64,000 bases of DNA from Lampris incognitus (Eukaryota > Chordata > Actinopteri > Lampriformes > Lampridae): assembly GCF_029633865.1 (NCBI RefSeq), contig NC_079213.1, positions 109,478,582-109,542,581 on the forward strand, written 5' to 3'. Position 1 is the first letter of the stretch, and each line of letters begins with the position of its first letter. The notes below the pieces were generated by a model, which made no database searches, was not told the origin of the DNA, and saw only the letters and a program-made list of their open reading frames with translations. The translations under genes were made by a program, and so were the position numbers. Shown here in pieces: positions 1-64,000 of the stretch.

Positions 1-2476
1 CCCGGATGCCGTGAAGTCTCTTCTATTGGGCATGTGCAGGCCAACAGAAGGCTGGAGCCTGGCTCACGTGGCAGTCAAACCTACACCTGAGAACTTGTTT
101 TCCCTGTGTGATGCATTTTTTTTTAAATCTGATTTTTGCTAATTGAAAAGCCCCCATTTCTGATAGTTTGGTGGTGTGGGTGGAAGGCAAAAACGGAGAA
201 AAGATGTGTTTTCCAATTTATCCGCCGTGGTGTAGACATGGCCTTAGATGCCGTAAGGGGTGTTAGCTGCAAGCCCAAGAGCGAGTGGAAGGTAATTATG
301 TTTTATGGAGGCAGAGGTTAACACAGACGTGACTTTGTCTGAGTTTTTGTTGTTTATTGGGTTTGGAGGGTGTTACATCGATGGCAGAATGCACAAATGA
401 GGCACTTTAGAAGGCATGAATGGCCACTTTCATGTGCACATGAAAATCCCATCATTATTTGAGGCTACTTCATGACAATAAACTAATATGTTTGTTAAGA
501 GAGACCTGGAGAAGATCCCTGGGATGTGCCGACACCAACAGCGGCACTGGAGTATGTAAACATCCTATTCCATCCATTGTTGTTGTTAGTTGTTTGGACG
601 CCAAGCAACGTAGCAACAGCCGTTTATTTAGCAGTGGTCGATAGGAACCAGGTGGACTGGGCAGACAAAATTCTGTTCCCTGTAGACTAAATTGAAACAC
701 GGCTATGCAGAAAAGATGCTCGACAGGAGTAAGAGCCAGCATGCGGGACAAAGCTCCATGTAGCCAGTAAGGGAATGCACCCACTTAATAAACCCAGTTT
801 AGCTCATTGTCTGAACTGGTCCCTTGTATGAATGTTCCTTACTAGAGTATGGCACAAGGACTGCCACATTACTCCTGTGCAATGGTTTGTTGGACAAAGT
901 TGGTGGTAGCTGTAAACTAATTCCCAGATAACGATATTTCATGTTGCACCTGGCATTAAGCTGCAATCTCTAGTAAACATTTTTATCCGTGTAAGGGAAA
1001 GCACGTGTCACCGCTGTGTGTGTACATTAACACAGCACACATCATGATTAAAAACCCGATAACATCTGCCAGAGCCCTTTCGAGGTCTCAAGAAGTATCC
1101 GAGACTTTTGTAAGTCGTGCAAGAAAAATGAGATCAAATCACACACGGGACAGGCTGCAGACAGCAAAAAAATGACAAAACGTCAACGCAAAGGCCATGA
1201 TGGGATTATTCATTTTGTGGTGACCCACATATATATAACGAGAGACATTCACCTAAGAGGACGGTGTACCTTTAAGGGAAGAGATGAGGGGTCAGATAAT
1301 GCACTTCCGCTTCCGAGACAGAGTTCAGTGTCGTTGTCGAACGTATGACATGCAAAGTTGGAGCTAGTAAACTACCTCGACTACGTCTACTCTCACGTCT
1401 CCTGTCTCGTTGTTTTCTAACTCCACAATTTCCAAGATAGCATATCCAAATCATACTTAAAGCTGCAATCTGTGACTTTCCTCCATCGACAAGTTGTTAG
1501 TTTGTCCTTTCGAAAGGTGATGTGCCAAATCTGCCGGACAGACAATCAATATTACAGTAGAGCAATGTTCTGCTAGAGGTGGGTTTTCTGACTTTCTCCG
1601 AGTGCAAACGAGGGGTAGCAGCAGTGGTGGCTCATGCGCCATCTCCCCAACAGTAAACAGTCCCTTTCCTTTTAAAAATGGCATCTTCAGTCCAAAGCTA
1701 ACACGGGCCAGACTAATGTATTACAGACTTCATCAAACTGGATGGGAACACTTCCACTGTAATACTGATTGCCTATCCAACAGAGGACTCGCCAAATTGG
1801 CCTCTCGTTTTAATCTTTTTCCTGCTGGACTTGTTTCCGACGCGTTTGCCGTTGCACCAGTGTTTCGTGCAGTCCAACCAAAAAAAAATTCAATAGCGTT
1901 ACACAGAGACTGGAGAGTGAGTGTCTCCAACCATGGTAAAGATGCCAGGTTTGTATTACGTAACCTGCATTTATGGTCCAGATGGATTAGATAATGTCTA
2001 ATTAATCAAGAAAAGTCACAGAGTTCGGCTTCAGAGGGTAGAACGAGTAGAATTTTCCTGAAAAAACAATGAACAGACTCATACAATCCCTCTCACTCGT
2101 CACTTATGACCCACTAGACGTGTGTGGCGGTGCCTGTATCTGTATCACCTGGGCATGTGCCCAGGGGCCCCTAAGCGTAACAGGGCCCTCCGCGATGGGA
2201 GAAAAAAATGTATGCGTTTTCATTTATCTAGCTATTTATTTATTTTTTATGTCGGGCTCCACAGATATATGAAACATAGCTTGACCAATTCTCTTGATAA
2301 TTATCCAATCAGAATGAAATTAAAGTTGTTTTCAAGAAAATTACGTCTCACGATTGATTCTTATGTTAGTGAGAGGCTGGCCGAGTGGCGACTGGTGAGC
2401 AAGCGGCAATACACTGGATGGATTGGCTAACGGACAAGGTGGGTGGGCATAGAGAGCAGCTGGCTTACATTGCACA
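1..2476. other. Non-coding DNA, no recognisable feature
   Basis: Only short, unconvincing open frames occur on both strands. No splice-flanked coding stretch, RNA gene or intact repeat was recognised. Part of 1540-1750 vaguely resembles 10200-10400, which hints at an old dispersed repeat, but I could not define its ends. Confidence 0.5.
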
Positions 2477-2484
2477 GATTCAAG

Positions 2485-2839
2485 CAGTGGCGCCCCCAAG
2501 GGGTGGCCAGGGGTGGCCACGGCCACTCTGATACTATCCCTGCCCCCCCCCCGCTGATCCCCCCCCAGCCACGAGTCGCATATGCAGAATATGCTTCTGA
2601 TTATGCCTAATATGCTTCTATCTGATATTTTGCATTAGGTGCTGTTCATTTAAATCAATAGTGTATATTTTTCTTAACTCTCATATTGACAGTTTTCAAC
2701 TAGCCTATACAGTATACTACAACAGCGTCATAGAATTCCCGAAATTCAGTCATGGCTTTTGGTTTTGGAGTGCCACCTCAAGATTTTCAGTGGCCCCATT
2801 TGCCCCCCCCCCTATGAAAAATTTCTGGGGGCGCCACTG
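2485..2839. mobile_element. hAT-type MITE (355 bp) with perfect 8-bp target duplication
   Basis: The element starts CAGTGGCGCCCCCA and ends with the inverted TGGGGGCGCCACTG. It is flanked by identical 8-bp copies of GATTCAAG at 2477-2484 and 2840-2847. CAGTG termini with an 8-bp duplication are the signature of hAT transposons. The interior is C-rich, has no transposase and must depend on a helper elsewhere. Confidence 0.9.
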
Positions 2840-3039
2840 GATTCAAGATCAGTTTTTTCTTAAACCAAGTCAAAGTTAAAAACGGTGGAGTTAATTGTTT
2901 ACCTGACCCACTATCAGTGAGGTTGTATCAGTGAGAAGTGTGCGGGGGGGGGGGGAATTGCCAAGCAGCAGAAAATGGAGGGCGTTAACCAATGGAGATA
3001 CCTTCATTCTTTTCCTGAGCACGTTTTTAACACGGGCGG

Positions 3040-3150
3040 TTTGAATTGCGACCGAAAGGTAGGCGTGGTCTTATGACGTCATAGCTATTGGCTACTGTAA
3101 TTGAGGGCGGCCGTGTGGGTGTGGCTGGGTGGGCGTGACACAAAAAAAAA
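3040..3150 (+). promoter_or_regulatory. Candidate CpG-rich promoter with CRE and CCAAT-box motifs
   Basis: A palindromic CRE, TGACGTCA, lies at 3074-3081 and an inverted CCAAT box (ATTGG) at 3087-3091. Both sit just upstream of an ATG in a stretch (3000-4060) that is richer in CpG than most of the window. This arrangement is typical of a TATA-less vertebrate promoter, but no transcript evidence exists here. Confidence 0.35.
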
Positions 3151-3291
3151 ATGGCGAGCGACGAGACCACCGACAGCAGCCTTGAGGTTGAGGAAATGGA
3201 GGACGAGTCCTCTTTCTCAGTGGAAGTTGATTGTCCGCCTCACGAATACGTTTCTCAGCCAGTACGGCCATATTCCGTCGAGCCAAAAGGG
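3151..3291 (+). CDS. Candidate first coding exon of an unrecognised acidic protein
   Basis: The frame starts MASDETTDSSLEVEEMEDES and runs through an acidic, serine-rich stretch to a PYSVEP motif. It then meets a plausible donor (AGG/GTGCGT). From memory, teleosts have many proteins with a similar acidic start and a PYxFEP-like motif, some called P2X7-like; this is a weak resemblance. A further open stretch downstream (frame of ATG 3949, ending at a TAA near 4038) precedes a strong donor-like AAG/GTAGGA, but I could not join the pieces into one gene. It may be a genuine first exon, a retrocopy or chance. Confidence 0.25.
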
Positions 3292-4176
3292 TGCGTCTCC
3301 CTTTTTATAGCGGCCCCGCCACGGCCACGCCCTCTATGCTAATGAGATGGTGACGCGGCAAGTTGCCGCGTTTTCGCCAACCGGAAATAGTATTTCGAAT
3401 CTCTCGTCTGGCCGTAAATGTGATTTTAGGGCTACCGCTTGTCTCATCGAGCACAGCCGCACAAACACCAGGAAAAGTCGGACTCTTGCGTCGAAATCCG
3501 AAGAAGCCCGGTGGGGCTGCCTAAAGACAGGAAAAGGGAAGTGCTGGTCCCGCTAATAAGTAGTTTTTTTTCTTCTTCTTCAAAAAAGGACAAACGGGGC
3601 ATTCCGATGGAGGGCGTCGAGCTAGCAAGTAGCAACGATAGCCCGGAAGCGTCTACCGTCGGCTGCAGCGGTGCACAGCCTCAGCTAGCTAGCGACGGAA
3701 ACGTTAGCCCGGAAGTGTTTAGCTCCAGCAGCGACACTTCCGCCTGTGCTAGGGGCGCAACAAGATAAGGGGAAAACCAGAGAGGAAACGGACGAAGACG
3801 GGGATGACCAAACCAGTGGAAAGGTTAGGTCGGCGCTGGGCAAGACAAGACTCCTGCAAACCTCTTGCACGTTGTGCCGAGAAATGGACTCCGGACAACC
3901 TTCCCCGGAACAACCACGGGTCAGAAAAGGCTTTCAGCGCTCTCTTCGATGGCCGTCGAGTCGGACCCTGTGAGGGAGCTGGATTTGGAGGACTTGATCA
4001 CGGAGTTTGCGCAGGAAAGGTCAAGGAAGAAGACCTCCTAAAGGTAGGAACCAGTTGATAATGTTGTCTGCGCATTGAGCAGTATTAGCTGTTGTGATTG
4101 TGTGTCGCTGTATAGTGTAACGTGCATGGATAAGAAGACACGCTGGCCGCTGGCAGGCGGGTCTGACCCTTTAGTT

Positions 4177-4859
4177 CAGTGGCTCTCAACCTTTTTGGGG
4201 TCCTGGACCCCCCTGCGTATTTTTGATCTACCCTGAGGACCCCTCCACCTGATCTTGGGGGAGGGGGGTTGCAATTTGATAGAAACAGTAGAAACTGCAT
4301 TTTAAATTGCATTATAGCATTTATTCACTCTTTGGGGCAAAAATAAGAGCTGTAACTTAGATATAGTTAACAAAACAGAATATGTATTCAGTAACTTTCA
4401 GATATATGTAACAAAAAGAATATGTATTCAGTAACTTTCAGATATATGTAACAAAACAGAATATGTATTCAGTAACTTTCAGATATATGTAACAAAACAG
4501 AATATGTATTCAGTAACTTTCAGATATATGTAACAAAACAGAATATGTATTCAGTAACTTTCAGATATATGTAACAAAACAGGATTTTTATGCAGTAACT
4601 TTTAACAATGCAAACGGGAGCGAGATCTCTTATTAAAATACAATAAATTACACTTGTGAAACAGGTGTAATTAGAGAAAAAAGTCCTGTTACCCTTTATA
4701 GTTTAGGTAGATAAAGGTCTCAGTCACATCTGAGTAAAATAATCCTATTTCTATAAATGTCATAGGATCTTTTTTTTAAAGCTATTTTATTTTCACGGAC
4801 CCCTTGCAATTACACCACGGACCACTGGGGGTCCGCGGACCCCCGGTTGAGAAACACTG
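4177..4859. mobile_element. hAT-Charlie-like MITE (683 bp) inserted in the solo LTR
   Basis: It starts CAGTGGCTCTCAACC and ends GGTTGAGAAACACTG, an imperfect inverted repeat typical of Charlie-group hAT ends. The 8-bp target duplication is CTTTAGTT (4169-4176) and CTTTAGTC (4860-4867). The related LTR at 5779-5921 shows the uninterrupted site (CTTTAGTCGAGCGG), so the insertion point is confirmed within this window. A second copy in the opposite orientation lies at 48954-49602. No transposase is encoded. Confidence 0.92.
4371..4600. repeat. 41-bp minisatellite inside the hAT MITE
   Basis: About five tandem units of 40-41 bp begin near 4371, 4412, 4452, 4493 and 4534, followed by a partial, diverged unit. 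Each contains AATATGTATTCAGTAACTTT. The partner MITE at 49.0-49.6 kb carries a diverged array of the same unit, so the array predates the two insertions or evolves within the family. Confidence 0.9.
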
Positions 4860-4964
4860 CTTTAGTCGAGGGGTTAGCGATGTCCCCTGCGGTGTGGGTG
4901 ACACGGGTTCGCTTCCCGGTCGCGACAGTTCCTGTGGTTGCGTCGTTCCCCCGAATTCGCTACA

Positions 4965-5778
4965 ATGTTGTGTGGATGAGTTTATTTGATGTGCTGTTTG
5001 CATAACGTGTCTCACTGTAGTGTGATGCTGCTATATTGTATCGGAGTCTGTTTGTCAAGTTCATTATACGTTGGTTTTTGCAGTTCTGTGTGAAGTTGCC
5101 TAGCTCGCTCAGGGAGCCTTATTTTGAAACCTGCATTCAGCTGTGCTGTGCGATTGCCTTAGGATGGCCTTGTTGTAAGCCTATTCCTAGTCAGTCACAT
5201 CATTTTGTATTAGTAATAACTGGGGTGCTGTCTGCTTGGGTGGTTTTCCACGAACACAGATATTGCCATAATCCAGAGTCGTACACTACCTTGGGATGGT
5301 TTAATCCATTGTTTCCTTGTCTTGTGGTTTGTGAGTGAAATGGCAGTACTTGGTCTATTGAACTGCAGACATACCTGCTCAGCTGGACTGGTTATTCAGC
5401 CTTAGATCGATAGGTGTGTGGTCATGGTCTGGTGGATCTGACATGCCAGCTTCACTGGAAATTCGAAATAATCAAGGTGGGGTTTAATGGCTGAGGCGTG
5501 GCGCGTGCGTGCTGTGCGCGCGCACGCACACACACACGCCGCCGCTTACACACCCAGCTAGCTGTGACGCTACACATGGATAGACTTATAATATTGCAAA
5601 AAACGCGCAAACAAATATATCTGACCCAAAAAGGCCTACGTGCGTTGGATTTCTCCCCTATAATCGGTTTAAGAAGTGAGTGGTGAGCGTTACTGCTTGT
5701 GTACAGCGTTTAAACGCTACCGGCCCTGTATTAGTGATGGAGCAGGGGTGTCCAACGTTGCACTGAAAACCTTAATAG
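4965..5778. other. Non-coding spacer
   Basis: Nothing beyond a short CA/GC-alternating patch near 5517-5540 was recognised between the two solo LTRs. Confidence 0.45.
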
Positions 5779-5921
5779 TATAATGTGCATGGATAAGAGG
5801 CTGGCGGGTCTGACCCTTTAGTCGAGCGGTTAGCGATGCCTCCTGCGGTGCGGGCGATACGGGTTCGCGTCCCGGCCGCGGCAGTCCCTGTGGTTGCGTT
5901 GTCCCCCCCGAATTCGCTATA
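5779..5921 (+). mobile_element. Solo LTR (143 bp) of the tRNA-promoter TRIM family
   Basis: It begins TATAATGTGCATGG and ends GAATTCGCTATA, each one change from the family TGT..ACA ends. It is flanked by 4-bp copies of ATAG (5775-5778 and 5922-5925). A tRNA-like A box (TTAGTCGAGCGG, 5818-5829) and B box (GGGTTCGCGTCC, 5861-5872) are 31 bp apart in the same orientation. This spacing is usual for a Pol III type 2 promoter. It is the uninterrupted paralogue of 4116-4964. Confidence 0.8.
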
Positions 5922-5934
5922 ATAGTTTCCAATG

Positions 5935-5936
<2 letters not shown>

Positions 5937-5979
<43 letters not shown>

Positions 5980-5987
5980 GGGGGGGT
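5937..5987. repeat. (GT)n microsatellite with poly-G end
   Basis: An uninterrupted GT run of about 40 bp is followed by a G tract. Confidence 0.95.
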
Positions 5988-6329
5988 ATGAGCTTCAGTG
6001 CCCAGGAGCCCCTGTGGGTACTAATCCCGGCCTGACCTTTGGGCAGCGGGACTCTTTAAAAGCGTAGCGACCAGGTGCCAGATCGAGATCTTAAGCACGT
6101 ATCCAATGGCGCCGGAAAGACGCCAATACAGCGAGGTGAGACGCCAAGCGGACAAAGCTCGTTCCAGCACCAGATTTACTCTGGGGGTTGGCTTTCACCC
6201 GCTGCCGAGCACCGAAGGAGAGGGTTGGGGGGGGGGGGGAGCACAGCGGTGCAGGGTTGGCCTGTACACTGGGACGTGCGGTCGGGGGGGGGGGGGGGCG
6301 CTACCGGCTACCGGATGTGAAAGTGATGT

Positions 6330-6389
6330 GAAACACCCGCCACCCAGCCCACGTGTTCCAATACGCGTGGGCTGGGTGGCGGGTGTTTC
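6330..6389. repeat. Perfect 24-bp GC-rich inverted repeat (hairpin)
   Basis: The arms 6330-6353 and 6366-6389 are exact reverse complements around a 12-nt loop. The left arm begins GAAACACCCGCCACCC. No T-run follows immediately, so it is not a bacterial-style terminator. It could be a foldback element or a recent palindromic duplication. Confidence 0.9.
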
Positions 6390-6393
6390 GGGT

Positions 6394-6539
6394 AGATTTG
6401 CACCTGGCAGATAACGTGAATACAGTTCAGCCTTTCTAAATAAATATATGTGTTTTTGGCTTCTTTCTGTTTCCGGTGCACTGCTATAATTTTAGAGATT
6501 TTTGGGATGGAGAGTAATGCGTGATTGTATTAGTCACAT

Positions 6540-6570
<31 letters not shown>

Positions 6571-7163
6571 GTTCTTTCTTCGTCATCTCTTATCTCCCTT
6601 TTGCTCAACTTCCTGCTTTCTTTGAAACTGCCTGCCTTTCATTTTCTTGTCGTTTTGTTTGCCCCCTCTACTTCATCCACATCCCTCCATCCAAGTTGCT
6701 GCACCCCTGTTTTATTCTTTTTTGTCATTGTTGTTGTTGTTTTTGCTAGAATGACAGATTGGCCGTTTGTAATAAGCCGAGAAGGACGGTTTCCCCTAAC
6801 GATCAGTAGACCCCGTTATCTCTCGGGGCTTATATGGCGAACCATAGGTCCAGTATACTGTAGTGCATCATATTCAGAGGCTGACCTCGCCAACAAAAGG
6901 TTGCTTTGCATGGCGATGAGAATGAGTGAACAATGGACACGAGGAACAGACAGAAAGAGGAAGGGAAGAGCTGGCCAAGACAGATTGCGTCATATTCATC
7001 AGGCCCCCGGATTTGCTTCACTGAATCAGGTCTGGGTAAATTGTGCGAGTTTAATAATTGCAGGAAGTGCTGGGAGGAAGTCTCGGTTGTCGGGCAACAT
7101 GTACGTGACGAGAAATTCAAGCCCGGAGGGCAAACCCGTAATATAACGTGAGCGTTCGGAGTT
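6394..7163. other. Non-coding, with a CT-rich patch
   Basis: A C and CT run lies at 6541-6570, and T-rich low-complexity sequence extends to about 6740. A 214-codon open frame here is largely translated low-complexity sequence and matches nothing I know. Confidence 0.5.
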
Positions 7164-7689
7164 TGTCCCTAACTATATAATTTAATAGGAAACCAATAAA
7201 CGGGGATGATAGACTTACTTTGCTGCATGTCCACGAGCAACCGCTGCCTCGTTTTATTCTTCCGTCTTCAACAACCACAAAAACAGAAAATCCCCCAAAA
7301 CGGTCTCTTCCTTACGGCGACTCAGATGGGACGTTATACCTCACATATAGGTGCACATAGTGAAGCACGACACAGAAAAGTCTATTACACATGCCCCTTC
7401 CCCACTACAAACGCCCCCATTTCACCATAAACCAAACAAATATGCTCAAAAATAAATAAATAAACCCGGCGGTAAGTAATATTATTGGTTAATAATAAGG
7501 CTAATATTCCACCCCAGTCTGCAACAACAAAACAACACCTGCAGTAGCATAGCAATAGCAGCAACTAATCTATGCTACACGCACAAAACAAACTGAAAAC
7601 ACATCGCACAACTATAAAAAACAATAAAAGTTGCTAGAACACAGAAAACTCCAAAAAATCCTGAAGGTACGGGGGGGGGGGGTCACGCA
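7164..7689 (-). mobile_element. 3' LTR of a decayed Gypsy-type retrotransposon
   Basis: On the minus strand the LTR starts TGCGTGACC directly after a purine tract. It ends near TATATAGTTAGGGACA, giving TG..CA ends and about 526 bp. An AATAAA lies within it near the start of the part shared with the second LTR. The stretch 7164-7375 is repeated as a diverged direct copy at 8077-8245, which identifies it as a terminal repeat. Confidence 0.75.
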
Positions 7690-7702
7690 CCCCTTGTCCC
7701 CT
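7690..7702 (-). promoter_or_regulatory. Polypurine tract of the Gypsy-type element
   Basis: The minus strand reads AGGGGACAAGGGG immediately before the LTR start. This is the expected position and composition of the plus-strand primer. Confidence 0.75.
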
Positions 7703-8057
7703 GCGAGGCTTCTTTGGTTCAAGCCCCAATCAATCCTCACTCAGTCCATTGTCTAATCCACCAGCCTGAGGCTGATCCCCCACCTGAGGAAACCAGGGGA
7801 CCGGTGAGGCCTCCAAGGCGGGAGGAGGCACGAAGGGAGGTGGAGTGGCAGGAACATTCTGTGACAGCAACGGCAGAGCGTAGGGCTTCGGTCTGCCATG
7901 ATGGATCACCCGGGCCTGTTCCGATGAGTCCAGGGGGGTTGACGATACGGTACACCAGGGCGGCTTCGCCGCCAGAAGCCAGCACCTGCGTGACCCGATA
8001 GGGGCCCCTCCAATGTGGCGCCACCTTCCTACAGCCTCTCGGTGGGGTTATTCAGCC
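7703..8057 (-). pseudogene. Integrase C-terminal remnant of a Ty3/Gypsy pol gene
   Basis: The minus-strand frame contains APHWRGPYRVTQVL, the GPY/F module found at the C-terminal end of Gypsy-type integrases. It is followed by a degenerate tail that stops near 7737. Nothing of gag, protease, reverse transcriptase, RNase H or the integrase catalytic core is present. The primer site lies directly upstream, so most of the interior has been lost by deletion. The copy cannot encode a working protein. Confidence 0.75.
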
Positions 8058-8075
8058 ATCCCACCACTGCCAGCA
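8058..8075 (-). promoter_or_regulatory. tRNA-Leu-like primer-binding site of the Gypsy-type element
   Basis: The minus strand reads TGCTGGCAGTGGTGGGAT. This is 16 of 18 identical to the complement of a vertebrate tRNA-Leu (AAG/TAG type) 3' end including CCA. One nucleotide separates it from the LTR, exactly as in the two miniature elements at 31.9 and 47.2 kb. Confidence 0.7.
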
Positions 8076-8076
8076 A

Positions 8077-8245
8077 TGTATGTATGATTTAATAGCGAAA
8101 TAGTAAACGGGACGATAGACTTTAGTGCATGTCCAACAACACAAAAACAAAATCCCCAACACCGTTGTCTTCCCTACAGCAACTCGGATGGGACACCATA
8201 CCTGACATATAGCAGCACGACAGTCTGCTACAGTAACAATTAACA
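8077..8245 (-). mobile_element. 5' LTR fragment of the Gypsy-type element
   Basis: This is a diverged copy of 7164-7375, sharing ATTTAATAG, GATAGACTT, GCATGTCC and ACTCGGATGGGAC-like blocks in the same order. Similarity fades near 8245, so the upstream part of the LTR is missing. Confidence 0.7.
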
Positions 8246-9475
8246 TGAACATAATAGTAGCGTCAAGGGGAAAGTTTTACTCCAAAGTTTGAACAAAAGG
8301 GAATCAATCGACGAATCGATCAACCAATCAGTCAACCAACCAATCAGTTAATCAATAAGTCAGTCAAATTTCATTTATCGTGTTATATAGAACTTGTTCA
8401 TGAAAATGTTTTGCTTCAAAACTGCAACATAGTGCACTTAACACAAGAATGAAAACAAATACATAACACAATTACACACGCATACATAGATACAAGCGAT
8501 ACATTTACAATATACAATATATTTACAATGTATACAAAAAAATGCATAAAGGTTGGCAGTATTTTCATGTCAAAGTTAACTCTGGGTGCATTTTCGGTTG
8601 TATGCATGGCGTGGAAACCAAATAGGATTGTCTGCCATGTTGTTATTTTTCAAACGGTCAGTAAATGGTACAGTAGTTAGACCAGCTTAACGCCGGATTC
8701 GGGGTCGGTCTGTGGTGGCAAAGAACGTCCGAGTCTGCTGTCGTCCTTTTCAGAAAGGTGCGCGTCACACTTTTATTAAAGAACAGAGGGAAAATATCCA
8801 GGCTGCCAAAAAAGCCTTTTAAAGGCAAAGTCATTAGCGCAGGCTGGGGGGGGCTGCAGCTCCCGCTACTGGGGGGTACCCCCCCCCCCAGTAGTGGCAG
8901 GTGGTTGTGTAACATCTTAGACCCGACAGTATGCCCAACTTCTCCTCAGGTACAAATACAATCAATCAATCAATTAATAACTAAATAAAACACGCCTTTA
9001 TTTTAAACAGTGGGCGGGGCTGCATGGAATGTACATTTTTAATAATAAGGTGAGTAAACTCTCCATTCCAAATCTGCTGCACCACGCGCCTTGCAAACTA
9101 AACAGTGACGTCATACTGTAGCGGCCGGGGAGGAGGTCGCTCTGACCGTCGGAGGAGCGCAAATGGCCGATGGGACTGCTGATGTTAGATTTCAAATTGT
9201 GTTTTAAAACGTCTTCCCGCGCGCCTGCAAACGGCTGTTTGGAATGAAACCCAGGAAGTTCAACTTGGCTGTTGTTTTGACAGGTGTCAAGTTCCTAAAT
9301 TTGAGAAAAAAGGAGTCAGTTGAAGGACCGGGTAAGCAGAAAAGGTAACGTTTACATTAACACAACTGTCAGAGTGAGGGCGTTGGGTCTGATATGGCTT
9401 GTTCCCCTGTTTCCATAATGGAATGTCTTGGATTTTGCAGGCAAACAATCCAACAAGATTAAGGGACGTCCCACT

Positions 9476-9510
<35 letters not shown>

Positions 9511-10811
9511 ATGCATGTACTACTTTCCTCTTGAAAGCAATGTTCTCAGTTTCCATTTCTCATGTTGCCTGAATATATTTTTGATTTTGTTCTTGATCTT
9601 TGTTTTTTTACGCCGTGTGATGCTGTCTGAAGCGCTGAAGTGCTATGGTGTCCTACAGAATTCCTAATGAAAGTCGGAGGAGGCGGCCTTGGAAAGGAAA
9701 AAAAAAAAATAAGTAAAAAAAAAAAAAAACCCTCTTCTAGACTGCAGACATACCTTTGTTCTGACAGCCGAGCGAGATTGATGCCCCCTCCCTCCAGAGG
9801 GTAATATTGCCCAGACCAGGAAGCAGCCAACCTTGAATCCCTGCATTACCTTTGAAAGTTCTGCCTTCGGTGGTGCAGTTGCACAGCTGCAGTTGCACCT
9901 CACCTCATAAAATGTAACAGTAGATGGATATCCAGTGAAGGATGTACTGAACAGAGAGTCTTTAGAGGTTGGACAGGGTGTTATAGGGTATCCATCAAAA
10001 TCTCTCCGAACGCTCCGACCAGAAAGAGGAGATTCTCGGTGGTCAATGGACCAGGGGCATACAGATGAAGCTTTCCTGGCTTTCAACATCATTAACCCAT
10101 CCCACACGGCGCAAAAACGACCCCCGGATACATCATGCTGATTTTAAAGCAGAAATCCTTGATTTCCCAGATTTGTCTGTCTGCCTGCCTGTCTGTCTGT
10201 GTCTCGCTCTCTCTGGCGGTTAGAACTACAAACAAGGTGTAGCAGCTGTTGTCGCTTGTGTGCCGTCAGCACAGCAGTAAAAACAGTGCCTACCCTTGTA
10301 TAAATAGGATTTTCAGACCAAAACCAACACAGGCAATCTAATTATCACAAACTACATCCAGCACCAGGGCAAACCCATGCTGGTAAGATAGATCAGCTGA
10401 CTGACTTTCGATCCGAGATGTAACCTCGAGTCATTCCCTTTCCCTTTCTCCCTTTTCCTCATACAAATGAGGCAGGGTTGTCTATCTGAGTTTAATTCTC
10501 GCAAGAAGGAGCGACGTCGTAACAGAGTGCTATGCAGTCTGTCAGAGAAGCTGAAAGAGGGGTAGTCCAGCAGTCACGTTTATACACAGAAAAGAGGAAA
10601 GGGGAGAAGGGGAAATTAATTGTCTCGTGGTTACGCCTCGGATCGAAAGTCAGTCCGGGCCAGTTCTTCATTTGCATTTGGATATCGGTGGTGGCCCAAA
10701 GTGGTTTCGAATAACAGAAGTTCAACAAGAGTGCAAGTGCAGGACAAACAGATGGTCTCTAATAGCAGAAGTTCAACAAAAGTGTATAAGTCTACATTTT
10801 TCCATTACACT
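8246..10811. other. Non-coding, with a short CA microsatellite
   Basis: A (CA)n run lies at 9479-9508 and a quasi-repeated CAAT/CAGT-rich patch at 8300-8370. A-rich tracts occur near 9699-9730. A 147-codon minus-strand frame at 9664-10107 resembles no family I know. No gene or intact repeat was recognised. Confidence 0.5.
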
Positions 10812-10916
10812 TGTCTCCCCGCCTGCCGCCCAATGACTGCTGGGATAGGCTCCAGCATCCCGCAACCTCAATCGGGATAAGCGACTTGAAGGATGGATGG
10901 ATGGATGGATGGATAT
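10812..10916 (+). mobile_element. 3' fragment of a tRNA-derived SINE (GGATGG tail)
   Basis: It contains the family tail block GACTGCTGGGATAGGCTCCAGC and GGGATAAGCG, ending in (GGAT)n. The 5' part is missing, as is usual for truncated retroposition. The same tail occurs near 12.8, 31.5, 37.9, 45.7 and 46.6 kb. Confidence 0.9.
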
Positions 10917-12582
10917 TCTATTGTATCATCGATTGTAGAAATGGTATAATACCCAAGTGGTATCCACCATATCTGATTTTTGAAGCCAATGCTGAAGTGC
11001 CTACAGATGCAGCTCTAGATGCTGGCTCAAAAAACACTCCAGCTGTGTTGAAGCCAAAGGGAAAAGCCCCAACTTCCCTCTGGAACTGCAAAGCCAATAT
11101 TTTCCACAAGAACTTCTGGCTGCACTAGCTAATTTCACCTCTCCTAAAGTTGGTTTTGGTGGGGAGTTTGAAAACTACCATTTCAGAGAGTATAAAGGCT
11201 TACCGATCTGTACATTTGAGGGCGTGGTTACCTCGATCGACAGGTCCCTCTCTTGAGCGATTGACGGGTCGCTCATGCGTCCGAAGCGAGTCCCATCTCA
11301 GCTCCACTTTGCTGCCCAGTTTTAGAATTTCTGGCTCCAACATCTGACTAGATGGCAGTGAGCATAACCACAAACTCATGGCTTCAAAAAAAGGCTCTTT
11401 GAATGACAAAAACAAAACATGTCACATTGCAGATACTACATCTATACCCTATACAGTCTGTGAGATGAGCTACCTGTCCAACAGAACCATCACCACAGCG
11501 TCATCACATTTTCAATCCGTTTTCCCGTTGGAGTGGCAACGTGTTTGCTGCAGTACCGGCGTTCATCCAACCCGGTCGGATATTTCAACAGGCGTATATG
11601 GAGGCCAGAGAGCGTCTCCAACCGTAGTAGAGAATAGGGCTGTCACGCTTCTCCAAATCCACTGTTCAATTTTCCTTTCAATTTTAAGGCTTCGATTTTG
11701 GATTTAAATGTTTTTCAGCGCTGACGGCGATGCCGTTGTTAGACTATCGGGGCTAGGTTGGTAAAGATCAACAGATCATTGATTTTATGTCCTGACAACT
11801 GTCATTTATGTTTTCAAACTCTTTAAAAAAAAATCAGGCTACATGACATCAAGTGTAATTTAACTGGCATATTTTTATTTACCATTTAATTACTTCTAAT
11901 TACCATTAAAAATTGATGTCTAAATTGCAACCGGGCTTAACCATGGTCATATTATGTGTGTGTGTGTGCATGAGAGAGAGAGAGGAGGCCATAGCTCCTC
12001 CATAAGTGCTGGCCCTGCACGTTCTTAACTGGCCCCGCGGGAGTGGTGAGCTGCTCGTGGTGGAGATGAGCCGGGTGTGTGTGTGTGCATTTGTGTGGTG
12101 TGTGAGTGTGCATTGGCCCGTGGATCTGATGTTGGTTTTGTGCGACTGCATGTATTAGATGTGTTGATATTGGATCGTGTGTCCAGAAGTTTGGGACGAT
12201 TGAGATTTGAAGGGGGAGGAGGCGTCCGTTTGCTGCCCCGCTGTCACACGTGTATAGACAGTTACACTCCAGCAGCTTGCTGACCCAGCTCATTGCCTAT
12301 AGGCCCTGGCTTTAACAGTCAGCGTGGAACCCAGGCTGCAGCCGTATCCCAACCGGGGCATTTGAGCCGCATCACAGCCTTAGCCCTGCTGATGGTCTGG
12401 AGTACAGACCCATATTATCGCTTTATCCTATCCACTTGGTCTGTGTTAGAAGCTGCAGCCATCCCTTAGCTGGGATTAAACCGAAGTTATGACCCCTTCC
12501 TAACTTTAGCATGTTACCAATGGCACAAGTGAGGTGAAATATTAAATCTTAACGAGAAACAATTAGGTCATGATATAGAGTT
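10917..12582. other. Non-coding, with GT-rich patches
   Basis: Short TG/GA-rich patches lie near 11954-11985 and 12076-12110. No coding or RNA feature was recognised. Confidence 0.5.
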
Positions 12583-12720
12583 TGGGTTCGAGCCCCAGGA
12601 TAGTCCAACCTTGGGGGTCGTCCCGGGTCGTCCTCTGTGTGGAGTTTGCATGTTCGGCCCGTGTCTGTGTGGGTTTCCTCCCACAGTCCAAAGACATGTA
12701 GGTCAGGTGAATCAGGTGTT

Positions 12721-12752
<32 letters not shown>

Positions 12753-12893
12753 GGTGGGTCCTGTGATGGCCTGGCGGTCTGTCCAGGGTGTCGCCCCACC
12801 TGCCGCCCAATGACTGCTGGGATAGGCTCCATCATCCCCGCGACCCTGAGAGCAGGATAAACGTTTTGGATAATGATGGATGGATGGATTTTC
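12583..12893 (+). mobile_element. tRNA-derived SINE, 5' truncated at the B box
   Basis: It opens with the B box GGGTTCGAGCCC. The family body follows (GTGTGGAGTTTGCATGTTC, CCCACAGTCCAAAGACATG), then an expanded GT/GGGT microsatellite, and it ends in (GGAT)n. The Pol III A box is missing, so this copy is unlikely to be transcribed from its own promoter. Confidence 0.9.
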
Positions 12894-13446
12894 TATGATT
12901 TATTTTTTTTAGAATATACCACACTAAGGCAATATGTTTAAATTTGAATAATTTATTTAAAATGTAATAACGATAACATATTTCACCAGTCAACTGGGAG
13001 CAAAGTACAAACTGTAGTTTTTCTGTCAACGATGCGTTTGTTGTTGGCGCAACTCTTGGGGAAGGCAAAACGTTGCCATCCCGGTGACATCCGGGAAGCA
13101 GGAGGATTTTCCAGTTCTGTTGTTTCGCCGTCATCTCCGACTCCGGGAGTGGCCATGGTGTCCCAAAAAGTGCAGTTACAGACTACCGGTGAATTCCATA
13201 ACTCACACGCGCACTTCAGTAAGTCGTATGCGCGCCAAAGCACATAAAAAATGTTTTAAAATAAAATCGTCCATGCCACCTCCCGGGCTCCGTAGTGTTT
13301 GTTTTTCCTCTTCGGATGCATGCAAGTAGGCAGGGGAGGAGCGGGAAAAAAATACTGGGAGAATCGCCAATCATGCTTTTGATTTCGAAGGCCGAAATCA
13401 AGTACTGTCCATGCAGGGTCTTTGTCCACTTCTGCACCCAAGTTTG

Positions 13447-14755
13447 TTTTGTCTTCTTTTGATGGCTGGGAGAGTTGGCGCTGGATCGGCTGGGAGAGCC
13501 TGGTCTGGTGTGTCCTGTGGGCCCAGGGACTACGGCCCTGACTGCAGCTGCTCCCGAAGCGGTAACACCAAGGGCGGTCTGACAGGATGCAGAAGCAGGG
13601 CAGGCTAAGCTAACTGCTAGCTCATGCAGACCGGCAGTTCCGATAACACCAAGGGCGGTCTGGCGGCGGCCTCGCCTAGCGTTGACTGTGTTTTGGTGTC
13701 ATCGTGTGGAGTGCGGGTAGGTGTGTTGAGGGTGTCTGGCTGGGAGAGCTGGCCTTGGATCAGCTGGGGGAGCCTGGTCTGCTGCGTCCGGTGGGCCCAG
13801 GGACCACGGCCCTGCCAGAGCTGCGCCTGAGGAGGAAACACCAAGGGCGGTCTGGCGGCGGCCTCGCCTAGCGTTGACTGTGTTTTGGTGTCATCGTGTG
13901 GAGTGCGGGTAGGTGTGTCGAGGGTGTCTGGCTGGGAGAGCTGGCCTTGGATCAGCTGGGGGAGCCTGGTCTGCTGCGTCCGGTGGGCCCAGGGACCACG
14001 GCCCTGCCAGAGCTGCGCCTGAGGAGGAAACACCGAGGGCGGTCTGGCGGCGGCCTCGCCTAGCGTTGACTGTGTTTTGGTGTCATCGTGTGGAGTGCGG
14101 GTAGGTGTGTCGAGGGTGTCCGGCTGGGAGAGCTGGCCTTGGATCAGCTGGGGGAGCCTGGTCTGCTGCGTCCGGTGGGCCCAGGGACCACGGCCCTGCC
14201 AGAGCTGCGCCCGAGGAGGAAACACTGAGGGCGGTCTGGCGGCGGCCTCGCCTAGCGTTGACTGTGTTTTGGTGTCATCGTGTGGAGTGCGGGTAGGTGT
14301 GTCGAGGGTGTCTGGCTGGGAGAGCTGGCCTTGGATCAGCTGGGGGAGCCTGGTCTGCTTAGTCCGGTTGGCCCAGGGACCACGGCCCTGCCAGAGCTGC
14401 GCCCGAGGAGGAAACACCGAGGGCGGTCTGGCAGGACACGGAAGCGGGGCTGGCTGCTGGCCCATGCAGACCGGCAGTTCCAGCGGTCATCCTGGCTGGC
14501 GTTCGTTCTCTGGACAGTGGAATTTGTGGACTGTGTTGCACTGAGTGGACTGAGTTGTCAACTGTGTGTGTGTTTTTTGTCCTCCTTTGTTCTCTCTGTG
14601 ATTGTATGTTTTTGGTGGTGTCGTTTTTGGGAAAGTTTGAATGTGTGTGTTTGTCTTTGTGTCGCACTGCTGTGGGCTGGGGGGAGTCGGAATTCCGTTT
14701 CTTTCGCGTACACGAGTACATGAAAGAAATGACAATAAATTGTTCCTGATTCCGG
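13447..14755 (+). mobile_element. Retroposon-like unit: minisatellite core with LINE-like 3' end
   Basis: Related edge blocks (GCAGACCGGCAGTTCC at about 13625-13640 and 14465-14480) bracket a 192-bp tandem array. After the array comes a GT-rich segment ending GACAATAAATTGTTCCTGATTC, which looks like a retroposon 3' end with an AATAAA. No protein domain is recognisable. It may be the 3' region of a LINE or a composite retroposon; the clade is unknown. Confidence 0.5.
13647..14414. repeat. 192-bp tandem repeat, four full units
   Basis: Units start at 13647, 13839, 14031 and 14223, and a partial fifth starts at 14415. Each begins CACCRAGGGCGGTCTGGC or a close variant, and the units are nearly identical. 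Because 192 is a multiple of three, both strands keep long open frames (282 codons on minus). This is a by-product of the period and not evidence of a protein. Confidence 0.97.
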
Positions 14756-15305
14756 AACCCGAAAGCTCATTTCGATCGATTTTCGAGTTAGAATTGAAAT
14801 GATGGCAGCCATAGTAAAGCTGCCTGTTAATATCATGTAACCTGACTGCATGCTCCAGGTAACTATTTACTCATGGAGGGACATCACACACATCAGCCTT
14901 AATACAGAAACCCATCCCTCCTGTAGTAAATGAGCATCAGAAGTGCATCCCAATGTAGGCAATACCCCTTATTATGCAGCCCCACGTTATTATTATTATT
15001 ATTACATGCAAATCTCATGTAAAACCCTAAATAGATAGTATAAAATGTATCTCATCTTGTGTTAAACATTGTAACCAATGATTTTTTGAGACTTTCTACA
15101 GCGTATGTGACAGATACCATTATTTTTCTTACATATTTTAGACCTTTAGATTCAAGATTCTCTATTTGTTACGTCTCATTACACACGGGCAAGAGAGGAA
15201 AAATCTTGTGTTTCGGCTCCTCAACACTGCAGCAGCAATAGTAAAATAACAACAAAACGGAACAAAAAAAAGCAGTGACAATAATAAATAGTGTGTGATG
15301 TAAGG

Positions 15306-15340
<35 letters not shown>

Positions 15341-16884
15341 TAGGCCTAGCCTTAATAGATGTGCATATGTGTTTGTAGTTGTTTGCATATTTATGTGTGT
15401 TTGTACGTATATGCCAAACTACGTCTGTGTGTGTGTGTGTGTGTGTAAACTGATGATCAGCTGAAGACCATAGGTCAGTACCAAGTCAGTCCGGCACCAG
15501 GCTTAGTGTCTTTAATGTTCTTTGTTCAAAAGCCCGGTTGCTTGGTGGAAAAAGCTGTTCTGGAGCCTGCTGGTCCGGGCTTTGAGGCCGCGGTACCGCT
15601 TGCCTGATTTAGCTCAGGCTCTTTATGTGGTGTGACCGACTGGAAACAAAGGAAGGAAAAAAAAGAAGCTTTAACTCCCATCACCGACGTCCCAAACAGT
15701 CAAGATTTAGGACCGAGGGAGTACAGCAAGGGTCAGTGCTTTACTTCTCCGACCACACCATAAACCCACAATGATTACGTTTGATGGAGAGGGACGGGGA
15801 ACAGAGTTATAATATTTACAAAAAGAGGAGAGAGGCAATTTCCCTTCAAGATAAAAGTGTTATAGTCGAAGAGAAATATGGGCGAGCGGGGCGGGATTTC
15901 GGGGAGGGAGCGGTGTAAAGCGCTTTGCAGTAAGTCTACTCGTAAGCTAACGGTGAGGGGTGGGTGGAGGTTGTGGTGCTACGTGGGAAATCGGAGGGCC
16001 ATAAAACCGTTTGGGGAGCCGTGGGGGGGAGGAAAAGTCGAGGCCAAGTCAGAAGACATCTAGGTCACCACGGGGAAGGAGAGAGTACAGTGAATAATAG
16101 CGTTTAGGGCAGAACAATGGCCTCGGGGCGGGAGGGTACACTTCCCTTTTACGCAGCACCGCTGTTTTGAGTTTGATAGCCGCAGTCCCAAGCAGCCAGT
16201 GAAGGGGGGCTGCAAAAGGAGGTGGGGATGATGGGGGAGAACGCGGGTCGGTTGGACACGATAGATCAGCGTTTCCGGTTGAGATTACAAAAAGTAGTCT
16301 CTTATCTCATTTACATCCTCTATTCAACACCATGCCACGGCCACTTTCGTTTTATTAGACCCTTGCATCCATTGAGTGCAACTCCTAATTGTGCGATAAT
16401 CTACTGTATATAATGGTGTGCAGTTTATATGTAGCGAATCTGGATGATATCATTTATTATTTACCACTTTTTCCTGTCTCGTTCACCTCCGCTGATAACA
16501 CGGCGCTCTTCTACACCCTCCACTGCAGTATCGTACCTCTGCGACAACGTGGAGCAGGATCTGCACGGTTTTATTTTTTTAGGATCCCGGCAATATCTTT
16601 TACTTCTGTGAAATACTCCACACTACAAATGCCTCACAGTAATGGGACTCATCATGGCCTGCTTATAGCACTTTATTATAATACATCTTGAATATTGCTC
16701 ATCCTTGGATGTGTCACTAAAAAAAGAAAAGGCAGTAATTTTCCAGCAGCCGGGGTGGCAGAAAATACTTTTAAAAAATGGTAAATAACTGACACATAAA
16801 AATAAAAAATAATTTTCCATAGTTAAAATACAGTTTGTTGCTTTAGTTTTATGTGAAATCTTCTGTATTTTTTTTATTTTTTTT
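14756..16884. other. Non-coding, with GT microsatellites
   Basis: (GT)n runs lie at 15309-15336 and 15426-15446, and an (ATT)n patch at 14988-15003. The rest holds nothing I recognise. Confidence 0.5.
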
Positions 16885-17102
16885 GGCTTTTTAATCAGAA
16901 TCAGAATCATGTTAATTGGCCATGTAGGTTTGCACACACGTGGAATGTGACTGCGGTTTCGTGGCTCTCTGTGTGCTTAACATATAATAACAACACTACA
17001 ACACAACAAGCCAGATATATACACAAGGAGGACTATATACAGGCAAAATAAGAGGTGATAAAGTGCAGTGGTGCAGAGAATATATCAGAGATGCTGAAAT
17101 AA
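16885..17102 (-). mobile_element. LINE (L2-like) 3' UTR fragment
   Basis: Its reverse complement runs from CTCTGATATATTCTCTGCACC through ATTCCACGTGTGTGCAAACC to GGCCAATTAACATGATTCTG. This is the same 3' end as the LINE finishing at 61640. It is 5' truncated with no coding part, and the 3' end carries short GATTCT repeats. Confidence 0.88.
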
Positions 17103-17133
17103 ATGTTTGGTGAAGGATATTTATTTTTTATTT

Positions 17134-17372
17134 TATTTTACTACTTTATTGATCCCTGTGGGAAAATTCTTCTTCTGCATTTAACCCATGCTAGCTGTGT
17201 AGCTAGGAGCAGTGGGCAGCCGCCGTGCAGCGCCCGGGGACCAGCTCCAGTTGGTCTTGCCCTGCCTCGGTCAGGGGCACAGACAGAAGTATTAACCTTA
17301 ACATGCATGTCTTTTTGATGGCGGGGGAAACCGGAGCACCCGGAGAAAACCCACCGCAGACACGGGGAAAAC
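17134..17372 (-). mobile_element. SINE, subfamily with GGGATCAATAAA-type 3' end
   Basis: Read on the minus strand, it has the shared SINE body (CCCGTGTCTGCGGTGGGTTTT, AAGACATGCATGTTAAGG). It then ends with TAGCTACACAGCTAGCATGG and CCCACAGGGATCAATAAAG. It differs from the GGATGG-tailed copies only in this 3' half. The 5' tRNA part is missing. Confidence 0.85.
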
Positions 17373-18533
17373 AATTAAATTACTAATAAATATGGTCAAA
17401 AACTGCTATAATACAAATAATCAGGCTTAAAACGGCAGAAGAGTGATGTTGTTAGTTTTTCTGTAAAAATAACTTGTTTATTTAATCAATATGTAATGTA
17501 ATAAAATGATTTACCACCCACAAAACATTTGATTTACCTTTTAAAAATGTAAAATACTGTTGTAAAACTGCTAATCATCTTTAGAATTGCAACAAGCTAC
17601 TGTTAATTTAAGATAATATCAAGTGTAAGATGAGTTTTCACATGTATACATTTACCTAAAAATCTTGCATATTTAATGTTTTTAATATATCATATCAGGT
17701 GTAAATTAAATGTTTACATGTGATTTCACGTATAATCATGTGTAAGCTATATAATGGATAACAATAAAAAAAGGATTTACACCTAATAAAATACACTGTG
17801 AACAAGCGCACACATGCACGGGTGTGCACACACACACATACACACACATACACACACATACAGTGGCTGAAAGACAAATTAGAAAATAATGAGATTTAAC
17901 TGTACAATAACAACTCTTAAGCAATCAGGACACGGTTGCTTCCTGTTGTCAACATTTATTTTATTAGTTGCCCCTCTTGCAACCTTCTTGCTCACAAAAC
18001 CTGAAATTGTGTGCAATTTCTGACAATTTGATATATGAATGAAAACACTCTGTGCTAAATGCATTTTAATGAGTCATACAAACAAAACCCTCCAAGGCCA
18101 CTCAGTGCTGCAGACCTTCGACAGTTGGCCGCTTGTGGGCAGATAAATTATGTTTCAGTCCAGGTACAGTTTACAGCAGGTGCAGCTAAAGGTGCACAGT
18201 GAAATAGATTGGAACAGTTGTCCATTTTGAAAAAAAAATATTAATCAAAAATCCAGCAATAAAACAAAAAGTAAATAAATAAAACAATTAAGTGTGCTTC
18301 AATCCAAGTGCGGTTCAGTGTTTGCTTCCACTGTTATTGCAGTTAGGATACACAGTGAAATGGGAACCGCAAACCAAAATAACGTTTTATTTCAGCGGTA
18401 AAATAATGTCACAATAAAGTTTACAGTGATTTGCCTACTGACTAGTAGTGTTATGGATGTATGGACACTAGCTCAGGTTACAGATCCTGTGGTCGTAGTC
18501 ATCCCGGTGAGCTAGCAGCTTGCCAGATGGGGA
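17373..18533. other. Non-coding, AT-rich
   Basis: A (CACACATA)n microsatellite lies at 17825-17860. Parts of 18100-18370 resemble 18870-19090 (GTACAGTTTACRG and GTGAAATAGATTGGAAC blocks), suggesting an old local duplication split by the SINE at 18.5 kb. Confidence 0.5.
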
Positions 18534-18543
18534 CCTGAGGTGT

Positions 18544-18733
18544 CCCCCCCCCTTTTTTCCCCCGCGATTGTACTTGGCCAATTACCCTACTCTTCACATC
18601 TGGCTTCCCACCCGCGGACACAGCAAATTGTGTCTATAGAGACCCCCGACCAAGCCGGCGGTAACACGGGGATTCAAACCACCGACCCCCGTGTTGCTAG
18701 GCAGCAGAATAGACCGCTATGCTACCCGGGCGC
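18544..18733 (-). mobile_element. tRNA-derived SINE (GGGCGTCC family), internally deleted, 10-bp target duplication
   Basis: The copy has the full tRNA-like head (minus strand GGGCGCCCGGGTAGCATAGC; B box GGTTTGAATCC) and the terminal tail (ATTGGCCAAGTACAATCGCG). The middle, about 230 bp in other copies, is missing. Perfect 10-bp duplications CCTGAGGTGT flank it at 18534-18543 and 18734-18743, so the deletion happened before or without disturbing the ends. Confidence 0.93.
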
Positions 18734-19103
18734 CCTGAGGTGTTTTTTGGCCATATTTGCTGCTGTTCATGTTTGTCCAGCAAGCTGTGATGCGACGTCT
18801 CTGTCCACAGGATCCTTCGCCTGAGCTAGAGTCCATGTGTCCATAACACTACCAGTGAGTAGTAACTGTTCAAAAAAGTACAGTTTACGTTCGCTGCAGT
18901 TAAGGTTCACATAGGAATAGATTGGAACAAGTTGCCCATCTTGAAAAAATAATCGAAAATCCAGTAATAAAATGAAAAAGTCCACCTGGTGCTGCAGGCA
19001 CCTCAAAAAACTGGCCACTTGGGCACAAATAAATTGGGTTTCCATCCAGCTGCAGTTTAATGCTTGTTTCCACAGTTACCGCAGCAGTAACTTAAACTGA
19101 AGT

Positions 19104-19192
19104 TCAAAGAAGGCTGAATCGCTTCATCTGGATACAATGTTTATCGACATGATAAACGTTGTATCCAGATGAACTGATTCAACCTTCTTTGA
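19104..19192. repeat. Near-perfect 42-bp inverted repeat
   Basis: Arms 19104-19145 and 19151-19192 differ at about four positions and enclose a 5-nt loop. Part of the arm (GTTCATCTGGATACAACG) and the flank (GCATGCATAAAGAC) recur at 48413-49680, so this is one copy of a hairpin-rich dispersed repeat. Confidence 0.88.
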
Positions 19193-19604
19193 TTTTCTTG
19201 CATGGGTTATTAAGCATGCATAAAGACTTAAAACTGAGGTTACTGAAGCAACTGAAGGTAGTAACCTTGTGCGACAGTGGGAATCTAATATATACTTAAA
19301 ACATGGTTAGACTTTGTATATAATATGCATCTGGGTCACAGTGGTACTATTTGACAACACTTAAACGCACACTCAAACTCAAGAATGTAATGGGCGAGAG
19401 CGAGTGTTTTGGAAACGTCTGAGACTGACATGAATTACTGTGCATGTGAAAGAAGGGAGAGAGATTGGACTACAGTGTTTTCTCTTTTGAAAAAAAGTTT
19501 CTTTTGACTCCCTCCATTTGTAGTCTCCACAATTATTGTTATCACGTAGAGAACCTTTGGACTGACCTCTCTGGAAGCCTTCTTCTCCACTTTCTATCCC
19601 TTGT
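19193..19604. other. Non-coding spacer
   Basis: Nothing recognisable apart from the first bases, which continue the dispersed repeat described at 19104-19192. Confidence 0.4.
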
Positions 19605-19831
19605 CTGGGTTGATCTTTCCACGGGCTGTCATTCAAATGAATGCTTAACACTGTCAATCAATCCAACCATTTTGTATGTACTGTACTGTACTTTGTACGT
19701 ATACTGGTACACTGTCATGCCTATCTACCTCACGCATGTATGTAAGTAACCTGCTAACATCTATTTCAGTACCTCTGATATATTCTCTGCACCATTGCAC
19801 TTTATCACCTCTTATTTCATCTGTATAAGTC
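19605..19831 (+). mobile_element. LINE (L2-like) 3' end fragment
   Basis: It starts with the last codons of the second open frame (GGGCTGTCATTCAAATGAAT) and continues through the same 3' UTR as the element ending at 61640, to CTGTATAAGTCAAC. The final AATAAA-bearing part is missing. It is dead by 5' truncation. Confidence 0.88.
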
Positions 19832-19965
19832 AACTAGAAGAACCCCGCTACAATGTAGCGGTTTGGTTAGCCACCCGTCTAAATCTCCCTCCTCTTCATC
19901 CTGCCAGCTAACCGCCTTCCCCCTGCCCCTAAACCCCCCCCCACTCCAACTCCCTCCCCCCAAAT

Positions 19966-20405
19966 GCTCAGAATCATCTGAAATACTGAGAAAAGTGGTT
20001 TTTAGCCATTTTTAGACAATACATATTTTGCATAATTATGCATAATTATTATAATTATTTTAATTTTCTGCTTATTTTTCTGGTCCTCTCTGGAACAATA
20101 CCTACCACCTCCAAAAAAAATGAGGATCATAAGTGCATTTTTGCAAAAATGCATTTATTTTGCATAATGTCAAAACATTTCGAAGTCCCAGAGAAAAATT
20201 TTTATATAGGTGAAAAAATCAAAGATGCTCAGAATCATCTGAAATGCTGAGAAAAGTGGTTTTTAGCCATTTTTAGAAAAATGCATATTTTGCATATTTA
20301 TGCATACTTAATTATGCATAATTTTAATTTTCTGCTATTCTTTATAGGTGCCCCTGATCATCCCCAATAACCTCCAAAAAGAATCAAGGCCCCAAGTGCT
20401 TTAGG
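19966..20405. repeat. Diverged tandem duplication, period about 258 bp
   Basis: Blocks AATGCTCAGAATCATCTGAAAT and GAAAAGTGGTTTTTAGCCAT occur at about 19965-20010 and again at about 20223-20270. They are followed in both by AT-rich sequence and a CACCTCCAAAA / AACCTCCAAAAA block. No coding content is visible. Confidence 0.8.
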
Positions 20406-21507
20406 TTGGCCGTTTATAGACTCTCACACAAACACACACCACACACCAGACACACATTGTGAAAATACAAGAGTAGATCCTTGTGTATTCGCCATAAGGA
20501 AACAGGCTTGTATTGTCTCACAAAGAATTTACTTGACTCACTGGATTTTATATATATATATGCATAATATAATGTGTAATGTTAAACTAAAACTAGTTTT
20601 CAAATAAAACTACCTCACCTATTTCGGATCGTGTGTTAAGTAATATTAAGTAATAGATTCTCATTACTATCGCTTTATACAACAAATTGTGTATCACGAA
20701 ATGACAATACCTGAATTTCAACCCACTACAATATCACTGAAAAACAATAAACAAGGATATTGACCTTCTGCCCAGCTCAGGTTCACACCTGTAGTCTGGA
20801 TCTTTGGTGTAAATCAGCTGGTGAAGGGTACTTCGCTGAATTTTGTCTTTGGACCACACGGGGTTGACACTATCTCTTTCGCAAACAAACCCAAGTCAAA
20901 CGGGAGCCGACGCTTTGTGTTTCCGTGGGTTTTCCTGTATAACGGTCTAGGTAAACTTACCCAATGTGCGTTCGGGGGAGAGCCGTAAATCTTCCCATGA
21001 TGTGGTTGTTTCACATCAGGGGGACGCGTCTCCTCCTTTGGTTGCACTTAGGTTCCGACAATAAATCCACTCGCTGTCTCTGAATCACATCCTCATGTGC
21101 TCTGCGGTGATGAGACCGCCCGAGAAACATGAAGACAGTGATGGTAAACACATCCATGATTTGATTACCCCCATGTGAATCAGATACCTAACACAGATGA
21201 TCTATTTCTGTCCATCTTGACAGTATTTGCAGGAAATCAGGTAATCTGATTTGCATCGTTTCCTTAAATTTGGTGTTGGTAATATTCACACCACAAACGA
21301 ACGGAACCGTTGGGTCTGGACCAGAGTTTGAACGGCATCGTCCACAGCAGCCCAGATGAACCAGACTAAATCGGCAAACCCACCAGAGTTCATCTAAACT
21401 GCGCCAATAGAGCTGGACAATATATCTGTATAATATGAGACCAGATGTCATGTGGGATTTTGGTTATCATGATATTACTTAACCCATGTGTTCTATTCAG
21501 GCCAAAA
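20406..21507. other. Non-coding spacer
   Basis: A short (TA)n at 20548-20562 is the only feature seen. Confidence 0.45.
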
Positions 21508-21519
21508 TGGCCCATATCA

Positions 21520-21951
21520 GGGGCATCCGGGTGGTATGGCGGCCTGTTCCGTTGCCTACCAACACAGGGATCGCCGGATCGAGTCCCCGTGTTACCGCCA
21601 ACTTGGTCGGGTGTTCCTGCAGACACAATTGGCCGTGGAAGCCAGATGTGGGTATGTGTCCTGGTCGCCGCACTAGCGCCTCCTCTGGTCTGTCGAGGCA
21701 TCTGTTCGGGGGGGGGGGGACTGGGGGGAAAAGTGTGATCCTCCCATGCACTACATTCCCCCTGGCGAAATGCTTCACTGTCAGGTGAAAAGAAGCGGCT
21801 GGCGACACCACATGTGTCGGAGGAGGAGTGTGGTAGTCTGCAGCCCCCCCCCCCCCCCCTGTTCAGCAGAGTGGGTGGAGCAGCGACGGGGGATGGCTTG
21901 GAAGAGTGGGGTAATTGGCCAGATACAATTGGGGAGAACAAGGGGGGGGGG
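21520..21951 (+). mobile_element. tRNA-derived SINE (GGGCGTCC family), full length
   Basis: The tRNA-like head starts GGGCATCCGGGTGGTATGGC and has a B box (GGATCGAGTCC). The body continues with AAGCCAGATGTGGGTATGTG, GGTGAAAAGAAGCGGCTGGC and a G-rich tail after ATACAATTGGGGAGAA. Target duplications TGGCCCATATCA (21508-21519) and TGGCCCATTTCA (21952-21963) differ by one base. The B box carries a T-to-A change at its second T that may weaken Pol III activity. Confidence 0.95.
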
Positions 21952-21963
21952 TGGCCCATTTCA

Positions 21964-22017
21964 AATAACAACTAATATTAATAAATATTGTTAATATTAT
22001 TGATAATTATGATAAAG

Positions 22018-22056
<39 letters not shown>

Positions 22057-23117
22057 TTGGCATTTTTGAATACATTTTCCCAAATACTTTGCTATAAAAA
22101 TCCAAAGGGTGGCTTGGGTCAATATGACATCCATTGGTAATTAGTGATCAAAACATAAGGGTTAAATGTTTTCATCCCTCGGTCGTAAAAGCTGCATTTC
22201 AGTAAAACGATACAATCTTCTCAACTTATTCGACCGTTTTAGCTGAGCGAAGTGAAAAACGGGTGTCTCTGTCTGCTTTTTCCATCACATCCACACCACT
22301 AACGATCATTTATCCAAATTTACCTGCGCGTGAATATCTGTTGAAAGCGTCAATAGTCCTCCCTCAGAGTATCGTCCCATTATCCAGCTATTCAGTCAAA
22401 ATATCGTGGCGTTTGACCCTGCCAATATCGCCCAGCCCTACACCCCAAACACGTCGGGTGGCAACACAGGCTGCGGAGAGAGCAGGATCCCAGCCAGGAA
22501 CGCGTTGCAGTAATCCAGACGGGAGATGATGAAACGATGGGGCGAGGTTTACACGAGGGCACGTTTGACACGCGGTGTCCATATAAAAGCCGGTGGAGTC
22601 GCGTGCTGCACCCAAACTTTCTTACAGCCTGTGTCAGAGGGTGGATACCGTGCCCCGGAGCAGGGGCTTTGATGTGCTACTATTGTGAAACCTTGTGTAA
22701 CTGATTGCCCCACCTCAAGGAGCTGAATTTGTATTGGTTTCAAAGTGAGTGTGTGTGTGTGTGGGGGGGGGGTGATTAGTTCCTGCAAAGGAACATGAAA
22801 TAAATTTCGCCTACTTGGTTAAAAGTGACATGTTTGCAGCCAGGGAACCACCAATGGCACCAGAACGCGCCTTTTTGATATCCACCCAAATTTATTTTTA
22901 AGAGTCACAGAACAGAATAAAAGCAAAACACGTGTTAATTGTATAATTGCATGTCCACCTAATAAGTTGTTCAACAAAACTGGAAAAAATCGAACCCAAC
23001 AGCCGGACACCTCCCAACTGAGAGCTGCCCACTAAAGCCGTCGTCTTCTGCTGGAGCTCACTGATCAACCCGGTTTACAGTCAAAACATTAGTGATTTAA
23101 CATAATATGTCTTTATA
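21964..23117. other. Non-coding, with TA and GT microsatellites
   Basis: (TA)n lies at 22020-22053 and a short GT/G run at 22749-22772. No gene was recognised. Confidence 0.5.
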
Positions 23118-23553
23118 CGGGGGCGTCCGGGGAGCGTATTGGTCTATTCCGTTGCCTACCAACACGGGGCTCACCGGTTCGAATCCCCGTGTTACCTCCG
23201 GCTTGGTCGGGCGTCCCTACAGACAAAATTGGCTGTGTCTGTGGGTGGGAAGCCGGATGTGGGTATGTGTCCTGGTCGCTGCACAAGAGCCTCCTCTGGT
23301 CAGTCGGGGTGCCTGTTTTGGGGGGGGGGGTAGTGTGATCCTCCTACGCGCTGCGTCCCCCTGGTGAAACTCCTCACTGTCAGGTGAAAAGAAGCGGCTG
23401 GTGACTCCAGATGTATGGGAAGAGGCATGTGGTAGTCTGCAGCCCCCCCCCCCGTTCAGCAGAGTGGGTGGAGCAGCGACCGGGGATGGCTCGGAAGAGT
23501 GGGGTAATTGGCCAGATACAGTTGGGGAGAAAAAGGGGGGAAAGAGCAGGGAT
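23118..23553 (+). mobile_element. tRNA-derived SINE (GGGCGTCC family)
   Basis: The head starts GGGGGCGTCCGGGGAGCG, with a consensus-like B box GGTTCGAATCC. It keeps the family body and ends in a G/A-rich tail after ATACAGTTGGGGAGAAA. It directly abuts a hAT MITE and then a second SINE in the opposite orientation. Confidence 0.93.
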
Positions 23554-23562
23554 GCTCTAGCC

Positions 23563-23755
23563 CAGTAGTGCCCAACCCTGCTCCTGGAGAGCTACCGTCC
23601 TGCCGTTTTTCACTCCAACCCTAATTTAACACATCTGATTCTACTAATTACCTACTGACCAAGACCTTGATTAATTGAATCGGATGTGTTAAATCAGGGT
23701 TGGAGTGAAAACCAGCAGGAGGGTAGTTCTCCAGGAGCAGGGTTGGGCACCACTG
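23563..23755. mobile_element. Palindromic hAT MITE (193 bp)
   Basis: It starts CAGTAGTGCCCAACCCTGC and ends GCAGGGTTGGGCACCACTG. The two halves are near-complete inverted copies (CACTCCAACCCTAATTTAAC pairs with its complement). The 8-bp duplications are CTCTAGCC (23555-23562) and CTCTTGCC (23756-23763), with one mismatch. Confidence 0.92.
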
Positions 23756-23763
23756 CTCTTGCC

Positions 23764-24066
23764 TATCCCAGCAGTCATTGGGCGGCAGGTGGGGAGACAC
23801 CCTGGACAGGCCGCCAGGCCATCACAGGGCCGACACACACACACCTAGGGACAATTTAGTGCGGCCGATTCACCTGACCTACATGTCTTTGGACTGTGGG
23901 AGGAAACCGGAGCACCCGGAAACCCATGCAGACACGGGGAGAACATGCAAACTCCACACAGAGGACGACCCGGGATGACCCCCAAGGTTGGAATACCCCT
24001 GGGCTCGAACCCAGGACCTTCTTGCTGTGAGGTGAACGCGCTAACCACCACACCACTGTGCCGTCC
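23764..24066 (-). mobile_element. tRNA-derived SINE (GGATGG family), nearly full length
   Basis: Read on the minus strand it has an A-box region (GTGGTGTGGTGGTTAGCG), B box GGGTTCGAGCCC, the shared body and the block ACTGCTGGGATA. The (GGAT)n tail was lost next to the hAT MITE. Confidence 0.93.
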
Positions 24067-24076
24067 CATGTTGAGG

Positions 24077-24490
24077 GTCTCACGAGGCCAGACATACATT
24101 TTATAGTATATATATATTTCATATATATATATACTATATGTGTGTGTATGTCTGGCCTCATGAGACTACATGTCAACTTATCAAATCATGTTCTATCACT
24201 GAATGTCGACATTGTTCAGGACGTCCTCTCTGATCCTCCAATTTATAACCATTAGAGGTGACAAAAGGTTATGTTTAGGGATTAGGTTAGAGAGGGTTAA
24301 ATTTAGGTATGGCTGAGGTTTGGTCGAGGTGTGGGTAGTGCACGAGGTGGGCTGTTAAAAGTATTAAATCAGGGTTTACAGTAGATCTGAGCAGATGTCA
24401 TCATTCATCAATACGTTAGCAATCAATATATTTTTGGACCTGCCAATAAACTGTATATGACAGTGTTTGGCTGACAGGACTAAATGCCTT
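24077..24490. repeat. Dispersed repeat with 90-bp palindromic edge; paralogue of 34.3-35.3 kb
   Basis: The edge 24077-24166 is an inverted repeat; both arms read GTCTCRYGAGGCCAGACATAC, with a TA-rich centre. Beyond it, blocks such as TATCAAATCATGTTCTATCAC, GTTCAGGACRTCC and TTTAGGACCTGC-like are shared, in the same order, with the repeat at 34.3-35.3 kb. There is no coding capacity. Confidence 0.75.
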
Positions 24491-25111
24491 GCTCAGTGGT
24501 TGTGGTCTCTCAAAACTTCCGGAGGCTATCCATTCACTCTCACCTGCCCATATTTTCTTAAAAACTCTGCGAACTTGAACCAGCAACCGTCAGTCAAAAG
24601 TCTGGTTATCTGACCTCATCGCCTTTTATATGAAAATTTTACAAAGATAGCTGATGCATTTTTATAAAAAAAAATACTTGTGGATGGATGATTTATTCTG
24701 AGAATGCAATGCTGTTTGTCCAAACAAGTCGCCTTATGGTTGGTTATATGACCTTGGCTGTGTTTTCTCTCGACCACGTATTTTCTTTATTTGCCTCTAT
24801 GATAATGTGACCGTCGGAGTCAAACGTGTGCAGATGTAGGGAGGATACACTGAACATTACCAGCACCCCTTGATTTGCCTGGGTTGAAAAATCAATATGA
24901 ATGAGGCTGTTGAGAATGCATTACATGGTTTTCCATTGAGCAGATGGGCCGACCGGACAACATCGAATGACTTTTCCCCGCTGCCCTGGATAAGCTCAGT
25001 CCTTCACCAAGTCTCTGAGAGCGTTGCACCATTCACGGTCAGCAGCCATGCTTTCAGAGGACACCGGACTTGTGTTGGTGTGGCTTAACAAGCTTCGGAG
25101 GCTCCACACTC
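24491..25111. other. Non-coding spacer
   Basis: No repeat, gene or RNA was recognised. Confidence 0.4.
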
Positions 25112-25400
25112 TATTGATCCCTGTGGGGGAAATTACGCTCTGCGTTTAACCCCATCCCAGCCGTGTAGCTAGGAGCAATGGGCGGCCGCCCTGCGGCGCC
25201 CGGGGACCAGCGCGTCTCTTTGATGGTGGGGGAAACCAGCGCCCCCGGAGAAAACTCACCGCAGACACGGGGAGAACACGCAAACTCCACACAGAGGACG
25301 GCCCTGGGATGACCCCCCCCCCCCAAGGTTGGACAACCCCGGGGTTCGAATTCTTGCTTGTGAGGTGACGGTGCTAAACCGCTGCGCCGCCGTGCCTCCC
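25112..25400 (-). mobile_element. tRNA-derived SINE, GGGATCAATAAA-type subfamily
   Basis: On the minus strand it carries a diverged head (GGCACGGCGGCGCAGCGG), B box GGGGTTCGAACCC-like, the shared body, and the 3' end TAGCTACACGGCTGGGATGG then CCCACAGGGATCAATAG. The internal part after the body is shortened compared with 32362-32660. Confidence 0.88.
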
Positions 25401-27164
25401 AACAGATATGGTGCAGTCGTTATTTTCATTTTCCACCTTGCGCGCTTAACTGCTTTTTACGGGATCTTCGTTTACCCACTGAGGCAAAAGAACAGTGACG
25501 GTCAACAGAGGGACTACTTTTGTTTTTGCAGCCACAAGCCGTATAACCTACTGAAGCATCGGCAAGGATCAAATTCAGCATCGTCTGTTGGCCAAGGTCA
25601 AACACCTCGCTGCTATTTCACTGATCAGTGAATGTGTGTGTATGTGTGTATCTCCGGTAATAAGCATCGCACTCTACCTCATGAATGTTCCCACACGCTA
25701 AGACGGCCTGTCAGAGATGAAGTTAATTGCGGCTAATCCGTTGCGGATGCTAATCACGACGGCGTGCGACCGTGATAACGCGGGATCTGCGCCTTTCATA
25801 CCGATCAGTGATGCTTCTGCTATCTACCACCGGCCTTTATTAAACGGAGACGGTGGCGTTATTGAATGCAAAGTTCGACCGCGTGCCGATACCGAGCTGC
25901 GCCGGCAGCGCTTATTCATAAATTGGCACAGAGAGCTTTCCGTGCGGATAACATGCGCGCCAAGGGAGGTGGGGGGAAACCGGTTTACAAAGTTTAGTCG
26001 AGTTTTGAGGAAGGAAACAAGTCAGCGGGCTAGTTTCCCCCCAGGCATTTGCCTCACTGCAGGCACTGTTTCCCCATCCCTCACATTACCTTTTTGATGT
26101 TTGCATGAAAGAAGAAGAAGAAGAAAAAAAGAAGGCTATTTAAAATGAAGTCAGGTCCCAGTGCCGACACCGTGAGGGCTGATGGATTTCCTTCAAGTAA
26201 TTCCAGTGTTGTGTCGTACAGTATTGCCAGAAGAGAGAGAGAGAAAAGAAAACCTGGAGTTTTTACAAACGGGGAATAGACACCACATAAAAAAGAAAGG
26301 GGGGGGAAAAGAAAAAAACGAGCAGTCAGGCTGGGTTCATTACTCAAAATCTGGCAAAGGAAAAGTGAGGGAAGCAAGTAAATATATTAGTCAAATAAAG
26401 GGAGTCGCTATGTAAATCACGGCAAATGGAAAATAAATTCTGAATCTTTTTTTTTCCCCTCTTCCCCCGCTGAGCCGGCGGTGCCGGGATGCAATTCGTC
26501 TTGTGCGGTCTCTTGTCTGACGGCGCCGCGTTAAATTCCTGTTTGTGTGACTGACTGCCTTGACTTTGCAACAGAGGCTGCTCCTACAGCATTCGGGGCG
26601 GTCTTTTGTGTTGGGTCTTCACAGTGCACGAGTAGGGTTCCCTCCCCTCAGCAGGTCTTATAGGGGCTGAAACCCCCCTCCCCCCCTAAAAAAAACCCCC
26701 AAAAACTGCTGTTTCCTAGTTCAGTACTGTTCATTAATTTTCCCTGAACGCCGTCAAGCCTTCTGTACATTTCCATACTTACATTTCTATGTTCATACAT
26801 AATCCCCATGGCAAGGATCTCTTGGTTTTTTGATTTTTTTTTGTCAGTGTCTTGACCTCAATTAGCCCCAGCCTCACTCTAATAAAGCCCAAGTGTCTCT
26901 GCCAGGGCTTCTGCATGCTGCTTTGTAACGTCGTGACACGTTCATCACCGGTGCCGTGACATCAGGGCGAAGACACGTGACGGTAACATGAGGCGATGGT
27001 GACGCACTCTGCAAAACGTCACTCTGCAGTTTTCAGATACGAAGCCCCTCGTGAATCGGACCTCTGACTCACTCACTGACAAACCCACCCAACTGTTGTG
27101 TCCAAATACCCATACTACTGTAGTACAGTATGTAGTACATACTGTAGTACATACTGTATAATAC
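25401..27164. other. Non-coding, with one CpG-rich unique stretch
   Basis: The stretch 25717-25975 is CpG-rich and unique-looking, with a 126-codon open frame that matches no family I know. It could be a conserved non-coding element. The rest, including GA-rich patches near 26107-26135 and 26226-26315, shows nothing. Confidence 0.4.
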
Positions 27165-27275
27165 CCTTTTTTTTCTTTCTTTTTTTTTTTGGTTCCCCCC
27201 CTCCCATTTTCTCTCCAAAACATACCTGGCCAATTACCCCACTCTTTGAAGCCGTCCTGGCATAGGCGGAAATCC
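27165..27275 (-). mobile_element. SINE tail remnant (GGGCGTCC family)
   Basis: The minus strand shows the family tail order GAAGAGTGGGGTAATTGGCC-like sequence followed by GGAGAGAAAATGGGAGG. Everything upstream is missing. Confidence 0.65.
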
Positions 27276-27355
27276 CAGGGGGGATGGGGGGGGCATCCTG
27301 GGAAAAATATGATATACCCCCCCCCCAATATATCACTATAAACATAACTATATAA

Positions 27356-27825
27356 GGTAACACTTTAGTATGGGGAACATAGTCACCATTAATTAGGTGC
27401 TTATTAGCATGCAAATTAGCAACATATTGGCTCTTAATTGGTCAATATTACGTACTCATTAATGCCTTATTCTGCATGGCCTTATTATACAACCAGTAAG
27501 CCATTAACTATGAGTTTTCCCTCTATAACCTCAGAATTATTGCTTATTAGTAGTACCATCTCAATATGCTTTGCTCAGTATGGCCTTTATAAGGTGGTAG
27601 TACCACAAGAAGAGTTATTCTCCCTTACTAACACTTAATGAATATGCTCTGTTCTTACATAACAAAACACAACACTACAAGTGTTCATAGTGTTAAATTA
27701 CTCTAAATTAAGTTTTTGTTACTAAGAATATGTTCCCCATACTAAAGTGACATCTTGATCATTACTAATTCGCTAGTAATTAAGTTTTTTTACTGAGAAT
27801 ATGTTCCCCATACTAAAGTGTAACC
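27356..27825. mobile_element. Non-autonomous DNA transposon with GGTAACACTTTAGTATGGGG ends
   Basis: The left end reads GGTAACACTTTAGTATGGGG. The right end is the inverted copy, with CCCCATACTAAAGTG followed by TAACC. The right terminal block is duplicated once (about 27730-27752 and 27803-27825). No transposase is present. I cannot define a clean target duplication, so the superfamily is left open. Confidence 0.75.
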
Positions 27826-28033
27826 CTATTGCAATTTCAATGTAATTTCAATAATCCTGAAATTTTAATGTAACTTCAATAAAATGAATACATGCAAGAA
27901 TAGCATTTTCAGTGCATAAGAATGGTTTAGCAAGTTATCTATTCGCTAAGCTTCCGACTTACATTCCTCTTATTGATGAATAGCTATAGTCAAGCTTTTA
28001 GTTCACACTAGTGGGGATTTCGGTATAGCCCTC
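27826..28033. other. Non-coding spacer
   Basis: Nothing recognisable. Confidence 0.4.
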
Positions 28034-28074
28034 CACCAAAAGTAGTGCGATGTGTCGCAGCACTACTTTTGGTG
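28034..28074. repeat. Perfect 15-bp hairpin
   Basis: CACCAAAAGTAGTGC at 28034-28048 pairs exactly with 28060-28074 across an 11-nt loop. Confidence 0.88.
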
Positions 28075-28138
28075 TCCCCCTCAGGAATTGCGCTTGAGAA
28101 AATTTTATGTAATTGTGCCCTCCAAAGTTGATATCAGA

Positions 28139-28462
28139 TTTTCGCCCCAGCACCCCGGTCGCTGCTCCATCCCCTCTGCCGATCTGGGGAGGGCTGTAGA
28201 CTACCACATGCCTCCTCCGATACATGTGGAGTCACCAGCCGCTTCTTTTCACCTGACAGTGAGTTTCACCAGGGGGACGTAGCACGTGGGAGGATCACGC
28301 TATTCCCCCCAGTCCCCCCCCCGAACAGGCTTCCCCACTTGCAGACACGGCTAATTGTGTCTGTAGGGACGCCCAACCAAGCTGGCGGTAACGCGGGGAT
28401 TCGAACTGACGGTCCCCGTGTTGGTCGGCAACGGAATAGACCGCCACGCCACCCGTTTTTAG
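28139..28462 (-). mobile_element. tRNA-derived SINE (GGGCGTCC family), 3' tail missing
   Basis: Read on the minus strand it has the head (GGGTGGCGTGGCGGTCTATT), B box region GTTCGAATCCCCGC and the body including GGTGAAAAGAAGCGGCTGGT. It stops at 28139 in GACCGGGGTGCTGG, before the usual AATTGGCCAGATAC tail. Confidence 0.9.
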
Positions 28463-30207
28463 AATGTTTGCAACCCTTTCAAAGAAGTTTGTGAGTGAAC
28501 ACATCCAAAACTATATGATCTTGTAAACTGTTAAATACTTTGTTGTTGTTTTTTTTTTCTTTAGCATATTATCCTCATTGGCAAGAAAACTGGCACAATT
28601 TTTGTTTTTCCTGCACCCACACCACTATTCTCTCTGAGCCTCTTGCTCATATTCCATCACTTGGTTTTGTCCATCCAGTTTCATTTGAGGTAGGATGTCA
28701 CAGAAACCATCGACAGAGATTACAGGTAAGATGTGTTCTATCACCTTTAACCTGCTCAAACCACATTTTTGACAAAAAGTTTTCAAGTGTTTCTGATGCA
28801 TTGGCTGGCTTTTCTGGGTTGTCGGTTAGCTAAAAACATGATTCAGACGAGTTAACTTGAACCGGTGCACAAGCATCTATTTTACAATGTCCATGTTAAA
28901 TTGTTCAGTCAGGATAGGATGTAAATGATATGCAAAATCTGCAACGCAACTGAAAATGTGCAGTCAACACTAGGACCTACTTCTAGTTACAAACTTGAGC
29001 CAATGATCCCATATTGTTCTGTTCACAACAAAGTCACACTTGATTAAGTTACTTTAAAATGAATAGGCCATTGATTTTCACTTGCATATTGCAAACATAC
29101 TCACATAAAGAAAGACAGACACAAAGAAAGAAAGAAAGAAAGACAGACAGAAAGAAAGAAAGGTGATTAAGATTGCTCTTTTAGTTATATTATAGGCTAG
29201 TTGTCAGTGTCAATGTTTGCATCCATGTATGGTATTTATTTTTTTTTTTGCAATTTTGCATGCCCATATATATGTATGGGCATGCAAAATTGTCATATAT
29301 ATATATATATATATATGACTTTGACTATTTATTATAGTCTTATGTACATTTTCCTTTATATATTCATATATTATGCTGATTAGTGAAGTGGATTACTGCC
29401 AAACTAAGTTTCATTGTGTTTAATATGCAATGACACTAAAGCAGCTAGCTAGCTAGCTGGCTAGTTGCACACACCTCCAACTTGTTTCGTCAGTAACGCA
29501 TTTTTCAAATAGAGAACTCCCACAACAAGTTAACCTTCAGATTTACTGTTAAGTAAAAACCAGTGTGGGGGAGGGTGTTAATCAGGAAGCCTCTTCTTCC
29601 TGCTGTCATTTATGGTCTCGTGCTAATTATAATGGAAAGAAGAAAATGAAAGAAAAGCAGTCTCTCATATTGTCTTTTCAGATATTAAATATAAACTGTG
29701 TCTTAGATCTGCTCCAATTTCAAGGCTGTCACTTTTATTTAGGCCTCAGTTGCCTTTATCTTGATTCCTGCGTTTTGTTTTGATGACATTTGGACGTCAC
29801 AAGTTAGACCACAGCATCAATCACCTAAATTAGTGAATTAGCGCAGGAGCTTTGTATGTTTGCACGTGTGTATGTGTGTGTATGTATGAGCGAGAAAGAA
29901 TAGAAAGGTGGATTGGTGCATGCCCTTATTTATGTGGATATGTGAGAATAAGGTGTGATAGCACATGGAGCACATGGAGATGGGAGGGAACCGCAAGATT
30001 TGATTAGAGTATAATTTCATTGTTAATTTACTTAAAAACGTCTCGCATGCACTGTTCTGCAGCATTGCAGGTCTGTTTATCTGATATCTGTGTGAGTCCT
30101 GTCGTACTGTTTGATGCCGTTTTGCACCAGAAAGCACCGTTTCCTTTTCCTGCATCACAGTTTCTGCCTTTCTCTGTCTGCATATCTGTCTATCTCTTGC
30201 TCTATAG
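28463..30207. other. Non-coding, with hairpin and microsatellites
   Basis: A perfect 17-bp inverted repeat (arms 29251-29267 and 29276-29292, CAATTTTGCATGCCCAT) is followed by (TA)n. GAAA-rich patches lie near 29122-29160, and a run of AGCT repeats lies near 29444-29463. No gene was recognised. Confidence 0.55.

Positions 30208-30286
<79 letters not shown>
30208..30286. repeat. (CT)n(CA)n microsatellite
   Basis: About 15 bp of CT is followed by more than 60 bp of uninterrupted CA. A (CTA)n run lies nearby at 30399-30430. Confidence 0.97.
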
Positions 30287-30287
<1 letters not shown>

Positions 30288-30430
30288 TTTCTCTAATGTT
30301 GGCCAAGGTCACTCAGTAGATAGGAGAGATCCTCAGACCAGTCTGCCATCTGCAGAGGGCCTTGTCGAAATCTCTTCTCTCAGCCATATATATATATATC
30401 TGCTACTACTACTACTACTACTACTACTAC

Positions 30431-30961
30431 AGATGACTGTACGATTCCTCTGCACCATGTAGCAATCAGCGTCCTCCAACAAGGAGTCAGCATTGCAATA
30501 TGAATTCCACAGTGGGGGTCGTAGTTAATTAGACCGTTATGGGAGCAGCGAGGATAGGAGTGTGTTGGGACAGAGGGAAAAAAAGGGGGATCGCTGCCAA
30601 ACCCGATGTCAACATTAGGACCTAATCTAACAGCTGCATTAGCAGAGTGTGCTGCCAAAACACCTGATCACCGTGTGCCTGTGTTCATTCGACACAAATT
30701 AGGAGTCACACTGTACTGCGAATGTCCCAGGGACACACCTGTACGCCGTTATTTTAATGCCTTTGTAAATACACAAGTTGACAGACCATTAAACGCCACC
30801 CTGCTGGTTTTATGAGGCAACGCGACGCCGCGGCCTCCAAATCTCCAACCTGTAAAACAGGATTGTTGTTTATAATAGAGGACAACAACCCATTTGAACA
30901 AGTTTTAGCTTCATGACTAATACTCAATATTTGTAAAGAACTGCGATATCATGAATTTTGA
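30431..30961. other. Non-coding spacer
   Basis: Nothing recognisable. Confidence 0.4.
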
Positions 30962-31385
30962 GTTGGGTGGCATGGCGATCAATTCCGTTGCCTACCGACA
31001 CGGGTATCGCCGGTTCGAATCCCCGTGTTACCTCCGGCTTGGTCGGGTGTCCCTTCAGACACAACTGGCTGTGTCTGCGGGCGGGAAGCCGGATGTGGGT
31101 ATGTGTTCTGGTCACTACACTAGTGCCTCCTCTGGTCGGTCAGGGCATCTGTTTGAGGGGGGAACTGGGGGTACTAGCGTGTTCCTCCCACCTGCTACGT
31201 CCCCCTGGTGAAACTCCTCACCGTCAGGTGAAAAAAAGCGGCTGGCGACTCCACATGTATTGGAGGAAGCATGTGGTAGTCTGCAGCCCTCCCTGGATCG
31301 GCAGAAGGGGTGGATCAGTGACTGGAACGGCTTGGAAAATAGGGTGATTGGCCAAGTACAATTGGGGGGAAAAGGAAGGGGAAAA
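30962..31385 (+). mobile_element. tRNA-derived SINE (GGGCGTCC family), slightly 5' truncated
   Basis: It begins inside the head (TTGGGTGGCATGGCGATC) and has the intact B box GGTTCGAATCC. The full body is present and it ends after AAGTACAATTGGGGGGAAAA. A short (AAGT)n run follows at 31390-31415. Confidence 0.92.
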
Positions 31386-31454
31386 AGCCAAGTAAGTAAG
31401 TAAGTAAGTAAGTAAATCTTGGGTTGCATCTTGAATAAATAAATAAATTTCTGT

Positions 31455-31548
31455 GTTTGCCACCCAATGACTGCTGGAATAGGCTCCAGCATCCCCACGA
31501 CCCTAGGAGCAGGATAAGCGGATCGGATAATGGATGGATCAAGACTTT
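31455..31548 (+). mobile_element. 3' fragment of GGATGG-tailed SINE
   Basis: It keeps only the terminal block from CACCCAATGACTGCTGGAAT to GGATAATGGATGGAT. Confidence 0.88.
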
Positions 31549-32093
31549 ACGTAATTTTGTCCCCACATGAGTGAGTGCAGCTTCTCTGGTTTCTGGCTTA
31601 AAGCTGGGGTAGGCAAGTTTGGAAAAATGAGCAATTTCGACATAATACCCCCCCACACACACACACACACACTTGCCTCTGCTTCCCCCTTCCCTCCCGT
31701 AACCCCTCCTTGCAGATGAGGTCAACACACACGTTTGGCTATTATGTCTGACAAAACTCGTACTTCCATTGACAGTCTACGTATGCGTATTAAAATTATT
31801 CTTTTCGGCGAATCTTTTAGGTACCCCGACATTGATGTTGTGAAGCACTTTTGTACTTGAAGGTGAAGTATCTGTTAAGATGAAGGCTATTGGGCAGCCC
31901 AATAGTTAGCGTTCTCGCCTTACAGCAAGAAGGTCCCGTGTAGCGAATTCAGGGGTTAACCGGGAACCGCCGCAGCCAGGACGTGAACCTGGGTCACCGG
32001 CGCCATGGGCGAATACGCTAACCAGTCAACTAAAGGGTCTGACCCATTAGCCAACTGGCTAGCGAATATAGTCTTCTGTGATTGTTACACTAA

Positions 32094-32104
32094 CTCCCTC
32101 CTTT
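32094..32104 (-). promoter_or_regulatory. Polypurine tract of the TRIM-like element
   Basis: The minus strand reads AAAGGAGGGAG, four bases before the 3' LTR, which is the position expected for plus-strand priming. Confidence 0.75.
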
Positions 32105-32187
32105 GGGAAGCGCGTTACCGCGCTTTAGCATATCAGCTCCCTCACACCTCTGGGCGCACACGCTTCCGATGGCCTCACGGTCTCACC

Positions 32188-32205
32188 ATCCCACTTCTGA
32201 CACCA
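32188..32205 (-). promoter_or_regulatory. Primer-binding site for tRNA-Leu (CAA type)
   Basis: The minus strand reads TGGTGTCAGAAGTGGGAT. This is the complement of the vertebrate tRNA-Leu(CAA) 3' end ATCCCACTTCTGACA plus CCA, with no mismatch against the sequence as I recall it. One base separates it from the LTR. Confidence 0.85.
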
Positions 32206-32246
32206 GTGTAGCGAATTCAGGGGGTAGCCGGGAACTGCCACAGCCA

Positions 32247-32301
32247 GGACGCGAACCCGGGTTACCTGCACCACGGGCGACTGCGCTAAGCAGTCAACTA
32301 A
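32247..32301 (-). promoter_or_regulatory. tRNA-like A and B boxes inside the TRIM 5' LTR
   Basis: On the minus strand the A-box-like TTAGTTGACTG (32291-32301) is followed 32 bp later by the B box GGGTTCGCGTCC (32247-32258). Spacing and order match a Pol III type 2 promoter reading into the element. The other LTR of the same element (31939-32089) has the same arrangement with a weaker B box (GGTTCACGTCC). Confidence 0.7.
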
Positions 32302-32660
32302 AGGGTCTGACCTGTTAGCCAAGGGCTAGCGAGTCTAGTCATCCATGGTTGTTATACTTGGGTTCGAATCCTGGGGTTGTCCAACCTTAGGGGGTTGTCG
32401 TCCTCTGTGTGGAGTTTGCATGTTCTCCCCGTGTCTGCGGTGGGTTTTCTCCGGGTGTTCTGGTTTCTTTCACCATCAAAAAGACATGCATGTTAGGGTT
32501 AATACCCCTGTCTTTGCCCCTGACTGAGGCAGTGGGAAAAGAACTGGAGTTGGTCCCTGGGCGCTGCACGATGGCTGCCCACTGCTCCTAGCTACACAGC
32601 TAGGCTGGGTTAAATGCAGAGCTGAATCTCCCCAAGAGGGATTAATAAATATATCAAAAT

Positions 32661-34239
32661 CAAATCAATAAATAACATCCATAGTGATGAGAAGAAAAGT
32701 GACAAAATTGTTACGCACACGAATGATTGACAGGAAGTACAACCACCCCTTCACAAAGAGTTCCCCTGATTGGTTGAGGGCTACTATTAGCAGTAATGCC
32801 TCGACCAATCAGGGGAGCTCAGGGGAGATTTTTTTGTCATCCTGAATACACCGCGGGGTTAAACACAGCAGCTTGGTTTTCTCTCAGGCCATTTGAATGA
32901 CTCGTATCTGTAAGAGGGATGTCTGTTTCCTCACAAGTAGCCCTGAAAGAGAGTTGCCTAGCCTAGCTGTAATAAGAGACTTAGCTATTTTCACAACCAT
33001 GGGCCTCAGCAATGACAAGTAGCTAAAGTGGGACAGTCTTCCACTTCATGGGTTTGCAATGCTTCACCCCAGAGAGAGATGATATATTTCTTAACCTTGG
33101 CTCTTTTGCTGGAAACTTTTAAAAATCACATCCATTAGCTCCACCCTAATTAAAATGGATACCGTGCCATGTTTCCCAATGTGCATCAGCAGACGTTTGC
33201 TTAAAGCACCATGAAGGATTGCAACGGAGCAGGTGCTCTGTTTTCCACTTTGCCGGATGACACCTTTCAGATTCTCCGGGATAAGGTATTTTGTCAGGCT
33301 TATATTTTACCAACACCAAACACAATAACCCTGCTAATGCACCGTTGGCTGGCGATTTGTTCTCGTTTGTCATCTCTGAAAGTGCAATGGCAAACACTAC
33401 ATGGAAATACGAGCCTGGCAGAGGTGGACCAGCTCGGCTGGCCTGGGTCGTCCTCTGCAGCTCTCATCAAGGAGGAAGAAGACCCGCTTTAGCAGAGGTA
33501 AATACTACGTCTGTCAGTGATTTGAAGGGATCGATGTACTTTTGAGGGAAAGGAAAAGGTTTCGTTGAATGTTCTCTTTCTATTTTTGGTAACGGTGTTT
33601 TGGTAATGGTGTGTGCATTGCTGAATTTGCTCACCCACAAAGGAAATGGGTCAAACAACACTGAATAGCAGCATTTAGAAAAAAAAAAGTTTTATTATAT
33701 ATATATCTCAATATTGATATTGGTATTCTGCTCCTCATTAGTTGAGGACTTCTATCGACACCATTAACGGTTTCTGGGGGAAAAAAAGTGTGTATATATA
33801 GAGTCCGGATCTGGTTCAAATCCAGATCCGGACTAGCTCCCACGTGTTACTGGTCATCAAAGAACTCATCTGACAGTCCTTTGATGACCACTCCGTGCAC
33901 GTAGACACCTCGCGATAAACTCGCTGGCCCTCTGAACTTGCTTCATCACCCACTTGCGATGAAGCAGCACTTGTTACAACCCCGGCTTGAAGGACGTCAC
34001 AAAAGAAGGGAGACAAGTCGAGGGTTGCAATAACAATCAAAATATTTAATAATACCAAAAAATGAATAAAGTTATAAAAACAACGTGCTGGTCGGAGAGA
34101 GGAAGCGGTGGGATCCCGGAAGTCTCAGGAAATGCACAGATCCCCCCCCCCCCCTCGGAAACCTCCCCGGAGCGCAGGAACAACAGAGCGCGAAACCTGC
34201 CAACCTGAAACTGAAACAGAGAGAAAGCCAGCAGGCAGG
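32661..34239. other. Non-coding, with one short inverted repeat
   Basis: TCCCCTGATTGGTTGAGG near 32763 is repeated in inverted form near 32797-32816, forming a hairpin of about 17 bp. Several open frames (33146-33545) lie on overlapping strands and resemble no family. No gene is supported. Confidence 0.45.
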
Positions 34240-34265
34240 AAGAGGAGGCTGTAACCCCCCCCCCC

Positions 34266-34316
<51 letters not shown>
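34240..34316. repeat. Poly-C, (CA)n and (TA)n compound microsatellite
   Basis: A C run is followed by CA and then TA dinucleotides, at the edge of the dispersed repeat that continues to the right. Confidence 0.95.
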
Positions 34317-34319
<3 letters not shown>

Positions 34320-35345
34320 GTGCCTGGCCCATGCAAAAATAGAAAACTAGATGTGAACATATCAAATCACATTCTATCACATGCATACGATGCATTATAA
34401 CAGGGCAGTGTTCAGGACATCCACTCAGATCATCCCCTTTGTACCGTTAGATTAGAGCTGGTTAGGTTTAGGTATGAGCCTACAAGACGTCAGGTTTCGG
34501 TACTACGTTGGAGTTGGTTTAGGTATGGGTTTGGTGGTTTGGTGGTTTGGTGCAGGGGCGGACTCGGAATGAAAAATGGCCCTGGGCTTTATGACTCAGA
34601 CTGCCCCCCCCCCCAGCGATAAACCCCCACCCACACAAACCACGCCACACTTTATGTAAACGAGATTACTGAACAATATCGATAACAATAACTTTAGTAA
34701 AATAGATGTAAAATAGAACAAGGGGAACGTGTTGCTATTAGGAGGAGGCCGGCTAGAAGGAGCACATTTTGGCACGACGGCACTGGCAGCAAGGTGGCAA
34801 GAATCTCTGGGAACCATCTCACCAGTAAAAGAAATAATTTTAACCACCTTTACGTTTTTTTTCCCCTCTTTTTCTTTGTCCGTCTTGCTCCACTCCACTA
34901 TTTATCCACATGTCGCCACTTAATGGAGATGGGGAAAGGGGCGGGGCCCAGGAAACGTTAGAATGGACCGGACCAAAAGGGAATTGGCTGGGAGAGAGAG
35001 GCTGACAGATTTAATACCCAACCCCAGTGGGGTGGCGGCCCACTCGCCTGGGCCAGTCAGACACACAACACTAAGTTATGTTTATTTAAGTGGGGGCCAG
35101 GGTTATTTACATTTTGCATTGCATCGACCCCAATAGTCAAGCGGCCCAGATGGCCAGTCCACCACTGGTTTGGCGTGGCTACGGTCAACGTAAGGATCTG
35201 GGAGGCCATTGAATGTAAATTGGGTTTAAATCAGCATTACAAGTAGATCAGATGTCCTCAATTATGTCCTCATTTATCGATGCCTTGGATATCAGCATGT
35301 TTTAGGACCTGCGAACAAGTTGTAATATGAAGGTTTTTGTGTGTG
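34317..35345. repeat. Dispersed repeat, paralogue of 24.1-24.5 kb, split by a hAT element
   Basis: The outer parts (34317-34552 and 35168-35345) align in order with 24140-24490 (CATATCAAATCACATTCTATC, TGTTCAGGACATCC, TTTTAGGACCTGCGAAC). The middle, 34553-35167, is a separate hAT insertion absent from the 24-kb copy. Confidence 0.75.
34553..35167. mobile_element. Non-autonomous hAT element (615 bp)
   Basis: It starts CAGGGGCGGACTCGG and ends with the inverted CCAGTCCACCACTG. The 8-bp duplications are GTTTGGTG (34545-34552) and GTTTGGCG (35168-35175), with one mismatch. The interior has no transposase domain. Confidence 0.88.
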
Positions 35346-35842
35346 AGACTGGGCTCCTTGAATTACTTGTCAATGTGACCCGCTTAACTTCTACACGGGG
35401 GGGGGGGGGTCCCCATTATACAGTATACCAATTCCCCACCTTCACTTTGTGTTCCTCTTGTGGGTTTTATAAGCAGCGTTGCAAACCTACCGTACCGCAC
35501 ACGCCTTCAAAAAGGGCCTTTATAAGTACTGATGGGATCACGTTGGTTTGTCCGGGCTCAGGCAGGTGAAATGTCCAGCAGTCCTCCCGCGTTGGGCAGT
35601 GCCACTGTCAAATTAGATTTATATATAGATTTTGGCTGGCTGCTGGCTGCACCCCATTGTTGAGTTCCCGAGCCTTGGCTGGAACCTGCCATATGCCGCT
35701 CCAAGGCATTTCTGGTTTCTGCCTCTGCTGATAGGAACAGCATAGGAAGCAAACTGCTTCCTGCAGGAAGGACGAGGGTAGAGAACCCTGCAAAAGCTGC
35801 ATCACATTTTGTAGATTTTACAACCAGAATGCCACTAGTTGT

Positions 35843-35884
<42 letters not shown>

Positions 35885-37906
35885 ACCAAGCCTTCTTAGT
35901 GAGTCATAATTAAGTATCACTCAAGTCTGTTTTAATTAAGGGGAATAATTGCAGGGCACTTCTGCTGTTTTAAATGTTTAAATGCTGTCTTTTACTCCAG
36001 AGAGAACGAGTTAATCATTTTTATGCTGCAGCAGGTGACATTAATTGTGTCCCCCCCCCCCCCCTCTCTCTTTGTCCAATTCAGTTATTCTGCGACTTCC
36101 GCTCATTAGAATTCATCTCGGTGCGTCCACTCCCTCAGAGAGGTATTAGTAAGGTCCCTGGCCCAGCTGCTACAGAAAGGTCAGGATATTCGTCTCCTCC
36201 TCAAGTGTATTTTCCACTTCTCCGGTTGGTGAGGAACAGCGAGCCGCGCTCCAAAGCCCTCGCCGCAGCCTCCGTTCCATCACGGCGGACGTCTCAATCC
36301 GTTTCCGCCGGTCGACTTTTACACCGCATTTACAGCTGCACAGGTTTTCAATACTGATCAGTCACAGCTCCTTTCCCGTTCATTCGTCACGACCCTCTTC
36401 CGCCATATTTGTCCCCCCCCCCCCTCTCCCGCCCCCCGTGTCTTCTTCCCTTCGGCCCACGGCTAACCCATCTTCCCGCCTTGCTTCTCCCTACACTCCC
36501 CTCCTTCGACAGCTCGCAGCGCCTCTCCCGTTACCCCCCCCCCAAAGCAGGCCTGCTTATCTATCGCTGCTTCATTTTCCTCCAATACCCCCACCCCACC
36601 CACCCAAAACACCCCCCCCCACCACACACACACACACACACTTCTCTTCTCTCCAGCGCCATATCAACATTTGTTTACAGGCGAGGTGCTACAGGATCCT
36701 GATAAGCCTGTGTCGCAGAGGCCAGGCGTGAATAGTACCCGCCCTTGTTTTCAGTAGTCTCTTGCTCTGAGGCAGTATTTTAATCATCAGTAATTGATGG
36801 CGATGAATACTTTACGTGTGGTTGAATATTACATGAATTGCGCAGCGCTGAGGCAGCAGTTGGCTTTTCTTTGTTTTCGCCTCTGTGATAGTTTGGGTTT
36901 TGCATAACCGGTGCCCGAATCTCTCTCTCCGCAGGCGCCGAACTCGTGCATGTAAAAACCAGTCTACGCCGTTTGTTAGGTCATGATTTCGTCGTCGGGA
37001 GGCACGTTTCTTTCCTCAAACGCTGTAATCGCTCGCTCATCCCGATTTCGTTTTTCTCAAAATGGTCATAAAATTCCCTTTACTGTCTCCATCGCCGTTT
37101 ATATGATGGCAAAACTCTTTAATTAAATTTCTAAGAGCATTAAAAAAAAAAAAGGGGAGGGGTGGAGGCTGTTACCCAGCTTGCCTCTCCGCTCGCCGTG
37201 TTTTCTTGTCACCGTGCCGAGTATACAGTATCCGGACATCTTCAGATTCCCCGTATTCTCTCACCCGCTTCTCGGTTTCCCGCCCTTTCGATGGGTCGAT
37301 TATTCCATCTGAACACACGGCACCCTCAATGCAATTACCCAGATGCATAGGTGATGAAAATAAGACTGACAGATGTGCAATGGAGTCTGTGGCTAAAGTG
37401 CATGAACCCCACTCTCCATTAACTTAATTAGATTACCTTAATCTGATATAGGCCATTCCAAGTCATCACCCAATTATGTAGGCTGTTTATATTGGTGACC
37501 CTGAGCACTGGAGTGTGTACACATTTAATACCCACACACACACACTCACACACTTGCTGTGCAGTTCCGTCTGGGGTAAACACTTCAGTAAACATAAGAG
37601 CTTTTTGAATTCATGAGCATTCATTTTTTTAATTAAAATTTAATCTTGAGTGTTTTCGTGTGAAATATTTTACGCTCTCCCAGGGTCATGCAGCGTTATG
37701 TCTTCCATCCCCCCCCCCCCCATCACTCATTTGAGATGGTTTGTTTCTGCAGTGGTTCCACCTCGCAGTCACTTGTGTATATTAGCACGTGTTGGCTTTC
37801 CGTTTAAGATAACAGATTTCCCCCAGGGTGCAAAGTGGATACGGTATTTGCTCATCTTGCTCAGAAGTAATCTTTTTATTGTGATTTACTGTTCTGTTGA
37901 ACACTG
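35346..37906. other. Non-coding, with (TA)n and C-rich tracts
   Basis: (TA)n lies at 35842-35879. C and CT tracts occur near 36050-36070, 36413-36427 and 36534-36543, and a (CA)n at 36624-36641. The stretch 36080-36360 is relatively CpG-rich but has no convincing exon. Confidence 0.5.
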
Positions 37907-38010
37907 ATGTGGCGGCCTGGTCCGGGGTCTCTCCCCTGCTGGGATGGGCTCCAGCATCCCCGCAACGCTGAGTAAGGATAAGCGGGTTGGATAATGGATG
38001 GATGAGTGCT
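37907..38010 (+). mobile_element. 3' fragment of GGATGG-tailed SINE
   Basis: The block GGCGGCCTGGTCCGGGGTCTC leads into GCTGGGATGGGCTCCAGCAT and GGATAATGGATGGATGA. Confidence 0.88.
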
Positions 38011-38213
38011 ATTATGTGACTTCATTACTGTGATGTTGTTTTGAACGAAACTTTCCTCCAAAAAAAAAGAAAAAAGAAAAAAGGGAAGCTTGTGTCTTGT
38101 GATTCGCTAAACAGAGCGAGCCTTTGTTGACCATTAAACATTGACGCTGAAGACACGGATGTGCAAATTAAGGTCATGTGTCATGAAAGGATCTTACAAA
38201 ACACACGCCCGGT

Positions 38214-38598
38214 GCCCGGGTAGCGTGGCGGTCTATTCCGCTGCCTACCAACACGGAGCGCGCCGGTTCAAATCCCCGGGGCGTCCCCCATGTGGGAAGC
38301 CGGATGTGGGTACGTGTCCTGGTCGCTGCACTAGCACCTCCTCTGGTCGGTCAGGGCACCTGTTGGGGGGACGGGGGGGGGTAGCGTGATCATCCCGCGT
38401 GCTTACCCCCTGGGGAAACTCCTCACTGTCAGGTGAAAAGAAGCGGCTGGCGACTCCACGTGTATCAGAGGAGGCATGTGGTGGTCTGCAGACTCCCCCG
38501 GATCAGCAGAGGGGGTGGAGCAGCGACCGGGATGGCTCGGAAGAGTGGGGTAATTGGCCGGATACAACTGGGGAGATAAAGAGGGGACAACCCCCCCC
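38214..38598 (+). mobile_element. tRNA-derived SINE (GGGCGTCC family)
   Basis: The head GCCCGGGTAGCGTGGCGGTC has a B box GGTTCAAATCC. A short deletion follows (GGGGCGTCCCCCATGTGGG), the body is complete, and it ends in an A/G-rich tail next to a (CA)n microsatellite (38618-38655). Confidence 0.93.
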
Positions 38599-38614
38599 CA
38601 AGCAAAAAAGAAAC

Positions 38615-38656
<42 letters not shown>

Positions 38657-38659
38657 TGC

Positions 38660-39260
38660 AAACAAAATGAAACTTGAATACATTTAATAGTTAGTTAATC
38701 CATTGAACATTTGCTCAAGTGCAGACTCACTCCATGTAAAGCTTTAAAAAATACAATCTCAGTCATCTCTGACCTGTGATTCTGAGTGCTTTCATCTCGG
38801 TCGTAAATAAAATACAGATTATGACGGAGAAACCCTCTTTTATACTCTTCTTGTTATGATAATCATGTGAAGTAAACACTGAGAAATAGGCCGGCATAAA
38901 TGGTCCACGCCAAAGACACGTTCATTCATATTTAGGTAGCGCGACTTTCAACATGATACATTTACATTTTCCTTCGTCTGCGTACACACAATTTGTGTCC
39001 TACGTTTCGTGATGATTTGTAGCAGGTTGGCCTCGCCTTCCCCACTTCATGCCCCCCCGGTGTAGCTAGTCCTATATATCCCAGCATAATTTCCACCTTT
39101 TCACTGGCATCTGACACGTCACAATCGCCACTCTCGTAGACTTTCGTACTTTTGTGTGCATGCGTCATATTGCACATAAACATTGTACTCCACTGGCCCT
39201 TTTAGAAACGGCTGAACGGGTTTACAATACATAACATCTCTCTCAATTTAAAAAAATAGT
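38660..39260. other. Non-coding region downstream of b3galt2
   Basis: No coding or repeat feature was seen. Part may belong to a longer 3' UTR of b3galt2, but no AATAAA on the minus strand is evident here. Confidence 0.4.
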
Positions 39261-39266
39261 TTTAAT
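39261..39266 (-). terminator. b3galt2: Candidate polyadenylation signal (ATTAAA) of b3galt2
   Basis: The common variant ATTAAA is read on the minus strand about 155 bases after the stop codon. It would give a short 3' UTR; a more distal site cannot be excluded. Confidence 0.4.
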
Positions 39267-39419
39267 CGTCGACTGTACACAATACCAAAAAACAATGTGC
39301 TCTTCTCCCATATAGTGTATAGTGCTGAGATCTTTCGACATGCCGCCCTCTGGCTATAGTGGTCGTAAATATGCCTCAGCTGGTTGGTTCCCGGAGGCAG
39401 GTGGTATGTACAGGGTGCG

Positions 39420-40730
39420 TCACTGAGGCCTCTCTCCGTGAAACCTTCGGTGTCTGTACCTCCCGCTCTTCTCCTTGGCCGTGTTGATGCACGCGTTGTG
39501 CTTGTTGCTCTGCAAGTGGTTCCAGTACTTGACGAGTTCGCTGGGCTGGAACTGATGGGACGTTATCAGGTGGCTGTACTTGCAGCTGGAGTAGGACACT
39601 CGCCAGTGGTTGAAGAGGAACTCGTTGGGTGGCGGTGCGGGGTCAATGCGCAGCTTGGCCAAGCAGATCCCCACGTACACGTCCTCCAGGTGCAGCCTGC
39701 GTATGCTGAGGGAGGCCTGGTAGATCAGCTCGGCCATGTCCCCCGAGAACACGTACCCCGTCCCCGAGCAGAAAATGGGGTAGCGCTCGCTGGGGTACAG
39801 TTCGGGCGGCATGTACCACTTGCTGTCTTTGTTTCGGTTTGGTGCGTAGCCCCTCATCAGGTAGCCCGTGAAATACCTCTGTCTGGGAGGCAGCTCGGGC
39901 TTCAACAGCTTCTGAATGAGATACTCCGTGTTGACGAACATGTCGCTGTCCGTCTTCATCACGTAGCTGGCGTGTGGACAGTGGGTAGCGACCCAGTTCA
40001 TGCCCATCAGCGTCTTGACGGTCAAGTTGTAGTATGTGTCCAGGTAGTCCTGCTGGATGATGTCTCGGTGAACACGGCTCTCCTCCTCTATGTTGCTCTG
40101 GAGGTAGCTGTCTGAGCTCTTTCCCCTGCCGAGCAGGAAGAGACGGATAAACCCTAGCCCAATCACCACGCTCTCGTTCCCCCATGTCTGGCGGATGGCA
40201 TTGCGGGCATCTACCTGGCCAGGTTCCGCAGCGATGAGGAGGATGAGGAAGGGAGTGCTGTCCCGGCACTTTAGGGGCTCGTTGAGGATGTAGTGGTACG
40301 GCTGAGCGTTGAGCCGTCCTCCAACACCCATCTCCTTCTGTAAACTGTTATTGGTGCTCATGGAATCCTCAAGCCCCATCACACCTGTCTTGGGTCCTCC
40401 TCCGCCCCCCTCGCCGGCCCCCTCTGCCTGCTGAATGCTGAAGTTGAGTAGAGGCTTGGGCGCAACATACCCTGCCTCCCTCCACAGGCTCCTGAGCGAT
40501 GTGCTCTGATTGGGCTCCAACTTTGAGCTGCGGAAGCCCCTGATGGTGTAGGCCAGTGGGTTGTCCCGGGGCCCACTGCGCCCTGGTAACCAGTCCTGGT
40601 GACTGAAGAAGAGGAAGAGGGTGAAGAGCAAAGCCAATGAGAGAAGGCCAGCAACATGGGTCCGGAAGAGGGAACGCTTGATGGTCCAGGTCATCTTGAT
40701 GGGACAGCAATGCCGCCGTCTCCACTGCAT
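39420..40730 (-). CDS. b3galt2: Beta-1,3-galactosyltransferase 2 (GT31 family), complete single-exon CDS
   Basis: This 436-residue type II Golgi membrane enzyme is expected to add galactose in beta-1,3 linkage to terminal N-acetylglucosamine from UDP-galactose. It has a short basic cytosolic tail (MQWRRRHCC), a membrane anchor at about residues 25-43 and a stem rich in G/E around 100-115. The GT31 domain spans about 165-390. Family motifs are visible: RQTWGNES at 180-187, the metal-binding TDSDMF with DSD at 261-263, YFTGYLMRG near 286, and EDVYVGICLAKL at 349-360. Sequons occur near residues 74, 96, 127, 185 and 235. The whole length matches human B3GALT2 closely. The frame stays open upstream of 40730, but without an ATG; MQWRRR is the conserved start and has A at -3. 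The coding part is intronless, as usual for this family. Confidence 0.98.
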   Translation of the reverse strand: MQWRRRHCCPIKMTWTIKRSLFRTHVAGLLSLALLFTLFLFFSHQDWLPGRSGPRDNPLAYTIRGFRSSKLEPNQSTSLRSLWREAGYVAPKPLLNFSIQQAEGAGEGGGGGPKTGVMGLEDSMSTNNSLQKEMGVGGRLNAQPYHYILNEPLKCRDSTPFLILLIAAEPGQVDARNAIRQTWGNESVVIGLGFIRLFLLGRGKSSDSYLQSNIEEESRVHRDIIQQDYLDTYYNLTVKTLMGMNWVATHCPHASYVMKTDSDMFVNTEYLIQKLLKPELPPRQRYFTGYLMRGYAPNRNKDSKWYMPPELYPSERYPIFCSGTGYVFSGDMAELIYQASLSIRRLHLEDVYVGICLAKLRIDPAPPPNEFLFNHWRVSYSSCKYSHLITSHQFQPSELVKYWNHLQSNKHNACINTAKEKSGRYRHRRFHGERPQ

Positions 40731-41084
40731 GGTGCAGATTGGGCCAGCAGGAGGCTGCTGCTCGGGAATGGGCGGCGGCGACAATCGCACACAGTCACCT
40801 CGAACATGTGGTTGCCAACAGCCAGAGGATTATCTGAGCTGGCAGATGGGCTGGAGAGAGCCTCCTAGTGCAGTCAGGGGGAATGCTTGGAGCCCCGGTC
40901 GGCAGCTTGGAGCAATGTTATCAGGACTCCTGGGGGAGCTGGGAAGGCGATGATTCTTTGGCCATGGAGGCTACTCCTCGGTTCTCTTCCTTGGCGATGC
41001 TGACAAACGTGTGGGTCACGCCCTGTGTCTGGGCTCCTCCGGGATGTGATAAGGGTCACCTCCTCAGTGGCTGCGCTTTCTCAT
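40731..41084 (-). other. b3galt2: b3galt2 5' UTR part of the coding exon, with upstream ATGs
   Basis: This is the leader between the splice acceptor and the start codon. On the minus strand it contains at least three upstream ATGs. One, at 41084-41082, opens a six-codon frame. A second, ATGGCCAAAGAA, opens 14 codons. A third, ATGTTCGAGGTG, runs past and overlaps the main start in another frame. Such an arrangement could lower translation of b3galt2. This is inferred from sequence only. Confidence 0.6.
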
Positions 41085-41117
41085 CTAAAGAGGGAAAAAA
41101 AGAAAACAGAAAAACAA
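41085..41117 (-). other. b3galt2: Splice acceptor of the b3galt2 coding exon
   Basis: The minus strand carries a long pyrimidine tract, TTTTCTTTTTTTCCCTCTTT, directly before AG. This predicts the exon boundary at 41084 and at least one upstream non-coding exon. Human B3GALT2 likewise has a separate 5' exon. Confidence 0.7.
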
Positions 41118-43946
41118 CTTGGCAAATGTCCAAAATGCACCTCATATTCACTGGCGTTCAGCCACGTTTCAAATGTCTCAGTTGGAGAGATGTTATTTTT
41201 TCTAGTCTAGGAGGAGTAAAGCTTATTTCTTAATCATTCTAATTTTTGTTTATTTGGCACATTCATGGCAACTTTACATTAATCTTTTCATGCACAGACG
41301 ACCCAACTGCAGCCTTCTGTGCACACGGTGCTCACTACGATAAATGTCTCTGTCACGATTCGACTTGAGATTTTGAACAAGAGGAGCAGAATCGATATGA
41401 CAGTGTTGCAGCTGCGTTGATTGGATTTGGACTTATAACTGAGCAGAGTGCGGTTTCCTGTGAAGAGAAGACGGGAGCTTTAGATAAATACAGCAAGCCT
41501 GTTTGTGGCGGAGGGAAAGATGCTTTGCTGCTGAATAAAATGATTCTGCATACATTTTTCTTTTTTTTTTTTTTTTTGGAGATCAAAGCAAGATGGATCC
41601 AGATGTTTACCAGGCTGCTGGGAAACTGTTTAACACCCATTTCTGAAATGATTCAATTTTATAGTAAACACAATGTACTGAGTACACAAAATATCCGCGG
41701 TGTCTTGTACTTTTCAATGTTACAACCTTGATGAATTCCTCAGGAATAAGCAAACGGGAGCTTTTTCATTATCTTTCAATAAAAAAAAAACAAAACAAAA
41801 AACATATCAAATAGTTTTATAGAATACAGCAATTGTTATGTTTTTGTGGCAACAAGTATGAGAACGCAGTATGAGAAAGGAGCATAGTAGGTGATGGTTG
41901 ACTTTTGTATTCATTAGCCAGCTCGGTGCCTCAGGACGAAGTATAAATTGCACGTTTGCACAACATGGTGCTGGTTAATGCTACGCCGAGCCTCTTTGGG
42001 CGAGCGTGTGCCATCAGCCCCCCACCGTGTCTCGATAGTCAGGGAGGAGAGACATCTGTCAAAACGAATTTTCAGGGTCCAGCAAACAGGGATGCTGAAG
42101 CCTCAGCTGGCCTCTGGCGATAACAGCCATTCACCTTCCACCTTCAGCTTATCCCTGCTACCTTGAGAGACCACCGCGCTCTGACCACCCACACACACAC
42201 ACACACACACACAAAGACACAAAATCATGCAGAAGCACACACACACACACACACACACATAATGGCACACTGTCACATGCATGCGTGCACTCATTGCACA
42301 AAGGGAACAATTCACCTAAGGAGCGACAAAAGCATTCACATATTGCACACAGATTGATTTTCTCGCTCGCCACAGCAGACGGCTTTGCACAAGAACATTA
42401 TACAGCGTGCGTCGCACATAAACAGATACTCATCAGATACTGTGCACAGGATTATACTTGTGTGTACACTCGCATCAAACGCAAACACATAAAACACACT
42501 CATTTGCACACCACGTATAATCACATAGACACCAAATATCACATAAGTATACTGCACACGTAATCATTTTCACGGTGCCCTGAATACACAAACACAAGCG
42601 AACCCACACACAGATAACATCATTGATAAAGAGAACATGCCAGCAAAAATTGGCAGGTTATGCTGGATCCTAGTGAATATCAATGGGCACACAGCGCAAC
42701 ACTAAATTCTTCTTTCCAGTGTATGTTTGTTCAACGGTTGCCTACTTTGCTTTTTGTCTTTGCTCGTTTTCTCTTTAATAATCTGCAAATAGAAGAAAGT
42801 TCATTAGTGAGTGCGTTATTTTGCCACGCAGTCTCTTTGTGTGAGCTCGCTCCTTAACTTCCAATTTCCAATTTCTAGCAGTGGGGCTCATTCATCACGA
42901 CAACTGGCTAGGAGCACGCTAACCTTTTCGGCCGAGTGTGCTTATTCAGTGCGGGCGGTTATGGAAAAATGAGTGGGGGCCAAGGACAGCTTTGTTTTAA
43001 AGGTTAATGTGCTCCACGACAGGATGTTCAGCGCTTTAGAGTTTCTCGTTGTTGTTGATTCAGACATCTAAATATGTGAGTCGGTGTGCACACCTAGAGA
43101 GATGAGCACACATATCTTAAAAAGACACACATGCACATGCACATGCACAAGCACACACTGTTTCCTGGGGAGCCGTTGGTACGAGGCATATGACTGGCCT
43201 TTATTTTTCCCATGTAGTTAAATGCCAATCTCACAGTCTGAGCCTATATTTCTTTTCTACTTTTTAGCAGCCCCGCTCATTCTTTCAACATCTCATATTG
43301 TTAATTCATTTCATTGCCTCTCATCAATGTCACTTCAATGCAAGCCAATTAGTTAAACTAGCACTAATTGAGGCTCCAGCAGCTCTGCTGCGGTCAATAA
43401 TCAGAAAGAGGGCTGCGGGAGTTCTGGGCATCCATTATAGTGCTCCCACTCTCACAACATCAGCTTCAAACATAAAAAAGAAAGCTAAAGAAAAGCCATT
43501 TCACAGCATAATATGCAAAGACCCCATGAAATCAAAGTAAGTTTTATTTTTTTTATCACATATGTCTTGCACTGATCTATTCTTAGGTATTCTTAATGGT
43601 ATTTTAGTTTGTAATTTCCTGGAAAACTATAATAAAACGCTGATGACTCATCCTGCGCTCGAGGTCGTATACTAATTTTGCGTCCAACTGAACGCTTTCT
43701 CGAATTTTCAACACACTCCCTCATGAATATGAATTCTGCTAGTTAGCCACCGGTGCACAGGACCTATGAGCTAGCTAGCAGTTATGGGTCATCGCTGTGT
43801 TTTTGTTTTTTCCTAACTCCTGCAGCCCCCCCCCCCCCCCCCAAGTGGGTCACCTCAGCTGCTGCGCATCACTGTACCCAGTCTCCTCCACCAGCCCCGC
43901 CTCCGGCACAGCGTCGGACACCCTCTCGCAGGGGCCCCTTCTGTCT
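41118..43946. other. Non-coding; expected b3galt2 first intron
   Basis: (CA)n microsatellites lie at 42188-42212 and 42238-42259. A- and T-rich tracts lie near 41560-41578 and 41781-41800. No exon or repeat was recognised. Confidence 0.5.
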
Positions 43947-44313
43947 GGTTGATGCTAGATCCAGCCGGGTGTAGGCACAGAAGTAGCCATGATTGGCTGT
44001 TGCGTCGGCCAATAGACGGCACGGAACCTCGAAGCGCACTGACTTGAAACAAATGATGGGCACTGAAACATTTAGCTGGCTAGCTTACAACTGACCTTAA
44101 CATTGCCCGATCGTACTGTAACCCTAGTCCTAACCCTACCGCTATTGCTATCGCTAGCTAACTAATTAACGTTAACTTAATTCGCTCCAGCTATTGCTCT
44201 GTATGTCGGTTTGGCAGTCAGTGCACTTCAAGGTTCCGCACTGTCTATTGGCCGATGCAACAACCAATCATGTCTACTTCCGTGCTTACACCCTGTTGGA
44301 TCTAGCATCAACC
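43947..44313. mobile_element. Mutator-like MITE (367 bp) with long inverted repeats
   Basis: Inverted arms of roughly 105 bp start GGTTGATGCTAGATCC and end GGATCTAGCATCAACC. Both carry GATTGGYTGTTGCRTCGGCC. The 9-bp duplications CTTCTGTCT (43938-43946 and 44314-44322) are identical. A 9-bp duplication with long arms fits Mutator-type transposons. The centre contains degenerate CCTAACCCTA-like sequence and no gene. Confidence 0.85.
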
Positions 44314-44322
44314 CTTCTGTCT

Positions 44323-45433
44323 GCGGCTCATTCAGCGCTATTGGTGACTGTAAACGCTAATCAATATCCACGACAAGTCCCTCCCTAGCTTCCTGTTGTT
44401 ACAGGAAATATGTAAATATATGGAATTAAATTGCACTCTGCTAGCCACTACATGGGGTCTTGAAAGAAAAACTGTTTCTATTTTCATGTGAAATCTGTGA
44501 GCTTCTTAGGTCTGACAGGAGAGTGATGCAACTGGAATGCATGATATGGCCCCCTGGTAGCTGCAAACACTGCCACGAGCTAATATTAGGCAGCGCTAAT
44601 GCAAAATAAAGGAAGTCATCGGTGAAGTGTTTTGAACATCATCATCATTTATCATACAACAAATGAATGTTCAGTTTGAGATGATCTGAAATGGTTTCAT
44701 CAAAGATCATGTCACATTTTACAGCCACACCCATCACTCCCATTTCTTTATCTTCTTGGTACTTTTTGCATTTATTAGACTGAATAGTGAAAAGAGAGAA
44801 GAAAAAGATGTAGAGCGATGAAAAGACATGCAGCAAAGATACTGAGATGGATTCAATCCCAGAACACCAGCATTAGTACTAAGACCACATGGTGCACACT
44901 TGATGGGCTGAGATTCAGGGTGACCCCACCTTACGTTTATTTCAAAGACACACTGGCTAATTTTTGGATTTTTTTAAATTAGTTTTATATGTGGTCACTA
45001 CCAAAAAAAAAAGACTTCACACTTAAGGTTGGACAATAATCCAATATTTCTGTTTGTTACCATGCAGTAGTATCGGGAGGAAATGTAATTATTGTCATGT
45101 CATGATGCACAATTTTGAACGGTCCTACAGTCAGTCAGTCAGTAAACGATCTGCTTAGTCCGAGTCAAACCCCCAAACAAACAACACAACAATAACCAAA
45201 ACATGAACACAACAATGACCAAGATGGTCATTATGACTGTTTTGGATGTGCAAAGTCTTATAACTTTGTGGGGGGGAAATACAGACCTGCCGCTACCCGA
45301 AATCTCCTAAAATTGCATATATTTGCACTAAAATTAGTTTTAGATCAATTGCACAAAAAAAGGTATGATAAGATCTACCTAAAAGGACCATGAGCGGTTA
45401 AAATGACCGCTTTGTAATTTGCGGGTGATTGTG
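44323..45433. other. Non-coding spacer
   Basis: Nothing recognisable. Confidence 0.4.
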
Positions 45434-45500
45434 CGCGTCATGTCACATAAATAGTGACATGACGCGAAGGAAATGATGTGTTGGTCACATCATTTCCTTC
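45434..45500. repeat. Two adjacent perfect hairpins
   Basis: CGCGTCATGTCAC (45434-45446) pairs with 45454-45466 over a 7-nt loop. GAAGGAAATGATGTG (45466-45480) pairs with 45486-45500 over a 5-nt loop. The two stems share base 45466, so they are back to back. Confidence 0.9.
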
Positions 45501-45616
45501 ACGATCTTCATTGCTCTGTCCTAGAAAACAAACAAACAAAAAAAGAACTAGCGTTCTCCAGTGCAGAGAAATAGTCTAAATTTGATTTTTGATTATTGCC
45601 AACATATCTGGTTTAC

Positions 45617-45752
45617 ATGTCGTGATGGACTGGCGGCCTGTCCAGGGTGTCTCCCCGCCTGCCGCCCAATGACTGCTGGGATAGGCTCCAGCATCCCCGC
45701 GACCGAGAGCAGGATAAGCGGTTCGGATAATGGAATGGAATGGAATATATGA
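45617..45752 (+). mobile_element. 3' part of GGATGG-tailed SINE
   Basis: It runs from GTGATGGACTGGCGGCCTG through CCCAATGACTGCTGGGATAG to GGATAATGGAATGGAATGGA, where the tail unit has mutated to GGAAT. Confidence 0.9.
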
Positions 45753-45944
45753 TGATGAGAATCTGTTACCTAAAATTTCAAACAATTAGGCCTGAAATAT
45801 TTGCAGGAGTATTATTTGAAAAATACTTCTGGTTTGATTTTATACCTTGCATACATCACCAACCAGTCCAATGTGTTGGGCCTCAATAGGATTTGTAAAT
45901 TATATTCTTGCATATGCACGCAGATATCATTTTATATATATATA

Positions 45945-46165
45945 TACACTACTTTTGGCTGCTCCCGTTAGGGGTCACCACATCCGTTTCCACTTCTTCC
46001 TGTCTTCTGCGTCTTCCTCTGTCACACCACCCACCTGCATGTCTTCCCTCACCACATCCATAAACCTCCTCTTTGGCCTTCCTCTTTTCCTCTTTCCTGG
46101 CAGCTCCATATTCAATATCCTTCTCCCAATATACCCAGCATCTCTCCTCCACACATGTCCAAGCC

Positions 46166-46168
<3 letters not shown>
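45945..46168 (-). mobile_element. RTE-like LINE C-terminal fragment
   Basis: On the minus strand a frame reads WLGHVWRRDAGYIGRR, then MELPGKRKRGRPKRRFMDVV and REDM. This is the C-terminal tail of a LINE polyprotein common in fish genomes, as I remember it. The frame ends at a TGA near the usual GGGAGCAGCC 3' end. (TA)n microsatellites lie on both sides (45933-45947 and 46167-46193). It is heavily 5' truncated. Confidence 0.75.

Positions 46169-46193
<25 letters not shown>
46169..46193. repeat. (TA)n microsatellite
   Basis: An uninterrupted TA run abuts the LINE fragment. Confidence 0.95.
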
Positions 46194-46196
<3 letters not shown>

Positions 46197-46477
46197 TTAT
46201 GATGATAATTTCAGTATGCCCCAGCATTGCATGCACTCGAGTTCAAGAATCCTTGGTACATCCCACAGCAGTGACACATTTGCAGATGAAGAGAGCATCC
46301 ATTAGCTGAGGTTCTAGCTTTCATGCCATGGCACCATGAAGATAAGAGGTAAATTAAAGATCAGAAATTCAGGTTAAACACTTAGAAGTCCTCTGAACCT
46401 CTGTAACACATTGTATTGTCACCTAGAGACTTGAGAGAGCTATATAATTTCCAAGAAAACATGACTGCATCATCTGT

Positions 46478-46610
46478 GATGGCCTGGCGGCCTGTCCAGG
46501 GTGTCTCCCTGCCTGCCGCCCAATGTCTGCTGGGATAGGCTCCAGCATCCCCGCGACCTTGAGAGCAGGATAAGCGGTGCAGATAATGGATGGATGGATG
46601 GATGGATGGA
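46478..46610 (+). mobile_element. 3' part of GGATGG-tailed SINE
   Basis: It has GTGATGGCCTGGCGGCCTG, the block GTCTGCTGGGATAGGCTCC and an intact (GGAT)n tail. Confidence 0.92.
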
Positions 46611-47223
46611 CTGCATCATGGAAATAAATTGCATTACTGGGGGGGAGGGGTCAACCCAAGCCATCACCCCAAGCCATCACTTTGACTGTGAATCTTTATA
46701 CCTAGCTGTCAATGTTCACACAAATCCAGTTTTTGAATGAAAATCACAACATAGCCTGTTTCCAGAATTTACTGCCTAGTTTAAAGCTGCTTGGTAATAA
46801 CTCTTACAACACAGTAGAGCAGAACACTAAAGCTTTTTATGGCTGTAAAACACTAGTGTTTTAAGACAAAGCACTCGGAACTATAAGCAGTTCTGTGGTA
46901 GGCTACATTTGTTAGCTGTTTGCAAGCTAACATTGACTAGCAAGCCACTCAGCTAAATGCATCTGTATTCTCCATGGAATGGCTGATAGCAGAAGTTCAA
47001 CTTAAAGCCACTCAGAACCCAAATCCACAATAGCCACCTAACTATGTACTTTAGGGTCTTATAAACATAATAGTAAGCATCTAAAAATTATTAGAAATAG
47101 TTTTAATCCAAATTTGAAATATCGTCATGTAAGTTTTTGTAAACTTGCCTGATATTGAGTTTCAACTGGGTGTGGTTATACTTGGACATTTATTACGAAA
47201 ATGATGCCATCCCATGAACCCAT
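46611..47223. other. Non-coding spacer
   Basis: No repeat, exon or RNA was recognised. Confidence 0.4.
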
Positions 47224-47377
47224 TGTAACCGGTTATTTTCTTGCCCGGTGCGGGATTCGATACGGGATGTACTGCACAACAAGGCGACGTCACTAACCGC
47301 TCGGCTAAAGGGTCAGACCCGTTAGCTAGGGGCTAACGTGTCTTGTTAGTAGTTTACAGTCGTCACCCTCCCCGGAA

Positions 47378-47986
47378 GCGATATTATGAACCCTACATAG
47401 CCCTCGCCAAAATCCCGTACCCTGTCCCAAATCTCGCGAACGGACGCCGGATTTCCGCTGCGTTGCTAAGGAAACAATCAACTATCAACTCGGTGCGAAG
47501 CAAAGCTAACGTTAGCTACCTTCAATTTTGTAATTTTGTATTTTTCGCAATTTTGGACAGCTGGCTGCTTTTGTAATTTTGGACTGCTGGCTGTCAACAA
47601 CAGAACGGAGGTAAGTAACGTTAGTTGTCTGAAAATGAACATATATCTAATAAATAGACTTTCTCACATTTAAGAAAGCTGATCAGTAAGTTGTTACCTG
47701 TGTATAAATGTAAAAGTCATATTACTACAATATAGGAGCTCGTTTTGTTTGTAGTCATGATAAGGGGTGAAGTATCCTATGCTCAAACGTGGAGCAAGCA
47801 AAGATTGAGTTAAAAACGTTAATGTTGATTGTGGATAACTTAGACAGGTTAAATTGTGGGTGTACAGCGTTTCCTTGATGAGCGCTAACCCCATAACAAC
47901 ATATTTTCGCGTTGCTACGGTGGCGCACACGTGACAAAGCCAGAAACGGGATTTTGGCGAGGCCTATGTAGGGTTCATAATATCGC
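47378..47986. mobile_element. Mutator-like MITE (609 bp) inside the TRIM interior
   Basis: Inverted ends of 41 bp, with one mismatch, start GCGATATTATGAACCCTACA. Identical 9-bp duplications TCCCCGGAA flank it (47369-47377 and 47987-47995). The interior has no transposase. Its insertion point lies in the short TRIM interior, so it arrived after the TRIM element. Confidence 0.9.
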
Positions 47987-48047
47987 TCCCCGGAAGCGCG
48001 CCCTCGCGCTTTGTTCTTCCCGCGCTCCGAAGTCTGCACACTTCCGG

Positions 48048-48065
48048 ATCCCACCGCTGCCACCA
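48048..48065 (-). promoter_or_regulatory. Primer-binding site for tRNA-Leu (AAG/TAG type)
   Basis: The minus strand reads TGGTGGCAGCGGTGGGAT. This is the complement of a vertebrate tRNA-Leu 3' end ATCCCACCGCTGCCA plus CCA, with no mismatch as I recall it. It is one base from the LTR. Confidence 0.85.
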
Positions 48066-48094
48066 ATGTAACCGGTTATTTTCTTGCCCGGTGC

Positions 48095-48151
48095 GGGATT
48101 CGATACGGGGTGTACTGCACCACAAGGCGACATCACTAACCGCTCGGCTAA
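48095..48151 (-). promoter_or_regulatory. tRNA-like A and B boxes inside the second TRIM 5' LTR
   Basis: The A box TTAGCCGAGCGG (48140-48151) and B box GTATCGAATCCC (48095-48106) are read on the minus strand, 33 bp apart. The 47.2-kb LTR keeps the same boxes. Confidence 0.7.
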
Positions 48152-48557
48152 AGGGTCAGTCCCGCTAGCTAGGGGGCTAACGTGTCTTATTAGTAGTTTA
48201 CACAATCATTAAAAAAACAAAACGTCAGTTGCCCCACCCAAAGGGTGCAACCAAACCTCTCTGCTCCCGCTCAACCTGCCTCTACGTAGCCTTTTGCGTT
48301 TAGCTAGCACGCTCCGGACGGGGCCGCAGCACGGGCGATGGGGGGGGGGCATGTCGGGTACCCGGAGGCACACGGCGGGGACATCAGGGCTTCAGTTTAT
48401 GGTTCCGGCAGTTTTCGAAGAAGGTTGACTCAGTTCATCTGGACACAGCGTTTCTTGACAGATACGTTTCACCTGTCTGTGAATGTTGTCATTCATCCAG
48501 CTCATGGTTATCCGAAGGAGTTGAATCGAGTGCAACTGGACCAAGCTAGTCAGAAAG

Positions 48558-48831
48558 GGTGGAGGCTAGTTCCCGTCGATGCAGAGAACGGAAATGGGAG
48601 TAGAGAACGGTCAACTGAGCATGCGCGAAATGCCTCTACCACGCCCCCACACGCCCCGCGTAGCATCCAGGCGCTAGGGTTCTAGGAAGACCCGCCCCTA
48701 CTCTGCGTCTGATTAGCTAACTTTAACCCTAACCCTACCCTAACCTTAACCTACCCAAACAACGGAGGCAACGACTACTTGCGCATGCTCAGTTGATCGT
48801 TCTCTGCATCGATGGGAACTAGCCTCTACCG
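48558..48831. mobile_element. Mutator-like MITE (274 bp)
   Basis: Inverted ends read GGTGGAGGCTAGTTCCC and GGGAACTAGCCTCTACCG, with arms of about 50 bp; one arm carries an extra 19-bp partial duplication. The 9-bp duplications GTCAGAAAG are identical (48549-48557 and 48832-48840). The centre has TAACCCTAACCCTACCCTAA-like sequence. Confidence 0.85.
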
Positions 48832-48953
48832 GTCAGAAAGGCACGAACTGAGGAAGCCTCTTGGATGAGAGGCGAAACGTCTTGACGGATATATACCAAG
48901 TCCAGTTGCACTCGATTCAACTCCTTTGGATACGTTTCATCACTCCTCTAAGC

Positions 48954-49602
48954 CAGTGTTTCTCAACCGGGGGTCCGCGGACCCCTAGTGGTCCGTGGTG
49001 TAATTGCAAGGGGTCCGTGAAAATAAAATCTCTTTAAAAAAAGATCCTATGACATTTATAGAAATAGGGTTATTTTACTCAAATGTGACTGAGACCTTTA
49101 TCTACCTAAACTATAAAGGGTAACAGGACTTTTTTTCTCTAATTATACATCTGTTTCACAAGTGTCATTTATTGTATTTTAATAAGAGATCTCGCTCCCG
49201 TTTGCATTGTTAAAAGTTACTGCATAAAAATTCTGTTGTTACATATATCTGAAAGTTACTGAATACATATTCTGTTTTGTTACATATATCTAAAAGTTAC
49301 TAAATACATATTCTGTTTTGTTACATATATCTGAAAGTTACTGCATAAGAATTCTGTTTTGTTACATATATCTGAAAGTTACTGCATAAGAATTCTGTTT
49401 TGTTACATATATCTAAGTTACAACTGAAAGCTCTTATTTTTGCCCCCAAAGAGTGAATACATGCTATAATGCAATTTAAAATGCAGTTTCTACTGTTTCT
49501 ATCAAATTGCAACCCCCCTCCCCCAAGATCAGGTGGAGGGGTCCTCAGGGTAGATCAAAAATACGCAGGGGGTCCAGGACCCCAAAAGGTTGAGAACCAC
49601 TG
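48954..49602. mobile_element. hAT-Charlie-like MITE, second copy (649 bp)
   Basis: It is the reverse-orientation copy of 4177-4859. It starts CAGTGTTTCTCAACCGGGGG, ends AAAGGTTGAGAACCACTG, and has the same internal blocks and a diverged minisatellite. Perfect 8-bp duplications CTCTAAGC flank it (48946-48953 and 49603-49610). Confidence 0.95.
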
Positions 49603-49680
49603 CTCTAAGCGACCTCTTCGGTCTGAAGAGGTCGCTTAGAGGAGCTTTTCTTAAGTGGATTATTGCGCATGCATAAAGAC

Positions 49681-51446
49681 ATTACGAGAGTTGTGTTGTT
49701 GTTTTTTTTTTCAAAAACTTTTATTTACAACAAAGAGGTATACAATTGTCATACCGGGGGAACAACAGCAACTGTGTACAGACCAGGGGAGTTCAATGTC
49801 CCGCTTTAAGGCTTTTCAACGTTCAAATACAATTGACTTCCTGTAAGCCCGGAAAGCACCGGGAGTGGTAAACACCCCCCCCCCCGTCGGGGCCGGTTTC
49901 CGGTCAGCCCATGGAGCCCATGACGAAGGACGCCATTGGTCGACCGTGCGAGCCCGGTCAGGCTCGAGTTCCGTTCTTGAAAAGGTTTTTTTTTTACACG
50001 CAAACCGCGACGCAGCTCGGGCCACTTGCCGAGGGAGCTGTCAATCAAAACATGATCTGCCACGCCTACACACTCGTGAGAAATGGCCTAACCAGCGAAA
50101 TGAGCTGTGTTTAAACCAGCTTTTCTGATAGTTATGAACGTTTCTTCCACTCACATTTTTTGTTTTTTTGGCTGCTCAGCGAGACGCCCAGGTTTGATAT
50201 CATATATGCATTTCTACTATTTCAAGCCAATTTTCCAGAGGCTTTAAGGCGCCCGGAGAGAGAGAGGGGTCACGTTCAAGTAAACTACTTGAAAATAAGG
50301 TCTACACTTTTATTTCCACAAATGCAAGATCGTAGAGAACCTTTATAGGTTTATCATAAACTATCTGACAAGCTCGTTCTAATTCCATTACACTGCCTAG
50401 AACCTGGGATCCCATTCTAAACACATTAATGTGTGGTTTATTCGAAGTGACCCACACACACAAGAGCTTGTGTCCTTACTCTTGGAAAAAAAAACACAAC
50501 TTTTACTTCCTGTTGCAACACTGGAATTGCTGCACCCGGTGTTGATTCAGCAACCTTACTTCCACTTGTTGGTTGTTAGTTTGATGCTGAATGGGGCCCA
50601 AAACCAAGCGGCCTTTAGCTTTGTTTTCAGTCTTCTCTGTGTTTTGTGGACTAGCCCTATGTGTTCTTATTGTTGTATGTGTCCTTGTTCATGTATAGAA
50701 ATAAATATAAGGAATTGTAAAGCTACCACTCAGTACACACCTTGTTCTCAAAAGCCTTGCACAGTCACCCTGCTATTTCCCTCCACTGTCACACCTACAT
50801 TGTCTGCCAAAAATATTTAAACCGCAGTGCTGTATCATTTTTGTTTCAGCTTTTTCTACTCTAATATGAGTTTGATAACGACTGTGAGCTGATTACTGCT
50901 ATGAGTGAAAATCCCAGCCCAGTATAATCAGCCCTACTAGCGTAACATGGAGCCATCATACAAGTGGGCCCATGCAGATTTCCAGCATGCGTTAATTGTT
51001 CCCCCCCCCCCCCTCCCCCATTTGATACAGTGAACGAAATCGTTCACTTTTCCTCCAGCAATGAAACGGGCGTCCGCTCAGTTTTCTCAGAGTTGTCGAT
51101 AGGATCTGAAGGAAATATCTTGGGGAAATCAGACCAGGGCTTCGTATTAGTGAAGAGGTGGCTGTTAGTAAGTACTCACCTCTCTTCTCACCGCTTTAGT
51201 CTCCAGAGAGCGAGCGAGCGAGAGAGAGAGAGAGAGAGACAGACAGAGACGGTCTTGCACAGTTAAGTTCCTTAATCTCTTGCTCTTTACATGCGTCCCC
51301 CCAGTTCAAGTTCATTCCTGTTCTCCGAGAGGTGTTATTTATCAGCGGCGTTTTTGCCAACAAACGAGCTTGGGCATCACACAAACACAACAGCAAAAAT
51401 AAGTGACTGACCTCAGGGTGGGGTGTTCCCTGTGTGTTGTTTTACA
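49681..51446. other. Non-coding spacer
   Basis: A (GA)n run lies at 51205-51245. No gene or dispersed repeat was recognised. Confidence 0.5.
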
Positions 51447-51514
<68 letters not shown>

Positions 51515-51560
51515 ATCTGTCTCGCTCTCTCTCGCTCTCTCTCTCTGTCTATCTGTCTCG

Positions 51561-51616
<56 letters not shown>

Positions 51617-51862
51617 ATCTGTCTCGCTCTCTCTCGCTCTCTCTCTGTCTCTGTCTATCTGGCTCGCTCTCTCTCTCTCTCCATCTGTCTCTGTCTATCT
51701 GTCTCGCTCTCTCTCTCTGTCTCTCTATCTGTCTCGCTCTCTCTCTCTGTCTCTGTCTATCTGTCTCGCTCTCTCTCTCTCTCTCTCTGTCTCTCTATCT
51801 GTCTCGCTCTCTCTCGCTCTCTGTCTGTCTGTCTGTCCCTGTCTGTCTCTCTCTCTCTCTGT
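51447..51862. repeat. Long (CT)n / CTGT / CTCGCT pyrimidine tract, about 415 bp
   Basis: Nearly pure pyrimidine sequence, with TCTGTCTATCTGTCTCGCTC-like units recurring at irregular spacing. All three plus-strand frames are open (LSLSLS-type peptides); these are artefacts of the repeat. Confidence 0.97.
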
Positions 51863-53039
51863 CTACTCACACAGGCTGTCTCACTACCAGCAGATGGGGA
51901 CGGTTGTGTTCTAACTAAGTGTTAGAGAGGCACTGAGTATCACAGGATATCTGGCTCTTTTTTTTTTTTTTTTTTACACTTCATCACCCAAGGGCTGATC
52001 AGATCTGGGCCAGGCCACTAGAGTCCACATCCCCCCCCCCTCACAGCGTATTTGTATCTGCTCCTTAAAACAAGTCAAAGTCACACTTTGCCGAGGTACC
52101 GCGTAGCAAAAAAAAAAAAAAAAAATACAGCAAAACAAGGAGCGAAGGGTTCTCATGATAATCAACTCGACAATGGAGGAGAAGTTAAGTAGCTGCTAAC
52201 AGTGGCAGATACAGTATAACCGGCCCCCTTTCCAGTGAAACCACAAAGCACGTTGTTTTTCCACAGTACAGTTGTTCTGAGTACTTCATTTGTTTGGCTG
52301 CACTGTTTTAATCCGACCGCACTGCTTCTGCCTCGGGTCCGTCAAGGGTTCGGGTTCGCGAAGCAGTCAAGCCGCCGCAGCAATAAATTATGAGGTGGTT
52401 TTGGAAATTAGACGCTATTAAAGTTTCATAGGCTGGCGGGCAGACTTGAACACCCAGATGGGGAGCCCGGCTGCTGCTCTTTTTTCCAAACGTCTGCCTC
52501 AGCAGTTAGGAGACATCCCTAAGCACACACGGGCTTAAGTGCCAACTAGCCCAGACGGATGGACGTGATGAATCGGACAAAAGTCCTGTTAATTGAACCG
52601 GATCGATCGGATCCCCCCCCTGGCGTGCCGCGCCGCTTGTGAATCACTGCACTGTGGCAGGTGATGTTTTTTTTTTCTAAGATGTCTTAAGGTGCGCTGG
52701 ACGGAGGGCAGGCTGCGAGATGGATCACACGGAGGATATGGGTGGCAGGTTAGAGGAGAAGGGCAGAGAGATGGAGGGATGGGGGGGGGGCGGCTGGAAA
52801 GATTTAAGAGCAGATTGAATGACAGGGAATACAGAGGTGGGGACGGATAAATGAGTAATGAGGACAGGGATGTCTGGCGAGTGTACAGTAATGCGTACCT
52901 CCTCCTCCTCATGCTGCTGCTGCTGCTGCTGCTGCTGCTGATGATGCGGTTGGCAGATGGAGTGTGTGAACGCGGGTGCCTTCTGCTGACATGCCATCTC
53001 TGCCTCCTCCCAAAAAAAAAAAAAAAACCCGGGGGGTGA
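51863..53039. other. Non-coding, with (CTG)n
   Basis: A (CTG)n run of about eight units lies at 52911-52940. T-, C- and A-runs lie at 51957-51976, 52031-52041 and 52109-52126. Nothing coding was recognised. Confidence 0.5.
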
Positions 53040-54110
53040 GTAAATGTCCTCCTCCGGCTCCTCTCCCTTTTTAATCACTCAACGCGCATCTCCCTCCTCC
53101 CCCCTCCTCCCCCCCCCGCGCGCTTGGCTATCTAGAAACGGTACTCTTGGCATAGCAGAAGTCCATCTATTGTCCTTTGTTCCACAACAATCTCCATCTC
53201 CCCTGCCTGCATTATTAACCTTAAGGTTTGGGCTTCTTCTTCTTCTTCTTTCTTCTTCTTTCCTGTATACGTGCACGACTCCTCCTCTACCTCCCTTGAT
53301 CATTGTCTCTGGTCCACACACACACACCTCCTTCCTCCCGTCCGCCGATCTTTTGCATTTCCCTGGCCGGTTTGCTCTCCCCTCTCTCTCAACGTCCCCC
53401 GCTCTCCCTCTCCAGCGGCATCATTTCAGGTGAAATCCAAACAGGGCTGACCACATTGTCCGGACACGTCCCTCCTTCTGCATGCATGGGCTCATTAGGC
53501 TCCCCAGCAGCCGAAACGAAGAGGAGGACGGCGGCAGCAGAGTGTGAGGAGCGCAGCTATGCAGGCTGAGGAGGAGTGTGGGGTGGGGGGGGGGTGGGGG
53601 GGTGAGGAGTAGGAAAAGAGAAAGAGAAAGGAGGGGGGGGTGAAAAAATCCTTTTTCTCGTCCTCTTATCTGGTTCCAATCGCTGTAAAAAAATATGTTT
53701 CCTGAGTCCTGAAGGGGGAAAAACGTACACCGCCCCCCTGTTTTCACAGCCCAGTTCCTCTCTGGTCGTCTCTCTTGCCTCTCGCTCTTCTGGATCTCTC
53801 TTTCCTTCTCCCCCCCTCTCTCTTTCATTCCCCCTCTCTCTCTCTCTCTCTCGCTACACCTCTCGGCTATTCCTGGACCCAGCTCCTGTTGTCTGCCTCC
53901 ACCACCGAGAGAAGCGGCAGCTGGGCCGGAGCGGCTGGCAGTCAGGCACCGCTAAACTGACGGAGCTCTCCCACGTCACCGCATACTTAGCAAGGCTTCT
54001 TCCCACGTGACCCATTTAGCCCACTCCCACCACCTCCACCTCCAGCCCCCCTCCTCCATCCCATTCTTCCCCCAGCGTAGCACCCGACCACCCCCGCCAC
54101 CACCACCACC
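53040..54110 (-). promoter_or_regulatory. Candidate promoter / 5' leader region
   Basis: The plus strand is pyrimidine-rich with scattered CpG. Read on the minus strand, 54000-53700 is a purine-rich GAGAGAGAG leader-like sequence of the kind often found in 5' UTRs of brain-expressed genes. It lies about 12 kb upstream of the b3galt2 acceptor on the same strand, so it could be the missing first exon and promoter. There is no direct evidence. Confidence 0.25.
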
Positions 54111-54620
54111 CCTACTCCCTCTCTCTCCCTGTCTCTGTGGGCGGAAAAAAAAAGGGGAGATTTAACTCCGTGTGAGCACGGTGGCCAGCGGTTGTCCGAT
54201 AACAGCTGGATTTTCCACCATTGTGCTCTTTTATTAACGCTGCTCGGGAGGTTTCTGTTTTGTTTGGAGTCGTCTTCTGAACAAATACTTCACGTTTTAC
54301 CAAATGAAACCTGTTTATAATTTGACCTTTGAGCTTTTTTTTTATTTTGCATTGCAAGGCTGAAGTTAGCCTACTAATTAAGGAAGGGGTTTGTCTTTTT
54401 TTTTTTTCCCGTTAAAAGCGGACCTTTATATTGCGAACAGAGGATGTCTTGCATGAATGTAACCAAGGGTGGTGTGTGTGTGTGTGTTTGGGGGGGTAGT
54501 TAAACCTACCCCCCCCCCCAAAAAAGTAATTATTCAATGAAACGAAGCAAAAGTCACCTTAGGGCCACATTAAGTTTAGAGTCACTTCCATATGATGTTT
54601 CTAAGCCTCAAATGTCCATT
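54111..54620. other. Non-coding spacer
   Basis: A GT/G run lies at 54472-54497 and C- and T-runs lie nearby. Nothing else was recognised. Confidence 0.45.
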
Positions 54621-54630
54621 ATTTGGTGAT

Positions 54631-55067
54631 TTTTTTTTTCAAAATAAATTTATTTCCAGTTTCTCCCCTTATCCCACCCGATTAACCCAACGGCATATGG
54701 CCGGAACTCTTGTCGAATAACCCCCCTGGCTCACGTTTCCACAGGAAGGAGATAGTCATAACACCAGCTTCCTTCAGAGTCGTGTCGGCGGCTCTCGCTA
54801 GTTTACACGCTGAGGCCTCCCCGCATGGATTGCACGACCTTCAGGCCGCGAAGGAGGCGTAGGGAGAATGCTTTCGGTTGCTTGGCTGCAGAAGCCCGGA
54901 TGGGCCAGAGGGGTCGCTGGAGAACGAAGAGTCCCCAAACACTACACCGATCTACACCCACTATCCCTCGGGTAAGGGTGGCCTAATGAAGGCCTTACCC
55001 CGTGGACGCTCTGGCCGTGACCGGTTACGGCGAGTGTGGGATACGAACCTCCCAGCCACATGTCGAC
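54631..55067 (-). mobile_element. tRNA-headed retroposon (437 bp) with poly-A end and 10-bp target duplication
   Basis: On the minus strand it starts near a B-box-like GGTTCGTATCCC and ends in AATAAATTTATTTTG followed by a run of A. Perfect 10-bp duplications ATTTGGTGAT flank it (54621-54630 and 55068-55077). This shows target-primed retroposition. The A box is missing, so the copy is 5' truncated. It belongs to neither SINE family seen elsewhere in the window. Confidence 0.85.
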
Positions 55068-55077
55068 ATTTGGTGAT

Positions 55078-56965
55078 ATTTTAGTAAACTATAAGGCAGG
55101 GCGCAAGAACGGATCGTCTTTGTCAGTTCATTCGTACCAAGCAGAACCAACATTTCAATGTTTCTGTTCCTGTGTTTCGCCCCCAACATGATGCTCCTAA
55201 ACCGATTATAGTGAAATAAAATACCGGTTAATACATTTCTTTAAAAAAAATATATGTATAGAAATCAGGGAAAAATAAGTAAAATGCAAAATATTAACAT
55301 TGATACGTTTGCAAGATAGTTAAACACATTAAATTCTGTGTCACGCCGTTAATGTGAATCATCGGAATAACGCCATACAAATACGGGATAATCGCACGGA
55401 GCGGAGTGTAATCCCACTTATGCCCTGATCATCATTTCAAGGAATTAAAATAAAAAGCATTCTCTTGTTTTCTGTTGAACTCTTCGGACTCAGAGTTAAA
55501 AGATTATGGAGCGAAAGTTAGCTGCCAAGCTAGTTCTGGCGGCTCACAGTGCTTTGCTACTGATTTAGCGTGTTGCCATGGTTACACAGCAAGTTTGTGG
55601 CCGGTGCAAGAATTTAGAGGAGTGATTAAACGTGAGCTGAACCACGTGTGCATTATACAGTTTGAATGCACACTCTTCAGCCAGTAAGTCGCCTTACGTT
55701 ATGCAAGCCGGCCTTTGAGCTACTGTGGCTATGAACGCACTGTAATATACACTAAAACCTGGAATTTAGAAGGATTGCCAAATAATGGATATTTCAGGTT
55801 TAAAAGCATGACTATGAGCTTTTGTTGTTCCTCAGGTAACTGCAGCTTGGTTTTAATGAATATACTTTAGTTGGACTTTGAGCAACCTTCCTTTTTAGGG
55901 GTGGGTCGAACAACCTACCCAACCTCCCTTGACTACACCCATGCATTATTATATGTACATCATAACTGACTTTATATAACATGACAGCCACAGAGGGAAG
56001 AAATAAATGTGTGCAAATTGCACATAAGAAACCATTTTAATGGTCCCTTTTTTCCTCTGAATTTACATCAAAGCGAATGTCATCGAAGCCTTACTCAATT
56101 ACAGCAAAGAATGGGCAAAACACCCACCCCGCCTCATTAATGACTAAGACGCAATATAGACCCCACATCGGCCTTCACTCTTGCACACAGTCAGGCACCT
56201 CCATTGACAAGGGCATTTCTTGATAACTATTAAAAAAAGCACTCGCATGTTGTCACATTTCCTGGTTCAGCATATCAGCGGAACGACACCTGCACTACAG
56301 GAATAGAGTAGATAAGGTTATGGGCCACCTAAAGTAGTTGGAGACATAAAGAAATTAATTTAGTGGCCCCTTGGCAGTGCCAACAGGAGAGTCAACTCTT
56401 TAAATATTGTACAGCATAGAAACACAGGTTACTGAATAATTAATTGGAGCTCTGTCTTTGGCAGAAATAGTTTGAAGGCAAATCATTTGTGCTACCTGGT
56501 AAGCAATAGCATATTTGCCAGAGGAAAAAAAATAATGTCAGCTTGGTGATTGATGTCCCTTGGCTACCAGATTGGAAGCAGTGCCACTGTGTGTTAATAT
56601 CATGTGGCATTTCCAAGATAGGTGACATCCCAAGCTGTCTTTTTGAAAACCGACATATTCATATTTTGCCACCATTAATTATTAGTCAGCAGTGTATCAG
56701 AGTTATGCACATGAGCTGGCAGAAGGATAGCAAAGAGATTATGATCTGGCTCTCTCTGCCTTAAAATAAGAGACACAAGGACAAAGGACACCCAAAAAAA
56801 AAAAAAAAAAACGAGGCTATGTCCACAATGAAGTCATACATTATATATACACTATACAGCATGCGATAATGCAACCATGTAAGGTGCATATGGGTGTGTC
56901 ATCTGTTTAGCCACCCGACTGCCTGTCGAAGGAAAGTATTACTGAGATGGGTGGTGTGTGATTTA
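55078..56965. other. Non-coding spacer
   Basis: Short A-runs lie near 56796-56811. No gene or dispersed repeat was recognised. Confidence 0.45.
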
Positions 56966-59515
56966 ATGCTCCGGTAACATTCTTTTTAGAAGGAAGGAGC
57001 GAGAGCAGAACATGAACGGGGTGGCTGGTGTCCTTAATGATGTTTTTGGGCTTTCCTTTTGCAGCGAGTGGTGTAAATATTGCAAAGATGTGGTAGTTCC
57101 ATGCCAGTGATCTTTACTGCTGTCTTTATAGTCCTTTGAAGAAGTCTGCAGCCCAGAGCAGTCAGGTTGCCAAACCAGTGTGATATAGCTTGTCAAAACA
57201 ATCTTGATGGTACTGCAATAAAAGTTCATAAGAGTTTTAGTACTCATACCAAAAACTCTTGAGACAGCTCAGAAAATACAGTCTCTGCTTTGCCTTCTTG
57301 AGGATGCAATTGGTGTTGAGAGACTATGTGAGAGTATCTGTGATGTGTAAACCGAGAAATCTAAAACTGTACACAGTTTCAACAGATGACCCATTGATGG
57401 AAATAGGAATGTGATTTCCGCTGATATTTCTAAAGTCAACAATGATTTATTTTTTCTTACTGACATTTAGAGAGGTTGTTATTTTGTCACCTTATGGTTA
57501 AATCTTCCAATTCCCTCCTATAGGCCCTCTCAACACTGATGCTTATTAGTCCAGTTACTGTGCAAATTTAATGATACTGTTATCATATTTGGCAATGCAG
57601 TGGTGTGTAAACAGACTCTACAATAGGGGACTCAGATAGTATCCCTGAGGTGCACCAGTCCTAAGAACTAATGTGGATGAGTATGTTTTACTTCTTCTTA
57701 CAGTCGGGGGCCTGCCTGTCAGGAAATCATATAGCCAACTACAGATAGAGTTACCCAGACCAAGACCTCTGAGTTTCAACACCAGTTTGGATGGTACAAT
57801 TGTATTAAAAGCAGAGCTGTAATCATTAAAATAAAACAACATTCTTACATAGCAGTATGCAGAGCAAGTGAGATAGCATCATCTACAGATCTATTGGAAC
57901 AATAGGCAAATTGTAAAGGGTCAAGGGTAGCGGGAATGTTATATTTTATATATGATATAACCAATTTTCCAGGCACTTCATAATAACAGAGGTCAAAGCA
58001 ACAGGTCAGTAATCATTAAGGCAAGAGACAGGAGTTTTCTTAGGTACAAGCACAATGGTGGTTTTCTTAAAACACATTGGAACCACACACAATCACAGGG
58101 ACAGGTAAAAAAAAGGCAGTAAAAACCTGAGATAGCTGAGTGGAGCATGCCTTGAGGACATGGGAAGGGATGCCGTCTGGGCCAGCAGCTTTACGAGCCT
58201 TAACCCTTTTAAAAGTTTTTCTCATATCAGCCTCTGTCACCTGTAGAGCGACATCATCGGGTGGACACTGCGCTGCTGTCACTGGGTCCACGTTGTCAGC
58301 TTCAAAGTGGGCATAGAAGTTGTTAAACTCATCTGGGACAGAGAGGCAGGGGTGTTGATAGCCACACTGGGTTTAGATTTATAGTCCGTAATTGCCTGTA
58401 GCCCCTCTACATGTGCCGTGACTCACAGCCACTGTAGTCATTTTCCAGTTTGTCCCTATATTGTCTTTTAGTAGCTTTGATAGCACTCCTTAAGTCATAC
58501 CTGGATTTTCTGTAGCATTACTTGTCCCCTGATTTAAAAGCAGTGGTATGCTCCCTCAGCCTCAGGCAAATGTTGCTGTTGATCCAGGGCTTCTGGTTGG
58601 GTAGGAGTAAATAGACCATACTGGCATACAGTTATCCACGCCGAATCTAACATAGCCAGTGACCAATTCAGCATACTCATTAAACTTGAGGCTGAGTCCT
58701 TAAAGATTGACCAGAGTCTCGAGTTCTTAAAACATCACTGAAGTTTGGATTCGTGTTTTGTAGTCCAGCACTGTACTGTCCTCACAGTGGGCTGCATGCA
58801 CTTCCCTTTCTGCTTGTTGGCAGGAAGCAAGAGCACAGACAGGTAGTCAGATTTCCTAAAGAAGGTTGTGGGATAGACTTGTGAGCTGCCTTGAATGTGG
58901 CGTAACAGTGGTCGAGAGTCTTATTAAATCTGGTTGGGAATGTGACATGTTGGTAAAATTTTGGTAGTACAGATTTCAGGTTACAGTGATTAAATTCCCC
59001 CACCACAATTGAAATGGCCTCAGGGTGCCAGTTCTCCTGGCTGCTAATGGCTCCATACAGTTCGTCCAGCACCACTGCAGCAATGGCTTGCGGCGGTATG
59101 TAGATAGCAATTAACAACATGTAGGGTAATTCCCTTGGGAGATAGAATGGTCTGCACTTTATTATTAGTTGTTCTAACACTGGCGAACAGGACTGAAAGA
59201 CTATTTCCACCTCAGTGCACTGTGAATTGTTAACAAATAAAGCATACACCTAACACCCTTACCTTACCAGTAGTTGTCGTGGAACAGTCTATGTGGTTCA
59301 CAGAAAAAATCCTCTGGTTGTATTACCCTGTCAGGTGTATTAGGGTACAGCCAAGTCTCTGTAAAGCAGAACACACAACAGTCCTTCATTTCCACTTTGA
59401 GAGAGCTTATTCTGCAATGAAGTTCATCCTGCTTGTTGCCAAGGGACTGGACATTACATTAGCTTTTGTGAGGACATGTGTGTGCCCACCAAAACCTTCT
59501 GTACCTTTAAAACAA
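56966..59515 (-). pseudogene. Decayed L2/CR1-like LINE: endonuclease, reverse transcriptase and C-terminal region
   Basis: Reading down the minus strand: an endonuclease N-terminal part (CFTETWLYPNTP) lies near 59350. The endonuclease continues at 59249-58782 (YIPPQA, GEFNHCNLKSVLPKF), with the usual GDFN changed to GEFN. The reverse-transcriptase entry follows at 58291-58067 (KAAGPDGIPSHVLKAC), then the palm at 57842-57618 ([16 protein letters not shown]). The FADD box is destroyed by a stop, SFRFLGLHITDTLT lies near 57340, and a C-terminal block follows to 56966. Many stops and frameshifts make it inactive. No target duplication was found. Confidence 0.88.
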
Positions 59516-61640
59516 TAAGCCCTGGTTCACAGCTAAACTCAGGCAGCTTTGTCAGAACAAAGACGAAGCCTACAGGAGTGGAGATATGATCCGGTATAAC
59601 AAAGCCAGAATACACCCTCAAATGAAATCAGAGTGGCAAAAAGGTGCTACTCTGAAAAGTAAAAAAAAAACAGGTTATTTGCCAACGTCCCATCATCAGT
59701 CTGGAGTGGTTTGAAAGACATTACCAACTACAGGAGACCATCCCTCCACACTGTAGGGAACCATCAACTGGCTGACGACCTAAATGGGTTTTACTACAGG
59801 TTTGAAACGCAAACTTTCACACCCCTCACCAGCCACAATACACAACCAACTGCACTCCCTGACAGTCGCTCTCACCTCCCTATTGAACCCCACCCACACT
59901 CAGGATCTATGTTGAGGACATGCACCAGTTCTTTCAGAGACAGAAGACCGGGAAGGCACCGGCCCCGGATTGCGTGTCACCCTCCTATCTTAAAGTCTGT
60001 GCTGACCAGCTGGCCCCCATTTTCACATTGATGTTCAACGGATCACTGGAGCTGTGTGACGTCCCCTCCTGCTTCAAGAGCTCCACTATCATCCCGGTCC
60101 CCAAGAAACCCTGTATCACAGGGCCATTGCCTTAATGTCTGTGATCATGAAATCCTTTGAGAGACTGGTGTTGGCCCACCTGAAGGAAATCACAGGCCTC
60201 GTGCTGAATCCCCTGCAGTTTGCCTACCGAGCAAACGGATCAGTGGAGAATGCAGTCAACATGGGATTGCACTACATCTTCCAACACTTAAGACTCCCCA
60301 AGGACATATGCAAGGGTCCTGTTTGTGGACTTCAGCTCAGCATTCAACACCATCGTCCCAGATATCCACCACTCCAAACTCACCTGGCTCACTGTTCCAG
60401 CCCCCATCTGCCAGTGGATTAAAAAATTTCCTGACAGACAGGAGGGAGCTGGTGAGGCTGGGGAAAAAATCACATCCAGCACCTGGACAATCAGCACTGG
60501 CATCCCCCAGGGATGTGTGTTCTCCCCTCTACCCTTCTCCCTCTACACAAATGACTGCACCTCACATGACCCGTCTGTTAAACTCCTGAAGTTTGCAGAC
60601 GACACAACCATCACTGGCCTTATCCAGGATGGTGACAAGTCTGCATATAGACAGGAGGTTGATCAGCTGGCCCTCTGGTGCTGCCACAACAACCTGGAGC
60701 TGAACACGGTCAAAACTGCAAAATTGTGGAGGTCACAGTGGACTTCAGCAGGAGCCCCCCAACATTGCCCCCCTCACCATACTCAACAGCACAGTGTCTA
60801 CGGTGAAAACCTACAGATTTTTTTGGGTTCCACAATCTCCCAGGACCTAAGGTGGGTATCAAACATAGACACGATCATCAAAAAGGCCCAGCAGAGGATG
60901 TACTTTCTCCGTCAGCTCTAGAAATTCAACCTACCTCAGGAACTGTTGATTCAGTTCTACACTGCAATAATCCAGTCTGTCCTCTGCACATCCATCATTG
61001 CCTGGTTTGGTTAAGCCACCAAACAGGACAGGCACAGACTACAACAGACAGTTAGGTCTATAGAGAAAATAATTGGTGCCAACGTGCCTTCCATTCAGGA
61101 CTTATACACCTCCAGTCTCAGGAAATAGGCAGACAACATCACTGCAGACCCATCACACCCTCGTCACAACCTGTTCCAACTCCTCGCCTCTGGCAGGTGC
61201 TACAGAGCACTGTACCCCAAAACAACCAGATATGGAAAACAGTTTCTTTCTGTGGGCTATCATTCAAATGAATGCTTAACACTGTCAAATAAATCCAGCC
61301 ATTTTGTATACAGTACTGTACGTTGTATATAAACTGGTATGCTCCATCATGTCATGTCATGTCATGTCATGTCATGTCATGTCATGTCATGTCATGTCTA
61401 CCTCAGGCATGTAAGTAACCTGCTAACATCTATTTCAGCATCCCTGATATATTCTTTGCACCATTGCACTTTATCACCTCTGATTTTGCCTGTATAAGTC
61501 AATCCTTGTGTATATATCTGAAGACTGTTGTGTTGTAGTGTTGTTATTCTATATTAAGTACATTGAGAGAGCCGCGGAACCAGAGTCAAATTCCATGTAA
61601 GTGCAAACCTACATGGCCAATAAACTTGATTATGATTAGA
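59516..61640 (+). pseudogene. L2-like LINE, 5' truncated, with complete 3' end
   Basis: The element enters at PWFTAKLRQLCQNKDEAYRS (about 59519). It continues with KAPAPDCVSPSYLK (about 59955), SFERLVLAHLKEITG (about 60153), [10 protein letters not shown] (about 60331), TGIPQGCVFSP and the catalytic FADDTT at 60592. FLGSTIS (about 60823) and QMNA near 61270 follow. Several frameshifts and stops break the frame, and the endonuclease is absent. The 3' UTR ends AAACCTACATGGCCAATAAA with a GATTATGATT tail. The same 3' end occurs in the fragments at 16.9 and 19.6 kb. Confidence 0.9.
61346..61398. repeat. (CATGT)n pentanucleotide microsatellite in the LINE 3' UTR
   Basis: About ten tandem CATGT units lie where the 19.6-kb LINE fragment has a single CATGCC, so the array grew after insertion or in this lineage. 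Confidence 0.95.
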
Positions 61641-64000
61641 CAGCAGTATGCTGGGAATTGGGGACTGGGTAGGACACTGTAATAGCCTCACCAGGGCGCC
61701 ACCTCGTTTACCTCACATCCGACAGCGCTGCCTGTGGCCATTACTCCATGGTGGTACCTGTTTGTTGCAGGGAATCTCTCTCTCGGCAAGTCCCTCAGCT
61801 TCCAGCTGTTGAGAATGTCTAATCTTATGTCCAGTAAAGTCTGGCAATCATCGTTAATTGTGCAACACGTTTTGTGCACCAAAAGCAACATATATGTGTC
61901 TTCTGTAAGAAGTCGGGTTGTTGTGAAGCGTCGAGTGTGTTGGTGTAATTTTCTGTGCCTGTTACGTCTCACTCTCAACCTTCACCGCTGGCTAGCAGAA
62001 ATGTGAACAGGAGAGCCGAGCACGTAAGTCTCTCCCTGCTAGTACATAGCCTCTCCAATAGCAAGTCCTATGTAGTGCCTCCTCGTTGTGACACACGGTA
62101 ACTGGGTAGACCTTGGACCCTGGCTGAACTACAAGGGACTCGGAGGAGGTCTGGCCCCTAGACGTGTGGTACGCAGGCCCACCGGTGTGTGGATATTCCC
62201 TGATGCCCATGAACCAGCCCCCAGCTATGGGTTAAATAGTGCCACCACTGCCTAGTGGACACCTCGGGAGAGGAATATTCTACGGGAGTAAACCCTACAG
62301 AAAATCAACATCTACTGTGCTGCTGGTTTTTGTTTTTCTTGCCCTTTTGTATTGTGTTTAAATCAGAGCTTACTGCTGGTGCCGTGTGTAGCTGCCGCTT
62401 CTCCCTCTTGTAGCCCCCCCTTTCCCATCCATCCCTTTATGTCTGTGTTATGTTTATCTATTGTCTTGTTTCATTGCCGTTTATATTGTAAAGTGACTTG
62501 AGTGTTAGAAAAGCGCTATATAAGATTGATTTATTATCATTAGATAACACAAAAACAAACAACAAAGCGAGAGTAGCATGTAGCGAGTTGCCCTAGTACG
62601 CTGCCATCTTCGATATCCTGTGATGGATTCATTGTAAAAAGGCAGATAATTTATATTTTCCAAATAATAGCCTTGAATTTAACTAATTGAATAGTTTACA
62701 TAGTTTAATCAGTGTCGGCCATTGACATCAATAGGTAACAATTGGTGCAGTGCGGCATCTTACATATAATCATCTTACCTGAATAAGCTGCATGACTATT
62801 GCCCTAAAATGTTACCCAATATTCCCCTGGCTTGAACCAAAAAAAAAAAAAAAAAAAAGCAGTCAGGGATCAGTGAAATCTTTTTTATCTGATTCCTGAT
62901 ATTTGTGGGAGTTAAAGGCTGGCACAAAACAATAAAACACCAGGACAACAATGTCTACCACACCCGGTGGACTTTCAACTTTGGATAAAAATGGCTGTTT
63001 GTCAGCTTTAACACATACACTGCAAATCAGATGCTTCCAATGGGCAGTGACCTTTAATGCTCTGGGACGCACACTGTTTTTGTCTTTCTTCCTTTGATAC
63101 ATACCTGTACAAGGAAGACGATGCAGAGATGTTTTCACCTACACATCATTTTTATAACCATAGACATGGGTGTCAAATATACTAACTCTATAAGCAATAT
63201 GGAAATAAGCTATTTGCATGCAAACAGTGCATTTTTGATGTGCAATAGAACATCTCCGCAACATCTTTGTAGTACATAAATTTTGTTAAATTGACTCGGT
63301 GTTAGTTCTTGCCATTTTTGTTCTCCTTTATCTGTTGTTTCACCCACACTTTTTTGTGTGATTGAGAACTTTGGGCGTGTGTGTCCGTACTTGCTCTACC
63401 AGTGTCTGAAGAATCATGTTCACTAAGATGGGCAAGGGGAAGAGGGAAACAATAGGAAACCCCCTGATTTATACACTCTTTAACCAACATTCTCTACATC
63501 ATTCAATTTCCATTTTGTGAAAGAAAGGCAATTTTACTCAAAATGTACTGGTAATTTATGTCTAAACTGAACAATCTTACTGATCAGCACGAGCAAAGGT
63601 GCGATCAATCATTCCGGTTCCAGTTGCCTGCTGCGGTTTGTTTGTTTGTGGCTCTACCTTCTTTTTAACTTTTAACAACTTTTAGTAAATCCTTGAGACC
63701 TTTGGATTATTTTAATCGACTTTATGGTTAGCCTGTTTTATGGATTTTTACCTGATCATCGATTACTGCACTGACTCCCTGTACTCCTGGTGAGAATCGT
63801 GAGGACTCACCCTTCAGCTGATGGAGCTAATGGCTAATCGGAGTTAACTTTCTTTTCTGTGATCACTTATCAACCGGTTTAATATTATTATGCCCTACGA
63901 CGACTGCCTAAAAACAACAGATGACATTTCTAACCTCAAGGCTAATATCTGATGGCTCTCAGATGAACTGCAAAAAAAAGGACTCTTTTATCCAATTTTA
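61641..64000. other. Non-coding, no recognisable feature
   Basis: An A-run lies at 62840-62858. Short open frames resemble nothing I know. GCGCTATATAAGATTGATTTATTATCAT near 62513 looks like a retroposon 3' end, but I could not define an element. Confidence 0.45.

Follow-up and report, generated by a model that had tools for sequence, protein, structure and literature searches.

Structure of the element and its insertion site

The stretch of DNA analysed here (the window, 64 kb) carries a complete miniature LTR element on its minus strand, at exactly the coordinates given in the initial annotation. The components of the element and of the site in which it lies are as follows:

31939-32356, minus: complete miniature LTR element, 418 bp
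32207..32356, minus: 5' LTR, 150 bp, beginning with TA (TG in most of the family) and ending with CA
32290..32300, minus: A-box-like block of the 5' LTR, TAGTTGACTGC
32247..32257, minus: B-box-like block of the 5' LTR, GGTTCGCGTCC
32090..32206, minus: non-coding interior, 117 bp
32188..32205, minus: primer-binding site (PBS), 18 nt, TGGTGTCAGAAGTGGGAT, one base inside the 5' LTR, that base being C
32108..32125, minus: interior hairpin AAGCGCG-GTAA-CGCGCTT, preceding the purine tract
32090..32104, minus: polypurine-tract-like (PPT) stretch AAAGGAGGGAGTTAG, abutting the 3' LTR
31939..32089, minus: 3' LTR, 151 bp, TG..CA
32016..32064, minus: hairpin of the 3' LTR (arms 32064-32041 and 32039-32016), with the A box within its 3' arm
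32022..32032, minus: A-box-like block of the 3' LTR, TAGTTGACTGG
31979..31989, minus: B-box-like block of the 3' LTR, GGTTCACGTCC
31935..31938, plus: target duplication, left copy, CCCG
32357..32360, plus: target duplication, right copy, CTTG, equal to the left copy at 2/4 bases
31890..31938, plus: 5' part (head) of the interrupted SINE, from the joined flanks
32361..32640, plus: remainder of the interrupted SINE, right end approximate and placed by eye

Direct repeats join 31935-32054 to 32203-32322 (120 nt, 87%) and 32057-32091 to 32324-32358 (35 nt, 80%), the LTR boundaries being set by taking the ends as TG..CA; the two LTRs differ by a K2P of 0.175, or 0.127 once CpG columns are removed. 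The primer site, which we take to be complementary to the 3' end of tRNA-Leu, has no second exact 18-mer occurrence on either strand of the 64 kb window. A and B blocks stand 32 bp apart in both LTRs, with one A-box and two B-box mismatches in the 3' LTR and two and one in the 5' LTR, and neither LTR possesses two good boxes. Because the primer site and the boxes sit on the minus strand, the element is read in that orientation, and a plus-strand reading was rejected on the same grounds. The architecture that had been proposed from the letters alone—LTRs of about 150 bp, a 117-bp interior, an 18-base primer site, a purine tract and no coding capacity, with A- and B-box-like blocks about 32 bp apart in each LTR—was recovered in full. 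In the terms by which TRIMs are recognised, the element has two short LTRs, a total length of 418 bp (limit about 1 kb), no coding capacity, a PBS beside the 5' LTR and a PPT beside the 3' LTR.

The element inserted within a tRNA-headed SINE. When the flanks are joined after removal of one duplication copy, they read ...AAGGTCCCGGGTTCGAATCC..., which runs through the SINE head and B-box region uninterrupted. The two C/T differences between CCCG and CTTG are compatible with decay, yet with only two of four bases equal this single case is weak. Alignment of the interrupted SINE head to the LTR block gave scores of 34 and 35, against means of 20.0 and 19.5 (sd 3.6-3.7, maximum 34) in 500 shuffles each, which lends modest support to a common tRNA origin of the two sequences. 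The heads of tRNA-headed fish SINEs (SINE2) thus resemble the TRIM LTR block; SINEs themselves have no LTRs, PBS or 4-bp duplications.

Elsewhere in the window, a long single frame on the minus strand (39420-40829, 469 aa from stop to stop) resembles what we take to be b3galt2 (beta-1,3-galactosyltransferase 2), which points to a vertebrate and probably a ray-finned fish as host. Open frames on both strands at 13617-14486 comprise a unit of about 63 residues repeated in tandem almost perfectly, probably a minisatellite.

Distribution of the family across the genome

We searched the assembly that contains the window (1.48 Gb in 537 contigs) and scored the best 40 of 6455 first-look candidates, a figure that is not a copy count. 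At least 50 places were recovered, 48 of them spanning at least 323 bp at 78-100% identity and two being short (103 bp at 82% and 109 bp at 72%). These 50 best-scoring places collapse to 40 loci, the window locus included, and all their sequences were retrieved (L041 is a repeat of L002). As the loci are the best-scoring places, the sample is biased toward intact copies and toward similarity to the window copy. None of 20 random 10-kb stretches (200 kb in all, of which 7554 N) had a match at E 1e-4, a result that only bounds the copy density.

Every one of the 40 loci shows an LTR-interior-LTR arrangement or a truncated or chained form of it. A single interior is present in 30 of them. The other 10 (L002, L004, L010, L016, L018, L019, L027, L031, L036 and L038) have chains of two or more interiors, for example LTR-int-LTR-int-LTR, that repeat about every 267 bp. 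A perfect 4-bp target duplication flanks 15/40 loci, the window copy itself having 2/4. Among the 22 loci with both ends located, the duplication scores 4/4 in 12, 3/4 in four, 2/4 in five and 1/4 in one; in the remaining 18, L017, L018 and L033 score 4/4 and the other 15 score 0-2, mostly with a truncated or shifted end. When read as 5-bp duplications, none of the 40 loci exceeded 3/5. The perfect duplications are ATAT (seven), CTAT and ATAC (two each), and ATAG, TGTG, TACA and CAAG (one each), and 12 of the 15 follow the pattern NTAN. Whole chains can likewise be bounded by one perfect duplication, as in L002 (CAAG) and L018 (ATAC). TGTA is the LTR start in most of the rows tabulated for ends and duplications. 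The LTR boundaries, whose genome-wide repetition had been named as a check on the initial reading, do recur over the 40 loci. Inside the elements, the PBS is retained with at most two mismatches in 48 of the 49 interiors kept (from 53 interior matches), and the interior hairpin is paired in 299/343 cells across the same set.

Exactly two LTRs were kept at 32 loci, among which five are chains; the median K2P over these 32 is 0.179 (0.117 without CpG columns), which points to an old family. Kept LTRs in the chained loci L002, L018 and L036 differ by 0.15-0.25. Both interiors of L016 are identical. Of the L038 LTRs, those at 634-784 and 902-1052 are separated by a K2P of 0.027, against 0.150-0.168 between each of them and the LTR at 1170-1319; some chains were therefore expanded or homogenised in place long after insertion. 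The stretch L038:314-1319 comprises a four-LTR chain, two adjacent LTRs of which are nearly identical, next to an inverted LTR copy, and is, as we read its sequence, a late rearrangement within an old TRIM array.

Promoter boxes and transcription signals

Box counts were made on 81 of the 95 LTR matches after alignment, the 14 truncated ones being left out. When anchored to the alignment, the A box compared with TRGYNNARYGG has one mismatch in 58 LTRs, more in 23 and a perfect match in none, and the B box compared with GGTTCGANNCC is perfect in one LTR, has a single mismatch in 38 and at least two in 42; in 25/81 LTRs neither box exceeds one mismatch. Their spacing is 32 bp in 77 of the 81 LTRs, and each box contains a near-fixed off-consensus base (C at A-box position 15 in 78/81 and at B-box position 58 in 72/81). 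The family-wide presence of A and B blocks, which the initial annotation had proposed to check, is thus borne out with one near-fixed mismatch in each. An unanchored scan for A-B pairs with at most one mismatch per box, which took a different A-box place in the 5' LTR of the window and is therefore counted separately, found pairs in 32/81 LTRs, against a mean of 0.14 in dinucleotide shuffles and none on the opposite strand.

Likeness to a tRNA beyond the boxes, a further check, was not recovered. ARAGORN called no tRNA gene in the window and a tRNA in only one of the 40 loci (L009), for which Rfam gave a weak match to the tRNA-like mascRNA (E 9.4); Rfam returned no tRNA match and no 5S match for 31600-32700 at E up to 5, and no tRNA-family match in 20 of the 40 loci at E up to 10. 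A true tRNA gene was rejected on these mostly negative results, and together with the boxes they indicate that what the block shares with a tRNA is its promoter boxes, and that it is not a working tRNA. Within the family, conservation of the boxes (0.909 and 0.888) is not clearly higher than that of the rest of the LTR (0.851-0.920). The polyadenylation words AATAAA and ATTAAA occur in none of the 81 LTRs and a TATA-like word in one. T4 runs are present in 5/81 LTRs and 0/49 interiors; with none in the other 76 LTRs or in any interior, a Pol III transcript would usually terminate in flanking DNA. We hold with moderate confidence that the LTR contains tRNA-derived A and B promoter boxes in degraded form, and transcription of the family by Pol III is plausible but unproven.

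Related LTR groups in the same window

Two further LTR groups lie in the window:

47224-48202, minus: second, younger, Helenus-like TRIM (family 2), with LTRs of 135 and 136 bp that are 95-97% alike
4116-4964 and 5779-5921, plus: two solo LTRs of a third group

The second TRIM has its primer site, TGGTGGCAGCGGTGGGAT, at 48065, presumably another of tRNA-Leu type, and both of its LTRs combine a perfect A box (TAGCCGAGCGG) with a B box bearing two mismatches (GTATCGAATCC). By eye, its flanks read CCAT/CAAT; another element, which has 51-nt inverted repeats and, again by eye, TCCCCGGAA (9 bp) on either side, is inserted in the interior. One of the two group-3 solo LTRs has a perfect A box. The solo LTR at 5779-5921 has ATAG on both sides, and that at 4116-4964 is split, at about 4172-4862, by a repeat whose ends (CAGTGG..CACTG) are hAT-like and which has a CTTTAGT duplication, likewise by eye.

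When the three LTR groups are compared, the best-kept segments are reference positions 45-57 (11-12/13) and 58-75 (12-16/18), which together form the stretch up to and across the A box. Other LTR stretches match between groups at anything from 6/18 to 15/25, and both ends contain gaps; the exception is group 1 versus group 3, with 13/15 at 101-115 and 26/36 at 116-151. As a comparison of three groups only, this supports, but does not prove, promoter constraint on the A-box stretch. Beyond the PBS, homology between the interiors of families 1 and 2 was not significant (score 34; shuffles 22.5, sd 4.3, maximum 41).

A hairpin around the A box

Across the family, LTR positions 26-49 pair with 51-74, which places the A box in the second arm of a hairpin. 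The 55-nt stretch 32012-32066 of the window 3' LTR folds with a z of -7.9; for whole LTRs the values are -2.9 and -2.0 in the window and 0.15 (L002) and 0.56 (L014), the latter two no better than shuffles. Over the 81 copies, 1600/1884 stem cells are paired (85%), against 17-47% in slid-partner controls. In family 2 the arms score about 2 and 3 sd better than shuffles, and in the two group-3 LTRs about 1 sd.

Changes in the stem are mostly one-sided. Two-sided changes occur at pair 27-73 (5/80 copies), 26-74 (two) and 49-51 (one), and pairs 27-73 and 26-74 coincide with CpG words, whose decay on each side would produce such changes; covariation as proof of the hairpin was rejected. About half of the copies have lost pair 28-72, and few of them form pairs 34-66 and 44-56. 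The one-sided changes, the CpG location and the broken pairs leave selection on the hairpin unproven. It is with considerable doubt that we raise the idea that selection maintains an RNA hairpin of which the A box is one arm. The apex of this hairpin, GGGTC-N-GACCC, would lie near the expected Pol III start, and in RNA the hairpin would hide the promoter from tRNA processing and mark the U3/R border.

A longer LTR element with matching ends

One of the 20 random 10-kb stretches (L042; G000 C26:16588115-16598114) holds a young LTR element:

L042:2016-6085, minus: young LTR element with 605-bp LTRs, 99.3% identical, with ends TGTA..GACA

Its PBS is identical to the TRIM primer site (18/18), and it is flanked by the target duplication CTAT/CTAT. 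Its junction of purine tract and LTR, GGAGGGGGGCAG or CTGGAGGGGGGCAG followed by TGTA according to the stretch quoted, compares with a TRIM family majority before the LTR of GGAGGGGGGTAG or GAAGGAGGGGGGTAG. The 605-bp LTRs gave no match to the TRIM LTR at E up to 10. The sole long frame of L042 matches Retrotrans_gag at E 4e-4, below the curated cut-off, and contains a weak BRWD1_N match (E 0.0045) and one WD40 repeat (E 1.6e-7), a piece that we presume to be similar to the N-terminus of BRWD/PHIP-type proteins. No pol match was found in this frame, which occupies 2.46 of the 2.86 kb interior; as this leaves no space for pol, L042 must also be moved by another element. L042 seems to be an LTR element that took up a piece of host mRNA and was moved in trans.

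Given that the TRIM and L042 both lack pol and have similar ends and target duplications, a single tRNA-Leu-primed machinery producing 4-bp duplications may serve the two. The shared PBS, PPT junction and CTAT duplication of L042 hint at what this mobilising machinery of the TRIM could be. From the gag match in this one element, together with the account of related TRIMs in PMC10886601, we infer that the machinery may be of Gypsy type.

Proposed life cycle and alternative explanations

We consider it very probable that 31939-32356 is a decayed copy of a Helenus-type TRIM (TRIMp3), with the following proposed cycle. RNA synthesis would start in the 5' LTR, driven by Pol III through the A and B boxes, by Pol II, or by both; reverse transcription would be primed by tRNA-Leu; and a Gypsy-type LTR element in the same genome would supply the proteins for copying and insertion. 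The window copy landed in the SINE and has mutated since, and activity is not expected of it.

The principal alternative is that this is an ordinary Pol II TRIM, in which the boxes are functionless relics of a dead tRNA or SINE fragment and the genomic RNA is made by Pol II. The near-fixed mismatches in both boxes, the poor tRNA fold, the two-mismatch B box of family 2 (GTATCGAATCC) and the missing T4 run in 76/81 LTRs all agree with it, as does box conservation that does not clearly exceed that of the remaining LTR within the family. Against it stand the scarcity of Pol II signals (no polyadenylation word and one TATA-like word in 81 LTRs), the A-box stretch being the best kept between the three window groups, and the perfect A boxes in both family-2 LTRs and in one of the two group-3 solo LTRs. 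We regard this alternative as a serious possibility, though one that falls well short of an even chance.

The chains of about 267-bp period in 10/40 loci would also suit a SINE or satellite-like tandem repeat that mimics an LTR element. Such a repeat is very improbable in the face of the TG..CA ends, the PBS and PPT, the 30/40 loci with one interior only, and the 4-bp duplications that bound even whole chains (CAAG in L002, ATAC in L018). Still less credible, to the point of being practically negligible, is that a single autonomous element left the structure behind through deletion, or that the repeats arose here by chance duplication. The PBS and PPT shared with L042 are all that speaks for this reading. 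Against it, copies with this interior and these ends are found at dispersed loci, so that the family itself refutes it, and the 605-bp LTRs of L042 show no match to the window LTR at E up to 10.

Comparison with known systems

Kojima (2024; PMC10886601) gave the name Helenus to TRIMs whose LTR is tRNA-derived, and the main text of that paper reports them from coelacanth, sterlet (sturgeon), paddlefish, zebrafish, other Cypriniformes/Ostariophysi, bagrid catfish and milkfish. Zebrafish LTR-11_DR is described there with 5575 LTRs, 2618 interiors and tandem arrays; a literature search turned up this family in PMC10886601 only, and the word Helenus in that paper and in a Papilio genome paper. Animal Helenus have 4-bp target duplications and Gypsy-type primer sites, the vertebrate members using tRNA-His, -Leu or -Lys as primers; most Helenus are said to have tRNA-like promoter boxes rather than a working tRNA, and their Pol III transcription is unproven in the same text (PMC10886601). 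The window family shares with Helenus, as so described, the length range, the A/B-box LTR block, the 4-bp duplications, a tRNA-Leu-type PBS and tandem arrays, and differs in the start of the A box, which is TRGTY here and TRGCY in most Helenus (PMC10886601). Placed by these structural features, and compared with the named families by description, the window family is a new member of the Helenus kind. The earlier suggestion that no such vertebrate family had been described does not hold, Helenus, including zebrafish LTR-11_DR, having been published in 2024 (PMC10886601).

What is new here is L042 with its matching ends and the A box as an arm of a family-wide hairpin. As a recently active element, L042 offers a lead beyond the main text of the Helenus paper, which for animals offers primer-site similarity alone. 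The hairpin, if our proposal for it were true, would be a structural adaptation of Pol III-driven LTR elements absent from that paper, whose main text does not contain the word hairpin (PMC10886601). The locus also brings in one more genome in which there are several LTR groups of Helenus type, two more of them in the same 64 kb, and bears on whether any animal LTR element is truly transcribed by Pol III.

The closest parallel outside Helenus is with Cassandra, whose Pol III start and stop are stated in the introduction of PMC10886601 and whose tandem arrays are named in the title of PMC7215508. The initial annotation had seen in the window element a vertebrate equivalent of Cassandra with a captured tRNA promoter; this stands in so far as a vertebrate TRIM has an LTR that is tRNA-derived and Cassandra-like, and falls as a claim to an undescribed family. 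In both, a Pol III promoter appears to have been captured in the LTR of a TRIM, and both form tandem arrays; Cassandra belongs to plants and carries a 5S rRNA promoter, whereas the TRIM of the window belongs to a vertebrate and its promoter boxes are of the tRNA type.
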